This document shows positions 1-64,000 of a stretch of DNA of 64,000 bases, in pieces. This DNA is from Frankia nepalensis (lineage in GTDB: Bacteria > Actinomycetota > Actinomycetes > Frankiales > Frankiaceae). The position numbers and the translations under genes are program-made. Location of the stretch: the NCBI RefSeq assembly GCF_016786325.1, contig NZ_JADWYU010000145.1:1-64000 (forward strand). The letters run 5' to 3'. The notes under the pieces are model-generated. The model made no database searches, had not been told where the DNA came from, and saw only the letters and a program-made list of their open reading frames with translations. Positions within the stretch are counted from its first letter, which is position 1; each line of letters opens with the position of its first letter.

Positions 1-204
1 CGCGAGTGCCCGCCCCCCCGGGGGCCCGCCCCGGGGGTGGGGGCGCACACTTCGGGGCCGCCACTCACCGGACGGGTGGGCAGGGGCCGGGTGGACGTCG
101 GTGGGTACGGAACTAGGCGGCCCTCAGCAGGCCGGTCCCGTCGCCTCAGGGGCCAGCCTCATGTCCAGCGCGGCCCGCCGACGATCACGACCGAAGGGTG
201 GAGA
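1..204. other. Gene-free left edge with G/C hairpins
   Basis: No gene is recognised here. The first 46 bases are runs of C and G that can pair with each other (for example bases 12-19 with 33-43), which could end transcription arriving from the minus-strand TetR gene that stops at 205. No T-tract is present, so a terminator role is only a guess. Confidence 0.3.
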
Positions 205-951
205 TCAGAGCGGCCGGGTGCCCGGGCCGAAAGCCCGCAGGAACGTGGCCACCGCGCTGCGCGCCACCTTGCGCAGGTCGGCGTCGGGGACGTGCCGCGT
301 GCCCAACCGGGAACGCCCCTCCGTGGGACCCACCAGGAGCGCCTTGAGCTGCTCGGCCGCCTCAACCGGGTCGTCCAGGCTCAACTGGCCCGCCAGCGCC
401 AGGCGCGCCAGGCGGTCGGCCAACGTCTCCGTGACGGTGTCCACCGTCTGGCCCTGGAGCAGATCGAGCAGGTCCGGGGCCTGGGCGATCTCCGCGTACA
501 CCAGCCGCCGCATCGCCGAGGAACGGTCGTCGTTGAAGCACTGCAACAGCCGAAATCCGGTCGTTTCCAACGCGGTCCGCACATCGGGCGCCGGTGCGCG
601 CAGGCCGTCCAGGGCGGCGAGATTCCGGGTGACCGTGCGCTCCGCCTCGGCCGCGATCACCGCGCGCAACAGCCCGAGCTTGTCCCCGAAGTGGTTGTAG
701 ACGGTGTGCTTGGCCGCGCCGGCGGCCGTCGCGATCACCTCGACGCTCGCCGGGCCGTAACCCTCGCGGGCGAACACGTCGAAGGCGGCCTCGAGGATCG
801 CCTGCCGTTTGTCCAGCCGTCCCCGCGGCACCGGGCTCGCGGCCACCTGCTCCCCCTCACGACGCGCCACTCGCCCACCGTAGCGACCACTCAACCGCGC
901 CGAACGGTCCCGGGGGCGGGCCGCCGTGGCGGTCGCCGTCGACGGCGACAT
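205..951 (-). CDS. TetR/AcrR family transcriptional regulator
   Basis: DNA-binding repressor of the TetR type, 248 residues from the chosen ATG. The helix-turn-helix domain lies about 50 residues in (ILEAAFDVFAREGYG, then VIATAAGAAKHTVYNHFGDK, a classic recognition helix ending in YNHFGDK). The ligand-binding domain is an all-helical TetR_C type. The open frame extends upstream to 1137, but the extra residues are low-complexity, so I start at the ATG at 951, about 50 residues before the HTH; no strong Shine-Dalgarno is visible there. The gene faces away from a deleted SDR gene whose promoter carries a good TetR-like operator at 1212-1234, so that lost gene was probably its target. Ligand unknown. 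Confidence 0.88.
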   Translation of the reverse strand: MSPSTATATAARPRDRSARLSGRYGGRVARREGEQVAASPVPRGRLDKRQAILEAAFDVFAREGYGPASVEVIATAAGAAKHTVYNHFGDKLGLLRAVIAAEAERTVTRNLAALDGLRAPAPDVRTALETTGFRLLQCFNDDRSSAMRRLVYAEIAQAPDLLDLLQGQTVDTVTETLADRLARLALAGQLSLDDPVEAAEQLKALLVGPTEGRSRLGTRHVPDADLRKVARSAVATFLRAFGPGTRPL

Positions 952-1201
952 GTCGGCCTGATCATCAGCCACAGCGCGCTCGTCGAGCCTGTCAGCGGCC
1001 GGCTGCGCGAAGCGACCAAGCGGCGGAGCGCGGGCAAGCCGCCTGATCGTCCTGCCGCGGTTCGCGGCGCCCTCGAGGGTTCCGAGGGCTACGCGGCAGG
1101 GGTAGGTCAGTCGCGGACGGCGTCGTGGTCGAGCCATCCAGGGAATCGCGCCGCCGAGCCTTGTCTGCCCGATTTGATCACGATCCGCTGGGGTCGGGCT
1201 G

Positions 1202-1234
1202 TGTTACCCTCCCATTTGAACACTGGTCAAATGG
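1202..1234 (+). promoter_or_regulatory. Promoter -10 plus TetR-like operator
   Basis: Two perfect 8-base arms, CCATTTGA (1212-1219) and TCAAATGG (1227-1234), are separated by 7 bases. The inner part reads TTGA-N7-TCAA, a shape common in TetR operators. A -10-like TTACCCT sits just before it (1204-1210), so a bound dimer would cover the transcription start. The natural candidate regulator is the divergent TetR ending at 205. What lies downstream is only an SDR remnant. Confidence 0.55.
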
Positions 1235-1272
1235 CGGGCGCGGGTCGTCTCACCGCGCAGCGCCAGGAGGGA

Positions 1273-1359
1273 CTGGGCCTGACCGGCAAGATTGTGATCA
1301 TCGCTGGAGCGAGCCGAGAACTTGCCGAAATCGAGAAGGTCGGCGGGTTCAGCAGCTAA
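1273..1359 (+). pseudogene. Short-chain dehydrogenase remnant, internally deleted
   Basis: After a strong ribosome-binding AGGAGG (1265-1270), the frame reads LTGKIVIIAGASRE, the first strand and glycine loop of an SDR Rossmann fold (normally TGASRGIG). It then runs straight into LAEIEKVGGFSS and a TAA stop, which looks like an SDR carboxy terminus. Some 230 residues of the family's usual 250 are absent. The promoter/operator upstream and a hairpin directly after the stop remain, so this looks like one internal deletion and not random homology. No ATG/GTG follows the Shine-Dalgarno at the right spacing, so the original start may also be lost. Confidence 0.6.
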
Positions 1360-1374
1360 CCCCTGGATCAGGGG
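1360..1374 (+). terminator. Hairpin after the SDR remnant
   Basis: CCCCTG (1360-1365), loop GAT, CAGGGG (1369-1374) begins at the base after the TAA stop of the SDR remnant. It is a short perfect stem without a T-tract, as is usual in high-GC actinobacteria. Confidence 0.4.
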
Positions 1375-1539
1375 ACGGTCAACGCCGCGAACGCGGATTG
1401 ACCCTCATTCGTAGTGCGACGTTGATGCCGCACACCAGCCGGTTTCCGAATAACCCCACGTCGTTAATCCCAAGCCCATCCACGCAGCCCCTGCGCGCGG
1501 CTGATTCAGCCGTGCGCAAACACCATGACAAGAGGAGCT

Positions 1540-2841
1540 ATGCGGAACAAAAGCGTTCCACTCGGCCGTTCGAGGCGAAAGCCGGCACCACGACATTCGC
1601 TGAGCATGCTCTTAGCCGTGCCGTTGACCCTGCTTCTCTTCGTCGCCGCGTGTGGGTCCGACGCCGGCGCCGGCGACACGCCTGCCAGCGGAAGCCCGAG
1701 CATCGGCGCGGACCCGCTGGGTCCGCTGGACCAGGCGACGGGCGAGCCGGTCAAGATCGGCGTCGTCTCGGACGGCAAGTCCGCCGCTGTCGACAACTCG
1801 GTCCAGTTCGCCGTGGCGGAGGCGACCGCCAGGTACTTCAACGAGCACAAGGGCGGCATCGGCGGCCGGCCCATCGAAATCGTCAGCTGTGAGACCCAGT
1901 CCGATCCCGCCAGGGGCGCCGACTGCGGCAACCAGATGATCGAGAAGGATGTCGTCGCCGTAGCCGTCGGCGAGTCCTCCGTCACGGAAAGCGTCTGGAA
2001 GCCACTGTCCGACGCCGGCATCCCAACGATGATCTTCGGTGCCGGCAACCCGGCCATCCTGGCCGACGACACGTCCTACATCCTGGGCGACCCCAGCTTC
2101 ACGACCCTGCAACTGCCGATCAGCCTCGCCAAGGACAAGGGCGTCGACAAGGTCGCCTCCATCGTGATCGACGTGCCGAACGCGCTCGAGGTCGCGCAGC
2201 GGGTCGCACCAGGACGCTACAAAGACAACGGCCTCGAATACCAGCTCGTCACGGTCCCGCCGGGCACCGCCGACATGACCCCGCAGATGAAGACGGTGCT
2301 CGACGGCGGCGCCGGCCTCGTCTTCGTGGTCGGGAACGACGCCTTCTGCATCAGCGCCTTCGACGGCCTCAAGGCCGTCGGCTACGACGGCACCATCAGC
2401 GCGATCTCGCAGTGCCTCAGTGACGCGACCCGCGAGGCCGTCTCCGCCGAGGTGCTCGACGGGATGGTCATCGGGGCCAGCGTGCCAGTCGGCGGAGACG
2501 AGCCTTCCACCACGCTCTACAACACCGTGCTCGACACCTACGGTGACGACATCGACCAGGCCGCCCCCGCCGGCCGCGGCATGTTCGTCGTCCTCGGCGG
2601 CCTCGTGGCATCGCTCGACAACATCACCGGGGACATCACCCCGGCGACCGTCAACGCCACTATCAAGGCGATGCCGGAGATCGACCTACCCGGTGCCGCC
2701 GGCCTGAAGTTCCGCTGCAACGGCAAGGCGTACCCGAAGTCACCGGCGGTCTGTGTCCGGGGCGGCCTGACCGCGACCCTGGACAACAAGGGCAACCCCA
2801 CCGCCTTCGACGTGACCGGCTCCAGCCCGATCCCGGACTGA
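1540..2841 (+). CDS. ABC transporter substrate-binding lipoprotein, LivK type
   Basis: Extracytoplasmic binding protein of the branched-chain amino acid/amide type (Peripla_BP_6 fold), 433 residues. I chose the ATG at 1540 because AGAGGAG lies 3-9 bases upstream; an ATG at 1525 has no such site. A basic, Arg/Lys-rich leader precedes a hydrophobic stretch and the lipobox FVAAC, so the mature protein is a lipid-anchored Cys protein. The mature part carries two alternating alpha/beta lobes (PVKIGVVSDGKSAAV near the start of lobe 1, VASIVIDVPNALEV at the start of lobe 2). No permease or ATPase genes lie nearby, so it is an orphan binding protein and its ligand cannot be read from context. Confidence 0.9.
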   Translation: MRNKSVPLGRSRRKPAPRHSLSMLLAVPLTLLLFVAACGSDAGAGDTPASGSPSIGADPLGPLDQATGEPVKIGVVSDGKSAAVDNSVQFAVAEATARYFNEHKGGIGGRPIEIVSCETQSDPARGADCGNQMIEKDVVAVAVGESSVTESVWKPLSDAGIPTMIFGAGNPAILADDTSYILGDPSFTTLQLPISLAKDKGVDKVASIVIDVPNALEVAQRVAPGRYKDNGLEYQLVTVPPGTADMTPQMKTVLDGGAGLVFVVGNDAFCISAFDGLKAVGYDGTISAISQCLSDATREAVSAEVLDGMVIGASVPVGGDEPSTTLYNTVLDTYGDDIDQAAPAGRGMFVVLGGLVASLDNITGDITPATVNATIKAMPEIDLPGAAGLKFRCNGKAYPKSPAVCVRGGLTATLDNKGNPTAFDVTGSSPIPD

Positions 2842-2893
2842 CCCGATCCCGGACTGACAGGACGCCGCCCCAACTGCGCGCCGACGGTCGACA

Positions 2894-2943
2894 GCCGGTT
2901 CGGCTGCTCCGGTAGATGTCACGATCGGAGCAGCCGAACCGGC
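2894..2943. terminator. Strong bidirectional hairpin terminator
   Basis: Perfect 18-base arms at 2894-2911 and 2926-2943, with a 14-base loop, lie between two convergent genes (binding protein ending 2841, flavoprotein ending 3023). The stem is uninterrupted and lacks a T-tract. Its position and symmetry suit termination in both directions. Confidence 0.75.
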
Positions 2944-3022
2944 ACCGGCACATCACCTGTGGGCTCCTACCCACCGTCTCCCTGGCCCCGCCCGCTGCCG
3001 CCGGCCCGGGGTGAAGTACCGC

Positions 3023-5725
3023 TCACTCGTGCCGTGACGAGTGCGCGGTGTGCTGCTCGGTGAGGAGCTGCGCCCGGCGCCGCATGTCGCGCGGGGAGCG
3101 GCGGCGGTCGAGCCGGGTCTGCAGAAGCGACCGGGCGATCTCGGGCCGGTTGGCCTGGATGGCGCAGTAGATCGTGGTGTCCTCGACGATCTCGCGCTGC
3201 GCGGCGCTGCCCCCGAGCCGCTCGACGCCGGGCAGCGCGAGCAGCGCGTCGGTGGCCCGGTCGGGATCACCGTGCACGAGGTGCATCAGGGCGTCGGCCA
3301 GCGGCGCCACGGTGTCGGTGAACACCGCGCTGGTCCGGGCGGCCGCGGACCGGCGCAGTTGCGCGAGCCGGCGGCAGTCCCCCGCGGCGGCCAGCGCGAC
3401 CGCCGAGTGCAGCCCGACGAAGGGCGTCGGCGGATCGACGAGCAACGCGGCGGGAACCGTCTCCAGCACCGGTCCGAGTTCCACCGACGTCCAGGCGCCG
3501 GCCGCGACGCCGCGCCACAGCAGCGACGCCGAGTCGATCAGCGCGCGGACGCCGGAGACGGCCGGCGGCGAGAGCTGGGCCGAGAAACGCGCCCGGGCCG
3601 CGTTGTCGTCACCGAGCGCGAGTTCGTGCAGGGCCGCGTGCCAGGCGAAGTGCGCCCGCTGCGACGAGTCAGACCCCGACGTCGAGATCCAGGCGTCCAA
3701 CCAGGCCAGCCCGGCCTCGTGGTCACCGGTCTCGTAGTGGACGTGGGTCTTCGCGTGGACGGCGTGACCGGCGGTCGGTTCGACGGCCAGCGCCAGCGCG
3801 GCGAGTTCGGCCGCCTCGTCCCAGTTCTCCTGCTCCTGGCGGGTGAAGGCGAGCAGCCCCCGGTACCACCAGTCGTCGCGGTAGACGGCCGCCAGTCCTT
3901 CGACCAGGGCCCAGGCCTCGGCCGGGATCTCCGTCGCGCCGCTGAACGCGATCGTCGGCACGGCGATGCTGACGGCCAGGGCGTCTTCCGGGTACGCCTG
4001 GATGTAGCTCAGCAGGGCCGCGGCCGAACCGGCCCCCGGCTCGCGGATGCGGGCGGCGACGACCTCGATGAAGCGCCGCTCGCGCTCGTCGGCCCGGCCG
4101 GCGTGGCGTTGCGCGTCCCGCAGCGCCGTCTCCACGTCGACGTCGGCGCCCCACTCGGCACCGAGCAGCGCCAGCACCGCCTGCCCGAGGGCGAACTGGG
4201 GGTCGGCCGCGACCGCCTCGGCCACCAGCGTCTCGGCTCCGGACCGCACCCGCAGGATCCGTCCGAGCCCGGCGACGTAGCGATCGGCGGCCGCCGGGCT
4301 GGCGGTCAGCGGCAGGCCATAGGGGTCGCGCACCCGCTGGACGGTGCGTGGCCCGGGCAGGGCGGCCAGGACGGCGCGCGCGAGCGCGGCCGCCTGGCCG
4401 CGGATCTCGGGCATCGCCGTGCTCTCCCACAGCTCCCCCCGGCGGGGCGGCCCGATGGCCCAGATCGCGGGCCGGGGGCCGTCGGCCGGGACCAGCCGCC
4501 CGTTCTCGGTGGCGAAGCCCAGGTCCAGGCTGTCCGGGGTCGCGAGGCCCGAGGCGAGCAGGTTCATGACCAGGGGGTCATGGCTGGTCCGCACGCCGGC
4601 GCCCGCGCCGGTGCAGTTGATCACGGCCGCGGCGAGTACCCGGGAGCCGTCGCTCAGCGAGACCTCGACGCCGGCCGCGGTGTCCCGGGCGTCGACGACC
4701 CGCGCGGCGTGCGTGACCAGCGATCCCTCGGCGCGGCGCTGCTCCAGCCAGGCGTGGATGGCCGGGTCGACGCGGTGGCGGACCTGGTCCCAGCGCCGCA
4801 TCGTCGTGGCGACGAAGGTGGAACGGGCGGCGGCGTCCAGGCGTGACCACAGCTCGGCCGTCACCGGGCGCATCGCGTCCACGGCCCGCCGCCAGTCGCC
4901 ACCGGCCGCGCGGATGTGATCGAAGACAAGCCGGCGGGCCTGGGCGAGGCTGACCGGCCCGTCGGGCAGCCGTGGGGCGGCGAGCGGCGGCGCCGGGTCC
5001 AGCGCGTGGGGCAGCGGAAGCAGCCCGTGCCGCGAGGTCACGTGCAGGCGCACGCCGGCCCGGCTCCAGCGCTGGGCCATGTCGGCCATGGTCAGGCCCG
5101 AGCCGACGAGCAGCACCTCGCCGCCGGCCGGGACGCGAGGCTGGGCATCCGCCCGCCACGGATCACCGACGAACCGCGGCGACCGGGCGAGCGCCGGCGG
5201 AGCCCACGACGTCGTCGCGGCGCCGTGCCCGATCGCCAGGACGACGGCGTCGACCGGATGGCTGGTCCCGTCGTCGAGCGTCAGCCGCAGCCGGCTGCCG
5301 TGCCGGCGGACGCCCGTCGCGCGGGCCCGCACCTGCTCGCAGCGCACCCGCGTCGCGGCGCGCAGCGTCTCCTCCAGCGTGTGGCGGAGGTAGTCGGCAT
5401 AGAACTGGCGGGGCGCGAAACCACTGAAAGGAAAGTCGACCGCGACGTGCCGGCGAAGCCAGCGCAGGAAGTGCTGCGGGTCATCGTCGAATGCGCTCAT
5501 CTTCGCGGCCGGGACATTGAGCCGGTGCCGCGGATCCCGGGTCCGATAAGCCAGGCCCTCACCGAGGTCGTCCGGCTCGACGAGCAATATCGTGAACCTT
5601 CGGCCGGTAACCGCCGCGGTTCTTGCCAGCTGGGTGGCCGCGAGGCAACCGCTGGCCCCACCACCCACTACCGCGACGACCACCGGCGCGTTCATCGGGA
5701 CCGTCGACAGGATGTGTGCGGACAC
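3023..5725 (-). CDS. FAD/NAD(P)-binding protein fused to TPR (TTC38-like) domain
   Basis: 900-residue fusion. Residues about 12-470 form a flavin-dependent oxidoreductase-like domain of the FAD-NAD(P)-binding (NAD_binding_9/YdhS-like) type: VVAVVGGGASGCLAATQL is the dinucleotide-binding loop, followed by GEGLAYRTRDPRHRLNVPA and a second Rossmann loop (GGEVLLVGSGLTMADMA). From about residue 480 to the end it is helical with TPR-like repeats. Signatures such as AFTRQEQENWDEAAELA, HAVHAKTHVHYETGDHEAGL and HFAWHAALHELALGD are those of the TTC38-like family. The start is a GTG at 5725; an ATG ten codons later is possible. It is transcribed alone, convergent with the LivK-type gene. Substrate unknown; the fusion suggests flavin chemistry tethered to a protein-binding scaffold. 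Confidence 0.85.
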   Translation of the reverse strand: MSAHILSTVPMNAPVVVAVVGGGASGCLAATQLARTAAVTGRRFTILLVEPDDLGEGLAYRTRDPRHRLNVPAAKMSAFDDDPQHFLRWLRRHVAVDFPFSGFAPRQFYADYLRHTLEETLRAATRVRCEQVRARATGVRRHGSRLRLTLDDGTSHPVDAVVLAIGHGAATTSWAPPALARSPRFVGDPWRADAQPRVPAGGEVLLVGSGLTMADMAQRWSRAGVRLHVTSRHGLLPLPHALDPAPPLAAPRLPDGPVSLAQARRLVFDHIRAAGGDWRRAVDAMRPVTAELWSRLDAAARSTFVATTMRRWDQVRHRVDPAIHAWLEQRRAEGSLVTHAARVVDARDTAAGVEVSLSDGSRVLAAAVINCTGAGAGVRTSHDPLVMNLLASGLATPDSLDLGFATENGRLVPADGPRPAIWAIGPPRRGELWESTAMPEIRGQAAALARAVLAALPGPRTVQRVRDPYGLPLTASPAAADRYVAGLGRILRVRSGAETLVAEAVAADPQFALGQAVLALLGAEWGADVDVETALRDAQRHAGRADERERRFIEVVAARIREPGAGSAAALLSYIQAYPEDALAVSIAVPTIAFSGATEIPAEAWALVEGLAAVYRDDWWYRGLLAFTRQEQENWDEAAELAALALAVEPTAGHAVHAKTHVHYETGDHEAGLAWLDAWISTSGSDSSQRAHFAWHAALHELALGDDNAARARFSAQLSPPAVSGVRALIDSASLLWRGVAAGAWTSVELGPVLETVPAALLVDPPTPFVGLHSAVALAAAGDCRRLAQLRRSAAARTSAVFTDTVAPLADALMHLVHGDPDRATDALLALPGVERLGGSAAQREIVEDTTIYCAIQANRPEIARSLLQTRLDRRRSPRDMRRRAQLLTEQHTAHSSRHE

Positions 5726-5888
5726 CTGGGCATCGAAAGATCTCCTTCCCGTCCATTCCGATCAGTACCAGGCTAAGCCCAGGCAGGGGCAATCCGTGGC
5801 CCAGATCGACAAACCGACAACCCGTTGATGTGGCCGCGAGGCCCATCCGCGACCAGCGCCCGCCGACCAGGAACCCGGCCAGGCTCAC

Positions 5889-5987
5889 CTAGCCCGGCGG
5901 GGTGTAGGCCGCGCGGTCGGCCTCGACCAACACCTCCAACGGGCGAGGTGTCACGCCGGTGAGCGAGTGGATCTCATCGGTCACCTG
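5889..5987 (-). pseudogene. C-terminal remnant of NmrA-like NAD(P)-binding protein
   Basis: The minus strand encodes VTDEIHSLTGVTPRPLEV followed by LVEADRAAYTPPG and a TAG stop at 5889-5891. That pattern (helix, LTG, PRPL, short helix) is typical of the last 30 residues of NmrA/NAD(P)H-binding proteins. The frame is closed by a stop about 11 codons further upstream, so only the tail survives. The call rests on pattern memory, not alignment. Confidence 0.4.
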
Positions 5988-6242
5988 GGTGTGTCGTTCT
6001 GATCGGCATCGGCCTGCCTATCCTCGTCGAGGGCGGCGCATTCGGCCCATAGCTCCCCATCACGGAACGCGGCGGGTGGGCGGCGGCCCTGGCGCGCGGC
6101 AACCATGGGCCGCGCGACCGTAGGCCCGAGCCCTTCCCGGGCCAACCACTCCCGGGCCGACCACCGCGACGGCGCACCGCCGCGACCAGGGTCTCGGCGC
6201 CGCGGAGAACATGATCGAGTATCCGATCGAAGGAGAGCCTCG

Positions 6243-7169
6243 TTGAGCGGAACCACCCTCGTCAGCCTGGCGCTGGCGCTTGCCGCGGTGGCGGTCGCCT
6301 ACGGCGCGGTGCTCTGCGCGCAACCGGCCGCGCGTAGGTTCCAAGGCTGGTCCACGCGCGGACGACTGCCACTCTGGCTGACGAGCCCGGCGTCGCGTGG
6401 CCTGCTCGTCCTCGCCGCGGGCATGGCGGCGGCGTTCACGCTGACCGCGATCTTTCTGCAGATCCTGGACGAGGTGCATGACGACGACGACCTCACTGCC
6501 GTCGACCGGCCAACCGTCGCGTGGATAGCCCACCGGCGCACCGACACGGTCGAGACCGTCGTCCTGCGCGTCACCGACATCGGCGGCCAGGCCCTCCTCG
6601 TCGCCGTTCTCGCCGTGGCGGCATCCGCCGTCGCGTTGCGGCTGCGGTCCTGGCGCCCGGTCGTACTCGCCGTCGTCGCCAGCACCGGCGGGACACTGCT
6701 CGTCTCCGGCATCAAGAATCTGATCGGCCGTGACCGGCCCGACCCGATGTACCAGGTCGTGGCCCAGACAGGACACTCGTTCCCGTCCGGGCACACGACC
6801 AGTGCGCTCGTCGTTCTCGGAACGGTGGCCTGGCTGGCATCGATGGCTACGGCCAACTGGACGCTGCGGGCCACCGCCTGGGTGACCGCCGGCGTCCTCG
6901 CCGTCGCGGTAGGCCTGTCACGCGTGTACCTCGGCGTCCACTACCCGAGCGACGTCCTGGCCGGCTGGGTACTCGGCGCCTGCTGGCTGGTGACCGTCGC
7001 GCTGGCCGCCCGACTGCCCACAACCGCGCTCCCCCTCCTCGCAAGCGGCCCATCCGTACGGAAGTGGGTTGCCGATACCGGGCTTCGCCCCCTGGCCACC
7101 TTCACCGTCACCGCGCTTGGCGGCCTGACGCTGATCTTCGGCGCGGTCAGCGTGGCGACCTTCACCTGA
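6243..7169 (+). CDS. PAP2 superfamily membrane phosphatase
   Basis: Membrane phosphatase of the type 2 phosphatidic acid phosphatase family, 308 residues. The start is a TTG at 6243, preceded by AGGAGA (6231-6236) at a 6-base spacing; upstream sequence in the same frame is not protein-like. About six membrane helices are predicted. The three catalytic motifs are present: KNLIGRDRP (KxxxxxxRP), PSGHTTS (PSGH) and SRVYLGVHYPSDVLAG (SRxxxxxHxxxD). Active sites of this family face the outside, and they act on undecaprenyl pyrophosphate or lipid phosphates. It stands alone between a decayed gene and a convergent binding-protein gene, so the substrate is open. Confidence 0.92.
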   Translation: MSGTTLVSLALALAAVAVAYGAVLCAQPAARRFQGWSTRGRLPLWLTSPASRGLLVLAAGMAAAFTLTAIFLQILDEVHDDDDLTAVDRPTVAWIAHRRTDTVETVVLRVTDIGGQALLVAVLAVAASAVALRLRSWRPVVLAVVASTGGTLLVSGIKNLIGRDRPDPMYQVVAQTGHSFPSGHTTSALVVLGTVAWLASMATANWTLRATAWVTAGVLAVAVGLSRVYLGVHYPSDVLAGWVLGACWLVTVALAARLPTTALPLLASGPSVRKWVADTGLRPLATFTVTALGGLTLIFGAVSVATFT

Positions 7170-7269
7170 CCGCGCCGGTACCCACGCCGGGGTCCAGCCG
7201 GAAGAACATCGCGTCGACGCCACGGAACGGCTCGCGCCTCGGGGCTGGCTCGGGCGGCAGGCGACGGGA

Positions 7270-8655
7270 CTACTGGTTCAGCCGGTGGCCGCACCAGCGG
7301 TTGGGGTTCTCGGGAGTGGCGTTCGGGTTCGGGACGACGTCGTAACGGTCGCCGGTCGCGTTGATCTTCATGAAGGTGTAGCAGAGATTGACCTGGCCGA
7401 AGTCCCTGGTCAGGTCGACGGGTCCCGGCAGCAGGCCGCCGGCATCGTAGGTGCTGGCCCGCAGGGTGTCGATGAACGAGTCGCGGGTCGGGCAGGTACC
7501 GGCCTTGTCCAGCCCGTAGAGAAACAGGTCGGTGTCGATGTAGGCGACCAGGGCAAGCTGCTGGTCGGGCGGCAGGAGCTCGGGCGCGTAGTACTGCATC
7601 GCGCGCAGGTAGGCCTGGTGGGCCGGGCCGCCGAACTCGAACGGGACGTAACTGGTGGCCACGCTCAGGCCGCTGAGCGCGCTGCCGTACTGGGTGAGCA
7701 GGCCCTTGTCGTACCCGTTGGCCGCGAAAACGACCTTCACCGGGGCGCCGGCCGCCTTCACGCCTCGCACGATCTCGGCGAGGGCGGAGCCGTTGGTGGT
7801 GGTGATCACCACGTCGACATTCGCCTGGTCCAGCTTCTCGCCCAGCTGGACCGGGTCGGTGATGGTCGGGTTGAAGACGAAGCGGTTGGGCACCGTCGGG
7901 ATGCCCACCGACGCGAGGCTGCTGGTGATCCTCGTCGCGACGTCGTGATCGACCGGGCTGACATCATTTTCGATCACCGCCGCCCGGGTGCCGCCCTGCG
8001 CCTCTATGTACTCGCCGTACGTCGAGACCGACGGTCCGTCGGTGAACTGGTACGCGTACGCGAACATGTTGCGGTATTGCGGGTCGGCCCAGAACTGTTC
8101 CGCCGGGACGCCGGCCACCGGGATGTTGTGTTCTCGCAGGTACTCGGCTCCGGTGGCCGCGCTGATCGACGCCTCGAGGATGCCGAACACGTTCTCGTTC
8201 TCGACCAGGTCGCGGACGGCTTCCAGGTTCTGGGTGGGCGAACTGCCGTCGTCCCGCCAGGAATAGACAAGTTTGCGGCCATGGATCCCGCCGGCCGCGT
8301 TTGCCTGCTCGATCCGCGCGATGAACCCGCTCCGGGCGGCGGCCAGCGCGGAGGCGCCCGCACCGGAGTCCGGGTAGACGAAACCAAGCCGGATCTCACC
8401 GGCGCTGTATCCGGGCGTGTCGCAGCCGTCGGCGCCGGGGTCACTGCTCGCCTGATCGGTCGATGCCGAACAGGCCGTGGCGAGCACCGCGACCAGAGCG
8501 ACGAGTAACCGGGGCAGTCTCGGCGGCTCGAACCCGAGCCGGTTCCGTGGGAGGCCCGCGACGCTCCAGCGGGGGCGCGGCGCGCGGCGCTCCGGTGACC
8601 GCCGCGAGCCGGATAAGGACGCGTCGGCAGTCCGGGACTCTGTCTCACCGAGCAT
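7270..8655 (-). CDS. ABC transporter substrate-binding lipoprotein, LivK type
   Basis: Second orphan LivK-type binding protein, about 461 residues. The ATG at 8655 is chosen because GGAAGG lies 7 bases upstream; an in-frame ATG at 8670 would place that site inside the gene. After an unusually long basic leader (about 45 residues) comes a hydrophobic segment and the lipobox LATAC. The mature domain has the Peripla_BP_6 pattern: IRLGFVYPDSGAGAS, then a first lobe ending at VPAEQFWADPQ, and ARVRVV-like lobe 2 strands (RAAVIENDVS, VDVVITTTNGSA). It is convergent with the PAP2 gene and has no transporter partners nearby. It resembles the gene at 1540 only at fold level. Confidence 0.88.
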   Translation of the reverse strand: MLGETESRTADASLSGSRRSPERRAPRPRWSVAGLPRNRLGFEPPRLPRLLVALVAVLATACSASTDQASSDPGADGCDTPGYSAGEIRLGFVYPDSGAGASALAAARSGFIARIEQANAAGGIHGRKLVYSWRDDGSSPTQNLEAVRDLVENENVFGILEASISAATGAEYLREHNIPVAGVPAEQFWADPQYRNMFAYAYQFTDGPSVSTYGEYIEAQGGTRAAVIENDVSPVDHDVATRITSSLASVGIPTVPNRFVFNPTITDPVQLGEKLDQANVDVVITTTNGSALAEIVRGVKAAGAPVKVVFAANGYDKGLLTQYGSALSGLSVATSYVPFEFGGPAHQAYLRAMQYYAPELLPPDQQLALVAYIDTDLFLYGLDKAGTCPTRDSFIDTLRASTYDAGGLLPGPVDLTRDFGQVNLCYTFMKINATGDRYDVVPNPNATPENPNRWCGHRLNQ

Positions 8656-9226
8656 TTTCTTGCCTTCCATGTGAAACCGGTAAACCCTCCGGCGCTGAAC
8701 CGGGCCGCGCGGACGCGGACGCCGACACCGGGGCCCAGATGTGCCGTGGCGGTGTCGGCGAGCCGGAACATGCCCCCCATCAGGTGGTGCGCCTCCGGTC
8801 TGCGCGATGCCCGCACCCTAGACATGCCGCGCGTCACATACTAGATCCGGGTTCTCTTTCTCTGGACTCGAGGAGCACTCCGGCCGCCGGAGGCAGCACC
8901 CCTTGCCGTGCCCAGTAGCTCGAAGGTGTAGAACATAGTTTCAGCATGGATGGGTTCGGCGCGCGTCCCCGGTCTGGAGGCAGTGGACGGCCGTGGTAGC
9001 ACGGGTGGCGCGGGTGGCGAAATCGATGAGCCAGGTGGCGGCGCCGGTGACACAGGTGACGTCGGGTCCTCGGCGCGGCGGACCGGGCGGATTCGGATAC
9101 CGCTGTCCGGCCGACAGCACGGCTCCGTTTCGTCCTCGCCGCCGGACAGCTGTGGGTGGCGATGGTGGCGAGCGGGGCCGAACAGGAGAGTTCAGCGGCG
9201 GTCCTGGTGACCGGCGGGCGGCCCGG
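8656..9226. other. Gene-free stretch
   Basis: 571 bases between the start of the LivK-type gene and the end of the LysR gene. Open frames exist on both strands but none has a recognisable domain, good start signals or normal residue composition. The promoter of the minus-strand binding-protein gene must lie near its left end. Nothing else could be identified. Confidence 0.5.
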
Positions 9227-10153
9227 TCAGGCTTTGGGCTCGCTCGCGGGGCTGGCCGGGGCCATGGGATGGGAGCAGGCACAGCAGACGTCGGCGAAGA
9301 CGTCGATGAACTGTCGGTTGTCGCCCGTGCGCCAGACGACGGCCAGTTCGCTGGGCGGCAGTCCGCTGACTGGCCGGCACACGATGTCGTCGCGGTGGTA
9401 GATGTCGGCGTTGCCGGCGGAGAGCAGGGTGATCCCTAGTCCGGCGGCGACCGCTTCGAACGACTCCTCCGCGGTCTCGGCTTCTCCGGCGATGACGGCC
9501 GGGAACGGCCGGGCGGCTGTCCCGAGCCAGAAGTCCCGCTGGGCGCCGGCCGTTCGCGGCAGCGCGATGAAGGGTTCGTCGACGAGGTCGGCGAAGGGCA
9601 CCATGGGCAGGCCGGCGAGGTCGTGGCCGCGCGCCACCGCTACCCATATCTCCTCGCGGGCCACGACCCGCCAGGAAAGCGCGCCAGTGTCCGGCATGGG
9701 CAGCCAGGCGATCGCGACGTCTACCTCGCCCTGGGCCAGGCCAACCGTGGGGTCGGCCCAGGAGACCTGGCGGAAGACCAGCTTCCAGCCGGGAAGCCGC
9801 TGGTGCATCCGCGCGGTGACGGCCGGGACGAGCCCGCGACCGATCCGCGTCTGAAAGCCCACCCGTACCATCGCGCCGGCCTGGGCCGACGCCTCCGAGA
9901 CGGCGAGCAGCGCGGCTTCCCAGTCCTGGGCGAGCCGCCGGGCATGTGGCAGCAGTGCCTCTCCGGCCGGCGTCAGTCGCAGCGTTCGCCCCTTCCGCTC
10001 GAACAGGGTGGTCCGCAACGACCGCTCCAGCTGGCGGATCTGCTTGCTCAGCGCGGGCTGGGAGATGAACAGCCGCTGACTTGCCGCCCGGGTGAAGCTC
10101 TGCTCCTCCGCGACCGCCACGAAATAACGGAGATCCCGCACGTGCACGTCCAT
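9227..10153 (-). CDS. LysR family transcriptional regulator
   Basis: 308-residue LysR regulator. The N-terminal winged HTH reads RDLRYFVAVAEEQSFTRAA, RLFISQPALSKQIRQLE and LFERKGRTLRLTPAGEALL. The rest is the two-lobe co-inducer domain (VRVGFQTRIGRGLVP at the first strand). An ATG two codons further out (10159) is equally possible; neither has a clear Shine-Dalgarno. The gene is divergent from a quinone-oxidoreductase-like gene, and a T-N11-A dyad overlaps its own start, the usual arrangement for autoregulation and activation of the divergent target. Confidence 0.92.
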   Translation of the reverse strand: MDVHVRDLRYFVAVAEEQSFTRAASQRLFISQPALSKQIRQLERSLRTTLFERKGRTLRLTPAGEALLPHARRLAQDWEAALLAVSEASAQAGAMVRVGFQTRIGRGLVPAVTARMHQRLPGWKLVFRQVSWADPTVGLAQGEVDVAIAWLPMPDTGALSWRVVAREEIWVAVARGHDLAGLPMVPFADLVDEPFIALPRTAGAQRDFWLGTAARPFPAVIAGEAETAEESFEAVAAGLGITLLSAGNADIYHRDDIVCRPVSGLPPSELAVVWRTGDNRQFIDVFADVCCACSHPMAPASPASEPKA

Positions 10154-10166
10154 AACCATTGGTTAT
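10152..10166. promoter_or_regulatory. LysR-type T-N11-A binding site
   Basis: ATAACC-ATT-GGTTAT is a perfect 15-base dyad containing the T-N11-A core of LysR-family boxes. It overlaps the two possible start codons of the LysR gene and lies about 90 bases before the divergent oxidoreductase start, where it could repress the regulator itself. Confidence 0.6.
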
Positions 10167-10256
10167 AGCAACAGGTCTTGGACCGGCACGAAGAAGCTGG
10201 GCACGGTGGTCTGGCGGCACCGGATCGCCCCAGCGCTCAGTCCCGAGGAAGGCGCC

Positions 10257-11174
10257 ATGCAGGCACTCGTCTACGACCCGGACCAGCCGGCCGGCCTACG
10301 TCTGGCGGAGGTGGCCGAACCCGTTCCCGGTCCTGGCCAGGCGCTGGTCGAGGTTCGGGCATTCTCGTTGAACTTCGGCGAGCTGGCCTACCGGGCAGGG
10401 CGGGCCAGCCCTGGCGAGGTTCACGGGTGGGACGCCGCCGGGATCGTCGTCTCGGCGGCCGAGGACGGCTCCGGCCCGGCGGCTGGCACGCCGGTCGTGA
10501 CCTTCGGCTGGGACGGTGCCTGGGCGCGCCGCCGCGCCGTGTCCACCGCGGAGCTGGCGGTGCTGCCGGTCGGGCTCGATCCGGGCGCCGCGGCGGCGCT
10601 GCCCGTCGCCGGGGTGACCGCGCTGCGGGCGGTCCGTCGACTCGGGTCGGTCCTGGGCCGCCGGGTCCTGATCACCGGAGCTTCCGGTGGGGTGGGGCGG
10701 TTCGCCGTGCAGCTGGCCGCCCGAGCCGGCGCAGAGGTCGTCGCGTCGGTCGGGAGCCCGGCGCGCGGCGAGGGCCTCGGCCAGCTCGGTGCCGCCGAGA
10801 TCGTCATCGGCCCGGAACAGGTGACCGGACCGGTCCACGGGGTTCTGGACAACGTCGGCGGACAGCAGCTCGCCGAGGCGTTTGCGTTGCTGGAAGCGGG
10901 CGGGGTCCTGCTGTCCATCGGTAAGGCGTCCGGCCAGCCGACCATCATCGACTTCGAGCGGGAACGCCACCGGTCCGGCGAGCGGCGGATCGAGCCGTTC
11001 GTCATGGACCCTGGACTGGCCGAAGACCTCGCCTACCTCGTCCGGTTGCTCGACCGAGGCGAGCTGGATCCCCAGATCGGTTGGCGCGGCCCCTGGCAGC
11101 GAACACCCGAGGCCGCCGAGGCGCTGCTGTCCCGCCGCGTCACGGGCAAGGCCGTGCTCGACATCCCGCACTGA
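10257..11174 (+). CDS. Zinc-binding-dehydrogenase family (quinone oxidoreductase-like) protein
   Basis: Medium-chain dehydrogenase/reductase of 305 residues. The start ATG at 10257 follows GAGGAAGG at good spacing. The N-terminal GroES-like domain (about 1-110) lacks the cysteine/histidine cluster of zinc alcohol dehydrogenases, so it is of the zinc-free quinone-oxidoreductase type. The nucleotide-binding domain begins at RRVLITGASGGVGRFAVQLAA, with NVGG and LSIGKASG later, consistent with NADPH use. It is transcribed away from the LysR gene, which is its likely regulator. Substrate (quinone, enone or other) unknown. Confidence 0.88.
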   Translation: MQALVYDPDQPAGLRLAEVAEPVPGPGQALVEVRAFSLNFGELAYRAGRASPGEVHGWDAAGIVVSAAEDGSGPAAGTPVVTFGWDGAWARRRAVSTAELAVLPVGLDPGAAAALPVAGVTALRAVRRLGSVLGRRVLITGASGGVGRFAVQLAARAGAEVVASVGSPARGEGLGQLGAAEIVIGPEQVTGPVHGVLDNVGGQQLAEAFALLEAGGVLLSIGKASGQPTIIDFERERHRSGERRIEPFVMDPGLAEDLAYLVRLLDRGELDPQIGWRGPWQRTPEAAEALLSRRVTGKAVLDIPH

Positions 11175-11216
11175 CGAACAGCGTCAGCACCCCGACAAAC
11201 ACCCATATCCATGGGT
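11171..11216 (+). terminator. Two short hairpins after the oxidoreductase gene
   Basis: CTGACG/CGTCAG (11171-11176 with 11182-11187) overlaps the TGA stop. ACCCAT/ATGGGT (11201-11206 with 11211-11216) follows. Both stems are perfect with 4-5 base loops and could stop transcription before the next gene. Confidence 0.4.
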
Positions 11217-11338
11217 CGTCGCGCCAGGTTCGCGGTGCCGTCAGACCACCCGCCGATGCGGGCGGCGCGGCGGGTGACCACGCCCTCGGCCCGGCTCAGC
11301 GACCTGGCGACCCGGCAAAGTCCTCAAGGAGCGTGCGT

Positions 11339-12184
11339 GTGGAACTCGGTGTCAGTGGCCTGAACGCGAAGGCGACGGTTGGCCCGGAGGCAACCGTCCG
11401 TCTGGCCCGGCTGGCCGAGGAGCTGGGATACCGCTCCTGGTGGGCCGGTGAGCATGTCGTCCTTCCCAGCCCCCGGGTGCCATCGTCGCCGATGGAGGCG
11501 ACGGACCCGATCCTCGATCCCCTGCTGCATCTCGCCTACGTGGCCGCCGTCACCCGGCGGCTCGAGCTGGGCACCGGGATCGTCATTCTTCCCCAGCGCA
11601 ACCCGCTGGTTCTCGCCAAGCAGGTGGCGAGCCTGGACGTGCTCAGCGGAGGGCGGGTGCTGCTCGGTGTCGGCGCCGGCTACCTGGAACCGGAGATGAC
11701 CGCCATCGGGGTGCCGATGGCCGGCCGAGGCCGCCGCACGGACGAGTACCTGGACGCGATGACCTCGCTCTGGCTGGATTCCCAGCCCGCCTACGACGGG
11801 CAGTACGTCGCGTTCGCGAACATCGACGCCCACCCACGGCCCGTGCGGCCGGGAGGCCCCCGCATCGTGATCGGTGGCCACAGCCAGGCCGCCTACCGCC
11901 GCGCGGTCGCTCGCGGGCACGGCTGGTTCGGCAACGGCACGGCCGCCGACCTCGTCACGCACCTGTCCGGGCTCGCCGCGGCGGCGACCGAGGTCGAGCG
12001 GCCGGCCCGGCTCGGCCGCCTGGAAACCATCTACATGCAGCTCGACCCGGTCGAGGTCACCGCCGCCGCGGCGCGCCGATACGCCGAACTCGGCGTCGAC
12101 CGCCTCCTTGTGTACCCGTTGCCCATCGAATCGGAAGGTGACGTCGCCGCCTTCCTGGAACGGCACGCCTCCCTCCCCCACTGA
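11339..12184 (+). CDS. LLM class F420-dependent oxidoreductase (TIGR03619-like)
   Basis: Luciferase-like TIM-barrel enzyme of about 281 residues. The GTG at 11339 is chosen because AAGGAG (11326-11331) is 7 bases away; the GTG two codons earlier is too close to it. Visible family features are ARLAEELGYRSWWAGEHVVLP near the start, LELGTGIVILPQRNPLVLAKQVASLDVLSGGR (strand and phosphate region, 25-30 residues apart), GVGAGYLEPEMTAIG and a C-terminal LGVDRLLVYPLP. The ILPQRNP pattern is typical of enzymes that use F420 and not FMN. It lies alone between the quinone-oxidoreductase gene and the ABC exporter. Substrate unknown. Confidence 0.88.
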   Translation: MELGVSGLNAKATVGPEATVRLARLAEELGYRSWWAGEHVVLPSPRVPSSPMEATDPILDPLLHLAYVAAVTRRLELGTGIVILPQRNPLVLAKQVASLDVLSGGRVLLGVGAGYLEPEMTAIGVPMAGRGRRTDEYLDAMTSLWLDSQPAYDGQYVAFANIDAHPRPVRPGGPRIVIGGHSQAAYRRAVARGHGWFGNGTAADLVTHLSGLAAAATEVERPARLGRLETIYMQLDPVEVTAAAARRYAELGVDRLLVYPLPIESEGDVAAFLERHASLPH

Positions 12185-12270
12185 CCGGCGCGGCGCCACA
12201 CGGCCCTTTGCCGCGAGCGACGCGGGAGGTGTCCGGCTACCGACGTTTTCCCCTTCATGCGTATCCGGGC

Positions 12271-12302
12271 TTGACCTTGACCCTGCGTCAGGGTTCCAGC
12301 AT
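12271..12302 (+). promoter_or_regulatory. MerR-type promoter of the ABC exporter
   Basis: A TTGACC -35 (12271-12276) is followed by the perfect dyad ACCCTG-CGT-CAGGGT (12280-12294) and a weak -10 (CAGCAT, 12297-12302) at an over-long 20-base spacing. A dyad inside an over-long spacer is the hallmark of MerR-activated promoters, and a MerR gene follows the transporter. Transcription would begin at about the ATG at 12309, so the message may be leaderless. Confidence 0.55.
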
Positions 12303-12308
12303 GGCGGC

Positions 12309-13265
12309 ATGACCGCTACCAACCCCGCGATCGAGGTTGCCGGGCTCACCAAGTCCTACGGCGACCACGCCGTATTGGACGGCGTCGACCTGACCGTCCC
12401 GGAGGGCACCGTCTACGCGCTCCTCGGGCCCAACGGCGCCGGCAAGACGACCATCGTCAACATTCTCTCCACCCTGCTGGCCCCCGGTGACGGCGAGATC
12501 CGCGTCGCCGGCTTCGACGTGCGCCGCGAGCCCGCCGGGGTGCGCGCCGCGATCGGTGTCACCGGGCAGTTCTCCGCGATCGACGAGCTGCTCACCGGCC
12601 GCGAGAACCTGCGGCTGATGGCCGACCTGGCGCACCTGGACCGAGCGGCCGCGACCACCGCCGTCACCGTGATGCTGGAACGCTTCGACCTCACCGACGC
12701 GGCCGACCGGCGGGCGCAGACCTACTCGGGCGGCATGAAGCGGCGGCTGGATCTGGCGATGACGCTCATCGCCCGGCCTCGGCTGATCTTCCTCGACGAG
12801 CCGACGTCCGGTCTCGACCCGCGCAGCCGTCGCGACCTGTGGGCGATCGTGCGCGAGCAGGTCGCCGACGGCGTGACCGTGCTGCTGACGACGCAGTACC
12901 TCGAGGAGGCCGACCAGCTGGCCGACCGGATCGGGGTTCTCGACAAGGGCCGCCTGGTCGCCGAGGGCACGGCCGCCGAGCTGAAGCGGCGGGTGCCCGG
13001 CGGGCACGTGTCGGTGCAGTTCACCGACGCCGCGGGGCTGGCCGCCGCGGCGGCGGCGCATCCCGAAGCCACCGCCGACGCCGAGGCGCTCACCCTGCAG
13101 GTCCCGGCCGACGGCAGCCTCGCCGGGCTGCGCCGCGTGCTCGACGGCCTCGACGACGACGGCGTCGCCGGGCTGACGGTCGAGTCCGCCGATCTCGACG
13201 ACGTGTTCCTCGCGCTCACCGGCCACGCGGCCGAGGCGCCCACCGCGCAGGAGATCCCCGCATGA
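12309..13265 (+). CDS. ABC exporter ATP-binding protein, DrrA type
   Basis: ATPase subunit of a multidrug-type ABC exporter, 318 residues. Walker A is LGPNGAGKTT near residue 45. The Q-loop region is GVTGQFSAIDELLTGRENL, the signature is YSGGMKRRLDLA, Walker B is LIFLDEPTSGLDPRSR and the H-loop position reads LLTTQYLEEAD, with Q in place of His as in DrrA/daunorubicin exporters. The C-terminal extension (about 230-318) is the usual DrrA tail. No Shine-Dalgarno precedes the ATG, fitting a leaderless message from the MerR-type promoter. It overlaps the permease gene by four bases (ATGA). Confidence 0.93.
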   Translation: MTATNPAIEVAGLTKSYGDHAVLDGVDLTVPEGTVYALLGPNGAGKTTIVNILSTLLAPGDGEIRVAGFDVRREPAGVRAAIGVTGQFSAIDELLTGRENLRLMADLAHLDRAAATTAVTVMLERFDLTDAADRRAQTYSGGMKRRLDLAMTLIARPRLIFLDEPTSGLDPRSRRDLWAIVREQVADGVTVLLTTQYLEEADQLADRIGVLDKGRLVAEGTAAELKRRVPGGHVSVQFTDAAGLAAAAAAHPEATADAEALTLQVPADGSLAGLRRVLDGLDDDGVAGLTVESADLDDVFLALTGHAAEAPTAQEIPA

Positions 13266-14056
13266 GCACCACCTACACCGTCCGCGACTCGGCGACGATG
13301 CTGCGGCGCAATCTGCTGCACATACGCCGCTACCCCTCACTGTCGATCATGCTGGTCGCGCAGCCGATCCTGTTCCTGCTGCTGTTCGTGTACGTGTTCG
13401 GCGGGACCCTGGGTGCCGGCCTGCCGGGACAGGAGGGCGGCGGAGACCGCGGCGACTACCTCGTGTTCATCACGCCGGGCATCCTGTTCATGACCGTCGC
13501 CAGCGTCGCGCTCGGCACCGCGATCTCGACCGCGAGCGACATGACCACCGGGATCATCGCCCGGTTCCGCACGATGAACATCGCCCGGGCGTCGGTGCTC
13601 ACCGGCCACGTGCTGGGCGCCGTCCTCAAGACCGGAGGCGCCGTGGTGATCGTGGCGGCGTTCGCGTTCCTGCTCGGGTTCCGCTCCGACGCCGGCCCGC
13701 TCGGCTGGCTCGGCGCGATCGCGCTGCTGATCCTCGTCGCGTTCTCGCTCACCTGGCTGACCGTCGGCATGGGCCTGGCGGCGGACAGCGTCGAGACGGC
13801 CAGCAACACGCCGCTGTTCCTGGTGATCCTCCCGTTCATCAGCAGCAGCTTCGTGCCGACCGACGCGATGCCCACGGGGCTGCGCCAGTTCGCGGAGCAC
13901 CAGCCGTTCACCCCGATGATCGACACGCTGCGCGCACTCGTCACCGGCGCCTCGACGGACTCCGACCTGTGGCTCGCGATCGGCTGGTGCGTCCTGATCG
14001 CGCTGCTCGGCTACCTCTGGTCGCGTCGGCTGTTCCTGCGGGTGCCCGCGAAATAG
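13262..14056 (+). CDS. ABC exporter permease, DrrB/ABC-2 type
   Basis: 264-residue membrane subunit of the exporter with about six predicted membrane helices (YPSLSIMLVAQPILFLLLFVY, GILFMTVASVALGTAIS, VVIVAAFAFLLGF and others). The conserved ABC-2 region reads LPFISSSFVPTDAMP followed by AEHQPFTPMIDTLRALVTG, characteristic of daunorubicin-resistance DrrB proteins. Its ATG overlaps the ATPase stop (ATGA), so the two are translationally coupled. Likely exports a hydrophobic drug or metabolite; the substrate is not evident. Confidence 0.92.
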   Translation: MSTTYTVRDSATMLRRNLLHIRRYPSLSIMLVAQPILFLLLFVYVFGGTLGAGLPGQEGGGDRGDYLVFITPGILFMTVASVALGTAISTASDMTTGIIARFRTMNIARASVLTGHVLGAVLKTGGAVVIVAAFAFLLGFRSDAGPLGWLGAIALLILVAFSLTWLTVGMGLAADSVETASNTPLFLVILPFISSSFVPTDAMPTGLRQFAEHQPFTPMIDTLRALVTGASTDSDLWLAIGWCVLIALLGYLWSRRLFLRVPAK

Positions 14057-14134
14057 TGTGCCCGGGAACGGCCGCCGGGTATGCAAAGAAAGATCATCCT
14101 TACACACCCTTTGGCCGACTAGGAGACTGGCGCG

Positions 14135-14905
14135 GTGCTCACGATCAGCCAGCTGGCGTCGTACGCCGGCGTCACCGTGCGCGCGGTGCGGCATTACCAC
14201 GCCAAGGGCCTCCTGCCGGAGCCGGAGCGCGACCACTCCGGCTACCGGCGCTACGACGCCCGCGCCGTCGTCGAGCTCATCAAGATCCGTACGCTCGCCG
14301 ACGCCGGCGTGCCGCTCGCCCGCGTCCACGAGCTGTTGGCCGCGAGCGAAGAGGAGTTCACCGCCGCCGTCGCCGACATCGACCGGCGCCTGCGCGCGGA
14401 GATCAGGGAGCGGCAACGGCACCGCGAGCGGATCGCGCAGCTGGCGGCCGGAGACAGCCTGGCCCTGCCGCCCGAGGCGGTGGCCTACCTCGACCGGCTG
14501 CGCGGGATCGGACTGCCGGAACCGATGATCGAGGGCGAGCGGGATTCCTGGATCCTGGTGGCCGCCCAGCTCCCGGAGCACATGCCGCTCTACATGAAGG
14601 TGAAGCAGCAGCAACTCGACGACCCGGCGACGGTCGAGCTCTACCGCGATCTGGCCGCCGCGATCGACTGGGCGGCGGACGACCCGCGCGTGGCGGCCGT
14701 CAGCGACCGGCTCGTGGCCCTCATCGAGGCCGACGCCGCGGAATGGGAGAACCACGACGAGGCGATGCCCGACGAGCTCGCGCGGCTCCTCGACTCCGTC
14801 TTCCTCGACTCGATGCCGATCGCCCGCCGGCTCCTGGAACTGCTCGAGGAACGCGGCTGGCGCGGCTGGACCAAGCTCGAGCGGATCAGTCCGACACAGC
14901 CATAG
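14135..14905 (+). CDS. MerR family transcriptional regulator
   Basis: 256-residue MerR regulator starting at a GTG preceded by TAGGAG. The N-terminal winged helix reads MLTISQLASYAGVTVRAVRHYH, then AKGLLPEPERDHSGYRRYD. A long linking helix (about 70-110) follows, then a C-terminal domain of about 140 residues rich in acidic and hydrophobic residues, likely ligand binding in the style of TipA-like drug sensors. It follows the exporter genes by 78 bases in the same direction, and a MerR-type promoter precedes the exporter. The simplest reading is drug-induced activation of exporter plus regulator. Confidence 0.9.
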   Translation: MLTISQLASYAGVTVRAVRHYHAKGLLPEPERDHSGYRRYDARAVVELIKIRTLADAGVPLARVHELLAASEEEFTAAVADIDRRLRAEIRERQRHRERIAQLAAGDSLALPPEAVAYLDRLRGIGLPEPMIEGERDSWILVAAQLPEHMPLYMKVKQQQLDDPATVELYRDLAAAIDWAADDPRVAAVSDRLVALIEADAAEWENHDEAMPDELARLLDSVFLDSMPIARRLLELLEERGWRGWTKLERISPTQP

Positions 14906-14982
14906 GTCAGTCCGACACAGCCGTGGGGAAGATGTCACGGCCAGTGGATCGCGCCGCCGTCGATCACCGTAGGCTTTGCCCC

Positions 14983-16158
14983 GTGGATGGGGAACACGAC
15001 GGTATGTCCGGGTCGCGCCGGCCCGCGCCCACCCCGGCCTCCGCCCTCCGGGACGGTGCCGGCCGGCTGGGCAGCGCCCTACGCAAGCCGGTGTCGTTGG
15101 TGCACCCTCGGCGTCGCACCTCCAGCTTGCAGGGCCCGCCCCTGGGTACGCGCGACTCGGTCGTGGCGTGCGGGGTGTATCGCCGGGGCGAGCGTGACCC
15201 GCACCCGCGCGGGTTCGACGCGGCGCTGCGCTCCGCGCGCGCCGGCAGGGACGGTTTCGTCTGGCTCGGCCTGTACGAGCCGTCCGAGGATGACCTGGCC
15301 GCGGTCGCGGCCACCTTCGGGCTGCACCCGCTCGCGGTGGAGGACGCCACCCAGCGCCACGAGCGCCCCAAGCTGGAACGCTACGACGACACCCTGTTCG
15401 CCGTGCTGAAGACCATCCGCTACGTCGATCATCAGAAGGTCTCCGCCACCTCCGAGATCGTCGAGACCGGGCAGATCATGCTCTTCGTCGGCCGCGACTT
15501 CGTGATCACCATCCGCCACGGGGCGCACGGCGAACTGCAGACCCTGCGCGCCCGGCTGGAAGCACGTCCTCACCTGCTCGCCCGCGGGCCCGCCATCGTG
15601 CTGCACGCCGTCGCCGACCACATCGTCGACGACTACCTGAAGGTCGCCGATCTCATTCAGCGGGACATCGACGCTCTCGAGAACGCCGTGTTCGACCACC
15701 GGACCCGCTTCCCCGACGCCGGGGCCGTCTACCAGCTCAAACGGGAAGTGGTCGAGTTCAAGCACGCCGTGCTGCCGCTGGCCACCCCGTTGCGTACGCT
15801 CGCCGACCCGGACGGCGACGTCGGCCCGATCCCGCCCGAGGTACGCAGCTACTTCCGCGACGTCGAGGACCACGTACACCGCGTCACCGAACGCGTCGCC
15901 GGATTCGACGACCTGCTCGGCTCGCTCCTGCAGGCCACCCTCGCCCAGGTCTCCGTCGCGCAGAACCAGGACATGCGCAAGATCAGCGCCTGGGTCGCGA
16001 TCGCCGCCGTCCCCACCGCCACCGCCGGCATCTACGGCATGAACTTCGACCACATGCCCGAACTGCGCCAGGAGTGGGGCTACCCCGCCGTCCTGACGTT
16101 CATGGTCACGGCCTGCGTCGTGCTGTACCACGCCTTCAAACGCAACGGCTGGCTATAG
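14983..16158 (+). CDS. corA: CorA family magnesium/cobalt transporter
   Basis: CorA-type divalent cation channel, about 391 residues from a GTG at 14983, which sits 7 bases after a -10-like TAGGCT and would be leaderless; an ATG at 15004 is the alternative. The cytoplasmic alpha/beta domain and long stalk helices are followed by two membrane helices. The selectivity loop YGMNFDHMPEL (GMN motif) lies between them, and the C terminus ends with basic residues (FKRNGWL). HPLAVEDATQRHERPKLERYDD is the conserved CorA N-terminal signature. Forms a pentamer in the inner membrane in known members. Stands alone; a hairpin follows. Confidence 0.95.
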   Translation: MDGEHDGMSGSRRPAPTPASALRDGAGRLGSALRKPVSLVHPRRRTSSLQGPPLGTRDSVVACGVYRRGERDPHPRGFDAALRSARAGRDGFVWLGLYEPSEDDLAAVAATFGLHPLAVEDATQRHERPKLERYDDTLFAVLKTIRYVDHQKVSATSEIVETGQIMLFVGRDFVITIRHGAHGELQTLRARLEARPHLLARGPAIVLHAVADHIVDDYLKVADLIQRDIDALENAVFDHRTRFPDAGAVYQLKREVVEFKHAVLPLATPLRTLADPDGDVGPIPPEVRSYFRDVEDHVHRVTERVAGFDDLLGSLLQATLAQVSVAQNQDMRKISAWVAIAAVPTATAGIYGMNFDHMPELRQEWGYPAVLTFMVTACVVLYHAFKRNGWL

Positions 16159-16180
16159 GCCCGTCGTCCGAACTCCGCCG

Positions 16181-16205
16181 CTCACGGCCTGTGACAGGCG
16201 CTGAG
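16181..16205. terminator. Hairpin between convergent genes
   Basis: Arms CTCA..GCCTG (16181-16191) and CAGGC..TGAG (16195-16205) pair, with a two-base internal mismatch and a 3-base loop, between CorA and the convergent LLM gene. Weak but well placed. Confidence 0.4.
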
Positions 16206-16280
16206 GCCAGGATCGGGCAGCCGCGCCAGGCAGGGCAGACGGCAGGTGTCTGGCTCGTTGGCCGAGAGGGCCATACGCAC

Positions 16281-17246
16281 TCAGCGCAGCAGGCTGGCGA
16301 GAAGCTCGTAGGAGTGCGTCCGGTGGTCGAGCCCCGGGATCGGGCTGATGACGAGGAGCTCCTCGGCACGCGACGACTCGACGAGCTCAGTAAATCGTGG
16401 CTCGACGGTGGCGGGGCTGCCCACATACGTCGGAGCGAGCTTCTCGGCGACGAAGGCTTCCTGAGCAGCGGTCAGGCCGATGCTGGCCGCCTCGTCCGCC
16501 GTGGGCAGCAGGGTGTGCGGATCCGCCGTCCGCATGATCAGCTGGCCGAGCACGAAGGCGCGGGCGAGCCGGAGGGCCTCCTCGTCGGTGTCGGCGAGCA
16601 CGGCGCCCACCGCGACGCCGGCCACCGGTGCCGGCCGGTCCGGCGTCGGGTGGAAGGCCTTGCGGTACAGCGCCAGCGTGGGGGCGGCGAGGCCAGGGCG
16701 GAACAGCTCCGCGTAGATGTAGGGCAGGCCCGCGCGGCCCGCGAACTCGGCGCTGGACTCGCTGTTGCCGACGATGACGATTTCCGGTGACGCGGCGGCC
16801 CGAGGACTCGCGGGCAGCGGCGACGTCCCGTCGAGGTAGGCGGCGAGCTCGGCGAACTGCTCGGCGTACGACTGGCGCCTGCCCTGCCCCAGCCGCCGCG
16901 AGGCCTCCTCCGGGCCGCCCTGGCCGCGGCCGATGCCGAGGTCGGTGCGCCCCGGGTGCAGGGCGGCGAGCGTGCCGAACTGCTCGGCGATGGTCAGCGG
17001 CGAGTGGTACGGGAGGAGCACGACGCCCGCGCCGACGCGAATCGTCGAGGTCGCGCCGAGAATGTGGCTCGCCAGGACCGCGGGGCTCGAGCTCGCCAGT
17101 GCAGGGGTCGCGTGGTGCTCAGCGACCCAGTAGCGGTGGTAGCCGAGCCGCTCGACCTGTCTGGCGAGCTCGACGCTCTCCCGCAGGGCGTCACCCGGCG
17201 TCGCTCCCCGCCAGACCGGCGCGGGGTCATGAACGCCCAGCCTCAT
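16281..17246 (-). CDS. LLM class flavin-dependent oxidoreductase, MsnO8-like
   Basis: Luciferase-like monooxygenase of about 321 residues. The ATG at 17246 is favoured over 17261 because GGAGGGAGAAGG precedes it. Signatures are RLGYHRYWVAEHHATPALA, the bacterial luciferase/MsnO8 type EHH motif, VGAGVVLLPYHSPLTIAEQF and LGIGRGQGGPEE. These are features of FMN-dependent two-component enzymes and not of F420 enzymes, though no flavin reductase gene is adjacent. It is divergent from a TetR gene, with operator-like sequence in the shared promoter, and is therefore likely under its control. Confidence 0.9.
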   Translation of the reverse strand: MRLGVHDPAPVWRGATPGDALRESVELARQVERLGYHRYWVAEHHATPALASSSPAVLASHILGATSTIRVGAGVVLLPYHSPLTIAEQFGTLAALHPGRTDLGIGRGQGGPEEASRRLGQGRRQSYAEQFAELAAYLDGTSPLPASPRAAASPEIVIVGNSESSAEFAGRAGLPYIYAELFRPGLAAPTLALYRKAFHPTPDRPAPVAGVAVGAVLADTDEEALRLARAFVLGQLIMRTADPHTLLPTADEAASIGLTAAQEAFVAEKLAPTYVGSPATVEPRFTELVESSRAEELLVISPIPGLDHRTHSYELLASLLR

Positions 17247-17296
17247 GCCTTCTCCCTCCATGGTTGATCAATCGAGGACCCTACCCGATAAGTCAA

Positions 17297-17307
17297 GGGT
17301 GCCTACG
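17297..17307. promoter_or_regulatory. Operator half-site in the LLM/TetR promoter
   Basis: GGGTGCCTACG lies between the divergent LLM and TetR starts. Its reverse complement recurs as CGTAGGCACCC inside the palindrome before the peptide ABC operon (18021-18047). The match extends to 12 bases, CGTAGGCACCCT. A shared site flanking a TetR gene on both sides suggests that this TetR binds both. Confidence 0.5.
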
Positions 17308-17331
17308 TTTACCGGAGGTATGATCCGGAGC

Positions 17332-17949
17332 ATGGCCCAGGCCCAGGCGCAGGCGGTCGCGGCGCCGAGCGCGTTCGTCGCGAGCCCGCCCAAGCGCGCC
17401 GACGCCCGGCGCAACTACGAGGCGATCCTGGTCGCCGCCCACGCGGCGTTCTCGCGGGACGGGACGCACGCCTCGCTGGAGGACATCGCGCGGACCGCCG
17501 GCGTCTCGATCGCCACGCTGTACCGGCACTTCCCCAGCCGCGGGATCCTCGTCGACGCCCTCATCCGGGAAAGCCTCGGTCGGCTGACCGCCCGGGCGGC
17601 GGAGCTGTCGGGAGCGGCCAGACCCATCCAGGCGCTGCGCGAATGGGTGGAGGACGCGGTGGCGCACGCCAGCCTCTTTCGAGGTCTGACCACCCTGCTC
17701 CACGCCGCGTACTACGCGGAGGGATCGCCCGGTTACGAGTCCTGCCAGGCCATGCACGCCGCCGCGCTCCGCCTGCTGAAGCGCGCGCAGGCCGCCGGGC
17801 AGGTCAAGCCATCGGTGACCGCCGAGGAGCTGTGGGCGATCATCCTGTCGTCGGCCTGGATCCGCGAGACGTCACCGATGGAGCACGACCAGAGCCGGAT
17901 CGTCCTGCGGTTCGCCCTCGACGGGATCACGTCGTCCCCGCAGATGTGA
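17332..17949 (+). CDS. TetR family transcriptional regulator
   Basis: About 205 residues. The HTH is NYEAILVAAHAAFSRDGTHA, then DIARTAGVSIATLYRHFPSR, followed by the TetR C-terminal domain (SbtR-like in appearance). The ATG at 17332 is chosen with GGAGGT 12 bases upstream; an ATG at 17320 touches that site and seems too close. The gene sits between the divergent LLM gene and the ABC importer operon that starts 130 bases after it. Matching operator-like sequence occurs before both, so it probably regulates itself, the LLM enzyme and the importer. This links the oxidoreductase to use of the imported compound. Confidence 0.9.
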   Translation: MAQAQAQAVAAPSAFVASPPKRADARRNYEAILVAAHAAFSRDGTHASLEDIARTAGVSIATLYRHFPSRGILVDALIRESLGRLTARAAELSGAARPIQALREWVEDAVAHASLFRGLTTLLHAAYYAEGSPGYESCQAMHAAALRLLKRAQAAGQVKPSVTAEELWAIILSSAWIRETSPMEHDQSRIVLRFALDGITSSPQM

Positions 17950-18020
17950 GAGAAGTTCTCGCCAGACCGCTGACTTCGAGGCTAAGCCGTCCCTGAAGCC
18001 GTTCCGATGTGAACCATGGC

Positions 18021-18047
18021 GAGAAGCGTAGGCACCCTACGTTTCTC
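18021..18047 (+). promoter_or_regulatory. Palindromic operator before the peptide ABC operon
   Basis: The core CGTAGG-CAC-CCTACG (18027-18041) is a perfect palindrome. Flanks GAGAAg and tTTCTC extend it, with 11 of 12 base pairs matching over 27 bases. It lies 32 bases before the start of the binding-protein gene. The shared 12-base word with the LLM/TetR promoter makes the upstream TetR the natural ligand. Confidence 0.65.
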
Positions 18048-18078
18048 GCGGTCGCGTCGACGTCTTCAGGAGGAGCCG

Positions 18079-19758
18079 ATGGCTCTGCGCACGAACGGTG
18101 TCTTTCCCGGGCTCCGGCGGCCCAGGGTGCTGGCCCTCGGCCTCGTCGTCTGCGCGACGCTGACGCTCAGTGCCTGTTCGGACGCCGACCCGGGGCCGCA
18201 GGCCGCAACCGGTCAGGCGGTCCCGGGCGGCTCGGTCACCTGGGCCTTCGAGGTCGAGCCCGACACCATCAACCCGCAGCTGAACGGCCAGACCAGGGTG
18301 CGGCCGCTGTTCCTCAACGCCTACGAGTCGCTGCTGACCCGGGACGCGCGGGGCGGGTACGTGCCGCTGCTCGCGACGGACTACTCGGTCTCGGACGACG
18401 GCCTCGTGTACACCTTCACGCTGCGCGATGACGTCACGTTCAGCAACGGCGAGGCGCTCGACGCCGCCGCGGTGAAGGCCAACTTCGCCAAGCTGAACGA
18501 CCCGGACTACGACAGCCAGGCCGCCGGGCAGGGGCCGCTGGCCAAGCTCGCCTCGGTCGACGTGGCCGGCCCCCACCAGGTGACCTTCACGCTGACGGAG
18601 CCCTACAGCCCGTTCCTCGCCTATGTGTCGTCGGTGTTCCTCGTCGCGCCGAGCGCGTACGACAGCCCGGACATCACCGCCGGCGGGCCGGGCGTCGCCG
18701 GGACCGGGCCGTTCGTGATCGACTCCTTCACCGAGGGGCAGGAGGTCAGGCTGGTCCGCCGCGACGACTACGACTGGGCGCCCAGCATCGCCGCCCACAC
18801 GGGTCCCGCCTACCTCGACTCGGTGACCTACCGGTTCCTCCCCGAGGCGTCGGTCCGGCTGGGCGCGCTGACCTCCCGGCAGGTCGACGTGATCGACGGC
18901 CTCGGCGGCAACGACGTGGAGGTCGTCAAGGGGGACGACCGGCTGGAGTACCAGTCGTCGAGCACGACGGGCTCCCCGTGGTCGCTCTACCTGAACGCCT
19001 CGGCCGGGCCGACCCAGGACATCAGGGTCCGTGAGGCGCTCGTGGCCGCCGCCGACGTCGACACGATCCTGAAGTCGGTCTACCGCGGCAACCGGGAGCG
19101 GGCCTGGTCGAACGTCAACTCCGCCGAGGTGGCGCTGTACGACCCGGCCCTGGAGGGCACCTACGGCAACGACCCGGCGCTGGCGAACCGGCTGCTGGAC
19201 GAGGCCGGCTGGGCGGCCCGCGACTCCGACGGCTATCGCGTCAACGCCGCGGGCGCACGCCTGACCATCAGCATCTACACCACACCGGCCTTCACCGCCG
19301 ACAGCCACGAGGTCGTCCTGCAGGCGCTGCAGGCGCAGCTGCGGCAGAGCGCCGGCTTCCACCTCGACATCCAGTCCGTCGACCAGGGCACCTGGATCGA
19401 CCACTTCGTGGCCGTCGACTACGGCGCGTCCGACAACTCGATCAGCGGCGAGGGGGCGACCGCCCTCGAGTGGCACTGGCTGGCCAAGGAGGCGGGCGGG
19501 GCGGTCAACCTCAGCAACTTCTCCGACGCCAAGACCGAGGAGTGGCTGGCACAGGCGGCGAGCAGCACCGACCCGGCCGAGCAGGCCGAGGCCTACCGGG
19601 CGCTGCAGCGGTACGTCATCCTCGAACAGTTCCTCGTGCTGCCGCTGATCGAGGGCCAGAGCCAGATCGCCGCGGGCCGCTGGGTGCACGGCGTCGCCGC
19701 CAGGCCGTACTTCGGCGAGCCGTCGAACCTGTACGACGTGTGGCGCGACCGCGCATGA
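18079..19758 (+). CDS. Oligopeptide/nickel-type ABC substrate-binding lipoprotein
   Basis: SBP family 5 protein of 559 residues that captures ligand outside the cell for the importer encoded by the next three genes. ATG at 18079 follows CAGGAGGAG. Signal peptide with lipobox LTLSAC. Family landmarks are GGSVTWAFEVEPDTINPQ at the mature N terminus, FNAYESL-like text (LNAYESLLTRDARGGYVPLLA), YTFTLRDDVTFSNGEALDAAAVKANF and GTGPFVIDSFTEGQEVRLVRRDDYD. Ligands in this family range from peptides and nickel chelates to sugars and drugs, so the substrate is not determined. Overlaps the permease by four bases (ATGA). Confidence 0.94.
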   Translation: MALRTNGVFPGLRRPRVLALGLVVCATLTLSACSDADPGPQAATGQAVPGGSVTWAFEVEPDTINPQLNGQTRVRPLFLNAYESLLTRDARGGYVPLLATDYSVSDDGLVYTFTLRDDVTFSNGEALDAAAVKANFAKLNDPDYDSQAAGQGPLAKLASVDVAGPHQVTFTLTEPYSPFLAYVSSVFLVAPSAYDSPDITAGGPGVAGTGPFVIDSFTEGQEVRLVRRDDYDWAPSIAAHTGPAYLDSVTYRFLPEASVRLGALTSRQVDVIDGLGGNDVEVVKGDDRLEYQSSSTTGSPWSLYLNASAGPTQDIRVREALVAAADVDTILKSVYRGNRERAWSNVNSAEVALYDPALEGTYGNDPALANRLLDEAGWAARDSDGYRVNAAGARLTISIYTTPAFTADSHEVVLQALQAQLRQSAGFHLDIQSVDQGTWIDHFVAVDYGASDNSISGEGATALEWHWLAKEAGGAVNLSNFSDAKTEEWLAQAASSTDPAEQAEAYRALQRYVILEQFLVLPLIEGQSQIAAGRWVHGVAARPYFGEPSNLYDVWRDRA

Positions 19759-20714
19759 TCCGCGGCCTGGCGGCGGAGGCGATCCTGGGCCCGGTCGTCT
19801 CCGTGTCGCGCCGGCTCGGGTCGCTCGTCCTCGTGCTGTGGGGCACGGTCACCCTGACGTTCTTCGCCGTCCACGCCGCGCCCGGCGACATCGTGCGCCT
19901 GCTCATCGGGCAGGGCCACGACACCCCCGAGGTGCGCGCGGTGATCGCGGCCGAGTGGGGCCTGGACCGGCCGCTCCTGGTCCAGTACGCCGGCTACCTC
20001 GGGCGGCTGCTGCACGGCGACCTCGGCACGTCGTACGTGCTGAAGCGGCCGGTCACCGAGGTCATCGGCGCGCAGCTCGCGAGCACGGTCGAACTGGCGG
20101 TGACGGCGACCGCCCTCGCGGCCCTGCTGACGATCCTGATCACCACGCTCACCGCGGGAAGACGGCTCCTGACCCGGCTGGCCGGCGCGGGCGAGCTGCT
20201 GCTCGCGTCGACGCCCGAGTTCTGGGTGGGCATCCTGCTCCTGTTCGTCTTCAGCTTCACGCTGCCGTGGTTTCCGGTCGCCGGCGCGGGCGACCTGTCC
20301 GCGCTGGTGCTGCCCAGCCTGACGCTGGCGCTGGGTGCCGTGGGCGGTCTGGCCCCGGTGCTGCGAGACGGGCTCGAGCGCGCACTGGAACAGCCGTTCG
20401 CCCTGACCGTGCGATCCCGCGGGGTGAGCGACCTTGGGCTGCGGGTGCGCCACGGACTGCGGCACGCGAGCATCCCCACCCTGAACCTGGCCGGCTTCGC
20501 CGTCGGGAACCTGCTCGGCGGCGCGGTGATCGTGGAGCAGGTCTTCGGCAGACCGGGCATCGGCCAGGTGGCGCTCCGGGCGATCAGCTCGAAGGACATT
20601 CCGACGATCCTCGGCGTCGCGCTGCTCGCCGCGTTCGTGTTCGTGGTCGTCAGCACCGTCGTGGACCTGCTGTCGCTGGTCATCGACCCCCGGCTCGTGG
20701 GAGCCGCGTCGTGA
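19755..20714 (+). CDS. Peptide-type ABC transporter permease, DppB-like
   Basis: First permease of the importer, 319 residues with about six membrane helices. DppB-family features are LVLWGTVTLTFFAVHAAPGD in helix 1, LDRPLLVQYAGYLGRLLHGDLGTSY and the cytoplasmic coupling EAA-type loop near RSRGVSDLGLRVRHGLRHASIPTLN. The start codon overlaps the preceding stop (ATGA) and the end overlaps the next start (GTGA), so translation is coupled across the operon. Confidence 0.95.
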   Translation: MIRGLAAEAILGPVVSVSRRLGSLVLVLWGTVTLTFFAVHAAPGDIVRLLIGQGHDTPEVRAVIAAEWGLDRPLLVQYAGYLGRLLHGDLGTSYVLKRPVTEVIGAQLASTVELAVTATALAALLTILITTLTAGRRLLTRLAGAGELLLASTPEFWVGILLLFVFSFTLPWFPVAGAGDLSALVLPSLTLALGAVGGLAPVLRDGLERALEQPFALTVRSRGVSDLGLRVRHGLRHASIPTLNLAGFAVGNLLGGAVIVEQVFGRPGIGQVALRAISSKDIPTILGVALLAAFVFVVVSTVVDLLSLVIDPRLVGAAS

Positions 20715-21595
20715 CCGCCGTGGCTCCCGACGATCGGCCGAACGGCGTCGGTCAGCGCCGCGTCGGTCAGCTACGCGTCGGTCAGCTACGCGTCGATCCG
20801 GTCCTGATCGCGACCGCCGCCGGGTTGGCGCTCACGCTCCTGATCGTCGTGTGGCCGGGCGCGACCGGCGTCGCCGACCCGCTCGCGGCCGACCCGTCGC
20901 GGGCGCTCGAGCCACCGAGCGCCGCCCACCTTCTCGGCACCGACCAGCTCGGGCGCGACGTGCTGGCGCGCGTGATCCACGGCGCGCGCTACTCCGTCCT
21001 CATCGCGCTGGCCGCCACGGCCGTCGGCATCGTCGCCGGTGTGCCGCTCGGTCTGCTCGCCGGCCTCGCGTCGTCGTGGCTCGACGAGATCCTGACCCGG
21101 TTCCTCGACATCCTCTCGGCCTTCCCGGGGCTGCTCCTCGCCATGGTGCTCATCGCCTTCACCGGCCCAGGCAGCGGCAACCTGGTGCTCGCGCTCGGAG
21201 TCTCCTCCGTGCCCCGGTTCGCCCGGGTCGTGCGTGCGCAGACCAAGGTCGTGCGTGGCCAGGGATGGGTCGAGCACGGCGTGACCCTGGGCCTGCCCCG
21301 CCGCGTGGTGGTGGCGCGCCACGTGCTTCCCCACGCCATCGCCGCCGTGCCCGTGCTCGCCACCGTCGGCCTGGGCGGCGCGACGCTCGGCGCCGCCGCG
21401 CTCAGCTTCATCGGGCTGGGCCTCGCGCCCCCGAGCCCGGAGTGGGGAGCGATGCTCTCCGAGGGCCGCAACTACCTGCGGGTCGCCTGGTGGATCTCCG
21501 TGTTCCCCGGGCTGGCGCTGACCAGCCTCGTTCTGGCGATCTTCACGCTGGGCAGGCGCGCGCAGCGCCGGCTGGAAAGCCGAGAGCCGCTGTGA
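20711..21595 (+). CDS. Peptide-type ABC transporter permease, DppC-like
   Basis: Second permease, 294 residues, GTG start overlapping the DppB-like stop. The DppC signature HLLGTDQLGRDVLARVIHGAR follows helix 1, and the coupling loop is the stretch GQGWVEHGVTLGLPRRVV. The N-terminal cytoplasmic tail contains an in-frame 15-base tandem duplication (RVGQL repeats, see 20746-20790) not expected in the family. Forms the membrane channel with the preceding gene product. Confidence 0.95.
   Translation: MTAVAPDDRPNGVGQRRVGQLRVGQLRVDPVLIATAAGLALTLLIVVWPGATGVADPLAADPSRALEPPSAAHLLGTDQLGRDVLARVIHGARYSVLIALAATAVGIVAGVPLGLLAGLASSWLDEILTRFLDILSAFPGLLLAMVLIAFTGPGSGNLVLALGVSSVPRFARVVRAQTKVVRGQGWVEHGVTLGLPRRVVVARHVLPHAIAAVPVLATVGLGGATLGAAALSFIGLGLAPPSPEWGAMLSEGRNYLRVAWWISVFPGLALTSLVLAIFTLGRRAQRRLESREPL
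20746..20790 (+). repeat. Three 15-base tandem copies in the DppC-like gene
   Basis: CGTCGGTCAGCNNCG occurs three times head to tail, the last two copies identical. It encodes VGQ(R/L)R repeats in the cytoplasmic tail of the permease. Length is a multiple of three, so copy-number change would keep the frame. Confidence 0.8.
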
Positions 21596-23361
21596 GCGCC
21601 CGGCCGGCCGCGCCGGCCAGGCAGCCGCGAGAGCGCCCCGGTCCGCCGCTTGTCGTGGAGGACCTGCGGATCCGGTTCAGCGACGGCCGGACGACGACCG
21701 AGATCGTGCGGGGCGTCAGCCTGACGCTGGTTCCCGGGCGTTGCGTGGCGCTCGTCGGCGAGTCGGGCTCCGGCAAGTCCGTGACCGCGCGAGCGATCGT
21801 GGGGCTGCTCCCCCGCTCCGGCGCGTACGCCGCGCGTCGGCTGACCCTCGGCGACACCGATCTCACCGCCCTCGGCGAACGTGGGTGGCGCCGAGTCCGC
21901 GGCCGACGCGTCGGTTTCGTGCACCAGGACGCTCTGCTCTCCCTGGACCCGCTCCGGACGGCCGGGCAGGAGATCGCCGAGGTTCTGCGCACCCATCGCG
22001 CCGCGGTCGCGGCCGCGGGCTCGGCCGTGGGCGCGGGCTCGACGAGGCAGCGGACGCTCCAACTCCTGCGCGACGTCGGCATCGGGGACGCCGAACGCCG
22101 GATAGGCCAGCGGGCGCACCAGCTGTCCGGGGGCCAGCGCCAGCGGGTCCTGATCGCCTCCGCGATCGCGGCCGCTCCTGACCTGCTCATCGCGGACGAG
22201 CCGACCACGGCGCTCGACGTCACGGTCCAGGCCCAGGTGCTCGAGCTGCTTGGGGCGCGGAAGCGACGCGGCGACGCTCTCCTGCTGATCAGCCACGATC
22301 TCGCCGTGGTCGGCCAGCTCGCCGACGAGATCCTGGTGATGCGCGCCGGGGAGGTCGTCGAACGAGGAGCCGCCGCGGAGGTGCTCACGCGGCCGGCGCA
22401 CGAGTACACCCGCCAGCTGCTCCAGGCGGTGCCGACCGCCGCGACGCGGGGGCACTCGCTCGTCACCGGCGCCCCGTTGCCGGCCAGGCCTCCGGGCGAC
22501 GAGGTGGTCCTGGAGGCGCACGGTCTCACCAAGCGCTTCCGCCTCCCGCGCGCTCGGCGAGCCGGCGGCGCCTCCCGGGAGCTCGTCGCGCTCGACCGGG
22601 TCGATCTGACCCTTCGTCGCGGGGAGACCCTGGGCGTCGTCGGCGAGTCAGGATCGGGGAAGACCACCCTGGCGCGCGTCGTGCTGGGCCTGGTCCAGCC
22701 CGACGACGGCGAGGTCCGCCTGCTCGGCCGGCCCTGGAGCGCGCTCGGAGAGCGCTCGCGGCGGCCGTCGCGCCAGCACCTGCGGTTCGTGTCGCAGGAT
22801 CCGCTGGGCTCGTTCGACCCGCGCTACCCGGTGCGGAAGGTGATCGGCGAAGGCCTGGACAGCGTCGGCATTCACGGAACTGCCCGCGAACGGCGCCTTC
22901 GGGAGCTGCTCGACCAGGTCCACCTTCCCGCGTCCTACCTCGATCGGCATCCGCGCACCCTCTCGGGCGGCCAACGCCAGCGAGTCGCCATCGCGCGGGC
23001 GCTCGCGCCGACCCCGGCCGTGGTCGTCGCGGACGAGGCCGTGTCCGCGCTCGACGTCTCCGTGCAGGCGCAGATCCTCGACCTGTTCGCCGAGATACAG
23101 CGGGAGCACGGCACCAGCCTGTTGTTCATCTCCCACGACCTCGGCGTCGTGCGGCACCTCGCGCACCGCGTGCTCGTCCTGAAGGACGGCGCCGTGGTGG
23201 AGACCGGTCCCACCGGCCCGGTGCTGACGCGACCGCGGCACGCGTACACCCAACAGCTGGTCGCCGCCGTACCGCGGTTACCCGGCTCCGCCGAGCTGAG
23301 GGGGCGGGCGCGGCCATGGGACGAGGACGTGCCGGAGTCCGCTGACATGACCACGCGGTGA
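21592..23361 (+). CDS. Fused double ATPase of peptide-type ABC importer (DppD-DppF)
   Basis: 589-residue protein joining both ATPases that are normally separate. Domain 1 (about 15-275): Walker A VGESGSGKS, signature HQLSGGQRQRVLIA, Walker B LLIADEPTTALDV. Domain 2 (about 300-575): Walker A VGESGSGKTT, signature TLSGGQRQRVAIA, Walker B VVVADEAVSALDV, where Ala replaces the usual Pro after DE. Each domain ends with the oligopeptide-transporter tail (AHEYTRQLL and RHAYTQQLV). GTG start overlaps the DppC-like stop. Last gene of the operon; a hairpin starts right after its stop. Confidence 0.95.
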   Translation: MSARPAAPARQPRERPGPPLVVEDLRIRFSDGRTTTEIVRGVSLTLVPGRCVALVGESGSGKSVTARAIVGLLPRSGAYAARRLTLGDTDLTALGERGWRRVRGRRVGFVHQDALLSLDPLRTAGQEIAEVLRTHRAAVAAAGSAVGAGSTRQRTLQLLRDVGIGDAERRIGQRAHQLSGGQRQRVLIASAIAAAPDLLIADEPTTALDVTVQAQVLELLGARKRRGDALLLISHDLAVVGQLADEILVMRAGEVVERGAAAEVLTRPAHEYTRQLLQAVPTAATRGHSLVTGAPLPARPPGDEVVLEAHGLTKRFRLPRARRAGGASRELVALDRVDLTLRRGETLGVVGESGSGKTTLARVVLGLVQPDDGEVRLLGRPWSALGERSRRPSRQHLRFVSQDPLGSFDPRYPVRKVIGEGLDSVGIHGTARERRLRELLDQVHLPASYLDRHPRTLSGGQRQRVAIARALAPTPAVVVADEAVSALDVSVQAQILDLFAEIQREHGTSLLFISHDLGVVRHLAHRVLVLKDGAVVETGPTGPVLTRPRHAYTQQLVAAVPRLPGSAELRGRARPWDEDVPESADMTTR

Positions 23362-23390
23362 GCGCACCTCGACGCCCCTTCGAGGTGCGC
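23362..23390 (+). terminator. Terminator of the ABC importer operon
   Basis: Perfect 11-base arms GCGCACCTCGA (23362-23372) and TCGAGGTGCGC (23380-23390) with a 7-base loop begin at the base following the TGA stop. Confidence 0.7.
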
Positions 23391-23528
23391 GGCGCCGGCC
23401 GCACCGGCATGGAAGACCATCGTTCCCTGAGGTGTCCTTTGGCGGCGCCCCTCCCGCCGGAACCGGCGCGCGCGGCCGGCGGCAAACTCCCTCGCGCAGC
23501 ATCGGGGAATCGGCGAAAATGCACCCTC

Positions 23529-24191
23529 ATGGGAGTGACTGCCGGACAGCCGCCCTGGACAGTGACCCTCATCTGCGGCGCCTCCGGGGTAGGCAAGTCG
23601 ACCGTGGCCGTCGCGTTGGCCATCCGGTACGCCACACCGCTGGCGGAGGCGGACGACATTGTCACCGCGCTCACGGCCATGACGACGAGCCAACAGCAGC
23701 CGGCACTGCACTACTGGAACACCCACCCGGAAACGCTGTCATGGCAGCCAGAAAAGACCAGCGACCTGCATTTCGCGGTCGCCGAAACGATGCGCCCGGC
23801 TTTCGAGGCGGTGATCGCCGATCACGTCGAGGCGGGCGCGCCGGTGGTATTCGAGGGCGACTACCTACTCCCGGAACTCGCCGTGCCGTTCGGCGACGCG
23901 GTACGCGCTGTCGTCCTGGAAGACAGAGATGAGCAGCGCATCGCCGCCAACTACCGGACACGGGAGCCAGACAGCGGCGACCAGCACGAGCGCGCCCGGG
24001 TCAGCGTCCTGGTCGGCACCCAACTCGTACGACGTGCGTCCCGCCTCGGTATACCCGTGGTAGCCGCCCACCCGTGGACCGACACGCTCGACCGGGTGGA
24101 CGGCGCGCTGCGCCACCCTCGCCTGAACACGTCGGGACGCGTTGGGACACGGCTGAGCCCGTACGGCTCAGACGGCCATCATTCTCGATAA
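23529..24191 (+). CDS. P-loop kinase-like protein
   Basis: About 220 residues with an ATP/GTP-binding P-loop near the start (TLICGASGVGKSTVAVALA). An acidic strand (VVFEGDYLLPEL) fits the substrate-side motif seen in 2-phosphoglycerate-kinase-like and shikimate/adenylate-kinase-like proteins. DAVRAVVLEDRDEQRIAANYRTRE resembles the lid region with arginines. ATG 23529 is chosen since homologous-looking sequence begins just after it; the frame is open back to a GTG at 23358 overlapping the ABC stop, but that stretch contains the terminator hairpin. Substrate unknown. Confidence 0.75.
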   Translation: MGVTAGQPPWTVTLICGASGVGKSTVAVALAIRYATPLAEADDIVTALTAMTTSQQQPALHYWNTHPETLSWQPEKTSDLHFAVAETMRPAFEAVIADHVEAGAPVVFEGDYLLPELAVPFGDAVRAVVLEDRDEQRIAANYRTREPDSGDQHERARVSVLVGTQLVRRASRLGIPVVAAHPWTDTLDRVDGALRHPRLNTSGRVGTRLSPYGSDGHHSR

Positions 24192-24615
24192 GCGGTCCCC
24201 GAATCCAAGAATGCCGAGTACTCGCGGCGCCGAAACCTGCGTAGCCAGAACGCCCAGCACCCACTCAAAGCCAGGGCTACCGACAACCGCCGGTTACCCA
24301 GAGTCATCCATCGCTAGGCGGAATGGCCATCGGGCCGAGGAGCGGTCGCCGCGACCAGCCCCCTCCCCCCTCGGCGATCGCGCCGTCACTTTCGCCGATG
24401 GCTGGGCTGTCCGCCATGCGCGCCACTATCCTCATGGTCGGTCCTCGGCGTGGCCTATCCCCTTCCGCGTCAATGGAAAACAGGAACCTCGCCGAGCTGT
24501 TGTGTGTGGCGGTTCACGTCGGAGTCGTCGAGACCAACACCTCCGCGGCGTCGTGTGATCGTCCATCGCGTGTGCTGGTTGTCGTGCCGTGTTCAGGCCT
24601 CGCGGTGCGGCGTTG
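24192..24615. other. Gene-free stretch
   Basis: 424 bases between two convergent genes (P-loop protein and HxlR). Several short frames exist but none shows a domain or start signal. No clear terminator was found. Confidence 0.4.
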
Positions 24616-25059
24616 TCATTCGAGTTCGTCGTCGCGGAGGGAGGCGGCGACGACCGTGTCGGCGTGGCGGAATGCCCAGCGGCCGAGCGCGTAGATCGGT
24701 TCGAGCAGGTCGACGCCCGGCTCGGTCAGTTCGTACTCGACTCGCGGCGGGGCCTCGGCGTACCGGTGGCGGCGGATCAGCCCGACCCGTTCGAGCCGGC
24801 GCAGCGTGTCGGTAAGCACCTTGTGGCTGATCTCGCCGATCTCGGCCCGCAACAGGCTCGGACGCTTCGGGCCGTCGCGCAGGGCGTAGACGACGACCGC
24901 GGTCCAGCGGCTGGTGAACAGGTCTACGGCCACCCGCGCCGGGCAGTCCGCGGCGAAGTCCCCGTACGGCGGGAACTCGGCGGGCGGGAGGTGAACGTGT
25001 TCGACGGCGGCCGACTCGGAGCGCACGTCGTCCAGTCTCGCCGACCGATAGGCACCCAT
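24616..25059 (-). CDS. HxlR family transcriptional regulator
   Basis: 147-residue winged-helix regulator of the HxlR type. The conserved cysteine-plus-helix start reads DCPARVAVDLFTSRWTAVVVYALRDGPKR, then EIGEISHKVLTDTLRRLERVGLI and the wing VEYELTEPGVDLLEPI. The single N-terminal cysteine (about residue 39) is where redox or aldehyde sensing occurs in some relatives. It is divergent from a NADP-F420-reductase-like gene and its start codon lies inside a dyad (25047-25070) that is probably its own operator. Confidence 0.92.
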   Translation of the reverse strand: MGAYRSARLDDVRSESAAVEHVHLPPAEFPPYGDFAADCPARVAVDLFTSRWTAVVVYALRDGPKRPSLLRAEIGEISHKVLTDTLRRLERVGLIRRHRYAEAPPRVEYELTEPGVDLLEPIYALGRWAFRHADTVVAASLRDDELE

Positions 25060-25070
25060 AGGTGCGTATC
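25047..25070. promoter_or_regulatory. Likely HxlR operator
   Basis: Dyad GATAgGCACC (25047-25056), CATA, GGTGCgTATC (25061-25070). Nine of ten arm positions pair. It overlaps the HxlR start and lies 80 bases before the divergent reductase-like gene, suiting control of both. Confidence 0.55.
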
Positions 25071-25150
25071 GGCTTCTCTAGCGTCGTCCTGGCGACCGTG
25101 ATCCCACGTTTCGTCGGAACAGCAGAGATGACGGCCCCGAGGGAGATGCT

Positions 25151-25822
25151 GTGCGAATTGCCACGATCGGCGCCGGCGCGATGGCTGAGGCGCTCGGTGC
25201 CGGCTGGGCCGAGGCCGGGCACGAGGTTCTTGTCACGGCCCGCTCACCACAGCGCGCCGCCGCGCTCGCCGCGCGCCTGGGCGGACGGGCGGCGGCCGCG
25301 AGCCTGCGTGACGCGGCGGCCTTCGGTGAGGTGATCCTGCTCGCGGTACCCGGCGAAGCGGCGACAGATGCGCTGACTGCCGCCGGAGCGGCCGACGGCG
25401 CGTTCGACCACCGCCTTCTGATCGACTGTACGAACGCTTTCGCCGCCGAGGCGTTCACCGCGGCGCCGAACTCGTTCACCCTCGCCATCGACACCGTCGC
25501 CGCCCGGGTCGCGAAGGTCGCGGTCGGCGCGCGCGTGGTCAAGGCCTTCAGCATGCTTGCCGCCGAGATCTGGCGCGGCGGTGAGCGCTCCTACGACGCG
25601 AGACCGCTGACGGTGCCGTTGTGCGGCGACGATCCGGACGCGCTCGCGACGGTCGCGACGTTGGTAAGAGACCTGGGAGGTCATCCGGTCGACGCGGGTG
25701 GCCTCGACCGGGCCCAGTACGTCGAGGCGATGACAGCTTTCGTCATGGGATTGTGGTTCGCCGGCCACGACGCCCGCGCCACGCTACCGCCGCTCGAGTC
25801 AGCCTTCGCGCACCCCGACTGA
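25151..25822 (+). CDS. NADPH-dependent F420 reductase-like protein
   Basis: 223-residue Rossmann protein, GTG start behind GAGGGAGA. RIATIGAGAMAEALGAGW is the NADP-binding loop and VTARSPQRAAALAARLGG carries the Arg expected for the NADP phosphate. Later features (ILLAVPGEA, LLIDCTNAF, VVKAFSMLAAEIW, PLCGDDPDA, LVRDLGGHPVDAGGL) match the F420H2:NADP oxidoreductase/NAD-binding domain family. True F420 reductases are similar in size, but non-F420 relatives exist, so cofactor use is inferred. Divergent from and probably controlled by the HxlR protein. Confidence 0.85.
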   Translation: MRIATIGAGAMAEALGAGWAEAGHEVLVTARSPQRAAALAARLGGRAAAASLRDAAAFGEVILLAVPGEAATDALTAAGAADGAFDHRLLIDCTNAFAAEAFTAAPNSFTLAIDTVAARVAKVAVGARVVKAFSMLAAEIWRGGERSYDARPLTVPLCGDDPDALATVATLVRDLGGHPVDAGGLDRAQYVEAMTAFVMGLWFAGHDARATLPPLESAFAHPD

Positions 25823-26051
25823 GGGAGCTCCGTCACCCGCGAACAGCCTGGGCCGAGCGGGCGGCGGACCAACTGCCCTCCTGGCCCATACCAGACCCGC
25901 CGCCGGCCGGAACCGCAGAGCACACGCTCATATCTCGCCTCAGCCGCGCGGACATGCCAGTGCTCCTGCCCACTGGTTCGCCCGGCTTCGCCGTAATTTG
26001 CTGGACTCTGATGATTTTTTTACCCGAAGGGCGCTCACTGGGGGCAACCTC

Positions 26052-27206
26052 GTGGGCGTGAGCACCTCTGCGGGGCGCGGTACGCGCACATGGACGACGA
26101 GCGCCGCCCGACGCCCGGCGGGAACGCTGATCGGAATGCTGGTCGTCGCGCTGCTGCTCACGGCCGGTTGCGGGGCTGCCGGTACCAGCCACGAGCCGGG
26201 CACGGCCGGTCCTTCGTCAGGGGGCGGGTCGCCGGTGGCCGGCACGCCCGGCACGCCCGGCAGGGCGGCGAGTGTCGACCCGTCGGTCGGGGTGTCCATC
26301 CAGCCGGTACGTCCGGCCGTCCCACCCGACCAGGGAGACTTCGAAGGCTTCGCCACCTACTCCTATATCCCTGCCCACCCCGCCGGGATCATTTATCTGT
26401 TCCACGGCTCGGGCGGCAGCGCCGACTTCGCGGTCAAGATCGAGACCGTCGACGTCCTCAACGAGATGATCGGCAGAGGGTTCGGCTACGTGGCCACGGA
26501 GAGCACCGAACGCTCCGGCGGGCGACGCTGGGACGTCGACGACCCCTCCCTGGCGTCCAATCCCGATCTGGCCCGCCTGGACCGGCTGCGCCGGCACGTC
26601 ATCGAGACGACGGCCATCGACCCTGGCACGCCCACGTACGGCCTCGGCATGTCGAACGGGAGCGCGTTCGCCGCGCTGTGGGCCGCGGCCGAAAGCGCGG
26701 CCGGTGTCCCGATCAGCGGGGTCGCGCTGTACATGGCCGGACCTACGAAGGCGGTCGACCGGCTCGGTGGGCTTCGGGTGCCCACGTTCATGGTGGTCGG
26801 GGTCAACGACACCGTCACCCGTCCCGCCAAGCAGAAGGCCGACCTGGCCGCGATCGCCCGCGCCGGGTTCCCCACCGAGCTGCGCGAGGTCAGCCAACGG
26901 CCCGTCACCTCCGCGCGCTACCTGCGTGTCCCGGGCGTCACCGAGGCCACGGCGAAGGCCGTCGTCACCGCCTACCAGCAGGCCGGGCTCATCGATTCCG
27001 CTGGCGCGCTGCTCGTCTCACCTTCCGCGGGCCGCGCGGACGCCACCGACGACCCGTTCCGCCGGATCCGTCTGCCCGCCGGCCTCACTCCCGACCAGCG
27101 GACCGCGATCCACGCCGAAACGCTCGCCACGATCGGCGCACACCAGTTCAACGCCGAGTTCAAGGCGCAGAACGCGGACTTCTTCGCGACCCACCGGATC
27201 TCCTGA
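26052..27206 (+). CDS. Secreted alpha/beta-hydrolase lipoprotein
   Basis: About 384 residues. The GTG at 26052 has a G-run 7 bases upstream; a second GTG two codons on is equally possible. The signal peptide ends in lipobox LLTAGC. After a Gly/Pro/Ser-rich linker (about 35 residues) comes an alpha/beta-hydrolase core: oxyanion strand IIYLFHGSGGSA, nucleophile elbow YGLGMSNGSAFA (G-x-S-x-G with Ser), and the acid strand FMVVGVNDTVTRP. A catalytic His near the C terminus is less certain. Probably an exported esterase or depolymerase-like enzyme anchored to the membrane. Stands alone. Confidence 0.82.
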   Translation: MGVSTSAGRGTRTWTTSAARRPAGTLIGMLVVALLLTAGCGAAGTSHEPGTAGPSSGGGSPVAGTPGTPGRAASVDPSVGVSIQPVRPAVPPDQGDFEGFATYSYIPAHPAGIIYLFHGSGGSADFAVKIETVDVLNEMIGRGFGYVATESTERSGGRRWDVDDPSLASNPDLARLDRLRRHVIETTAIDPGTPTYGLGMSNGSAFAALWAAAESAAGVPISGVALYMAGPTKAVDRLGGLRVPTFMVVGVNDTVTRPAKQKADLAAIARAGFPTELREVSQRPVTSARYLRVPGVTEATAKAVVTAYQQAGLIDSAGALLVSPSAGRADATDDPFRRIRLPAGLTPDQRTAIHAETLATIGAHQFNAEFKAQNADFFATHRIS

Positions 27207-27642
27207 CAGCGTTAGCCCGGTGTGGGTGACAACCGACCCGGACTGTTCGCCACCCGGCCTGCCATCACCATTCGTCCCGCTTGCCGCGCTTTGCGACGGA
27301 CCTGGCGCCGCGGCCGCCATTACTTCCCCGAGGGCCGGGATGGCGGCCATGTGGGGCGACGGAAGGTCGCTGGTGGCTGGCCGGTCCTGGGATCGGCCCA
27401 TGGGCTGTGGCGCCAGACGGGGCGGTTTTCGGCACCATGACGTCTGGGATCATGGTCGAATGCCCCACAGGTCATGACCAGCCGCCCGTCGGGGGCCGCG
27501 CCCGCTCACCGGTGACGGAATTTTCCCTGTGGAGGGTGTCAACAAGCCGCGCCGCGGGGTGGGCTCGCCGTGCCGGGCGCCACAGATCCTGCGCGTGCCG
27601 GGGCCGTTGGCTACGGTGAAGGTGTAGTGGTGAGCCGGGAAG
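27207..27642. other. Gene-free stretch before the nhaA leader
   Basis: About 435 bases without a recognisable gene. The promoter for nhaA should lie in its right part. Nothing else could be supported. Confidence 0.4.
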
Positions 27643-27681
27643 CCTGGTCGGCAGCGTATTCGCTGACCTTTAGACCAGGAG
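27643..27681 (+). promoter_or_regulatory. Structured nhaA leader that can hide the ribosome-binding site
   Basis: CCTGGTC (27643-27649) pairs with GACCAGG (27673-27679), enclosing an inner hairpin CAGCG-TATT-CGCTG (27652-27665). The closing strand overlaps the Shine-Dalgarno AGGAG (27677-27681), which lies 7 bases before the GTG of nhaA. Folding would therefore block initiation. A further GCCG/CGGC pairing (27634-27651 region) competes with it, giving two possible states. Whether an ion, pH or a ligand decides is unknown. Confidence 0.5.
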
Positions 27682-27688
27682 CGCCGCC

Positions 27689-28999
27689 GTGAGCCGTACC
27701 CCGCCTGCCCTGTTCGGCCGGTTGTCATGGCCGGAGACGCGTCGGATCGCGGCCATCCTGCGCAAGGAAACCATTGGCGGCGCCCTGCTGCTCGTCGCGA
27801 CCGCCGTGGCGCTGTGCTGGGCGAACTCGCCGTGGTCGCGGTCATACCAGTCGATGCTGGACTACCAGGTCGGACCGGCCTGGCTGCATCTGGATCTCAC
27901 GCTCGCGGAATGGGCCGCCGACGGCCTGTTGGCGGTCTTCTTCTTCGTCGCCGGATTGGAACTCAAACGCGAGTTCGTCGCCGGTGACCTGCGCGACCCG
28001 CGCCGCGCCGCGGTCCCCGTCGTCGCCGCGGCCGGCGGCGTCGCCGTCCCGGCCGTCCTCTACACCCTCATCAACCTCGGTGGCGACGCCGCGCGGGGCT
28101 GGGCGATCCCGACCGCCACCGACATCGCCTTCGCGCTGGCCGTGCTCGCGGTCATCGGCCGGCACCTGCCCACCGCGCTACGAACGTTCCTGCTCACCCT
28201 CGCGGTGGTCGACGACCTGATCGCCATCGCCATCATCGCCGTCGGCTATACACACCACCTCGCGGTTCTGCCAGCACTGGGCGCGCTGGTCCCACTCGCG
28301 CTGTTCGCCGTGCTGGTGCACCACCGGGTCCGGTCCTGGTGGCTGCTGCTGCCCCTGGCGGCCGCCACCTGGGGCCTGATCCACGCCTCCGGCATCCACG
28401 CCACCGTCGCCGGAGTGCTGCTGGGGCTGGTCGTGCCCGTCCGACGCGGCGAGCGGGCGGGCGGTCCGGAGGCGGGCCCCGGGCTGGCCGAGCACTTCGA
28501 GCACCGCTGGCGGCCCGTCTCCGCCGGGCTGGCCGTCCCGATCTTCGCGTTCTTCTCCGCCGGAGTCACCCTCGGCGGCCTCGACGGCCTGGCTGACGCT
28601 TTCGGTGACCGGGCCGCCGTCGGCGTCATCGTCGGGCTTGTCATCGGCAAGCCACTCGGGATCATGGCGGCCAGCTACCTGGTGGCCCGCTTCACCCGTG
28701 CCACGCTCGCCGACGGCCTGGCCTGGATCGACGTCCTCGGGCTGGCGGTCCTCGCCGGCATCGGGTTCACCGTGTCCCTGCTCATCGGCGAGCTAGCCTT
28801 CGGCTCCGGCAGCGAACGCTACGACCACGTCCAGATCGCCATCCTCGCCAGCTCGCTGCTCGCCACGCTGCTGGCCATGGTGCCGCTGCGCCTGCGCAAC
28901 CGCGCCTACCGCCGAATCCACCAACGGGAGACCGCCGAGCGCGGCCACGGCACCGCCCAGGATTTCAACCAGGTCCAGGCAACCTCGGCGACCGGCTGA
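27689..28999 (+). CDS. nhaA: Na+/H+ antiporter NhaA
   Basis: 436-residue sodium/proton antiporter with about 11-12 membrane helices. The NhaA signatures are complete: [29 protein letters not shown] (helix IV), [17 protein letters not shown] with the paired aspartates that bind Na+ (helix V), and [13 protein letters not shown] with the helix X lysine. The protein exchanges internal Na+ or Li+ for protons. GTG start with AGGAG at 7 bases; that site can be sequestered in a leader hairpin. Monocistronic; the following gene is convergent. Confidence 0.96.
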
Positions 29000-29021
29000 G
29001 AAACACCGAGGGTGCGGGACG

Positions 29022-29615
29022 TCAGCTGGCCTTCGGGGCCCACGCCGGATCGCGGCCGGAGAGGCCGAGCACACGGTCGAGCATCGGCGCTCCGGCCGGC
29101 ACCGGGATCTCGGGACCGTAGACACCCATCTCACGGCCCAGCTCCGCGCTGCGGGCGATCTCGCCGTACAGATACTCGAGCACGTCGCCGTCCCAGGACG
29201 GGCGCCGACCGACCGCGCGGGCCAGGTCCCAACCATGCACGACGAGCTCACCGACGACCATCCCGGCGACGAGCTCCGCCGGCAGCTCCATCGCGCCTCC
29301 CATCCGGGTGACGCCCTCCCACGCGTCAGGCTCGCTCCACGCCCCGACGAGGCGCTCGACCTGACCCTTGAGGTCGGACGCCCAGTCCTCGGCGGTCAGG
29401 TCGACGGCGGTCTCCGACTCGGCCGGGGGCGGCACGACCTCCTTGCGGCCCGCGCCCGCCAGCGACGGGCCCCAGAACAGCAGGTGGTTCACCAGGCCGC
29501 GAAGGTCGAACCCGGCGCACGGCGTGGCCGCGCCGAGCCGGTGCGGCCCGATGCTGTCGATGATCTCTGGCAGCGGCGCCGCCGCCGCGTGGAGCAGGAT
29601 CTTGGCGTCAGACAT
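29022..29615 (-). CDS. TIGR03086-like / mycothiol maleylpyruvate isomerase-fold protein
   Basis: 197 residues of the DinB/MDMPI fold. The N-terminal helix bundle has TPCAGFDLRGLVNHLLFWG, where the PC-x-x-W/F-D pattern and His are the usual metal-site residue set of TIGR03086 proteins. GMVVGELVVHGWDLARAVGR supplies the second HGWDLA motif typical of this family. Members are thought to use mycothiol or bind metal; the reaction here is unknown. Only 63 bases separate it from the divergent AraC gene. Confidence 0.85.
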   Translation of the reverse strand: MSDAKILLHAAAAPLPEIIDSIGPHRLGAATPCAGFDLRGLVNHLLFWGPSLAGAGRKEVVPPPAESETAVDLTAEDWASDLKGQVERLVGAWSEPDAWEGVTRMGGAMELPAELVAGMVVGELVVHGWDLARAVGRRPSWDGDVLEYLYGEIARSAELGREMGVYGPEIPVPAGAPMLDRVLGLSGRDPAWAPKAS

Positions 29616-29678
29616 GGTTGGTAGGAAAGCACCACCCGGACCGGCCGGTATTGGAGAAAGACGACGTACCCTGCGGGC

Positions 29679-30533
29679 GTGGCCAGGGACATCCGCGAGC
29701 TCGCGGGTGCGTGGACGCGCTTTCAGCGCCACGCCAGCCACCCACCGTCTGGCGGGCTGACCCGCCACGTCGACCATCTCTGGGCCGCCTCGTGGCACTA
29801 CCCGCGGCCCTACCACCAGCTCATCGTGCCGCTGCCGCAGGTCCATCTGGTCATCCAGGACGGCAGGGCGACGGTGAACGGTGTGCGCACCGGCCATCAC
29901 GTCAAGGTGCTGGCCGGAGTGGGCGGCGTGCTCGGTGTGGCGTTCCGGCCTGGCGGCTTCCGCGGCTTCCTCAGGGCACCTGTCTCGACCATCACCGACC
30001 GATCGGTGGACGCGGAGGCGGTCTTCGGCGCGGACGTCCGGGAACTGCTCGCGGACTGGCCGGCCATGGTGAGTCCACATCCCGGCGAGGCGCCGGCTCC
30101 GTACGGCGCGGAAACGGCGGCGCGGGTCGACCGTTTCCTGCTCCGCCGCCGGCCCGCTCCAGACCAGCGGGCGGAGCAGGCCGCCGAGATGGTCGCGGCG
30201 ATCGCCACCCGTCCGGAGATCACCCGGGTGGACACTCTGGTGCGGGAAACCGGCGGAACGGTCCGGCAGGCCCAGCGACTATTCGCCGAGCACGTCGGGG
30301 TCGGGCCGAAGTGGGTGATCCGCCGTTATCGGCTCCGCGAGGTGACCGAACGGATGGCCGCCGGCGGGCCGATCGACTGGGCCGCCCTCGCCGCCGACCT
30401 CGGCTACACCGACCAGTCCCACCTCGTCCGCGACTTCCGGGACGTCTTCGGGGAGCCGCCCACCCACTACGCCGCCCGCTTCCCGGGTTTTCCTCCGCCT
30501 ACCGCGGCAGATCCCGTAGGCCGGCGCCGGTGA
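29679..30533 (+). CDS. AraC family transcriptional regulator
   Basis: 284 residues. The N-terminal part (about 1-160) is an AraC ligand domain of the DUF6597 type (HVDHLWAASWHYPRPYHQLIVPLPQVHLVI). The C-terminal HTH pair reads RQAQRLFAEHVGVGPKWVIRRYRL, then AALAADLGYTDQSHLVRDFRDVFGEPPTHY. The GTG at 29679 lies 6 bases after a -10-like TACCCT (29667-29672), so the message is probably leaderless. Divergent from the MDMPI-fold gene, its likely target. Its end overlaps the convergent SDR gene by 35 bases. Confidence 0.92.
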   Translation: MARDIRELAGAWTRFQRHASHPPSGGLTRHVDHLWAASWHYPRPYHQLIVPLPQVHLVIQDGRATVNGVRTGHHVKVLAGVGGVLGVAFRPGGFRGFLRAPVSTITDRSVDAEAVFGADVRELLADWPAMVSPHPGEAPAPYGAETAARVDRFLLRRRPAPDQRAEQAAEMVAAIATRPEITRVDTLVRETGGTVRQAQRLFAEHVGVGPKWVIRRYRLREVTERMAAGGPIDWAALAADLGYTDQSHLVRDFRDVFGEPPTHYAARFPGFPPPTAADPVGRRR

Positions 30534-31350
30534 GCAGGTAGCCGGGCGCGACCGTGGCGGGGTCGGCCCGCGCCAGGTCGACCAGGGCGGACCCGGCGAT
30601 CTCGGGGGTCAGGGGCTCGCCCAGCTGGCGGAGGTAGTCATCCTCCGACTGGCCGCCGCGCGCCGCGTAGGCCCGGACGGCGGGCCGGCCAAGACCGGTC
30701 AGCGGCGTGAGCCGGGGAAGCACCGCGGTGAACGTGATTCCCAGGCCGGCGCGGTCCGCCTCGTCGCGCGCGTAGCCGGTGATCAGGTGCTGGGTGGCTT
30801 TGGCGCCGGCATACCCACCGCTGAGCGGTGACCCGGCCAGCGCGGCGCCACTGCTGACGACGACCACGGTGGCGCCAGGCCGCAGCGGCCGGAGCAGGGC
30901 CTCCCGGAGCCAGTGGAACGCGATCCGCACGTCGGTGTGCCAGTTGACCGAGAACGTCTCCCAGGTCTGATGTTGCAGCGGACGCATCAACGGGCCGGCG
31001 CCAGCGACCAGAACGACGATCGACGGCTCATGACGGTCGAGGAGGCTCCCCGCCGTCGCGGCGTCGGTGGCGTCGGCGACCGCGGTCTGGATGCGCGCGC
31101 CGGCGGCGGCGAGCTCCGCGAGCGCCGTACCGGTGCGGGCGACGGCGACGACCGGGGCGCCCGCCTGGGCGAAGGCCCGGGCGATCCCCCGGCCCAGGCC
31201 CCGGCTCGCGCCGACGACGAGCGTGGTCCGGTCCGAAAGATCCCTCATCGGATCGTCCCCTCCCCCGCTCGGCCCGTCGGGCTGGGCGGGCCGCTCATCG
31301 CCGACGCCGGCCAGGCTTCGCGGGCCGTCGTCGATCGTGAAGTCATCCAT
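30499..31350 (-). CDS. SDR family oxidoreductase
   Basis: Short-chain dehydrogenase, 283 residues from the ATG at 31350, which has an excellent GGAGG five bases upstream; an ATG at 31248 with GGAGG ten bases away would give a standard 249-residue SDR. Cofactor loop LVVGASRGLGRGIARAF. The NNAG motif is altered to VAGAG, the catalytic Ser is in VVVSSGAALAGS and the active-site motif is GGYAGAKATQHL (YxxxK). The first start overlaps the stop of an MFS-transporter tail, so the 34 extra residues may come from that rearranged junction. Substrate unknown. Confidence 0.85.
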   Translation of the reverse strand: MDDFTIDDGPRSLAGVGDERPAQPDGPSGGGDDPMRDLSDRTTLVVGASRGLGRGIARAFAQAGAPVVAVARTGTALAELAAAGARIQTAVADATDAATAGSLLDRHEPSIVVLVAGAGPLMRPLQHQTWETFSVNWHTDVRIAFHWLREALLRPLRPGATVVVVSSGAALAGSPLSGGYAGAKATQHLITGYARDEADRAGLGITFTAVLPRLTPLTGLGRPAVRAYAARGGQSEDDYLRQLGEPLTPEIAGSALVDLARADPATVAPGYLLTGAGLRDLPR

Positions 31351-31504
31351 GCTTTCCTCCGGTCGCTGCCGCTGGAATCGAGGTGAGGTCGTGGCGGCCC
31401 GGGACCGCCGCGGCGGCGATGATCCCGACCGCGGAGAACGCCGCCCCGAGCCACAGGGCCGTGGTGAAGTGCTCGGCGAAGGTCCGTGTCGATGGCACTG
31501 ACAT
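31343..31504 (-). pseudogene. MFS transporter C-terminal remnant
   Basis: A 53-residue frame with its own ATG and Shine-Dalgarno (GAAGGAG) encodes TFAEHFTTALWLGAAFSAVG, IIAAAAVPG and a polar tail. This is the last membrane helix and tail of a DHA2-type major facilitator transporter, which should have about 450-500 residues. Start signals lead directly into the C terminus, so the body was lost by internal deletion. Its stop overlaps the SDR start, suggesting a former transporter-SDR operon. Confidence 0.55.
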
Positions 31505-31704
31505 GTCTCGTCGTTCTCCTTCGGTCCCGCCTCGTGGGCGTCCGCGCGTCGTCGGCCATCGAGGCCGCACGACGGCCGCGGTTGGTAGAGACGCGTTCGA
31601 AGGAACAGAACCGGCGCCCGCCGGAAACTGGGCGGCCAGACGGCGACCAGTTCCGCTCGCGGCCGGTGTCAGTAGGGGAGGAGACGATCAGACGGAGGTG
31701 CCAG

Positions 31705-32700
31705 ATGTCGGTGGAACTGCTCCAGCGGGCCCGCGCCGGCGACCGCGACGCGTTCGCCGGCCTCGTCGCGCCCTACCGCGGTGAACTGGCGGTGCACTGC
31801 TACCGGATGCTCGGTTCGTTCCAGGACGCGCAGGACGCGGTCCAGGAGACGCTGCTGTCCGCCTGGCTCGGCCTGGCCGGCTTCGAAGGGCGTTCGTCGG
31901 TACGGACCTGGCTGCACCGGATCGCCACCAACCGGTGCCTCAACCTGCTGCGCTCGTCCGCGCGGCGGCCGGCGACGGCGCCGCCCCTGCCCGCGCCGCC
32001 GCCGGAGCCGACCCATCTGGGTGAGGTCCCGTGGCTACAGCCCTATCCAGACGCCCTGTTGGAGGGGCTGCCCGACGAGGCGCCAGGGCCCGAGGTCCGC
32101 TACGAGTCCCGGGAGGCGATCTCGCTCGCGTTCGTCACGGCCGTCCAACTGCTGCCGCCGAACCAGCGAGCCGTCCTGATCCTGCGCGACGTGTTCGGAT
32201 ACCGCGCGAGCGAGACCGCCGACCTGCTCGGGCTCACCGAGGACGCGGTCACCAGCGCGCTGCGCCGCGCCCGCGCGACGATGGACGCGGCCCGCTCTCC
32301 CGGCCCGCCGCCGCCAGCGGCCGGCGGTCCCGAGGAACGCGCGCTCCTCGACCGCTTCGTCGCCGCCTTCACCGACCTGGACGTGGACGCGCTCGTGGCG
32401 CTCATGACCGACGACGCCTGGGTGCGGATGCCACCGCTGCCGTTCGAGTACCGCGGCCGCGAGGCCGTCCGCCAGTTCTTCACCGCGATCCGCTCCCACC
32501 TGCGACGGATCGACCACCTGGTGCCCGTGCGCGCGAACGGCCAGCCCGCGTGGGGTGAGTACCTTCGCGATCCCGTCACCGGCGGCCTGCACCTCGCCGG
32601 GATCATCGTCATCGATGTCGCCGGCGACCTCATCTGTGAGATCACCCGCTTCGAGACAACGATCGCCCATCACTTCGGCCTGCCCCGAACTCTCGACTAG
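31705..32700 (+). CDS. ECF sigma factor with C-terminal SnoaL-like domain
   Basis: 331-residue extracytoplasmic-function sigma factor resembling the TIGR02960 (SigX5/SigG) group. ATG behind GGAGG. Sigma-70 region 2 spans about 8-75 (FAGLVAPYRGELAVHCYRML, DAQDAVQETLLSAW, WLHRIATNRCLNLLR). Region 4 lies near 155-205 (LPPNQRAVLILRDVFGYRA, then ETADLLGLTEDAVTSALRRAR). The last 115 residues form a SnoaL/NTF2-like domain (LLDRFVAAFTDLDVDALVAL, MTDDAWVRMPPLPFEYRGRE). In such ECFs this domain is thought to regulate activity in place of an anti-sigma factor; none is encoded nearby. Confidence 0.93.
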   Translation: MSVELLQRARAGDRDAFAGLVAPYRGELAVHCYRMLGSFQDAQDAVQETLLSAWLGLAGFEGRSSVRTWLHRIATNRCLNLLRSSARRPATAPPLPAPPPEPTHLGEVPWLQPYPDALLEGLPDEAPGPEVRYESREAISLAFVTAVQLLPPNQRAVLILRDVFGYRASETADLLGLTEDAVTSALRRARATMDAARSPGPPPPAAGGPEERALLDRFVAAFTDLDVDALVALMTDDAWVRMPPLPFEYRGREAVRQFFTAIRSHLRRIDHLVPVRANGQPAWGEYLRDPVTGGLHLAGIIVIDVAGDLICEITRFETTIAHHFGLPRTLD

Positions 32701-32779
32701 CGAGGTGTCCAACGGGAAACCTCGTGACCGGTGAGCGGGGCGGCCCCGACGGGCGGCGTGACTTCTGACCGCGCGGTGG

Positions 32780-33337
32780 TCAGGCTGACCGCGTCTCCTG
32801 GTCGACGCCGCCCTGCGCGCTGGGCCTACGACCGGTGAAGTCGAGAAGGCCGACCCAGGTCGGCCGCAGCGCGACACGGGCCTGGACCGTGCCCGGCGCG
32901 TCGAGCTGGCTGACCATGCCGGCGGCGGCCTCGGCTCCGAGGTAGCGGTGGGCGGCCGCGACGTACTCCGGCGCCAGGCCGGACGCCTCGGTGATCTCGA
33001 CCGGCCCACGCAGGCTGAGCGACTCGGGCGGGAAGCCGTCGGTGTCGATGGTCACGGCGACATCGGGCCGCCGCCGCAGCGCCGCCAGCCGGTTGGCGGG
33101 ATGCCGGATGCCGATCTGGGGTCCGGCGACGTAGGTCACCGTCACCAACTCGTGACCGGTCCAGTGGAACCACGTCGGCACCACCCGCGGCGTCCCGTCC
33201 AGGGCGACATAGGCGAATCGCGCCGGGATCGTCGAGGCCAGCAGACGCCGGGCGGCCGCGGTGTCGAGCAGGGCCGGGTCGCCCTGCCGGAGCGGACCGG
33301 CCGGTCCGGGGGCGGTGTCGGTGGTGGCCGGGCTCAT
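32780..33337 (-). CDS. Pyridoxamine 5'-phosphate oxidase-fold protein
   Basis: 185 residues with a split-barrel flavin/F420-binding fold: LLASTIPARFAYVALDGTPRVVPTWFHWTG, then IRHPANRLAALRRRPDVAVTIDTDGFPP and SLRGPVEITEAS. Such actinobacterial proteins bind FMN, F420 or heme; the sequence alone does not settle which. It is divergent from an HxlR regulator, with two strong operators in between, so it is almost certainly the regulated target. Confidence 0.88.
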   Translation of the reverse strand: MSPATTDTAPGPAGPLRQGDPALLDTAAARRLLASTIPARFAYVALDGTPRVVPTWFHWTGHELVTVTYVAGPQIGIRHPANRLAALRRRPDVAVTIDTDGFPPESLSLRGPVEITEASGLAPEYVAAAHRYLGAEAAAGMVSQLDAPGTVQARVALRPTWVGLLDFTGRRPSAQGGVDQETRSA

Positions 33338-33353
33338 CAGCGCATCCCTTCGA

Positions 33354-33374
33354 TCAGTTCCCTGAGGGAACTGA
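33354..33374. promoter_or_regulatory. HxlR operator 1, perfect palindrome
   Basis: TCAGTTCCCT-G-AGGGAACTGA is a flawless 21-base palindrome in the HxlR/PPOX intergenic region, 17 bases from the PPOX start codon. The core GTTCCCT-N-AGGGAAC recurs at 33389-33403, centre to centre 32 bases, about three helical turns. Confidence 0.75.
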
Positions 33375-33388
33375 CTTTAACAGGTTCA

Positions 33389-33403
33389 GTTCCCTCAGGG
33401 AAC
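33389..33403. promoter_or_regulatory. HxlR operator 2
   Basis: GTTCCCT-C-AGGGAAC, a perfect 15-base dyad and second copy of the upstream palindrome. It covers the region where the -35 of the HxlR gene must lie (the -10-like TACCCT is at 33413-33418), so binding should repress the regulator's own promoter. Confidence 0.75.
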
Positions 33404-33424
33404 CCTCCCGGTTACCCTGGCACT

Positions 33425-33898
33425 GTGCAACGCACCCAGTTCGGCGACCTGGTCTGCTCGATCGCGCGGACACTCGACCTGATCGGCGAGCCCTGGTCGC
33501 CGCTGATCCTGCGCGACGTGATGGTCGGGATCCGCCGCTTCGACCAGATCCAGGCCGACCTCGGCATCTCCCGCAAGGTCCTCACCGAGCGGCTGAAATG
33601 GCTCGTCGAACGGGGTGTGCTCGCCCGCCGCGAATACTCGGCCCGGCCCCCGCGACACGAGTACGTCCTCACCGACCAGGGCGTCGACCTGTGCGACGTC
33701 CTCATCGCCATGGCCCGGTTCGGCGACCGCTGGCTGGCCGGACCGGCCGGCCCACCCGTGCTCTACCGACACCGGCCCTGCGGCCACGTCGCCCCCGCCG
33801 ACCTGTACTGCGCGCACTGCGACCAGCCCATACGCGCCGACGCCATCGACGTCCTGCCCGGGCCAGGGATGACCGCCGAGGCCGAGACGCGGACCTGA
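33425..33898 (+). CDS. HxlR family transcriptional regulator
   Basis: 157 residues. HxlR pattern: CSIARTLDLIGEPWSPLILRD, RFDQIQADLGISRKVLTERLKWLVERGVL, and wing SARPPRHEYVLTDQGVDL. Unusually for the family, the C terminus carries a zinc-ribbon-like stretch with cysteines spaced CGHVAPADLYCAHC, which could bind metal. The GTG lies 6 bases after TACCCT, implying a leaderless message. Twin palindromes between it and the divergent PPOX-fold gene make autorepression and control of that gene very likely. Confidence 0.93.
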   Translation: MQRTQFGDLVCSIARTLDLIGEPWSPLILRDVMVGIRRFDQIQADLGISRKVLTERLKWLVERGVLARREYSARPPRHEYVLTDQGVDLCDVLIAMARFGDRWLAGPAGPPVLYRHRPCGHVAPADLYCAHCDQPIRADAIDVLPGPGMTAEAETRT

Positions 33899-34002
33899 CG
33901 CGGATCGACTCCGCCGCGGACGCCACCGAACTCGGACCGCCCGACGGCTGGCGGGAACCACCGGCCCGCGCCGACGGCACGCGCTCCGGGCAGAGCTGTA
34001 GG

Positions 34003-34722
34003 TCAGCCCGCGAGCATCCCTTCGAGGCGGAGCGGGTCGGTCAGGTAGACCGAACCCGCGCCGGCCGAGGCGTCGTCGGGCCAGATCACTGTCTGTCCGG
34101 TGGCGATGCCCGCGACGATCCGTTCCGCGACCACCCGCGGCGGCGCCTTGACGGCATCGACCCCGGCGAGCATGTCCGTGTCGATGCCCCCCGGGTAGGC
34201 CCCCACGACCTCGATGCCCGTACCGCGTAGTTCCGCCCGCAGGGACTGGGTGATCGAATGCGCGGCCGCCTTCGACGCGCAGTACCCCGCCATCCCGACC
34301 ACCGGCGCCAGCGCGATCAGCGTCAGTACGTTGACGATCGCGCCCGGCGCGTTCTCCGTCAGGATGGGGACGAAAGCCTGACTCACCCGCAGCAGGCCGA
34401 TCTGGTTGGTCAGCATGTCACGTTGAAACAGGTCCAGGTCGCCGTCGAGGGCCCCGCCAAATCCAAGAACTCCGGCGTTGTTGACCAGCAGGGTGACGTC
34501 GGTCGCGACCTTGGCCGCGGCATCCACGCTCGACTGGTCGGTGACATCCAGGGTCAGGATGCTCACCCGCGGGTCGGCGCTCACCGCCGGCGTGATGGCG
34601 CGCGGATCCCGCGCGGTGGCGTAGACCTTGCTCGCCCCCGCGTCGAGGAGCTGGCTGACCAGGCGAGCGCCGAGGCCCCGGTTCGCGCCAGTCACCAGGG
34701 CGATGCTGTCGTTGACGTTCAT
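34003..34722 (-). CDS. SDR family oxidoreductase
   Basis: 239-residue classical SDR with the ATG behind GGAAGG. Cofactor loop ALVTGANRGLGARLVSQLL, LLVNNAGVLG, and the active site with YCASKAAAHSITQSLRAEL. The catalytic Ser position reads VLTLIALAP, with Thr/Leu in place of the usual Ser, so activity may be altered. The C terminus has PGGIDTDM. Divergent from an AraC/cupin regulator that probably controls it. Confidence 0.9.
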   Translation of the reverse strand: MNVNDSIALVTGANRGLGARLVSQLLDAGASKVYATARDPRAITPAVSADPRVSILTLDVTDQSSVDAAAKVATDVTLLVNNAGVLGFGGALDGDLDLFQRDMLTNQIGLLRVSQAFVPILTENAPGAIVNVLTLIALAPVVGMAGYCASKAAAHSITQSLRAELRGTGIEVVGAYPGGIDTDMLAGVDAVKAPPRVVAERIVAGIATGQTVIWPDDASAGAGSVYLTDPLRLEGMLAG

Positions 34723-34751
34723 GCGTCACCTTCCGGTCGCGATCTCGAATA

Positions 34752-34783
34752 GATCAACCGTATGGCGCGCAACGGCGTTGATC
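34752..34783. promoter_or_regulatory. Candidate AraC operator dyad
   Basis: GATCAAC (34752-34758) and GTTGATC (34777-34783) are perfect inverted repeats 18 bases apart in the SDR/AraC divergent promoter. Spacing suits a regulator with two HTH motifs, but the call is tentative. Confidence 0.4.
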
Positions 34784-34860
34784 GATGCCGAGAAGTCTCA
34801 GATTGTTGTCTGGTCGTCTCACGAATCGGCGGGTCGGACGACCATCGGTAGGCTGCGGCA

Positions 34861-35826
34861 ATGGATCTGCTCGCCGACGTGCTGCGGGTCGCCGGCGTGC
34901 GCGGAACCGTCGCCGCGACGGTCCACGCCGGCGATCCGTGGGGCCTGCGGCTGTTCCGGATCTCGGCGGCGGCCTTCCATGCCGTCACCGCCGGCACGGC
35001 CTGGTTACGCCTTCCTGGGCAGCCACCCCTGCGGCTCATGCCCGGCGACGTCGTCCTCCTGCCCACCGGGTCCGAACACGGCCTGGCCGGCGACGCGGAC
35101 GGTCCGCTGGAACCGTTCGATCACGCCGCGTCGAAAGCCTCGCTCGCCACCGACGGTCGCCTGGACGTCGGAACCCAACCGGCGCGGACCAGGATCCTGT
35201 GCGCCTCCTACCGGCACGATCCCGCCGTCACCACCCCGCTGTTCACCCTGCTGCCCGAGGTGGTGCACGTACCCGCCGGGACACCCGGCGCCGGGCCGCT
35301 GGCCGACACCCTCCGCCTGCTGTCAGGCGAGCTCGCCGAGCCAGGGCCAGCCACCACGACGCTGCTCGACCGGCTCGTGGATGTCCTGCTCATCCAGGTG
35401 CTGCGGGCCTGGCTGCGCGCCGAGCCCACCACGCCATCGATCTCCTGGCTACGCGCGCTGAACGATCCCACGATCGGCGCGGCGCTCACCGCCCTGCACG
35501 CCGATCCCGGCCGCGCCTGGACCCTGGCCTCGCTCGCCAGGCACGTCGCCGTCTCCCGGGCAACCCTCGCGCGCCGCTTTCCCGCCCTCGTCGGCGAGAC
35601 CCCGGCCGCCTACCTCACCCGATGGCGCATGGACCTCGCCGCTCGCCGGCTGCGCGACACCGACGACCCGATCGAGGTCATCGCCCACGCCGTCGGCTAC
35701 ACCTCCGAGTACGCCTTCTCCCGCGCCTTCTCCCGAGACCGCGCCATCCCTCCCGGGCGCTACCGCGCCCAGAGCCGGACCCGACACGCCGCCCCGGCCC
35801 AGCCACCGGCCGCACCGTTCACCTGA
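34861..35826 (+). CDS. AraC family regulator with N-terminal cupin
   Basis: 321 residues. The N-terminal half is a cupin_6 sensor domain (GDPWGLRLFRISAAAFHAVTA, then LMPGDVVLLPTGSEHGL). The C-terminal HTH pair is WTLASLARHVAVSRATLARRF and IEVIAHAVGYTSEYAFSRAFSR. No Shine-Dalgarno is obvious before the ATG. Divergent from the SDR gene; this cupin-AraC/oxidoreductase layout is common in actinobacteria. Ligand unknown. Confidence 0.93.
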   Translation: MDLLADVLRVAGVRGTVAATVHAGDPWGLRLFRISAAAFHAVTAGTAWLRLPGQPPLRLMPGDVVLLPTGSEHGLAGDADGPLEPFDHAASKASLATDGRLDVGTQPARTRILCASYRHDPAVTTPLFTLLPEVVHVPAGTPGAGPLADTLRLLSGELAEPGPATTTLLDRLVDVLLIQVLRAWLRAEPTTPSISWLRALNDPTIGAALTALHADPGRAWTLASLARHVAVSRATLARRFPALVGETPAAYLTRWRMDLAARRLRDTDDPIEVIAHAVGYTSEYAFSRAFSRDRAIPPGRYRAQSRTRHAAPAQPPAAPFT

Positions 35827-35858
35827 ACCGACCCGGACATCAGCCGGGGACGGGTTCA
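35824..35858. terminator. Hairpin between convergent genes
   Basis: TGAACC..CCCGG (35824-35836) pairs with CCGGG..GGTTCA (35844-35858) around a 7-base loop. It includes the AraC stop codon and precedes the convergent epimerase end at 35906. Confidence 0.55.
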
Positions 35859-35905
35859 AGACCGTTGCTTCCGGCCCGCTGCTGAGGCGGCTCGGCTTCC
35901 GGCTG

Positions 35906-36949
35906 TCACTCGCGGAGCGGGTCGCGGGCGAAGGCGGCCATGCCCTCGTCGAAAGGGACCGCCGCCTGGTAGCCGAGAAGATCGCGGGCACGGTCGGAGG
36001 AGGCGACGATGTGCCGGACGTCGCCGGTCCGGTACTGGCCGGTGACGACGGGCATGGGTCCGCCGAAGGCACGGGCCAGCGCGTGGGCCATGTCGCCGAC
36101 GGTGTGGGGCTGCCCGGAGCCGACGTTGACCGGGACGAGCCCGCCGGGCGCCGAGTGGTGCCGTAGCGCCGCCAGGTTGGCGCGGGCGACGTCGTGGACG
36201 TGGACGAAGTCGCGGAGCTGACCACCGTCCTCGAAGACCCGGGGTGGCTCGCCCCGTTCCAGGGCGCTGCGGAAGATGGACGCGACCCCGGCGTAGGGCG
36301 TGTCCCGTGGCATCCGCGGGCCGTAGACGTTGTGGTAGCGCAGCGCCAGGACGGTGCCGCCGGTGGCCGTGGCCCAGGCAGAGGCGAGGTGCTCCTGAGC
36401 GACCTTGGTGGCCGCGTAGACGTTCCTCGGGTCCAGCGGCGCGTCCTCGGTGACGGGCGTCGATCGCAACGGCGCGCCACAGCGCGGGCAGGGTGGTTCG
36501 AACCTGCCGCCGTCCAGGTCGGCTGGCCGCCGGGAGCCGGGGCGCACCTGGCCGTCGGCCGCGCAGCGGAAGCCACCTTCGCCGTAGACGACCATCGAGC
36601 TGGCCAGCACGAGCCGCCCCACCCCGCGGCGGGCCATCGCGGCGAGCAGCACCGCGGTACCGAGGCCGTTGTGGGTGGTGTAGCCAGGCAGGTCGTCGAG
36701 ATCGACACCGAGGCCGACCATCGCCGCCTGATGGCAGACGGCGTCCACACCGTCGAGCGCCGCGTCCACCGCGGCCCGGTCCGTCACGTCCCCGGCGAGG
36801 AACTCGGCCGCCGCGTTGACCGCGGGTTTCGCGTGGTGCGCGGCTGGAAGAAGCGCGTCGAGCACCCGGACGGTGTGACCGGTGTCGACCAGCGCGTCGA
36901 CGAGGTGAGAACCGATGAAGCCGGCGCCGCCGGTGACGAGGACCCGCAT
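35906..36949 (-). CDS. NAD-dependent sugar-nucleotide epimerase/dehydratase with CPxCG insertion
   Basis: 347-residue extended SDR. VLVTGGAGFIGSHLVDALV is the NAD loop, VLASSMVVYGEG supplies the Ser/Thr region and NVYAATKVAQEHL the YxxxK motif. Similar proteins act on dTDP-rhamnose or UDP/GDP sugars. Between strands, around residue 150, is an insertion with PCPRCGAPL preceded by C(R)CAADG-type cysteines, a zinc-knuckle-like element of a subgroup of actinobacterial epimerases. Clustered with a two-component system and glycosyltransferases, so it probably makes the sugar donor for the cluster. Sugar identity unknown. Confidence 0.9.
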   Translation of the reverse strand: MRVLVTGGAGFIGSHLVDALVDTGHTVRVLDALLPAAHHAKPAVNAAAEFLAGDVTDRAAVDAALDGVDAVCHQAAMVGLGVDLDDLPGYTTHNGLGTAVLLAAMARRGVGRLVLASSMVVYGEGGFRCAADGQVRPGSRRPADLDGGRFEPPCPRCGAPLRSTPVTEDAPLDPRNVYAATKVAQEHLASAWATATGGTVLALRYHNVYGPRMPRDTPYAGVASIFRSALERGEPPRVFEDGGQLRDFVHVHDVARANLAALRHHSAPGGLVPVNVGSGQPHTVGDMAHALARAFGGPMPVVTGQYRTGDVRHIVASSDRARDLLGYQAAVPFDEGMAAFARDPLRE

Positions 36950-37020
36950 GTCCGCGACGCTAACGGCGCCGGGGCCCGCCGGATCTTACGAGCCGCGGAA
37001 GCCTGCCGCCCCCGAGGGGT

Positions 37021-38202
37021 TCAGGCGGCCGGGAGGGCGACGACGAAACGGCAGCCGTCCCGCTGGTTGTGGACGGTGACGTCGCCGCCGTGGGCCTCCA
37101 CGATGCCGCGGACGATCGCCAGCCCGATGCCGGACCGTATCCGCGGCTGGTGAGGATGATCGCCACCGTCGCCTGGGGTACGCGCGGTCTCCCCGCGAAA
37201 TCCCAGGTCGAACAACCGGGGCAGGTCCCCGGCGGGAATGCCGCCGCATCGGTCGGCGACCGCGACGATCGCCCGGCCGTCGTCGGGCCCTGCCGGCCGG
37301 TCGCCGCGCGGCGCGCCGCGTTCCCGCTCGACCCTGACCTCGACGGTGCCGTCGTCGGGGGTGTGGCGGATCGCATTGACCAGCAGGTTGATCAGCGCCC
37401 GGCTCACCTGGGCGGCGTCCGCGTCGACGTACACGGCGTCGTCGGCACGGCCGGTGACCACGACCCGCCTGGCGCGGGCGATCGGATCGACGGTGGCGAC
37501 GGCGTCGGACACGATGTCGGCGAGGCAGACCTTCTCAAGTGTCAGCTCGAGCGCTCCCGCCTGGAGCCGGGCAAGCTCGAACAGGTCGTCGACCATCCCG
37601 GTCAGGCGTTCCGCGTCGGCGAGCATCTGCCTGTGGTAGCGCGCGGTCGTCCTGGCATCGGTGACCAGGCCGTCCGCGAGCGCTTCCGCGGTCGCCCGGA
37701 TCCCGGCCAGCGGGGTGCGCAGGTCGTGGCTGATCCAGGCCACCAGTTCGCGCCGGCTGGCCTCCAGCGCGCGTTCGCGGTCGCGCGCCTCCACGAGGCG
37801 TACGTGTGTCGCGTCGAGCGTGCACGCCAGGGCGGTCAGCTCGGCCGTCGGGATCCGGTCGGCCCGCTGGTAGGCCGGGTCGCCCAGCGTGTCCGCCGCG
37901 CGGGTCAGCGAACCGGTGGCCGCGACGACCGGCCGGCCGAGGCGCACCGCGGCGGCGGTCGCGACCACCGCGGAGACCGCGACGACGATCAGCACGACCC
38001 GCAGGTCGTGACGCGACAGGAACATGGCGCGGGCGGTGCCTGCCACGCCGACAGCGACCGCGAGGATCGGAACGACGCAGAGCACGCCCGCGGTGGCCCA
38101 CAGCGGGCGGACGCGCAGCAGGCGAAGCAGCGGGACACCGGTCAGCGCGGCCACCGCCGAGCAGGCCAGGGCGATGCCGATGACCTGCAGGTCCGCGCTC
38201 AT
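37021..38202 (-). CDS. Sensor histidine kinase
   Basis: 393 residues. Two membrane helices (about 5-25 and 35-60 plus a third near 70-90) lead to a HAMP-like region (RLGRPVVAATGSLTRAADTLG). The phosphoacceptor helix is ELVAWISHDLRTPLAGIRATAEAL. The ATPase has N-box LLVNAIRHTPDDG, G1 VADRCGGIPAGDLPRLFD, where Cys takes the place of the usual Gly (DxGxGI), and G2 SGIGLAIVRGIVEAHGG. The periplasmic sensor part is very short, suggesting sensing within the membrane. The regulator gene lies 51 bases upstream in the same direction. Confidence 0.93.
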   Translation of the reverse strand: MSADLQVIGIALACSAVAALTGVPLLRLLRVRPLWATAGVLCVVPILAVAVGVAGTARAMFLSRHDLRVVLIVVAVSAVVATAAAVRLGRPVVAATGSLTRAADTLGDPAYQRADRIPTAELTALACTLDATHVRLVEARDRERALEASRRELVAWISHDLRTPLAGIRATAEALADGLVTDARTTARYHRQMLADAERLTGMVDDLFELARLQAGALELTLEKVCLADIVSDAVATVDPIARARRVVVTGRADDAVYVDADAAQVSRALINLLVNAIRHTPDDGTVEVRVERERGAPRGDRPAGPDDGRAIVAVADRCGGIPAGDLPRLFDLGFRGETARTPGDGGDHPHQPRIRSGIGLAIVRGIVEAHGGDVTVHNQRDGCRFVVALPAA

Positions 38203-38253
38203 GACTCCGTCTCCCCTCTGACCGGCCCACCGCGCCCACCCGGCCAGCCGGAC

Positions 38254-38982
38254 CTACCCATCGGCGGCGTGGGACCGCCGCGCGGGAGCCGGCTCGGCCG
38301 CGGTCGGCGGGTCGTACCGGTAGCCGACGCCCCACACGGTGACCAGCAGCCGCGGGGCCGTCGGGTCGTCCTCGATCTTCTCCCGCAGCCGGCGGATGTG
38401 CACGGTGACGGTCGACGGGTCGCCGTAGGTCCAGCCCCAGACCTGTTCCAGCAGCTCGGCGCGGGTGCAGGCTCTGCCGGGGTGGCGCAACAGGAACACC
38501 AGCAGGTCGAACTCGCGCACGGTGAGCCCGAGCGGGAGGCCGTGGCGGGAGGCCGTGCGAGCGGCCGCGTCGACGACGAGGGTGCCGGCGCGCAGGACCC
38601 CGGACCCGGCCGGCGGCGGCTCACTCGCCCGGCGCAGCACGGACCGCACCCGCAACGTGAGCTCCCGGGGCGAGAACGGCTTGGTCACGTAGTCGTCCGC
38701 GCCGCACTCGAGCCCGGCGATGCGGTCGGCCTCCTCACCGCGCGCGGTCAGCATGATCACCGGGATGGGAGCCAGCTCCCGCAGCCGGCGGCAGACCTCG
38801 ATGCCGTCAAGGCCGGGGAGCATCAGGTCCAGCACGACCAGGTCGGGGGTGACGGCCTCGGCCATGCGCAGCGCCGCCGGCCCGTCCGCCGCCCGGTCGA
38901 CGTCGAATCCGGCGTTGCGCAGGTACCGGTCGACGACCTCGGCCACGGTGGCGTCGTCATCGACCACGAGGATGCGCGTCAT
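38254..38982 (-). CDS. OmpR/PhoB-family response regulator
   Basis: 242 residues. Receiver domain 1-120 with acidic pocket (VVDDDATV), phosphorylation Asp in LVVLDLMLPGLDG, Thr in VIMLTARGE and Lys in YVTKPFSPREL. The winged-helix output domain spans about 135-225 (LTVREFDLLVFLLRHPGRACTRAELLEQVWG, then TVTVHIRRLREKIEDD). Cotranscribed with the kinase at 37021. Divergent from the GT2 gene, so that promoter is a likely target. Confidence 0.95.
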   Translation of the reverse strand: MTRILVVDDDATVAEVVDRYLRNAGFDVDRAADGPAALRMAEAVTPDLVVLDLMLPGLDGIEVCRRLRELAPIPVIMLTARGEEADRIAGLECGADDYVTKPFSPRELTLRVRSVLRRASEPPPAGSGVLRAGTLVVDAAARTASRHGLPLGLTVREFDLLVFLLRHPGRACTRAELLEQVWGWTYGDPSTVTVHIRRLREKIEDDPTAPRLLVTVWGVGYRYDPPTAAEPAPARRSHAADG

Positions 38983-39146
38983 CCCGCCACCATAGGTCGG
39001 CTGGCACCCGCCGCGGTCGGCGCCGGACAGGCCGTCACGGGTTCGTAAGGAGGCCCGCGCGGGACCTGGAGCGAGGGTCGTTCGCCGGCCGGATTTCCTT
39101 GTTCGGTAAGGGTCGATGTTGGCGGGCTGTTACTAGAGTCGCGATC

Positions 39147-39827
39147 ATGCTCACGCAAAGTCACCAGAGGTCGACGTCGGTGGACGTCGTGCTCCCCTGC
39201 CTGGACGAGGCCGAGGCACTGCCCTGGGTCCTCGACCGGATACCACCCGGCTACCGCGCCGTCGTGGCCGACAACGGCTCCCGCGACGGTTCGGCGCGGC
39301 TGGCGCGCGAGCGGGGCGCCGTGGTCGTCGACGTGCCGCGGCGCGGCTACGGGGCGGCCGTGCACGCCGGCCTGCTCGCGGCGGACGCCGACGTGGTCTG
39401 CGTCTGCGACGCCGACGCGTCCCTGGACCCGGCGCAGCTTCCCAAGCTCGTCGCCGAGCTGACGGCCGGACGCGCCGACCTCGTCCTGGGACGCCGCCGG
39501 CCCACCTCCTTCCGGGCCTGGCCCCCGCATGCGCGGCTCGGCAACGCGATCGTCGCGCAGCGGCTGCGCCGTCGCGGCGTCGGAGTCCACGACCTCGGGC
39601 CGATGCGGGTCGCCCGCCGGGCGGAGCTGCTGCGCCTGCCGATCACCGACCGCCGCTTCGGCTACCCGCTGGAGCTCCTGCTGCGCGCCGCGCAGGCCGG
39701 CTGGCGCATCGTCGAGACGGACGTCGACTACCACCCCCGGGCCGGGCGGTCGAAGGTGACCGGGACGCCGCTCGGCACGGCCCGCACGGTGCGGGACATG
39801 ACGGCCGCGCTCGCGAGCCTGCGATGA
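39147..39827 (+). CDS. GT2 family glycosyltransferase
   Basis: 226-residue GT-A glycosyltransferase. DVVLPCLDEAEALPWVLDRIP starts the nucleotide-binding fold, VADNGSRDGSARLARE follows, and VCVCDADASLDPAQLPKLV has the metal-binding DAD. The acceptor-side part is GRRRPTSFRAWP and LGPMRVARRAELLRL. It resembles the TIGR04283/dolichyl-phosphate-mannose-synthase group. ATG 39147 lies 10 bases after a -10-like TACTAG; the start is nearly leaderless. The following gene overlaps by four bases. Likely transfers sugar to a polyprenyl phosphate. Confidence 0.9.
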   Translation: MLTQSHQRSTSVDVVLPCLDEAEALPWVLDRIPPGYRAVVADNGSRDGSARLARERGAVVVDVPRRGYGAAVHAGLLAADADVVCVCDADASLDPAQLPKLVAELTAGRADLVLGRRRPTSFRAWPPHARLGNAIVAQRLRRRGVGVHDLGPMRVARRAELLRLPITDRRFGYPLELLLRAAQAGWRIVETDVDYHPRAGRSKVTGTPLGTARTVRDMTAALASLR

Positions 39828-40546
39828 TCTCCCAGCGGCCCGCGAGGCCGACACCCGTCGAGCCGGCTCCCGCTGTCACGCTCCTGGTGGTGGCGAAGGA
39901 GCCGGTCCCCGGCCGGGTGAAGACCCGGCTGACACCACCGTTCACCCCGGCGCAGGCCGCGGCCGTGGCCGAGGCGGCCATCGCGGACACGTTGGCGGCC
40001 GTCAGCCGCCTCGCCCGGTTTCCCGGCCTCGGGCCGGTCAGGCCCGTCCTCGTGCTCGACGGCGCGGTCGGCCCGTGGCTGCCGGTGCCGATCGAGGTGG
40101 TCCCGCAGGTCCGCGGACCGTTCGACGCCCGGCTTGCCGCCGCGTTCGACGCCGCTGCCGGCGCGGCGCTCCTCATCGGCATGGACACCCCGCAGGTGAC
40201 CCCCGCGCTGCTCGCCGACGCCTGCCGCGCGCTGGCCCACGCCGACGCGGTGTTCGGCCCCGCCGCCGACGGCGGATGGTGGGCGCTCGGTCTGCGCCGC
40301 CCCGACGGCCGCCTGCTGCGCGGGGTCGCCACCTCCCGGCCGGACACCGGGGCGCGGCAACGGGAGCGACTGACCCAGGCCGGCCTGCGGGTCGCGACGC
40401 TGCCCGTCCTGCGCGACGTCGACACGGAGGCTGACGTCGACGCGGTCGCGCGGCTCGCCCCCCACGGACGCTTCGCCGCCACCGTGCGGACCATCCGGAC
40501 CGGCGACGCTGGAACCGGCCCGGCCCGTCCGCTGGTCCGGCGATGA
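39824..40546 (+). CDS. DUF2064 / TIGR04282 glycosyltransferase-like protein
   Basis: 240-residue GT-A-like nucleotidyl/glycosyltransferase of the CofC-like DUF2064 family. TLLVVAKEPVPGRVKTRLTPP is the family signature, LIGMDTPQVTP the metal-site Asp region, and FGPAADGGWWALGLR the conserved GGWW-ALG motif. Its partner GT2 gene ends with ATGA overlap, as does the following methyltransferase. In other bacteria TIGR04282 and TIGR04283 genes sit side by side, as here; their product is not established. Confidence 0.9.
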   Translation: MISQRPARPTPVEPAPAVTLLVVAKEPVPGRVKTRLTPPFTPAQAAAVAEAAIADTLAAVSRLARFPGLGPVRPVLVLDGAVGPWLPVPIEVVPQVRGPFDARLAAAFDAAAGAALLIGMDTPQVTPALLADACRALAHADAVFGPAADGGWWALGLRRPDGRLLRGVATSRPDTGARQRERLTQAGLRVATLPVLRDVDTEADVDAVARLAPHGRFAATVRTIRTGDAGTGPARPLVRR

Positions 40547-41340
40547 CGACCGGCCCGGCGATGACGACGACGGCGACCGGACGCCGGGCGCCCGCCGCGA
40601 TCCGCGACGGGCGCGACGGGCGCGACGGGCGCGACGGGCGCGACGGGCGCGACGGGCGCGACGGGCGCGACGGGCGCGACGGGCCGAGCCTGCCGGCCGC
40701 GGAGGGCAGGTCGCCTACCTCGGTGTATGAGGCGGCCCTGCGGTCCGCCGACGGCCGGCTGTGGGTGAGCCACCCCGACGGGCGGCGGGACCTTTTGCCG
40801 GTGCTCGCCTGGCGTGGCGGGCTGGCGCCGGGGGACGCGTCCCTGCTGCGGCGCTGCGCCGGTCCGACCCTCGACGTCGGATGCGGTCCCGGCCGGCTCG
40901 CCGCCGCCCTCGCCGCGCGCGGTGTGCCCACGCTCGGCATCGACGTGGCGGCGTTCGCGGTGCGGCTTGCCCGCCGGGCCGGCGCGACCGCGCTGCGCCG
41001 CGACGTCTTCGACCCGCTTCCGGCGGAGGGACGCTGGTCGACGCTGGTGCTGGCCGACGGCAACATCGGTATCGGCGGAGACCCGGGCCGGCTGCTCACC
41101 CGCGCCGCCGAGCTGCTCGGCCCGGCCGGTCGGGTACTCGTCGAGCTGCAGACCCACCCGGCGCCAACCGGCCAGCTGCTCATCCGCCTGGAAGGCCCGG
41201 ACGGGCAGCTGTCGAAATCCTTCCCCTGGGCGTTCGTCGGATCCGAGGAGATCCGCGACCACGCCTCGGCCGCCGGGCTGCGCGTCGCGCGGACCTGGCG
41301 CAGCGAGGGCCGGCACTTCGCGGCGTTGGGCAGGTCGTGA
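40543..41340 (+). CDS. SAM-dependent methyltransferase with RDG-repeat leader
   Basis: 265 residues. After an 80-residue N-terminal region that includes nine perfect Arg-Asp-Gly repeats comes a class I methyltransferase: motif I PTLDVGCGPGRLAAALAARG, then GIDVAAFAVRLARRAG, VLADGNIGIGGDP (motif IV) and AAGLRVARTWR. The ADGNIG variant is typical of a small group next to such glycosyltransferases. ATGA overlap with the preceding gene, and a terminator follows. May methylate the glycan or lipid made by the cluster. Confidence 0.9.
   Translation: MTTGPAMTTTATGRRAPAAIRDGRDGRDGRDGRDGRDGRDGRDGRDGPSLPAAEGRSPTSVYEAALRSADGRLWVSHPDGRRDLLPVLAWRGGLAPGDASLLRRCAGPTLDVGCGPGRLAAALAARGVPTLGIDVAAFAVRLARRAGATALRRDVFDPLPAEGRWSTLVLADGNIGIGGDPGRLLTRAAELLGPAGRVLVELQTHPAPTGQLLIRLEGPDGQLSKSFPWAFVGSEEIRDHASAAGLRVARTWRSEGRHFAALGRS
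40603..40683 (+). repeat. Nine tandem 9-base repeats (RDG)9
   Basis: CGCGACGGG occurs nine times without any mismatch, encoding (Arg-Asp-Gly)9 in the methyltransferase leader. The repeat is in frame, so gain or loss of units changes only leader length. Perfect identity suggests recent expansion. Confidence 0.95.
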
Positions 41341-41348
41341 ATCTCGCG

Positions 41349-41389
41349 TGAGCGGCGTCCCTCGCGTGGTGCGCGGGGGACGCCGCTCA
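41349..41389. terminator. Bidirectional terminator
   Basis: Perfect 13-base arms TGAGCGGCGTCCC (41349-41361) and GGGACGCCGCTCA (41377-41389) lie between the convergent methyltransferase and membrane-protein genes. The right arm includes the stop codon of the latter. Confidence 0.75.
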
Positions 41390-41893
41390 GGATGGTTCCG
41401 GCGCGGACCCCACCGTCCCGGCCGACTCCGCGGACCCCGTCGGCCCCGCGGGGCCCGACACCCGCCGCGCTCGCCATGCCCGCACCGCTCGGACGACGAT
41501 GAGGGCCGCCGCGCCGGCCCACACGGCGCCGAGGACGATCGCGAGGTTCCGCCCGTAGGGCAGCGGGTTCACCGTCGGGTTGTCGGGCGAGCCACCGTAG
41601 CCACGCCACAGCGGGAGGGAGGCCAAGGCGACGGTCGCGCTGACCAGCAGCGCGCCCTGCACCACCGCCCGATACGGCGCGCGCACGAACCGGGTGAGCA
41701 CAAGCCCCACGGCGGCGGTGACCGGGAAGGCGACCAGGTCATGGACCAGAATGCCGCCGATCAGCCATCGAGCCGCCTGCGGCGGGTTGGTGGCCCGCGT
41801 CATGGTGAGCAGCCCGTGGATGCCGTATCCGGCCATGGCCAGGCCGGCGGCGGCGAGCAGGCCGCGCAGGGCCTTGCCCCGGTTCGCCTTCAC
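41387..41893 (-). CDS. Small four-helix membrane protein
   Basis: 168 residues with four predicted membrane helices (GLLAAAGLAMAGYGIHGLL; WLIGGILVHDLVAFPVTAAV; VVQGALLVSATVALASL; LAIVLGAVWAGAAALIVV) and a Gly/Ala/Pro tail. No family function is known to me. GTG start overlapping the stop of the molybdoprotein gene, so it is coupled to it and may be its membrane partner. His in helix 2 (LVHDLV) could be a heme ligand, but this is speculation. Confidence 0.8.
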   Translation of the reverse strand: MKANRGKALRGLLAAAGLAMAGYGIHGLLTMTRATNPPQAARWLIGGILVHDLVAFPVTAAVGLVLTRFVRAPYRAVVQGALLVSATVALASLPLWRGYGGSPDNPTVNPLPYGRNLAIVLGAVWAGAAALIVVRAVRAWRARRVSGPAGPTGSAESAGTVGSAPEPS

Positions 41894-43089
41894 AGCATCA
41901 CCACCCGGTGCACCCATTTGGTCTGCAGGACGCCAGGCCGGTTCGGGGCGATGAGCCGGGCCGGGTATCCGTGGTCGAGGTCGAGCACGGCCCCGTTCAG
42001 CCCGGTGGCGAGCAGCGTCAGCGGGTCCCGGGCATGGGGCGGGTTCACCTCGCTGGCGCGGTAGCCGCCGCGCGACTCGAGCGACTCGACCCGCACCGTC
42101 GCGCCGGGCGGGATGCCAGCGGCGTCGAGCAGGTCCCGCAGCCGCGGGCCGCGCCAGGTCGCGTCGGCGGCCCACCCCTCCACACAGGTGATCGGCAGCT
42201 TCGACGTGTGATGGTCGAAGGCCCGCAGTTCGGCGAGGCTGAGGGTGAACGGGCGTGGGCCGACGACCTCCAGCCGGTAGTTCGGGTCACGGGCGACCGT
42301 GATGACCCGCGCGGCGGCCGCGGTCCGGTTGACCGGCAGCCCCTGTGGGCCGAGGTCGGGCCGCCGCGGCGCGAGCAGGTCGAGCCGGGCCAGCCCTGGC
42401 ACGAACTGGCCGGCGGTGGTCAGGGTGATGACTCCGGCGGCGGTACCGACGGCGACCCCGAGGCCACGCCGCGACAGCCCCTCCCCGGCCGGTTCCGGCG
42501 CGCTCCGCCGGTCGGTGAGGTGCGCGCGTCCGGCCCGGCCCGAGCCGACGTTCGCCCGCACGACCGCGAGCTTCACGGCGACGTGCACCAGCAGCGCGCC
42601 GACCGTCATCCAGGCAACCCAGTAATGGGTGACGGTGAAGAAGAACCGGAAGCGGTACCACTGGGCGGTGTTCGCTATTCCGGTGGCCAGCTGGAAGACG
42701 GCGCCCGCGATGAGCGGCACGATCGTCAGCCGCTCCAGGGCATGCGCGGCCGAGCGCACCGGCGGCCATTCCCACAGCCGCGGGTACACCGTCCAGAGCT
42801 TCGCCAGCAACAGCGGCACGGTCGCCAGCCCGGTGGCCACGTGCAGGCCCTGAGTCGCCCGGTACAGCCAGACCGGCCGGGAGGGCCAGTCCAGAAACGA
42901 CGGAGGGTGCTGCATGAAGTGCGACACCAGACCCGTCAGGAAGCACACGCCGAACGCGATCCCGAGCCAGATACCGAGCAGCGCGGCGACCCGCGGGTCA
43001 TGCAGCCGGCTCGGAAAGGCGCCCTCGCGCAGCGGGCCGCGCCGCGGGAACGCGGGTGGATGCGGAAATCGTCCAGAAGGCACGCGCAC
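41890..43089 (-). CDS. Membrane-anchored molybdopterin-dependent oxidoreductase
   Basis: 399 residues. The N-terminal 190 residues carry about five membrane helices with histidines (LTGLVSHFMQHPP, ATQGLHVATG, FTVTHYWVAWMTVGALLVHVAVK) like a cytochrome b561/YedZ-type heme module. From about 230 comes the sulfite-oxidase-type molybdopterin domain: LPITCVEGWAADATWRG with the Mo-ligand Cys, LESRGGYRASEVNPPHARD, and GYPARLIAPNRPGVLQTKWV. This fuses the roles played by MsrP and MsrQ in other bacteria; the natural substrate is unknown. Divergent from the GT87-like gene. Confidence 0.9.
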   Translation of the reverse strand: MRVPSGRFPHPPAFPRRGPLREGAFPSRLHDPRVAALLGIWLGIAFGVCFLTGLVSHFMQHPPSFLDWPSRPVWLYRATQGLHVATGLATVPLLLAKLWTVYPRLWEWPPVRSAAHALERLTIVPLIAGAVFQLATGIANTAQWYRFRFFFTVTHYWVAWMTVGALLVHVAVKLAVVRANVGSGRAGRAHLTDRRSAPEPAGEGLSRRGLGVAVGTAAGVITLTTAGQFVPGLARLDLLAPRRPDLGPQGLPVNRTAAAARVITVARDPNYRLEVVGPRPFTLSLAELRAFDHHTSKLPITCVEGWAADATWRGPRLRDLLDAAGIPPGATVRVESLESRGGYRASEVNPPHARDPLTLLATGLNGAVLDLDHGYPARLIAPNRPGVLQTKWVHRVVML

Positions 43090-43202
43090 TCACGCACCGT
43101 AGGTCCGGGTGACCCGTCCCAGCGGGCCGCGAAGCCTTACGGAACGGAGAAGCCCGGTCGCGGCACACCCACCTCGGGCCGAACAGCGGCCAGGCTCGCC
43201 GC

Positions 43203-44762
43203 ATGCCGACCACCCCCGCCCCTGCCCCCGTCCGCGCCGCCCCCGACGGTGCCCGGGCCATCTCCGCGCCCGACGGGCGGACGGGACGGACACGCGGGTG
43301 GCGCCTGGCGGCGCTGATCGGCGCCGCCGTCGGGCTCGCGGGCGTGCTCGCCATCCAGGTGGCGGTGCTGCGCCAGCCGGGCTATCTGGTCAGCCGTCCA
43401 GCCCTGCTGTACCTGACCGTGCTGTGGTGGGCGCTCGGCCTGGCCACGGCCGCCCTGCTCGTGCTGGCCGCTCCCCGCCGGCTGGCCCTCGTTCTGATGC
43501 TCACCGCCACCGTCGCGATCCACGCCATGGCCCTCACGGGCGGCCCGCGGCTGTCCGACGACCTCTACCGCTACGCCTGGGACGGCAAGGTGCAGGCCGC
43601 CGGCATCGATCCCTACCGCTACGGCCCGCTCGACCCCGAGCTCACCCGGGTCCGGGACGACTGGCTGTTCCCCGACTCGGCCGGATGCACCGCCGACCAC
43701 CCCCGCCCGCGCTGCACCCGGCTGAACTACCCCCGCGCGCACACCATCTACCCGCCGGTCGCCCAGGCCTACTTCACCGCCGTGCACGTCCTGCCTGGAC
43801 CACCCCGCGAGCACAAACTGCAGCTTTACGCGTCGCTCGCCTCGCTGGCCTTGGTCGGCCTTCTCATGAGGACGCTGGCGACGCGGGGGCGCGATCCACG
43901 ATCCGCGGCCTTCTACGCCCTGACGCCGCTCGCCGGCCTGGATGTCGGCTCCGACGCGCATGTGGATGTCCTCGGCGCCCTGCTCGCGCTCGGCGCCATA
44001 GCGGCGCTGACGCCGCCGACGGCCACGTCGGCGGCCGCCTCGTCGTCCATGGCCACGTCGGAGCCGACGTCCAGGCGGCGGACGTGGCTGGCCGGGGCGC
44101 TGCTCGGAGCGGCGGTAGCCGTCAAGCTCTACCCGGCGCTGCTGTTCCCCGCGATGATCGGGCGAGGCTCTCGGCACCGGCGCATCGGCCTGCTGTGCGC
44201 GGCCGGCGCGGTCGTCGGACTCACCTATCTCCCGCACGTCCTGGCGGTGGGAACGGGCGTCCTCGGCTTCCTCCCGCAGTACCTGAGCGTCGAGGGATAC
44301 GACCAGGGCAGCCGGTTTCTCCTGCTCGCCGGGCTCGGCCTGCACGGAACCGCGGCCAAGGCCGTCGCGGTCGGCGTGCTCGCCGCGGTCACGATCGCGG
44401 TGCTGCGCGCCGATCCGGATCGCGTGCCGGCCGAACGAGCCGCGCTGTGGCTCGTCGGCGCCGCCTTCCTGACCGCGACGCCCGCCCAGCCCTGGTACGG
44501 CGTCCTGCTGGCCGCGCTCGCCGTCCTCGCCGGCAGGCTGGAATGGCTCGTCGTGGCCGCGGCCGCCTATCCCCTGTACATCTCCCTGTTCACCGACCTG
44601 CCCGGCGACGCCTGGACGCTACGCGTCAGCTCGTACGCCGTCGCTGCGGCCGTCGTGCTGGCCACCGCCCTCACCCGCTCGGTCCCGCGCCGGACGCGGC
44701 GGGAGTGCATGCCAGACCCAACACGGCCGGCGCCGGCCGGAGAGGCAGGGCCTGGGGCGTGA
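43203..44762 (+). CDS. GT87/DUF2029-like polyprenyl-phosphate mannosyltransferase
   Basis: 519-residue integral membrane protein with about 11 helices of the GT-C fold. Catalytic-loop region after helix 2 reads GPRLSDDLYRYAWDGKVQAAG, with the paired Asp typical of GT-C enzymes, followed by IDPYRYGPLDPEL. HTIYPPVAQAYFTAV is another family landmark. A Ser/Thr/Ala-rich loop (about 275-300) is expanded. Likely takes a polyprenyl-phosphate sugar as donor outside the membrane. It may use the product of the GT2 gene at 39147. Confidence 0.85.
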   Translation: MPTTPAPAPVRAAPDGARAISAPDGRTGRTRGWRLAALIGAAVGLAGVLAIQVAVLRQPGYLVSRPALLYLTVLWWALGLATAALLVLAAPRRLALVLMLTATVAIHAMALTGGPRLSDDLYRYAWDGKVQAAGIDPYRYGPLDPELTRVRDDWLFPDSAGCTADHPRPRCTRLNYPRAHTIYPPVAQAYFTAVHVLPGPPREHKLQLYASLASLALVGLLMRTLATRGRDPRSAAFYALTPLAGLDVGSDAHVDVLGALLALGAIAALTPPTATSAAASSSMATSEPTSRRRTWLAGALLGAAVAVKLYPALLFPAMIGRGSRHRRIGLLCAAGAVVGLTYLPHVLAVGTGVLGFLPQYLSVEGYDQGSRFLLLAGLGLHGTAAKAVAVGVLAAVTIAVLRADPDRVPAERAALWLVGAAFLTATPAQPWYGVLLAALAVLAGRLEWLVVAAAAYPLYISLFTDLPGDAWTLRVSSYAVAAAVVLATALTRSVPRRTRRECMPDPTRPAPAGEAGPGA

Positions 44763-44887
44763 CAGGGCTACGGGTCCTGTCCGCGTCCGTCCCGTGCGGC
44801 GCTGCCCGGCACGCCATCTGGACGACCAATACCCGCTGACGATCATCAAAGGAAGACCGCCGGTCCTCGGCGTGACGATGTGCGACG

Positions 44888-45382
44888 ATGGTCGGGCGCT
44901 CGCGGATCGGCACGAGGCAACCAACTATCGTTGCGGAGATACCCAATATCGTTACCGACCCGCCGGGCCGTCCGTACTCCGTGCTCCTCGCCGAGGACGA
45001 CCCTGGCGACGCGATGCTCGTCTCCGAAGCCTTTCTTGCCCGCGGTCTCGGGCAGGAGGTGCAGGCCGTGAGCGACGGTGTCGAGGCCATGGCCTACCTG
45101 CGCGACCCCGCCCGCCGCAGACCCGACCTGATCATCCTCGATCTGAACATGCCCCGGATGGACGGCCGGGAGACGCTCGCCGCGATCAAGGCTGATCCGG
45201 CCCTGAAGAGAATCCCGGTCGTGGTACTGACGACGTCGGACGCGCCCGACGACGTGTCAGCGAGTTACGAACTGCGCGCCAACGCGTACGTCTGCAAACC
45301 CCGCGAACTCGACGAGTTCTTCGGCGCGGTGCACGCGATCGACGACTTCTACCTCGACATCGTCAGACGCGCCCAGTCCTGA
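44888..45382 (+). CDS. Single-domain response regulator, Rcp1-like
   Basis: 164 residues: a short leader, then one receiver domain with LLAEDDPGDAMLV (acidic pocket), LIILDLNMPRMDG (phosphorylation Asp), VVVLTTSDAPDD and YVCKPRELDEF (Lys). No output domain. The EDDPGDA and NMPRMDG patterns match Rcp1-type partners of phytochrome-like kinases, but no kinase gene lies nearby. The start is uncertain: the ATG at 44888 lacks a Shine-Dalgarno. Confidence 0.9.
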   Translation: MVGRSRIGTRQPTIVAEIPNIVTDPPGRPYSVLLAEDDPGDAMLVSEAFLARGLGQEVQAVSDGVEAMAYLRDPARRRPDLIILDLNMPRMDGRETLAAIKADPALKRIPVVVLTTSDAPDDVSASYELRANAYVCKPRELDEFFGAVHAIDDFYLDIVRRAQS

Positions 45383-45650
45383 CCCAGGCGGGAGCGGCCT
45401 CCGGCCGCCGCATGCCCGCGAAGGACCAGCCCACGGTCAGGTGCGGTGGAGCAATGCCGGGCACCCACCGCCCATCCTGGTTCACCTCGACGGAGTCATC
45501 GAAACCCTCGAAAACGAGAAGATCGATCCCCTCCTCGGCTTCGACATCCGCGCCGACCGGAAGCGTCCGCGCCGATCTCGGTAATGTTGACATCGATCTC
45601 GATGTCGACAACGATGCCACCTTGCGATGCCGGCGCCGAGCCGCGCGCGG
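45363..45650 (-). pseudogene. Possible frameshifted hypothetical gene
   Basis: On the minus strand, one frame gives IVVDIEIDVNITEIGADAS. A neighbouring frame continues with PVGADVEAEEGIDLLVFEG, then FDDSVEVNQDGRWVPG and IAPPHLTVGWSFAGMRR to a stop at 45363. Each half looks like real acidic protein while the other frame in each half does not, as if one base shift near 45560 split a gene. No family is recognised and no start signal is clear. It overlaps the end of the response regulator by 20 bases. Confidence 0.35.
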
Positions 45651-45700
45651 CCGGATTCGCGTGCGGGCCGCGCGACGCACCCAGGTCCGCGGCGTCGCCG

Positions 45701-45740
45701 GCGGGCACCGGCGGGCACCGGCGGGCACCGGCGGGCACCG
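45701..45740. repeat. Four 10-base tandem repeats
   Basis: GCGGGCACCG is repeated four times without change, in the gap before the SnoaL-like gene. Ten bases is not a codon multiple, supporting a non-coding role here. Confidence 0.9.
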
Positions 45741-45783
45741 GCCGAAGGGTCGACGTGGCCGAAGGACCGACGTGAGGGGTGGC

Positions 45784-46212
45784 ATGACCGAAGCCGTGGA
45801 CGCGGTCGCGATCATGACGGTGCAGAACGCGTACGCCGTCGCCATCGATCGGCGGGACTGGGCGGCGCTGCGGGATTGCTTCACCCCGGACGCGACGATC
45901 AGCTTCGGGATGCCGCTGCGGGTCGGGACCCTGGCCGAGTTCCTGGACTGGGCGCCCGACTTCCACGGCCGCCTCGGCCGGACGCTGCACCAGGTGAGCA
46001 CCCATCAGGCGGTGTTCCAGGAGCAGGTCGCGGTCGCGTCGTGCTACCTGCACGCCATCCTGGTGGACGCGACGAGGCAGGCGGCCACCTCCGTCTTCGG
46101 CCGGTACGACGACGAGCTCGTCCGGGCGGGGAACAGTTGGAAGATCCGGCAGCGCCGGTTCCGGCCGACCTGGCTGTCGACCACGGCCCCGGCGGAAGGT
46201 GCTCGGTCATGA
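45784..46212 (+). CDS. SnoaL-like (NTF2-fold) protein
   Basis: 142 residues from an ATG behind GAGGGG. The cone-shaped NTF2 fold is indicated by VDAVAIMTVQNAYAVAIDRRDWAALRDCFTPDATISFG and the late strands GRYDDELVRAGNSWKIRQRRF. Family members include polyketide cyclases, hydroxysteroid isomerases and dehydratases; the residues do not choose among them. ATGA overlap with the LLM gene suggests that both act in one pathway. Confidence 0.88.
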   Translation: MTEAVDAVAIMTVQNAYAVAIDRRDWAALRDCFTPDATISFGMPLRVGTLAEFLDWAPDFHGRLGRTLHQVSTHQAVFQEQVAVASCYLHAILVDATRQAATSVFGRYDDELVRAGNSWKIRQRRFRPTWLSTTAPAEGARS

Positions 46213-47108
46213 AGGCCCGGCCGGTCCGGATGGGGGCCGTGCTCCCGCAGGCGGAGATCAAACCCAGCGATCCCCAGGCCGTTCGGCTGTTCGCCGAGCA
46301 GGTCGAGAGGCTCGGATTCGACCACCTCATCGCCTATGACCATGTGCTCGGCGCGGACTCGCGCAGCCGCCCGGACTGGTCCGGGCACTACGACCACGAG
46401 ATCCCGTTCCTGGAGCCACTGACCCTGTTCGCCTACCTCGGCGCCACGAGTTCCCTCGAACTCGTGACGGGCGTGCTCATCCTGCCCCAGCGCCAGACAG
46501 CGCTGGTGGCCAAACAGGCGGCGACCGTCGACACCCTCCTGGGCGGCCGGCTCCGGCTCGGCGTCGGCATCGGCTGGAACGAGGTCGAGTACGACGGCCT
46601 GGGTGTGCCGTTCCGCTCCCGCGCGGCCCGTCTGGAGGAGCAGATCCACCTGCTTCGCCGGCTGTGGACCGAGCCGGCCGTCGATCACAAAGGCCAGTTC
46701 GACGTCGTCGACCGCGCCGGCATTAACCCGCTGCCGGTCCAACGGCCGATCCCGATCTGGATCGGCTGCGGCGACGCCCCGACGGCGCTCGAACGGGTGG
46801 GCCGCCTCGCCGACGGCTGGATCCCCCACCCCACGCTCGGTGCCGGCCACCGGCTGGCCGCCGCCTGGACGGCGGTCCGCGCCGCGGCCGAGCGCGCGGG
46901 CAGAGACCCGGCCGCGCTCGGCCTGCAGGGCCAGGTACGGCTGACGACGGGCGGCCTGGCCGGCGTCACCGCCAAGGTCGAGCGCTGGGTCGCGCTCGGC
47001 GCCACCCACGTCGCGCTCAACACCCTCGAGGCGGGCCTGCGCTGGCCGGCCGACCACCTCGCCCTCTACACACAGATCGCCGACGCCTGGCGGACGGAGG
47101 ATCCGTGA
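46209..47108 (+). CDS. LLM class F420-dependent oxidoreductase (TIGR03619-like)
   Basis: 299-residue luciferase-like enzyme. GAVLPQAEIKPSDPQAVRLFAEQVERLGFDHLIAYDHVLG near the start (over 35 residues), LELVTGVLILPQRQTALVAKQAATVD, RLRLGVGIGWNEVEYDGLG and PIPIWIGCGDAPTALERVGRLADGW are all family positions, with the ILPQRQT pattern of F420 users. Coupled to the upstream SnoaL-like gene by a four-base overlap. Substrate unknown. Confidence 0.92.
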   Translation: MKARPVRMGAVLPQAEIKPSDPQAVRLFAEQVERLGFDHLIAYDHVLGADSRSRPDWSGHYDHEIPFLEPLTLFAYLGATSSLELVTGVLILPQRQTALVAKQAATVDTLLGGRLRLGVGIGWNEVEYDGLGVPFRSRAARLEEQIHLLRRLWTEPAVDHKGQFDVVDRAGINPLPVQRPIPIWIGCGDAPTALERVGRLADGWIPHPTLGAGHRLAAAWTAVRAAAERAGRDPAALGLQGQVRLTTGGLAGVTAKVERWVALGATHVALNTLEAGLRWPADHLALYTQIADAWRTEDP

Positions 47109-47178
47109 CCGGGCGATGAGATCTGGTCGCCGCGCCGGTCTACGTACCGACACCCCCTGACGCGAAGGGACCAGCGCT

Positions 47179-47793
47179 GTGGCGAAGGTCATCTCCACCC
47201 TGTTCATCTCGGCCGACGGTGTAGCCGAGATCGACTTCGACTGGCATTTCCCGTACTTCGACGAGAACATGGGCCGCGCCGTCGCCGAGGACTACGACAC
47301 CTCCGACGTACTGCTCATCGGCCGCCTGACCTACGACAGCTTCGCCGGAGCGTGGCCGGACCGCGAGGCGGCGGGCGGCGACGACGCGCCGTTCGCCAAG
47401 CAGCTCGGGGACGTCCGCAAGGTGGTCGTCTCCCGCCAGCCGCTCACGTTCTCCTGGCGCAACTCCGAGCTGGTCGAGGGCGACCTCGTCGAGGCCGTCA
47501 CCACGCTGAAGGCCGACGCTGGCATCGGGGGCATCCTCATCCCCGGCTCGATCTCCGTGGTGCAACAACTGCTCGCCGCCGGGCTGGTCGACGAGCTGCG
47601 CCTGCTGGTGCACCCGGTCGCGGCGCGCAAGGGCCGCAGGCTCTTCGACGACGGCGACCCGGCGTACCACCTGAAGGTGACGGCGACGGAGATCTTCCCG
47701 ACGGGCGTGATCCGCGTGATCTACTCACCGACCGACGCGCCAGCCAAGGTCGGCTACGACCAGGTCAAGGACCAGGTACCCGCGGGAAACTAG
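47179..47793 (+). CDS. Dihydrofolate reductase family (RibD C-terminal-like) protein
   Basis: 204 residues, GTG start. VISTLFISADGVAEIDFDWHFPYFDE replaces the usual SLDG-V-tags start, then SDVLLIGRLTYDSFAGAWP, KVVVSRQPLTFSW, GGILIPGSISVVQQLLAAGLVDELRLLVHPVAARKGRRLF (over 40 residues) match the RibD_C/YyaP-like group. Likely an NADPH-dependent reductase, not a true folate enzyme. Its last 29 bases overlap the end of the convergent GGDEF gene. Confidence 0.9.
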   Translation: MAKVISTLFISADGVAEIDFDWHFPYFDENMGRAVAEDYDTSDVLLIGRLTYDSFAGAWPDREAAGGDDAPFAKQLGDVRKVVVSRQPLTFSWRNSELVEGDLVEAVTTLKADAGIGGILIPGSISVVQQLLAAGLVDELRLLVHPVAARKGRRLFDDGDPAYHLKVTATEIFPTGVIRVIYSPTDAPAKVGYDQVKDQVPAGN

Positions 47794-50131
47794 CACCGGT
47801 GGGCGCGGATCCCGTGATCGCGGGTGTCTCGTCAAGGCGGCGGGGCGGGCCATAGAGCGGACCGGTCCCGTGGTGGCAGCCGACCGACGCGAGTTCACGC
47901 GCCTCGGCGGCGTCGCCGATGTCAGTGGCGATCACGGTCAGGTCGAGTCGCGCGGTGGCGGCGAGCACCGCCTCCCGAACCAGGTAGGCACGCCCGTGGC
48001 TCGACGCGTCACCGACATGGGTCAGGCAACGGTCAAGTCTGACCAGGTCGACTGGAAGGGCGCGCCAGGCGGCGAAGGTGCTCCGGTCACCACCGACTCC
48101 GTCGAGGACGAGCCGGACACCGCGGTCCGCGAGGCGCCGCAGCACCGGGACCCCGACGGTCAGGTTCGGGAGGCCTCCCCCGCTGGTGAGCGTCAGGGCG
48201 ATCGACCGCGCGGGCAGGCTGTGATCGGCGAGAAGGTCCGCGACGCCGGCGACCGGTGACTCCTCCAGGTCGCGGTTCATGGGGACAGCGACGAGGACAG
48301 GCGCGGGCGCCCGCGCTGGACCGCGCGTCGCCAGGCCGCAGCAGACCTGCCGCAGGATGAGGTCGAGCAAGGGCATGGTCAGTCCGGCCTCGTCCGCGAG
48401 CCGGTACAGCGGCTCCGGCGCGTACTCCCGCGTGTGGCCGCGGACCCAGCGCGGCGTGGCCTCGACCGCCACCGTCCGCCAGGTATGAAGATCGACCACT
48501 GGCGTGTAGCGGACCTCGACGAGGTTGTCGGGATCATCGCCGCGAAGCGCCCGTTCGAGATCGGCGCGCGCCTGCGGGGCGGACTCGGGCGTCGACAGGT
48601 CTGGCCGGAAGGCGACCAGCCCGCCCTTGCCTTCCCGCTTCGCCGCGTACATGGCCAGGTCCGCGTCCCGCAGCAGGCTGTCGGCCATCGGGTGGCGCTT
48701 CGGGTCCGCGATGACGAGTCCGAAGCTGGCTCCGACTGGTCGGGAACGGCCCGCCAGGGTGCAGGGCGCCCGGATCGTCGCGGCCAGCCGCCGGCACACC
48801 GCCTCCGGGTTCTCGCGGCCGCTCTCGAGGAGCAGCGCGAACTCGTCGCCGCCAAGCCTGGCGACCGTGTCCCCGGGCTGGACGGCGGCGCGCAGGCGGG
48901 TCGCCGTCGTCCGCAGCAGTTCGTCTCCAGCCCCGTGGCCGAGCGTGTCGTTGACCCGTTTGAAGTCGTCGAGATCGCAGTACGCCAGCGCGAACGGCCG
49001 GCCGTCTCGGAAGGCGAGCGCCTGCTCGAGCCGGTCGGCGAACAGCGCGCGGTTGGCCAGCCCGGTGAGCGGATCATGGAAGGCCTGGTGGTGCAGTTCC
49101 TGTCGGCTCGCCCGGACCGATACGAGCAGCCGGGTGTTCTCGCCCAGCATCATCATCTGCCGGACCGTGATCACCAGGAGCAGCCCGAGCAGCCCGTAGG
49201 TCTCCACCCGTCCGACGGCGCCTTCGATGATCAGTTGGCTGGCGGCGAGCCCTCCGGCGACGCCGAGCGCCAGGTAGGGCAGCGCGGCGTGGGCCCACAG
49301 CGTCCGCGGGGTGCGGCGCGGGGCGGGCGGCGCCAGAGCGGGCACCGGCACCAGGCAGGCCAGGAAGACCAGCTGCCACCCGGCGACCGCGAGGAGGTCC
49401 ACGGGCGGTGGAATGGTGCGGCCGTCCTTGGCGATCACAAGCGCGTAGATGGCCGCGTACAACATCATCGCGCCAAGGCCCGCGCCCAGCAGCGCGAGCG
49501 CGAGCCCCGACCGTGGCCGTCGAAACGACGCCAGCAGCAGGATGCCGGCCAGCAGGATCAGGAATCCGACCGTCGCTCCCACGGCGGACAGCAGTCCAGC
49601 GGTGTCGACCCGCCTGGGCGCAACGAGCGGCCCCAACAGGATCGACCACGCGAGAAGCGCGACGGAGCCGACGACCACCAGGCTGTCGAGCACGGTGATG
49701 ACGTACCAGCGGCGTCCCACCCGGTCGGTGCCGACGCGCCGGTCCGTGGCGTCGACCGAATCGGTGGGGAAGGACAGCACACCCGCCAGGGCCAACCCGA
49801 TGATCAGCAAGAAGACGTTGGATGTCTCGGGCGGGCCGGTCGCGACGGAGGGACCGTGCTCGAGCACCTGCCTGATGTGCCAGGCCAGGACGAAGGCCAG
49901 CGGGCCCAACGCCAGCCCGATGAGCACCCGCCAATGCCGGTCCGCCCCTCGCGCGCGCCAGCCGGTCCAGGCCAGGCAGACGACCGTCGCCAGAGAGCCC
50001 ACGGCGGTCCCGAGGTTGGCGAGCACCGCGCCGGCGAACGGCGGAAGCGCCAACGTGCCTACGGTCACGAAAAGGACGAACGCCGCGGACGCGGCGGCAA
50101 CATACGGAAATGTCGAACTACCACCGGTCAT
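47765..50131 (-). CDS. Membrane GGDEF protein with degenerate EAL domain
   Basis: 788 residues. About ten membrane helices fill residues 1-340. The diguanylate cyclase domain follows (HDPLTGLANRALFADRL, YCDLDDFKRVNDTLGHGAGD, RLGGDEFALLL with an intact GGDEF site), so cyclic-di-GMP synthesis is likely. The EAL domain (about 535-775) keeps the fold but loses catalysis: EAL is VEATPRW, the DDFG motif is DGVGGDRST, the glutamate of the EITE region is missing (IALTLTSGG), and AEGVE is ATDIGDA. It probably acts as a sensor or partner-binding module. ATG 50131; convergent with the DHFR-like gene. Confidence 0.93.
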   Translation of the reverse strand: MTGGSSTFPYVAAASAAFVLFVTVGTLALPPFAGAVLANLGTAVGSLATVVCLAWTGWRARGADRHWRVLIGLALGPLAFVLAWHIRQVLEHGPSVATGPPETSNVFLLIIGLALAGVLSFPTDSVDATDRRVGTDRVGRRWYVITVLDSLVVVGSVALLAWSILLGPLVAPRRVDTAGLLSAVGATVGFLILLAGILLLASFRRPRSGLALALLGAGLGAMMLYAAIYALVIAKDGRTIPPPVDLLAVAGWQLVFLACLVPVPALAPPAPRRTPRTLWAHAALPYLALGVAGGLAASQLIIEGAVGRVETYGLLGLLLVITVRQMMMLGENTRLLVSVRASRQELHHQAFHDPLTGLANRALFADRLEQALAFRDGRPFALAYCDLDDFKRVNDTLGHGAGDELLRTTATRLRAAVQPGDTVARLGGDEFALLLESGRENPEAVCRRLAATIRAPCTLAGRSRPVGASFGLVIADPKRHPMADSLLRDADLAMYAAKREGKGGLVAFRPDLSTPESAPQARADLERALRGDDPDNLVEVRYTPVVDLHTWRTVAVEATPRWVRGHTREYAPEPLYRLADEAGLTMPLLDLILRQVCCGLATRGPARAPAPVLVAVPMNRDLEESPVAGVADLLADHSLPARSIALTLTSGGGLPNLTVGVPVLRRLADRGVRLVLDGVGGDRSTFAAWRALPVDLVRLDRCLTHVGDASSHGRAYLVREAVLAATARLDLTVIATDIGDAAEARELASVGCHHGTGPLYGPPRRLDETPAITGSAPTGASFPRVPGP

Positions 50132-50549
50132 CGTGGTACGCCTCGTTCAGGCATCCGGCACCCCTCGCCGGGCCGACCGCGCCGGGCAACTCGCGCCACG
50201 GCCCGGTCGGCCACGGACCCTCTCGCGTCGAACTTGGCCGAGGGGACGCATTTTTCGCCATCGCGCCAAGGGTCGGCGCGACGACCATTTGTCCGGGAAA
50301 GAACAGTACGGACGCGCGACCATCTGCCTTCTGATCGGTAGGCGAAAGCCGCGACGGACCCCCGGCGAGCCTGGTCGATTTCGGCACTCCTTCACGATCT
50401 GTTCGATCCGCCCGGTAGACGGCGGGCTCGTCCGTCGGGCCCGCGTTACCACCCGCTGACCAGCTACCCCGATCTCGCGTCGCCGACGCCCGGCAGTCGG
50501 TCTCCGGGCCACGGGCACTCCGGCCACGAATCAGGAGGGCCGGAGGGGC
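50132..50549. other. Gene-free stretch
   Basis: About 420 bases holding the promoter region of the minus-strand GGDEF gene near its left end. No coding signal recognised. Confidence 0.4.
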
Positions 50550-50770
50550 CGGGTACTGGTTGTCGACGGCCGCGAGGCGGCGTCGCTGGTCCCGCGGCAC
50601 GCGGCAAGATCCGGGCCGGCTGGGCACGTCGTGGGAGTCTTCCTGGACCGGGTGCCTGGCCGGCACGGCGCCAGCCGCCCGGGCCGCGCCGGGTCCGTCC
50701 TACCTGGAGTACCGATCACCGGCGCGTCGGGCGCGCTGGAGCACGCGATTCGGCTGATCTATTCCTCCGC
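50550..50770 (+). pseudogene. Possible remnant of a polyprenyl glycosylphosphotransferase N-domain
   Basis: The plus-strand frame ending at a TAG at 50808 reads RVLVVDGREAASLVPRHAA, GHVVGVFLDRVPG, then LPGVPITGASGALEHAIRLI. This follows the order of the CoA-binding-like domain of exopolysaccharide polyprenyl glycosylphosphotransferases (RVLVVG-R-EA-LV, VVGV, GVPV-G, L-AI). There is no start codon in place and no catalytic domain afterwards. Identification is by pattern only. Confidence 0.35.
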
Positions 50771-51199
50771 GGCCGGCCGACGATCTGGCTGCCGCTTCCA
50801 CCAGCGGTAGAAATATATGCCGCTTACGGTGACAAACACCACGAGCCAGGGCAGCCACAGGGCATCCGTGGTGTGACGAGCAAAGCAGCCGTCGACGTCT
50901 TGCGACTGATGGCAGGCGGCGAAGTTCCGGCGCGCCCACCACTCCTGCATCGGATAGGCGACGACGAGATCCGCGCAGAGGCCCGCTACCGCGCCGAGCG
51001 CGAAACCACGCACCATGGCGGTTTCCCGTCGAACTCCCCAGTCAGTGACCCGGTAGCTTGCCAGCAACAGCAATGTCAGCGTAATTCCGAGAATTACCGA
51101 GAGGGCCCTCCATGGCCCGGATGCCAGGATAAGCGCAAGAAAGGCAGCCAATGCGGTTCCCATCAGCGCCCCCGGGTCGATCCCCTCTTCCTGGCTCAT
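50759..51199 (-). CDS. Hypothetical membrane protein
   Basis: 146 residues from the ATG at 51199 (GGGGTGA upstream; a GTG at 51229 is possible). About four hydrophobic segments: ALMGTALAAFLALILASG, LSVILGITLTLLLLAS, GFALGAVAGLCADLVVAY and LPWLVVFVTVSGIYFYRW. An extracytoplasmic loop holds two cysteines (ACHQSQDVDGC) that could form a disulfide. No family recognised. Lies divergent from the lipoprotein gene at 51512. Confidence 0.7.
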   Translation of the reverse strand: MSQEEGIDPGALMGTALAAFLALILASGPWRALSVILGITLTLLLLASYRVTDWGVRRETAMVRGFALGAVAGLCADLVVAYPMQEWWARRNFAACHQSQDVDGCFARHTTDALWLPWLVVFVTVSGIYFYRWWKRQPDRRPAAEE

Positions 51200-51511
51200 T
51201 TCACCCCGTCGAAGGAACGCGCCCCTCACGCTCGCGGACTCCGAGAATAGCGGAGGCCGGCAGCGGAGACGACATCCACGAGGAGGGCGTTCTCGCGGTC
51301 GAATACCGGCACGGGCCGAGCATCCGGGCGTCCGACGAGGCGGGACCTCGCGCGCCAGGATCGCGCGCGGCCGAATCGGGGCGCCGGGTCGAGATCATCC
51401 GCGACGCCGAGTTCACACGCCCGACAGCCAGAAGGTAACGCTTTCGCTACTCAGGGATACGGCACGGCTGGTGGCGCGGGCCCCGGCCTCGGGCCCTGAT
51501 GGGATGACCGG

Positions 51512-52111
51512 ATGCGCGGAGCCGCTCTTCTTCTTCCGGCCCTGGCCGCGCTCCTGCTGCTCCCGGCGTGCGGATCCGAACACGCGGACGCCCCCGGCGC
51601 GGCCGAGGTCGCGGCCCGGACCTCCGTCGCGGCCCCATCCGTGGACGGCGTGCCCGCCACCGAGGCGCCACCCGCGTCCGGCGAGTGCCCGCCCTCCGGC
51701 ATCCGCGTCACCGCCGATGACGGCGATGCCGCGATGGGGCTGCGCGTCGTGGGTCTGCACCTGGAGAACTGCGGGACGCACGACTACCCGCTCGACGGCC
51801 ATCCGCTCCTGGAACTGCTGGCCGAGGACCGGTCACTCATCGAAGGTGTCGAGATCGTGCCTGGGAGCGGCGGCATCGCCACCGTCGCCGGATTCGACGA
51901 CCCAGCCCGTCCGCTGCTCCTGAAGCCAGGCGAGAGCGCCATTTCGGGCCTCATGTGGCGCAACACCACCGAGCTCGGCCCCACCGTCGTCAACGTCCCG
52001 TATGTGCGGGTGCGGGCCCAACAGGACGCCGATCCCGTGACCCTGGCGATCCACCTCGACCTCGGCACCACCGGCAGGCTGGCCGTCCGCGCCTGGGGCG
52101 CGCCCACCTGA
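51512..52111 (+). CDS. DUF4232-type lipoprotein
   Basis: 199 residues. Signal peptide with lipobox LLPAC, Ala/Pro-rich linker, then a beta-rich domain typical of actinobacterial DUF4232 lipoproteins: GLRVVGLHLENCGTHDYPLDGHPLLEL, then LKPGESAISGLMWRN. Two cysteines (in GECPP and ENCGT) could pair. Surface-anchored, function unknown. Stands alone. Confidence 0.8.
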   Translation: MRGAALLLPALAALLLLPACGSEHADAPGAAEVAARTSVAAPSVDGVPATEAPPASGECPPSGIRVTADDGDAAMGLRVVGLHLENCGTHDYPLDGHPLLELLAEDRSLIEGVEIVPGSGGIATVAGFDDPARPLLLKPGESAISGLMWRNTTELGPTVVNVPYVRVRAQQDADPVTLAIHLDLGTTGRLAVRAWGAPT

Positions 52112-52151
52112 GGCGCGGTCCGGGTCTGGCCAGTTGGTCCTGGCGGCTCTG

Positions 52152-53156
52152 CTACAGCGTCACGAACGTGTAGCCCTTGCTCTTCAGCTGAGGGAGGGCG
52201 GTTTCCAGGGCCTTCACCGTCTGCGAACGGTCCGTGCCAGCGTCCTGCGCGCGGTCCCCGTCGCCGTCGTGGCAGAGCAGGATGTCCCCGGGCTTCGCCG
52301 CCAGCAGGTTGTCGATGATCTTCTGGACGCCGGGGCGGGACCAGTCCTTGGGGTCGACGTCCCAGCCGATCGGGGTCAGGCCGTGCCTGGCCGCCGCCGT
52401 GAACACGGACGCCGACCAGTCACCACCCGGCGAGCGGAAAAGGCGCGGCGCGGTGCCCGCGGCGTCCTTGATCGCGGCCTGGGCGTCGCCGATCTCCTTC
52501 TCGATCGCGGTCGCGGACTGGTGAGCGAACGGCTGGGGATGCGTCATGCTGTGGTTACAGATCGCGTGCCCCGCGGCGACTATCTGCCGGACCAGCTCCG
52601 GGTGGGCATGCGCCTGTCGCCCGACGAGGCAGAAGGTCGCCCGCACGTCGTACTTCCGCAGCAGCGTGAGCACCCGCGGCGTCCACTGGGGGTCCGGTCC
52701 GTCGTCCAGGGTCAGCGCGACCGCGTTGGCCGGCGCGCCCGGAAGGATCTGGCGCACGGTGTAGACCGGCTGTTTCCGGACGGCCACCGACCCGGCCGCC
52801 GGCGTTGACGCAGTCGCCGGTGTTGACGCTGTCGCGGACGTCGATCCTGTCGCCGACACCTCGGCCGCCAGCGCCGGCCGCGCGGACGCGACCATGCCCG
52901 CCGACGTCAGCCCAACGGCACCCGCCACGATCCAGGCCACCAGCCGACGTCGGGACCCGTACACGTTCCGGTTCCGGGGCGCCCGCGGTGACGGGCCGTA
53001 CGCGGTCATCCCCCGGCGACGTCCACTCGTTCGACCGCCCACCCGTCCCGCGCGTCCGAACCGGTCGCGCCGGAGGGCGAGACCCGGCTCGGCGCCTTCG
53101 TCACCAACAGTCTCGTCACCAGGCGCGCGACGCGCAGGTCGGTCGGTTATGGGCAT
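52152..53156 (-). CDS. Secreted polysaccharide deacetylase (NodB homology domain)
   Basis: 334 residues from the ATG at 53156 with GGAG 8 bases upstream. A long basic leader (about 60-80 residues, with RRR) precedes the export signal WIVAGAVGLTSAGMVASA and an ALA cleavage site; an ATG at 53009 would give a normal signal peptide. A Thr/Ser/Ala linker leads to a CE4 deacetylase with all motifs: VALTLDDGPDP (metal Asp), HSMTHPQP (metal His), FRSPGGDWS, GWDVDPKDWS and ILLCHDGDGDR. Acts on N-acetyl groups of peptidoglycan or chitin-like glycans outside the cell. Preceded by the transglycosylase gene on the same strand, with a terminator between. Confidence 0.93.
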   Translation of the reverse strand: MPITDRPARRAPGDETVGDEGAEPGLALRRDRFGRAGRVGGRTSGRRRGMTAYGPSPRAPRNRNVYGSRRRLVAWIVAGAVGLTSAGMVASARPALAAEVSATGSTSATASTPATASTPAAGSVAVRKQPVYTVRQILPGAPANAVALTLDDGPDPQWTPRVLTLLRKYDVRATFCLVGRQAHAHPELVRQIVAAGHAICNHSMTHPQPFAHQSATAIEKEIGDAQAAIKDAAGTAPRLFRSPGGDWSASVFTAAARHGLTPIGWDVDPKDWSRPGVQKIIDNLLAAKPGDILLCHDGDGDRAQDAGTDRSQTVKALETALPQLKSKGYTFVTL

Positions 53157-53174
53157 CAGTAAATCTCCAACGAA

Positions 53175-53186
53175 TTTTCCGGAAAA
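53175..53186 (-). promoter_or_regulatory. Palindrome before the deacetylase gene
   Basis: TTTTCCGGAAAA is a perfect 12-base palindrome, 18 bases upstream of the deacetylase start, AT-rich in a GC-rich setting. It may be an operator. No regulator gene is adjacent. Confidence 0.4.
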
Positions 53187-53214
53187 CCACCGAAGTGTTC
53201 CCGGAGACGACGGA

Positions 53215-53238
53215 GGGCCTCCCCGTGAGGGGAGGCCC
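53215..53238 (-). terminator. Terminator of the transglycosylase gene
   Basis: Perfect 10-base arms GGGCCTCCCC (53215-53224) and GGGGAGGCCC (53229-53238) with a GTGA loop, 44 bases past the transglycosylase stop and before the deacetylase promoter. Confidence 0.75.
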
Positions 53239-53281
53239 CGCGTGCGTCCGAGTTCAGCGCTCAGGCGCGGTTCGGAATCGG

Positions 53282-53737
53282 TCAGCCGGACTTGGCGGCG
53301 GCGGCGTGGCCGCGGCTGAGGTACTTCGTGTAGGCGCCGTTGGTGTAGGTCGACCAGGCGGTCGGGCCCTGCATGGAGCACACCTTCTTGGCGGCCGCGG
53401 CGTTGGTGGAGACGTCGTACAGGTTCTTGCCCTTGGTCCACGGGTGGGCCCAGGTGTTGATCTGCCAGAGGCCGCGGGAGTCCTCGATGCTGGTGGCGAG
53501 GCGAGCGCCCGAGTTGCCACCGGACTCGGCCAGCGCGATGGCGACCCAGGTGGAGGTCGGCACGCCGCGGCAGCCGGACAGGCCCGCGTTCTTGGCGGCG
53601 TGGGCGATCGAGACGTCGGAGGCGGCGCTGGCCGGAGAGGCAGCCATCATCCCGGCGCCGGTGGCGACGGCTCCCGCCACGGTGACGGCGGCGAGACGGT
53701 TGCGCAGGCTGCTCTTGGCGGTGCGTCGGATCGACAA
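53282..53737 (-). CDS. Secreted lysozyme-fold transglycosylase
   Basis: About 151 residues, probably from a TTG at 53737 with GGGAAAG 8 bases upstream. The frame is open further out but that part is not protein-like. Basic signal peptide (RRTAKSSLRNRLAAVTVAG, cleavage near SPASA-AS). The mature domain has the lysozyme-like core: WVAIALAESGGNSGAR with catalytic Glu, then SRGLWQINTWAHP (G-L-W-Q-I) and ending AYTKYLSRG. Two cysteines may pair. Cuts peptidoglycan glycan strands and is likely linked to wall growth or spore germination. Confidence 0.85.
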   Translation of the reverse strand: MSIRRTAKSSLRNRLAAVTVAGAVATGAGMMAASPASAASDVSIAHAAKNAGLSGCRGVPTSTWVAIALAESGGNSGARLATSIEDSRGLWQINTWAHPWTKGKNLYDVSTNAAAAKKVCSMQGPTAWSTYTNGAYTKYLSRGHAAAAKSG

Positions 53738-54109
53738 GAAGAATGCTTTCCCACGACACCTGCGGAAGCGGCCCGAAAGGGCACGCGAGACCGTGGCCTG
53801 CTGGCCATGATCTATAAGGAGAATGCATCTTGGCATCCGCCCGGTCACCCACAGACGGGTGTTCCGCTTCTGCCCCGCGAAAAGAAGAGACGACATGCAC
53901 CGGAAACCGTGGGCAGAACTCGGCGTCGGCCCGGTGTTCACGTCCCGGCGGGTTCGTGCTCCCGACCGGAACGAGTACAACGTTAGACAGGATCTTGGGT
54001 CGAAGGCAAACACCCAGCGTCACCAGACACGGTCCCGATCGCTGACCCTGCGCATTTCCCGCTCACCCGCAGGCACACCGGCGGCCAACTGGTGACCGGC
54101 GTCACGCGC

Positions 54110-54128
54110 GCACCTCCGTTTGAGGTGC
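54110..54128 (-). terminator. Hairpin downstream of the sugar dehydrogenase gene
   Basis: GCACCTC (54110-54116) and GAGGTGC (54122-54128) with a 5-base loop. About 170 bases past the end of the minus-strand gene at 54300. Confidence 0.35.
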
Positions 54129-54299
54129 CGTAAGCGTGGCTGGCCCGCGTCATGGAGTGCCGAGTCGCGGCATCGACGCGGGCCAGCGCGTCGCGTAGGG
54201 CGATACGAATCGTGGACGACGAGTCACCCTCACGGAGACATGGGGCGACGCTGTGCCGGACAGCGCCGAGGCGCTGTCACGGGGTTACGGGTCACGGGG

Positions 54300-55370
54300 T
54301 CACGGGGTCACTCGGAGGATCAGGTCGAAGTCCGGGCCGACGCGGTTGTTCGTCAGCACCCACAGCGAGCCGTCCGGGGCCTCGGTCACGAGCCGCAGCC
54401 GGCCGAACTCATCGGTCAGCAGTTGCTCGGCCGACGAGCCGTCGGTGTTGACCCGGTAGAGCCGCTGCCCACGCAGGCAGGCAACCCAGATCTTGCCGTC
54501 GTGGTAGGCGATCCCGCTTGGGGAGGCCTCGGGGGGGCGCCAGGTCACGATCGGGTCCGTGAACTCGGGCTCGCCACCGGTGCCCTCGATCTTCGGCCAG
54601 CCGTAGTTGGCGCCGGGCTCGATCCGGTTCACCTCGTCGAGCTGATGATGGCCGAGCTCGGAGGCGTAGAGCTGACCCGTCTCGTCCCAGGCGATCCCCT
54701 GCACGTTGCGGTGCCCCCAGCTGTACACCGGCGAGCCCGGGAACGGGTTGCCCGGAGCCGGCTTTCCCTCCGGCGTGATCCGCAGGATCTTGCCGTTCAG
54801 GTCCTCCCGGTCCTGGGCGCTGGGACGGTCGTCGGCCTCCCCGGTGGTCACGTAGAGCATGCCGTCCGGGCCGAACCGCATCCGCCCACCGTTGTGAATC
54901 TGGCCCCGGGTGATGCCGGTCAGGATCGGCTCGGGCGGGTCCTGCGAGTCCAGCCGCAACCGGGCCACCCGGTTATCCACTTCGCTGGTGAAGTAGATGT
55001 AGATCAGGTTGTCCTGCTCGTACGAGGGAGAGACCGCCACCCCGAGCAGCCCGCCCTCACCATCCATCTCGGGCACCTCGGTGATGGTTCGGACGTCGGT
55101 GACTGTCCCGTCCGGGGCGACCTTGCGGATGCGGGCGGTGTCGCGCTCGGTGACCAGCGCCGACCCGTCAGGCAGGAATGCCAGGTCCCAGGGCACCCGC
55201 AGCCCACTCGCGAGCGGCTCCACCGCCGCCGGCCGCGCCACCGGGGCGTCCTCCACGAGGGGATCGGCCCACCAGCCCCTCCACTCACCCACGGCATAGG
55301 TCACCCAGGCGCCCGACGCCAACACCACGACACCGACCAGACTGGTTATGAGGATCCACCGTGATCGCAC
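54300..55370 (-). CDS. PQQ-dependent sugar dehydrogenase-like protein
   Basis: About 356 residues from a GTG at 55370, placed 6 bases after a -10-like TACGCT and thus probably leaderless; the open frame further out is low complexity. One N-terminal membrane helix (WILITSLVGVVVLASGAWVT) anchors it outside the cell. The six-bladed GSDH propeller is shown by LRVPWDLAFLPDGSALVTER, DGEGGLLGVAVSPSYEQDN, HNGGRMRFGPDGMLYVTTG, YSWGHRNVQGIAWDETG and EASPSGIAYHDG. PQQ binding is inferred from the family; many relatives have unknown substrates. Confidence 0.9.
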   Translation of the reverse strand: MRSRWILITSLVGVVVLASGAWVTYAVGEWRGWWADPLVEDAPVARPAAVEPLASGLRVPWDLAFLPDGSALVTERDTARIRKVAPDGTVTDVRTITEVPEMDGEGGLLGVAVSPSYEQDNLIYIYFTSEVDNRVARLRLDSQDPPEPILTGITRGQIHNGGRMRFGPDGMLYVTTGEADDRPSAQDREDLNGKILRITPEGKPAPGNPFPGSPVYSWGHRNVQGIAWDETGQLYASELGHHQLDEVNRIEPGANYGWPKIEGTGGEPEFTDPIVTWRPPEASPSGIAYHDGKIWVACLRGQRLYRVNTDGSSAEQLLTDEFGRLRLVTEAPDGSLWVLTNNRVGPDFDLILRVTP

Positions 55371-55563
55371 GCGGCGAGCGTAGGCGCCTTTCCGGAACGT
55401 ACGCGATCGGTCTACGTAACCTACGGCATGCTTACGATTAATTTCCGCCCGCGCCTGAGATGACGACTCCTCTCGGCCTGGCGAACCCCTAGGAACAGCA
55501 CGGTGTCCACGAGATGGCCGCGAACCACTCACGCCGACACCGATGGTCTTTCGGCGCGCGCGC

Positions 55564-56826
55564 TCACCCTGCCTGCGCCGAGTTCGGTGGACCTGTCGAC
55601 CAGGGCGCGGAGCTGACAGATTTCCCTGGTGCGGCCGCGGGCCAGCGCGGCAGCGCGGACGACGACGGCCAGCGCAGGCAGGTCGTCAGTAGCGCGAGAA
55701 GGAGCAGACCCGCCGCGAAATAACAGTTCACGGCGACGAGCCGCCAGCCGTGGTACGAAAGACCGAGATCATGCGTGTTCGGAAACCACCAGATCGGACC
55801 GAGCGCGAAGAGCGTGAAGGCGGCCGTCGCGTAGACCCTTCCCCAGCGGGGTCGGTTCGGATGGAAGGAGAGATACAGCAGCATCGGGACCATCCACACC
55901 CAGTGGTGGCTCCACGATATCGGCGAGACGAGCAGGGCGGTGAGCGCGCAGGTGAGGCCGCCGAGCAGGTCGAGGCCTCGGCGGAACAGCAGGACCGAAA
56001 CCACCAGGCCGACCACGAGGAGAACAGCGGCCAGCGGCATGAACAGCGGCTCGGCCCCGTCGGCCCCCAACATGGGGCGTGCCAGTACCCCCAACAACGA
56101 CTGGTTCGACACGAACGGGATCCCGCCGACATGGTCCGCGTCGAGGAAGACATGACCCCAGTAGGTGGCCGACGAGCCAGGCGCGACGAGAAAGCCGACG
56201 GCCACCGTGCCGGCGAACGCCGCTCCCGCCCAGAGCGCGCCGCGCCACCTGCCGGTGAGCAGGAGAAAGGGCACGAAGATCAGCGGCGTGAGCTTGATGC
56301 CGGCCGCGATTCCGATGAGGACACCCTGCGGGACCCGCCGGCCACGGCCGAGCAGGTCCGCCATGATGAGAAGCGCGAGGACGAGGTTTATCTGACCCAG
56401 CTCGAAGTTCTTCCTGACCGGATCGAGCAGCAGGGTGAAGCCAGCCAAAGAACCGAAGACCAGGAGTCTCCGGCTGACAACCGGGCCGAGTGCGGCTTCA
56501 TAGGACATTGCGCAGAAGAAGTACAGCGACACGAGCAGGACGACTGTCCAGACGACCTGGGACAACTCGCTCGGCAGGAGCGACACCGGGACGAACAACA
56601 TCGCCGCGAACGGCGTGTAGGTGAAACGCAGATCTTTTACCGTATCAACCGCCGAGTACAGGTCCCTACCGTCGAGAAGGACGTCTCCACCCATACGGTA
56701 AACCTGGATGTCGGTTATTCTGATGACCACGGAAAATATGATGAAGAAAAGAGCGAAGCCGATTCCCAGCGCGAGGCCGGCCACTTGGACGCCGTGTTGG
56801 AAGCTCTCCTGGGAAGGTCTTTTCAT
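55564..56826 (-). CDS. GT87/DUF2029-like membrane glycosyltransferase
   Basis: 420 residues from the ATG at 56826 (GAAGG at 7 bases). About 11 membrane helices of GT-C type. Family landmarks are RMGGDVLLDGRDLYS, FTYTPFAAMLFVPVSLLP, FELGQINLVLALLIMADLL with a Gln-Asn pair, GVLIGIAAGIKLTPLIFVPF and PISWSHHWVWMVPMLLY. This matches the alpha-mannosyltransferases acting on phosphatidyl-myo-inositol mannosides or lipoarabinomannan in mycobacteria. No neighbour confirms that role. Confidence 0.9.
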   Translation of the reverse strand: MKRPSQESFQHGVQVAGLALGIGFALFFIIFSVVIRITDIQVYRMGGDVLLDGRDLYSAVDTVKDLRFTYTPFAAMLFVPVSLLPSELSQVVWTVVLLVSLYFFCAMSYEAALGPVVSRRLLVFGSLAGFTLLLDPVRKNFELGQINLVLALLIMADLLGRGRRVPQGVLIGIAAGIKLTPLIFVPFLLLTGRWRGALWAGAAFAGTVAVGFLVAPGSSATYWGHVFLDADHVGGIPFVSNQSLLGVLARPMLGADGAEPLFMPLAAVLLVVGLVVSVLLFRRGLDLLGGLTCALTALLVSPISWSHHWVWMVPMLLYLSFHPNRPRWGRVYATAAFTLFALGPIWWFPNTHDLGLSYHGWRLVAVNCYFAAGLLLLALLTTCLRWPSSSALPRWPAAAPGKSVSSAPWSTGPPNSAQAG

Positions 56827-57321
56827 GGCCGGGCCTTCGGTTGGGGACCAGGGCTGGAATCCGAGAACGCCGCCCGCTTCCGTGACGGGCGACACCATAT
56901 GCTCACCGTCGGTTCATCGCGCGACTCGGCCAGGATGACCATCGGCACAGGACACCAGAGCGCCACCTGCCTTCCGAGACGCTGATGGAGATCTCGGGCA
57001 CGTCTCCGGCCGGCCCTGCGCGGCCCACTCCTCCGGCCTGACCCGTTTCCCTCCGGTCAGCGGGCTCACGTTTCCTGGTTCACCACGGCCAGGCCCTACT
57101 CGATGGGGATAAGCCGTTCCGATTAGAGCGTCCCACGGTCGGCCGGCCAGCGCGCCAAGCCAGCCTTAATCGCGCCGGGCGGTCCTCCGAACTTGTCGTT
57201 AACCCTTGGGCCCACGCCGCGCGGTGGTCGCTCTCCGTCAGCGTCGTCGCGATCGCGTGAACGTCGGCCAGATCGAGGATCGCCGCATTGTCGGCGCGGT
57301 CGGAGGGTGCCGGGGATGCCT
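56827..57321. other. Gene-free stretch
   Basis: 495 bases between the GT87-like start and the TetR end. The minus strand near 57193-57300 reads NAAILDLADVHAIATTLTE followed by SDHRAAWAQG, which looks protein-like and may be a decayed C terminus, but no family was recognised. Confidence 0.35.
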
Positions 57322-57945
57322 TCAGAGGCCGAGAAGGTGTCTGACGCCGGCGCTCGCGAGTGCCTCGAGCGTGGCCGGCGGCACGCCGGCCCGGGCACGC
57401 AGCGCGAGGGTGTGCAGCACCGCGGTGGCGAGCTGGGCGAGCACGACCGCGTCGACCGCGTCGTCGAGTTCGCCGTCGTCGACGGCGCGGTGGATCCGGG
57501 CCGCGAACATCTCGTCGACGCGCCGGATCCCTTCGGCCAGCAGGGCGCGCACCCGCGGATCCGTCCGCGCCTCGACGGTTGCGGTGCTGACGAGGAAGCA
57601 TCCCGGCGCCTCGCCGTCGCTCCCGGCATAGATCGCGATGGCGGCCCGGTAGGCGCCCAGCAGGGCGTCTGGAAGACGTTCGGCGGCCAGGCGCTGCTCG
57701 ATCGCGACCTGTCCGCGTTCGCCGTAGCGTTCGAGCGCCTTGAGGTACATCGCCTTCTTGTCGCCGAAGGCCGCGTAGAGGCTCGGGCGGTTCATCGCCG
57801 TCGCGTGGGCGAGGTCGTCGAGCGTCGTGCCGGACAGCCCCGCCCTCCAGAACGTCTCCGTCGCGCGCTCGAGCGCGACCTCCGGGTCGTACGCCCTCGG
57901 CCGGCCGGGTGGGCGCCCCGACCCACCTTTTGTACTGTCTCGCAT
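57322..57945 (-). CDS. TetR family transcriptional regulator
   Basis: 207 residues. The HTH begins RPRAYDPEVALERATETFWRAGLSG and continues DDLAHATAMNRPSLYAAFGDKKAMY, a form (RPSLYAAFGDK) common in TetR proteins of the TetR_C_16/YcdC-like type. The C-terminal domain holds a conserved GCFLVSTA motif where a Cys could sense electrophiles. Divergent from an epoxide hydrolase gene; an operator dyad at 57969-57990 and a half-site within its own first codons suggest control of both. Confidence 0.93.
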   Translation of the reverse strand: MRDSTKGGSGRPPGRPRAYDPEVALERATETFWRAGLSGTTLDDLAHATAMNRPSLYAAFGDKKAMYLKALERYGERGQVAIEQRLAAERLPDALLGAYRAAIAIYAGSDGEAPGCFLVSTATVEARTDPRVRALLAEGIRRVDEMFAARIHRAVDDGELDDAVDAVVLAQLATAVLHTLALRARAGVPPATLEALASAGVRHLLGL

Positions 57946-57968
57946 GAAACTCCTTGACGATCAGTTAT

Positions 57969-57990
57969 TTTTGTGCAGGATAGTACAAAA
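57969..57990. promoter_or_regulatory. TetR operator before the epoxide hydrolase
   Basis: TTTTGTGC (57969-57976) and GTACAAAA (57983-57990) form a dyad with 6-base spacer and 7 of 8 pairs. An extra copy of TTTTGTAC lies at 57928-57935, inside the start of the divergent TetR gene. Confidence 0.6.
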
Positions 57991-58010
57991 CTTGACCGCA
58001 GGGAGTCCCG

Positions 58011-59163
58011 ATGTCGTTCCGCCCCCATGTCCCCGACGAGACGCTGGACCGGATCCGCGCCCGTGTGCGCGACGATCGTCGACGACGGCGTGGGCGGGTG
58101 GCGACACGGCACGGACTGGGCCTTCCTCGAACGCCTCGCGCACCGCTGGGTCGACGGCTACGACTGGCGGGCCACCGAGAAACGGATCAACCGCTTCGCC
58201 AACGACCGCGTCCCGGTGGACGGCGCCAACGTGCACTACCTACGGGAGCCGGGTTCCGGGCCCTCCCCGCGGCCGCTGCTGATCCTGCACGGCTGGCCGT
58301 ACTCCTTCCTCGGCTACCTCGACGTCGTCGAACGCCTCGCCCACCCGGAGCGCTTCGGCGGGCAGGTCGCCGACGCCTTCGACGTCGTGCTCATCTCCCA
58401 GCCCGGCACCGGCTTCTCCGACCCGCCAGCGCGCCCGAAGAGCCCTCGCCAACTCGCGGAGGTCTACCACCGCGTCATGCGCGACGAACTCGGCTACCAG
58501 CGGTATCTCGTCGACGGCGGCGACCAGGGTGCCGTCGCCGGCGGATTCCTTGCGCTCGACCACCCCGACAGCGTGATCGGCCTCCACCAGAGCATGCTCC
58601 TGCCTCGGCAGCCCGAAGCTCCGCTCGGCTACGGCCTCACCAACGCCGACGCCAGCGCCGCAGAACGCGACTACGTCCAGGCAGAGGCGGCGCGGTTCCA
58701 ACGCGACGGTGCCTACTTCCTCCTGCAAATGACCCGTCCCGAGTCGCTCGCGCCCGCGCTCACCGACTCCCCGGTCGGACTCGCCGCCTGGATTGTCGAG
58801 AAGTACCACTCCTGGAGCGACCGCCGCGCACGCACCTTCGAGGAGATCTTCAGCCTCGACCAGCTGCTCGACGAGATCATGCTCTACCTGGTGACCGACA
58901 GCTTCGCGACGTCGCTCTGGTCCTACGCGGCGCTCCAGACCGATCCGTCAGCCCTGCCGCCCGACATCCGGATCACTGTGCCCACCGGAATCACCGGCTG
59001 GCCGGACCCCTGGAACCCGCCACCGCCGCGCGCGTTCGCCGAACGCTCCCGCGCCAACATCGTCCAGTGGACACAGCCACCGCGCGGCGGGCACTTCCCC
59101 TTCTACGAGGAGCCGGACCTCTACGTCGATGATCTCCGGGCATTCGGCCGCGCTCTGCGGTGA
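58011..59163 (+). CDS. Epoxide hydrolase (EHN family), frameshifted near the N terminus
   Basis: Alpha/beta-hydrolase epoxide hydrolase of about 383 residues if read through. The ATG at 58011 behind GGGAG gives the normal family start (SFRPHVPDETLDRIRARVRDD). The next expected text, VDDGVGGWRHGTDWAFLERL, lies in another frame, so one extra base is present between about 58073 and 58085. Downstream is intact: PLLILHGWPYSFLGYLDVV (oxyanion HGWP), YLVDGGDQGAVAGGF (nucleophile Asp in GGDQG), WTQPPRGGHFPFYE (catalytic His). The rest could be made only from an internal start such as GTG. Regulated by the divergent TetR. Confidence 0.8.
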
Positions 59164-59203
59164 AACGAACCACCACCCCAGCGCCGCCGCCGGACGCCGC
59201 GGG

Positions 59204-59252
59204 CCGAGGACCGAGGACCGAGGACCGAGGACCGAGGACCGAGGACCGAGGG
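59204..59252. repeat. Seven 7-base tandem repeats
   Basis: CCGAGGA occurs six times exactly, followed by one copy ending in G. It lies between the convergent epoxide hydrolase and CoA ligase genes; period 7 rules out a coding repeat. Confidence 0.9.
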
Positions 59253-59333
59253 AGTGTTCCCATCTTGAAACGGTCCCCGGGCGCAACTTCAACACGACCA
59301 GTGGCGGCCCGCTGTGGTTGGCGAGCGCGGCTG

Positions 59334-60911
59334 TCAGTCGTGGGGCGAGAACAGGGACAGGAGCTCCGTCTTCCGGATCTTGCCCGATGCGGTCAGTGGG
59401 AAGGTCTCGACGAACCGCCAGTGGCGCGGGACCTTGAAGTGGGCGAGACCCGTCGCCGCGAACGCGGTCAGGTCGCCCGCGGTCGCCGCCCCGGGCGCGG
59501 AGAGCCTGACGACCGCGGCCACGTCCTCGCCCCAGCGTTCGCTCGGCGCGGCCAGAACGGCGACGGCGTCGACCGCGGGGTGGCGCAGCAGGAAGTCCTC
59601 GACCTCGATGGGGTAGACGTTCTCGCCGCCGCGGATGATGACCTCGCGGGCGCGGCCGTGGATGCGGAGCACACCCTGGTCGTCGAGGGAGCCGAGGTCG
59701 CCGGTGTGCAGGAAGCCGTCGACGTCGAGAACCTGGTCGGTGGCGTCGGGCATGTCCCAGTAGCCGATCATCGTCAGGGGTGAGCGGACGCAGACCTCGC
59801 CGACCTCCCCGCGGCCGACGACGTGGCCGTCGGGGTCGACGATGCGCAGGTCGGTGTGCGGCACGGTGACGCCGACCGTGGTCGCGACGTGCAGGGCGTC
59901 GCCAGCCGGGTCGGACTGTGTGATCATCGGGCATTCCGACTGGGCGTAGGCGACGGAGACGGTGGCGCCGTGGGCCTGGAGCCGTTCGACGAGCGAGGGA
60001 GGCACACTGGTTCCGCCGAGCCCTACCGACCGGACGGCGGCGAGCGCCCTGTCGAAGCCAGGAGTGTCGAGCAGCGCGTAGAACATCGTCGGTACGCCGC
60101 CGGTGCGGGTGGCACCGGTCGCCCGCATCAGGGCGACCTGCGTGGCCGGATGGAAGCGCGACATCGCGACGTAGCAGCCGCCGGAGGCGAGCGCGGCGAG
60201 CAGCATCACCACCGACCCGCCGACGTGATGGAGCGGAACGGGGTTGAGCCAGACGTCGCGCTCGTCGGCGTGGACGGTGAGCGCCCGGAGATGGCCGGCG
60301 CTCAGGGCGGCGCGGTGGCTGAGGGTGGCGCCCTTCGCCCGGCCGGTGGTTCCCGAGGTGAACTGGATCAGGAACGGGTCGTGGGGCCGGACGTCCGGCG
60401 GGTCGAAGGAGACCGGCGGCGGACGGGTCGCGACGGTGGCGAGGTCGACGACGTCGCAGCCGCGGGAGGGGCCGGCGAGGCCGGCCGCGCGTGCGCGCAG
60501 GTCGACGCCGCGATTGTCGAAGCCGACGAACAGCAGGCTCGGGGATGTCAGGGCGAGAGCATGCGCGACCTCGTCGTCCGTCCAGGCCGTGTTGAGGGGG
60601 ACGAGCACGGTTCCCGCGAGCGCGCAGGCGTGCTCGACGATCACCCACTCCGGGCCGTTCGCCGCCCACACCGCGACCCGGGCTCCCGGTCTGGCGCGGC
60701 GGGCGATGCCAGCCGCGGCCACCTCGGCGGCCCGCAGCAGTTCCCGGTAGGTGAGCGACCGCGGGGCTTCGGGGTCGTCGCCGGCCGCCCAGGCCAGCGC
60801 CGGCCGGTCGGCACGCGCGGCGGCCTGGGCGCGTAACTGCTCACCGACGGCGCGGTCCGGCAGCGGATCGCCGGTCCGCGCCGCGACGGCGGCGGGGCGT
60901 GTACCGGTCAT
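59334..60911 (-). CDS. Acyl-CoA synthetase (AMP-dependent ligase)
   Basis: 525-residue ANL-superfamily ligase. Motifs: FTSGTTGRAKGATLSH (P-loop A3), VPLHHVGGSVVMLLAA, adenylate-contact motif VSVAYAQSECPMI (usually YGxTE), HTGDLGSLDDQGVLRIHGR and the C-terminal lysine in TASGKIRKTEL. It likely activates a carboxylic acid substrate as its CoA ester for the enzymes encoded upstream. Last gene of a minus-strand operon; ATGA overlap with the LLM gene. Confidence 0.95.
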   Translation of the reverse strand: MTGTRPAAVAARTGDPLPDRAVGEQLRAQAAARADRPALAWAAGDDPEAPRSLTYRELLRAAEVAAAGIARRARPGARVAVWAANGPEWVIVEHACALAGTVLVPLNTAWTDDEVAHALALTSPSLLFVGFDNRGVDLRARAAGLAGPSRGCDVVDLATVATRPPPVSFDPPDVRPHDPFLIQFTSGTTGRAKGATLSHRAALSAGHLRALTVHADERDVWLNPVPLHHVGGSVVMLLAALASGGCYVAMSRFHPATQVALMRATGATRTGGVPTMFYALLDTPGFDRALAAVRSVGLGGTSVPPSLVERLQAHGATVSVAYAQSECPMITQSDPAGDALHVATTVGVTVPHTDLRIVDPDGHVVGRGEVGEVCVRSPLTMIGYWDMPDATDQVLDVDGFLHTGDLGSLDDQGVLRIHGRAREVIIRGGENVYPIEVEDFLLRHPAVDAVAVLAAPSERWGEDVAAVVRLSAPGAATAGDLTAFAATGLAHFKVPRHWRFVETFPLTASGKIRKTELLSLFSPHD

Positions 60912-61930
60912 GAGGTCTCCGGGGGCGGCGAGGGCGCCGGGGCCGCGCGGTCGGTGCCGTCCAGGGGTGCGGTGCCGTCCGGGGGCACGACGGCCGGCGG
61001 TCCTGGCGCGGTGGCCCCGTCGGTGAGGAGCCCGGCCGAGATCCGTTCGAGGACGCGCGCCGGCGAAGGCGGCGGGACGAACTGCACGGCGACGTGGTTG
61101 GCGCCGGCGGCGTACTGCGCTTCCACGCGGGCTCGCAGGGCGGTCGGGGTGTCCTGGACCACGAGGGCGTCGATGAGGGCGTCGCTGACCGTGGCGAGGT
61201 CGGCGTCGTCGAATCCGCACCGGCGGAGGCTCTGCTGGTAGTTGGGCATGCCGAGGCAGAGCCCGAGGTAGTCCCGGAGCTTCGCGCTGGTCCGGGGATC
61301 TTCGCCGCCGACCGCGACCATCTGGGAGGGCGCGATCCACGGGCTGTCGCCGACGGCCGCGCGCGCGCCCGCGGTGTGGGTGACCGGGCAGAAGTAGGTG
61401 TGCAGGCCACCGGTGGCGGTGGCGGCGAGTTCGATCATCCGAGGTCCGAGCGCGCCGAGGAACAGCGGCGGCAGGGTGCGCCCGCCGACGGCCGCGTTCA
61501 TCGCGCCCACGTAGTCGCGCAGGGCGGTCAGGGGCCGGGAGTAGGCGCCGCCGCGGGTCTCGGCGAGATGCCGGTGACTCGCGCCGAGGCCGAGGACGAA
61601 CCGTCCGGGGAACGCCTCGTGCAGGGTCGACGCGACCGCGACCATGGCCTCCGGGTCGCGGGCGTGGATGGTCGCGACGCCGAGTGCCACGGTGAGCGTC
61701 TGGGTGGCCGTCAGGTAGAGGGCGGCGCGGACGAACGGGTCGACACCGCTGTACTCCTGCAGCCAGACCGTCCCGACGCCGGCCTGTTCGAGGTCGCGAA
61801 CGGCGGCGGCCGCCTCGGCGCTGGGCAGGCGGTCGAGGAATCCTCCCCACAGCCCGACGCCCGTGGGCAGCCCGGACCGGGGGGCGCTCGCCGGCGTGGC
61901 CTGCCGCTTCGGGCTTTCGGCGGGCGTCAT
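60908..61930 (-). CDS. LLM class F420-dependent oxidoreductase (TIGR03620-like)
   Basis: 340-residue luciferase-like enzyme. The start reads GVGLWGGFLDRLPSAEAAAAV, then VGTVWLQEYSGVDPFVRAALYL, LTVALGVATIHARDPEAMVAVASTL, FVLGLGASHRHLAETRGG and PLFLGALGPRMIELAA, with a Pro-rich C-terminal tail. The IHARD pattern and FLGALGPRM match TIGR03620 F420 enzymes. It overlaps both neighbours by four bases (ATGA), so it belongs to the catabolic operon and probably oxidises the pathway's intermediate. Confidence 0.93.
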   Translation of the reverse strand: MTPAESPKRQATPASAPRSGLPTGVGLWGGFLDRLPSAEAAAAVRDLEQAGVGTVWLQEYSGVDPFVRAALYLTATQTLTVALGVATIHARDPEAMVAVASTLHEAFPGRFVLGLGASHRHLAETRGGAYSRPLTALRDYVGAMNAAVGGRTLPPLFLGALGPRMIELAATATGGLHTYFCPVTHTAGARAAVGDSPWIAPSQMVAVGGEDPRTSAKLRDYLGLCLGMPNYQQSLRRCGFDDADLATVSDALIDALVVQDTPTALRARVEAQYAAGANHVAVQFVPPPSPARVLERISAGLLTDGATAPGPPAVVPPDGTAPLDGTDRAAPAPSPPPETS

Positions 61931-62790
61931 CGTGCCGGGGTGAGGTCGAGGACCGTCGCCGCGTTGTGGCGCAGGAACTTCGGCCAGACGTCGGCCTTGA
62001 ACGGCACCGTGTCGAGTTCGGTGAAGGTCCGCTCCAGCTCGATGCCGAACGGGTAGTAGCCGCCGTAGATGATCTTGTCGGCGCCGCGGGTGTTCGCGTA
62101 GTCGATGATCGCCTTTGGGTAGTGCTTCGGCGCGAACGCCGTCGTGGAGTAGTAGAGGTTCGGCCATTTCAGCATCAGCTTCACGGCTAGATTCACCCAC
62201 GGTTCGGCACCGTGGCGCATCACGAACCGCAACTCGGGGAAGTCGTAGCAGACCTGGTCGACGAGCTCGACGCGCTGCGCGGCCATCGGGACACGCGGTC
62301 CGGGTACGCCGACGGCCACGAACACGGGCAGGCCGAGTTCGACGCAGGTCGCGTAGATCGGGTAGGCGCGGCGGTCGTCGATCGGCACCCGCGGTGACAC
62401 CCCCGACGGGAACAGCGTCACGGCCCGCAGGCCGTACTCGTCCACCGCCTGGCGGATCGCGCGGACCGCTCCCATGACGTCGTTCGGGTCGACGCCGAGG
62501 GAGGCGGCGAAGCGCGCCGGGTGCTTGCGCAGCGCGGTCCTCGCGGTCTCGCTGGTGAGGTTGACCAGCGCCAGCTCGATGCCGTGGGTGTCCATCTTCG
62601 CGAGCGTCTCGTCGATCGCCTGCTCGTCGGAGACGTCGCCCGGCCGGTTGGCCGGCATGTCCTTGAACATGTAGCCGATGGTGTTGTCCGCCCGCCCGCG
62701 ATCACGCAGCCCGGCGATGCGCGGGATGTTGCTGGTGGACCGGAAGCCCATCAGGGTGTCGATCACCTTGACGTCGCGCGGTCGGGTCAT
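61927..62790 (-). CDS. Amidohydrolase_2-fold protein lacking usual metal ligands
   Basis: 287 residues of the amidohydrolase_2 (ACMSD-like decarboxylase/hydrolase) family, with AIDETLAKMDTHGIELALVN, FAASLGVDPNDVMGAVRAI, LRFVMRHGAEPWVNLAVKL and KFLRHNAATVLDL at the end. The N-terminal HxH metal motif is absent (VKVIDTLMGFRS), and the late Asp motif (GSDxPH) reads YGGYYPFGIE. Only the middle His remains, so catalysis may be metal-free or the protein may be a partner subunit for the canonical paralogue at the right edge. Overlaps both neighbours by four bases. Confidence 0.88.
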   Translation of the reverse strand: MTRPRDVKVIDTLMGFRSTSNIPRIAGLRDRGRADNTIGYMFKDMPANRPGDVSDEQAIDETLAKMDTHGIELALVNLTSETARTALRKHPARFAASLGVDPNDVMGAVRAIRQAVDEYGLRAVTLFPSGVSPRVPIDDRRAYPIYATCVELGLPVFVAVGVPGPRVPMAAQRVELVDQVCYDFPELRFVMRHGAEPWVNLAVKLMLKWPNLYYSTTAFAPKHYPKAIIDYANTRGADKIIYGGYYPFGIELERTFTELDTVPFKADVWPKFLRHNAATVLDLTPAR

Positions 62791-63722
62791 GCTGGCCGCT
62801 CCCCCTGTCTCGTCTCGTCGGCGGGCGTCTCGCTGGAGCCGGGGAGGGTGAACCGGGCGTGCGCTGGGTCGAGCCCGGCGAAGGCGGGCGGGCGGCGCTG
62901 GCGCCAGCTGCGGACGCCCTCGGTGAAGTCCGCCGACGCCAGCGCCGCCTCCAGGTAGGCGTCGGCACGGGCGACCGCGGCGGGCAGCGTGGAGGTCAGG
63001 TCCGTGTAGGTCTGGCGTTTGACGACGCCCATCGCGGCCGGCGAGCAGCGGGTCGCCAGTCCCGTCGCGTAGTCCCACGCCGCGGCCAGCAGTTCGCCGT
63101 CGTCGACGACCCTGTTGGCCAGGCCGAGGCGTTCGGCCTCGGCGGCGCGGACCAGGCGTCCGGACAGCAGCAGGTCGTTGGCGACGCCGAGCCCGACGAT
63201 GCGGGGCAGCAGCCAGGTCATGCCCAGCTCGGCGATCAGGCCGCGGCGGACGAAGGCGGTGGCGAACTTCGCCGACGAGCCGGCGAACCGCACGTCGCAG
63301 AACAGCGCCAGCTGCATCCCCACGCCGAAGCAGGCCCCGTTGACCGCCGCCACGACGGGTTTGGCGATCGTCATCGCCGCCCAGTACGCCGGCCGGGCCG
63401 CGTCGATCTCGTAGGAGCCGGCGTCCGCGACGTTGTCGAGGCTGCCGCCGTCGGCGCCGACGCAGAAGTCCGGGCCGGCGCCGGTCACCACCAGGGCGCG
63501 CACCCCGGGGTCGAGGGCCAGCCGGTCGAGCGCGGCGAAGAACCGCTGGCCCAGCCGGGGAGTCCAGGCGTTGCCTGGCGGCCGGGTCAGGGTGACCGTG
63601 GCGACCTGGCCCGCGATCTCCACCTCGACGGTGCCGTCCTCGGCCCACGGCGACCCGCCCGGCGTGGCGGCTGCCGCGGGAACCGTCGCGGCGGGCCCCG
63701 GCGCCGCCTGCCCCGCGGTCAC
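62787..63722 (-). CDS. Enoyl-CoA hydratase/isomerase family protein
   Basis: 311-residue crotonase-fold enzyme, GTG start overlapping the preceding amidohydrolase stop (GTGA). Family signs: VATVTLTRPPGNAWTPRLGQRF, VVTGAGPDFCVGADGGSL (first oxyanion strand), KPVVAAVNGACFGVGMQLALFCDVRFA (second), RRGLIAELGMTWLLPRIVG. Its fit to hydration, isomerisation or ring opening of a CoA ester cannot be decided. Placed between two amidohydrolases in the operon. Confidence 0.93.
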   Translation of the reverse strand: MTAGQAAPGPAATVPAAAATPGGSPWAEDGTVEVEIAGQVATVTLTRPPGNAWTPRLGQRFFAALDRLALDPGVRALVVTGAGPDFCVGADGGSLDNVADAGSYEIDAARPAYWAAMTIAKPVVAAVNGACFGVGMQLALFCDVRFAGSSAKFATAFVRRGLIAELGMTWLLPRIVGLGVANDLLLSGRLVRAAEAERLGLANRVVDDGELLAAAWDYATGLATRCSPAAMGVVKRQTYTDLTSTLPAAVARADAYLEAALASADFTEGVRSWRQRRPPAFAGLDPAHARFTLPGSSETPADETRQGERPA

Positions 63723-64000
63723 AGGCCGAGGAGCGCGGCGGAGTTGTCCCGCATGATCCGAGCCCTGGTGGCGGCGTCGAGCGAGGCGATCTCCTTCTCG
63801 AACTGGAGCGGTTCGGCCAGGCCCTCGGCGTGCGGCCAGTCCGACCCGAACAGGACGTGGTCGGCGCCGATGAGCTCGACCAGCTCGGCGAGGTCGTCCT
63901 CGTAGTAGGGCGCCACCCACACGTGCTGGCGAAACGCCTCGACCGGGTCGCCGGAGAAGCTCTCCGGGGACTGGTTGGCGTATTTCTTCAGCAGCCGTAG
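63719..64000 (-). CDS. Amidohydrolase_2 family protein, C-terminal part (runs off the window)
   Basis: The frame is open to the window edge; the visible 93 residues begin LRLLKKYANQSPESF and include VWVAPYYEDDLAELVELIG, DHVLFGSDWPHAEGLAEP (metal-binding Asp in GSDWPH) and ARIMRDNSAALLGL, the usual end of amidohydrolase_2 proteins. This copy keeps the metal Asp missing in the paralogue at 61927. First visible gene of the operon; the real 5' end and promoter lie beyond 64000. Confidence 0.9.
   Translation of the reverse strand, partial: LRLLKKYANQSPESFSGDPVEAFRQHVWVAPYYEDDLAELVELIGADHVLFGSDWPHAEGLAEPLQFEKEIASLDAATRARIMRDNSAALLGL

Follow-up and report, generated by a model that had tools for sequence, protein, structure and literature searches.

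Gene Organization of the Locus

The window, i.e., the whole stretch of 64,000 nucleotides analyzed here, lies on contig NZ_JADWYU010000145.1 of Frankia nepalensis and ends within an operon whose genes are all on the minus strand, in the order LLM1-ECH1-AHL-ECH2-AHS-LLM2-ACS (Table 1). As a sequence-only reading of the window had described, two amidohydrolase-like proteins, here called AHS and AHL, flank an enoyl-CoA hydratase and are followed by an F420-dependent LLM enzyme and an acyl-CoA ligase. The four-base overlaps named in that reading are exact (GTGA or ATGA) at the AHL/ECH2, ECH2/AHS, AHS/LLM2 and LLM2/ACS junctions. The contig sequence past 64000 extends the operon with the rest of AHL (start at 64897), ECH1 and LLM1; LLM1 and ECH1 overlap by GTGA and a gap of 66 bases separates ECH1 from AHL. 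By gene order AHS and AHL are part of one operon, and the four-base overlaps argue against separate expression of the two genes. Both LLM proteins scored above the curated cut-offs of their models (LLM1: 452.1 vs. 278.15 for TIGR03617; LLM2: 222.6 vs. 219.8 bits for TIGR03620). The nearest solved structure to ECH2 by sequence is 3qre (EchA12_1, E 6e-62). No Rieske or ferredoxin gene was found among the seven classified operon genes.

Table 1. Features of the AHS-AHL operon and its surroundings (contig positions).
Feature	Description	Position	Strand	Evidence
ACS	Acyl-CoA ligase, final operon gene	59334..60911	-	PF00501 255.6 bits; PF13193
LLM2	F420-dependent LLM-class oxidoreductase	60908..61930	-	TIGR03620
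AHS	Amidohydro_2 protein without metal ligands, 287 aa	61927..62790	-	PF04909 104.1 bits
AHS Tyr245	Replaces the beta-8 ligand Asp (GSD to GGY)	62056..62058	-	Tyr in 84/84; aligned with AHL Asp353
ECH2	Enoyl-CoA hydratase/isomerase of the crotonase fold, encoded between AHL and AHS	62787..63722	-	PF00378 153.9 bits
AHL	Predicted dinuclear-oxygenase-type Amidohydro_2 protein, 392 aa	63719..64897 (C-terminal part in the window: 63719..64000)	-	PF04909, ARO ligand set, fold matches
AHL D353-W-P-H356-A-E358	Two metal ligands and the acid typical of binuclear centres	63824..63841	-	D, H and E each in 54/54
ECH1	Operon gene beyond the window	64964..65797	-	Contig sequence past 64000
LLM1	F420-dependent LLM enzyme, beyond the window	65794..66849	-	TIGR03617
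TetR gene	Divergent from the operon	66919..67566	+	Contig sequence past 64000

AHS Is a Conserved Barrel without Metal Ligands

The loss of the HxH and GSD metal motifs from AHS, claimed in the earlier reading, is borne out: beta-1 reads IDTLMGF instead of HxH, FVAVG stands at the place of the beta-5 His and GGYYPF at that of SDxPH. Of the 84 aligned family members, 83 have a residue at position 13, always M, L or A, and at position 160 all 84 have A, V or T. The metal ligands are absent in all 84 aligned members, which come from several phyla, and since the substitutions are fixed across the family the ligands have not been shifted. Shifted ligands were found neither in the 84 sequences nor in alignments with ligand-bearing relatives, so the claim also survives this check. 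AHS shares its fold (Z ~20) and the beta-6 His with mononuclear enzymes of the ACMSD, LigJ and gamma-resorcylate type, but all their metal ligands are missing: HxH, the beta-5 His and the beta-8 Asp of an ACMSD-like hydrolase or decarboxylase are replaced and the beta-6 His alone is kept. The mononuclear site of AibH1 (D, H, H, E, D) is likewise absent in 84/84 members.

As all aligned members lack the ligands, AHS is an old, conserved family rather than a decayed copy. Comparison with Frankia sp. AgB1.9 gave a dN/dS of 0.25 for AHS (0.16 for AHL), and AHS is under purifying selection; together with the constraint across the family this led us to reject a decaying pseudogene. The structure model of AHS (pLDDT 91.5) is nearest to 3irs (BB4693 of Bordetella bronchiseptica; Z 27.3, 26% identity, profile E 9e-29), a distant and uncharacterized protein that also has AYP for SDxP in the alignment with AHS.

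The main alternative, which is possible, has AHS working by itself as a metal-independent enzyme of these CoA-ester pathways (e.g., a hydrolase, hydratase, isomerase or lyase), in sequence with an AHL that is an oxygenase alone. R192, H193, R166, Y245 and W198 are invariant (84/84), the mean column identity of AHS (60%) matches that of AHL (61%), and cofactor-free enzymes exist within PF04909 (PMC10811679). However, every metal position of the mononuclear relatives is substituted, and no significant enrichment of invariant residues was seen on the catalytic face, which holds 17 of 49 (80 of 287 positions; P 0.29), with 18 of 49 on the opposite face (P 0.16). The invariant residues were therefore not taken as the mark of a retained active site.

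AHL Carries the Ligand Set of Dinuclear Oxygenases

AHL is a PF04909 TIM barrel (107.4 bits vs. a cut-off of 26.4), which is supported by its structure model and the matches of that model. It had been noted to keep GSDWPH, and indeed a GSDWPHAEG motif lies near its C-terminal end (the gene ends at 63719), with the refinement that AHL also lacks HxH and has instead DxH (D10, H12), the form found in the dinuclear-oxygenase (ARO) class. The complete seven-residue ARO signature (D10, H12, H227, E290, D353, H356, E358) was present in 27/27 and then in 54/54 AHL-type proteins. Glu290 sits at the position where ACMSD-type enzymes keep a catalytic His, which we counted against a mononuclear reading.

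In the PDB the AHL profile matched 4dzi (E 1e-152), PtmU3 (2e-36), DitZ, SfbO and AibH1/H2. The fold ranking was headed by 4dzi (Z 48.1), followed by PtmU3 (31.4), DitZ (29.7), SfbO (28.2), AibH2 (27.5) and the decarboxylases (26.4 or less); several neighboring rows are tied, with PtmU3 5 above the decarboxylases. The ligand positions were matched to PtmU3 by profile alignment and to the published AibH2 ligands, D25xH27, H211, E265, D337 and H340 plus D342 (PMC7782822). Judged by its full ARO ligand set, AHL is not a hydrolase-type paralogue. The signature and the ARO-first ranking make O2-dependent oxygenation more likely than hydrolysis or decarboxylation, and the hydrolase or decarboxylase chemistry proposed in the sequence-only reading is probably wrong.

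With that chemistry AHL would be an ACMSD/LigW-like mononuclear enzyme, acting alone or in a heteromer on a CoA thioester. This appears improbable. PF04909 membership and the matches of the model to decarboxylases (Z up to 26.4) are consistent with it, but AROs come first among the characterized matches, and AHL has both His356 of the second site and the acid Glu358. The acid two residues past the last His is reported as conserved only in binuclear members (PMC7782822).

AHS and AHL Genes Recur as Neighbors

AHS-like and AHL-like genes are neighbors far above chance. An AHL-type gene occurs at 27 of 80 AHS loci, and at 18 of the 34 where both flanks span 7.4 kb; the 53 loci without such a neighbor include many with short flanks. 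The gap between the two genes is below 100 bases at 6 loci, in either gene order. Seen from AHL, 8 of the 33 genes in 11 genomes lie within 5 kb of AHS or of AHSd, another small protein poor in ligands, where 0.21 were expected (Poisson 8e-11). This test, like the Mantel test below, makes no correction for shared ancestry; the paired AHL genes, 8 in all, come from 2 families. The mirror-tree comparison of AHS and AHL (Mantel r 0.64, 10 lineages, no species-tree correction) is weak support for a link. Among 246 genomes of the phylum, at least 6 have both genes, at least 2 AHS only and at least 5 AHL only, with at most 9 and 7 candidates scored per genome.

Mere clustering of pathway genes, in genomes with dozens of amidohydrolase genes, is a very unlikely cause of the adjacency. 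The F. nepalensis genome has 73 Amidohydro_2 matches, and among the genes listed for it 2 of 7 AHL genes have an AHS-type gene within 5 kb (1 of 3 AHS genes has AHL within that distance). Against this stand the 8 pairs where 0.21 were expected, and the presence of the same pair in records of Actinomycetia, Acidimicrobiia, Sphingomonadaceae, Myxococcota and Deltaproteobacteria, where either gene may come first or the two may diverge. In a fast-growing environmental Mycolicibacterium the two genes form an operon with FadE, in the order AHS-FadE-AHL. Our own census of the F. nepalensis genome began with 79 matches; merging by C-terminal identity left 65, and removal of a duplicate AHS frame left 64. 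Compared with the 73 matches listed, it therefore missed some fragments.

The neighborhoods bear on a separate enzymatic role of AHS in both directions. Tandem AHS triplets occur (L135, L138 and G072), two genomes have AHS and no AHL-type gene (G165 and G218; best AHL-profile matches E 7e-34 and 3e-30), and AHS loci also contain acyl-CoA dehydrogenases (26/80), acyl-CoA ligases (25/80) and SDRs (26/80), all of which would suit an enzyme of its own. However, on another contig of the F. nepalensis genome (C133) an AHL gene lies with AHSd beside crotonases and acyl-CoA dehydrogenases. AHSd is differently degenerate from AHS, with one ligand left, and a second degenerate small family beside AHL fits a partner role better.

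Comparison with Characterized Systems

The closest parallel to a barrel with a non-catalytic paralogous partner is AibH1H2, the heterotetrameric 2-aminoisobutyrate hydroxylase of Rhodococcus wratislaviensis, described as two paralogous PF04909 barrels of which one is non-catalytic (PMC7782822, PMC10401708, PMC12141560). AibH2 shares the six ligands and the acid of AHL (PMC7782822). AibH1 keeps a mononuclear metal site, whereas AHS has none and comes from another branch. AHS was rejected as an AibH1 orthologue: its profile returned 7 PDB sequences at E 1e-3 without AibH1, unlike the AHL profile, which found both AibH1 and AibH2. Furthermore, Rieske and reductase genes belong to the aib operon but are missing from the AHS-AHL operon, and the aib substrate is a free amino acid, unlike the CoA ester proposed here. 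About 90% of AibH2-like genes are reported with a Rieske or ferredoxin gene (PMC10401708).

By sequence and model, the closest characterized relative of AHL is PtmU3, a diiron monooxygenase of platensimycin biosynthesis with the same GSDxPHxEG motif. The identity is 29% over the structural match, and the context of PtmU3 is biosynthetic. PtmU3 accepts CoA-ligated substrates (PMC7782822) and is reported to work without an associated auxiliary subunit (PMC10401708). The AHL family itself includes 4dzi (MAP2389c of Mycobacterium avium subsp. paratuberculosis; 59% identity over 365 aligned residues), a structural-genomics entry with no function given. It was solved with one kind of chain and AHL-type proteins can thus stand without a partner.

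No NCBIfam model was found for AHS or AHL. A literature search, with most subscription papers outside its reach, found no paper describing the AHS-AHL pair, nor one on DitZ or on Hopanoidivorans. For Caenibius tardaugens, induction of an amidohydrolase encoded next to acyl-CoA dehydrogenases is reported in a bile-salt context (PMC12882949); it was not assignable to AHS or AHL, and the link was set aside.

A Possible Two-Barrel Oxygenase

We tentatively favor an O2-dependent ARO oxygenase whose substrate would be a CoA thioester, AHL being the catalytic and AHS a metal-free, non-catalytic subunit. ACS would turn an acid, probably polycyclic or terpenoid-like, into its CoA ester. AHL, with a dinuclear Fe/Fe or Mn/Fe center, would oxygenate the CoA-tethered acid, and the crotonase-fold enzymes ECH1 and ECH2 may process the ester further together with LLM1 and LLM2. 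The genes and their order, the ligand signature, the family-wide ligand loss, the fold match and the recurrent neighborhood were observed; the metals, the oxygenation, the CoA substrate and the formation of an AHS-AHL complex are inferred. A heteromer is plausible because the pairing recurs. AHS, a TIM-barrel paralogue that belongs to another branch and retains no metal ligand, would be to AHL what AibH1 is to AibH2, and may stabilize the metal loop or form part of a substrate or electron path.

The missing Rieske or ferredoxin gene in the operon, the tandem AHS triplets, the occurrence of AHS without AHL and the lack of catalytic-face enrichment were counted against the partner model.

A broader form of the model is rather unlikely as it stands: a widespread two-barrel oxygenase in which the barrel with the dinuclear, O2-activating cofactor has an obligate partner. 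This partner would descend by separate recruitment from a branch of mononuclear amidohydrolases, would have lost all metal ligands, and would either shape the metal loop or bind the CoA substrate; AHS and AHSd would both have taken the role beside the same AHL family.

Family models name both AHS and AHL amidohydrolases, while the signature of AHL is that of a recently described O2-activating dinuclear class with very few characterized members. The SDxPHx[DE] motif is present in 42 of the 64 amidohydrolase-like proteins examined in the F. nepalensis genome. If our reading is correct, hydrolase annotations across actinobacteria would conceal oxygenases of CoA thioesters, and the ligand-free AHS, a natural partner with no metal, would offer a way to test why AibH1 is needed by AibH2. 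That the pair recurs in distant bacteria points to a type of oxygenase about which little is known, with a metal-free protein as its helper.

Organization of the operon

The minus-strand operon encodes two amidohydrolase-like proteins (AHS and AHL), two F420-dependent LLM enzymes, two crotonase-fold proteins and an acyl-CoA ligase (ACS). It is cut by the window end, and extending the contig sequence past 64000, by which the sequence-only reading had proposed to complete it, recovered the rest of AHL, ECH1, LLM1 and a divergent TetR gene. GTGA or ATGA overlaps occur at five junctions, and ECH1 and AHL are separated by 66 bases. No NCBIfam model matched AHS or AHL. In Frankia sp. AgB1.9, AHS, AHL and ECH2 are 85-90% identical and the gene order is kept.

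Genes of the AHS-AHL operon in transcription order, with the adjacent regulator
Gene	Coordinates	Strand	Remarks
LLM1	66849-65794	minus	first; passes TIGR03617
ECH1	65797-64964	minus	second; dienoyl-CoA isomerases closest (1dci, E 1e-57)
AHL	64897-63719	minus	third
ECH2	63722-62787	minus	fourth; EchA12_1 closest (3qre, E 6e-62)
AHS	62790-61927	minus	fifth
LLM2	61930-60908	minus	sixth; passes TIGR03620
ACS	60911-59334	minus	seventh, last
TetR gene	66919-67566		divergent from operon

Between the operon end and a convergent epoxide-hydrolase-type gene (57973-59163) lies a perfect tandem repeat (59204-59251; 6.9 copies of CCGAGGA, 100% match). Two sister operons have a second AHL-type gene adjoining the acyl-CoA ligase (L063 11329-12522, L201 3378-4571), where F. 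nepalensis has the epoxide-hydrolase-type gene instead.

AHS lacks metal ligands

A genome scan for AHS relatives gave 514 stretches, of which the best 80 were retained. The earlier claim that one paralogue lacks metal ligands was borne out in all 84 aligned members, whose records span Frankia, Mycobacterium, Acidimicrobiia, Sphingomonadaceae, Myxococcales and Deltaproteobacteria: HxH is absent, with M, L or A at position 13, the beta-5 His is replaced by A (47), V (34) or T (3), and the beta-8 Asp by Tyr. R166, R192-H193-G194, W198 and Y245 are invariant. The predicted structure (pLDDT 91.5) matches 3irs best (Z 27.3), followed by 3cjp, LigJ and ACMSD-type barrels. Ligand loss is graded among the F. 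nepalensis paralogues: C220 keeps every ligand, C341 lacks HxH and has Asn for Asp, the small AHSd proteins (C133, C36) retain only the beta-8 Asp, and AHS retains none.

AHL resembles dinuclear oxygenases

The ligand-type residues of AHL (D10xH12, H227, E290, D353, H356, E358) correspond to the AibH2 ligands (D25, H27, H211, E265, D337, H340, with D342) and the counterpart acid Glu313 of PtmU3, as given in PMC7782822, which reports this acid solely from binuclear members. The set was intact in 27 of 27 and then in 54 of 54 AHL-type proteins, all 54 also keeping D8 and E15. By both sequence profile and model, 4dzi, a structure of unknown function, is nearest, followed by PtmU3, DitZ, SfbO and AibH2, with mononuclear decarboxylases lower. 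PMC10811679 and PMC10401708 describe this class of amidohydrolase-related dinuclear oxygenases. The 10.7 Mb genome shows a very large expansion of amidohydrolase-like genes (73 Amidohydro_2 matches); 42 of 64 such proteins examined carry the dinuclear-oxygenase motif SDxPHx[DE], 36 of them also with DxHxx[ED] near the N-terminus.

Association of AHS and AHL

Among the best 80 of 514 AHS loci, 27 contain an AHL-type gene, or 18 of 34 when only flanks of at least 7.4 kb on both sides are counted; in six of these 80 the genes lie 6-93 bases apart, in either order. Further loci have them as divergent neighbours, and the majority mycobacterial arrangement is AHS, a double acyl-CoA dehydrogenase and then AHL. 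Across 11 genomes, AHS or AHSd lies within 5 kb of 8 of 33 AHL genes (expected 0.21), the eight coming from five genomes of two families. At strict thresholds, 246 genomes of the phylum yielded AHS in at least eight, AHL in at least 11 and both in at least six; three genomes of a single family, without AHS at that threshold, carry an AHSd gene some 1.8 kb away from AHL. F. nepalensis has a second AHL with a ligand-poor AHSd (C133 80288-82543; L168 6289-8544), in the order crotonase, two acyl-CoA dehydrogenases, AHL, AHSd, crotonase, two acyl-CoA dehydrogenases, a layout that resembles a duplication of the flanking genes.

A fixed pair is nevertheless not established, since tandem AHS triplets occur in actinobacterial genomes or MAGs (L135 1665-4351, L138 5863-8738, G072 C1 1443046-1445729), two genomes (G165, G218) have AHS and no AHL-type genes, 14 of 54 AHL-type proteins have no AHS-type neighbour within the available flanking sequence, and no Rieske gene was found in the operon. 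The structure of the AHL homologue 4dzi contains a single kind of chain, and the residues that are invariant in AHS are scattered across both barrel faces.

In two Myxococcota/Myxococcales loci that also carry AHS, a DUF7700-type protein directly precedes another amidohydrolase-like gene (L139 8923-9474, L088 2839-3390); the two DUF7700-type proteins belong to one cluster, the Pfam match being that of L139.

Proposed roles

From its residues and predicted fold, AHL is probably a dinuclear oxygenase. If so, the chance that AHS serves as its metal-free partner is somewhat over half; both together form a tentative reading, a little short of even. A CoA-ester context is indicated by ACS and the crotonases, by acyl-CoA dehydrogenase genes at sister loci, and by the CoA-ligated substrates that PtmU3 uses (PMC7782822). 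The F420 enzymes are, by gene position, candidate electron suppliers, and the paired acyl-CoA dehydrogenases, together with PtmU3, suggest that the substrate may be polycyclic. Because AHS fails the metal site of AibH1, the non-catalytic paralogue of AibH2, and belongs to another branch, AHS-AHL is not a member of the AibH1H2 pair, but it may work in a like manner.
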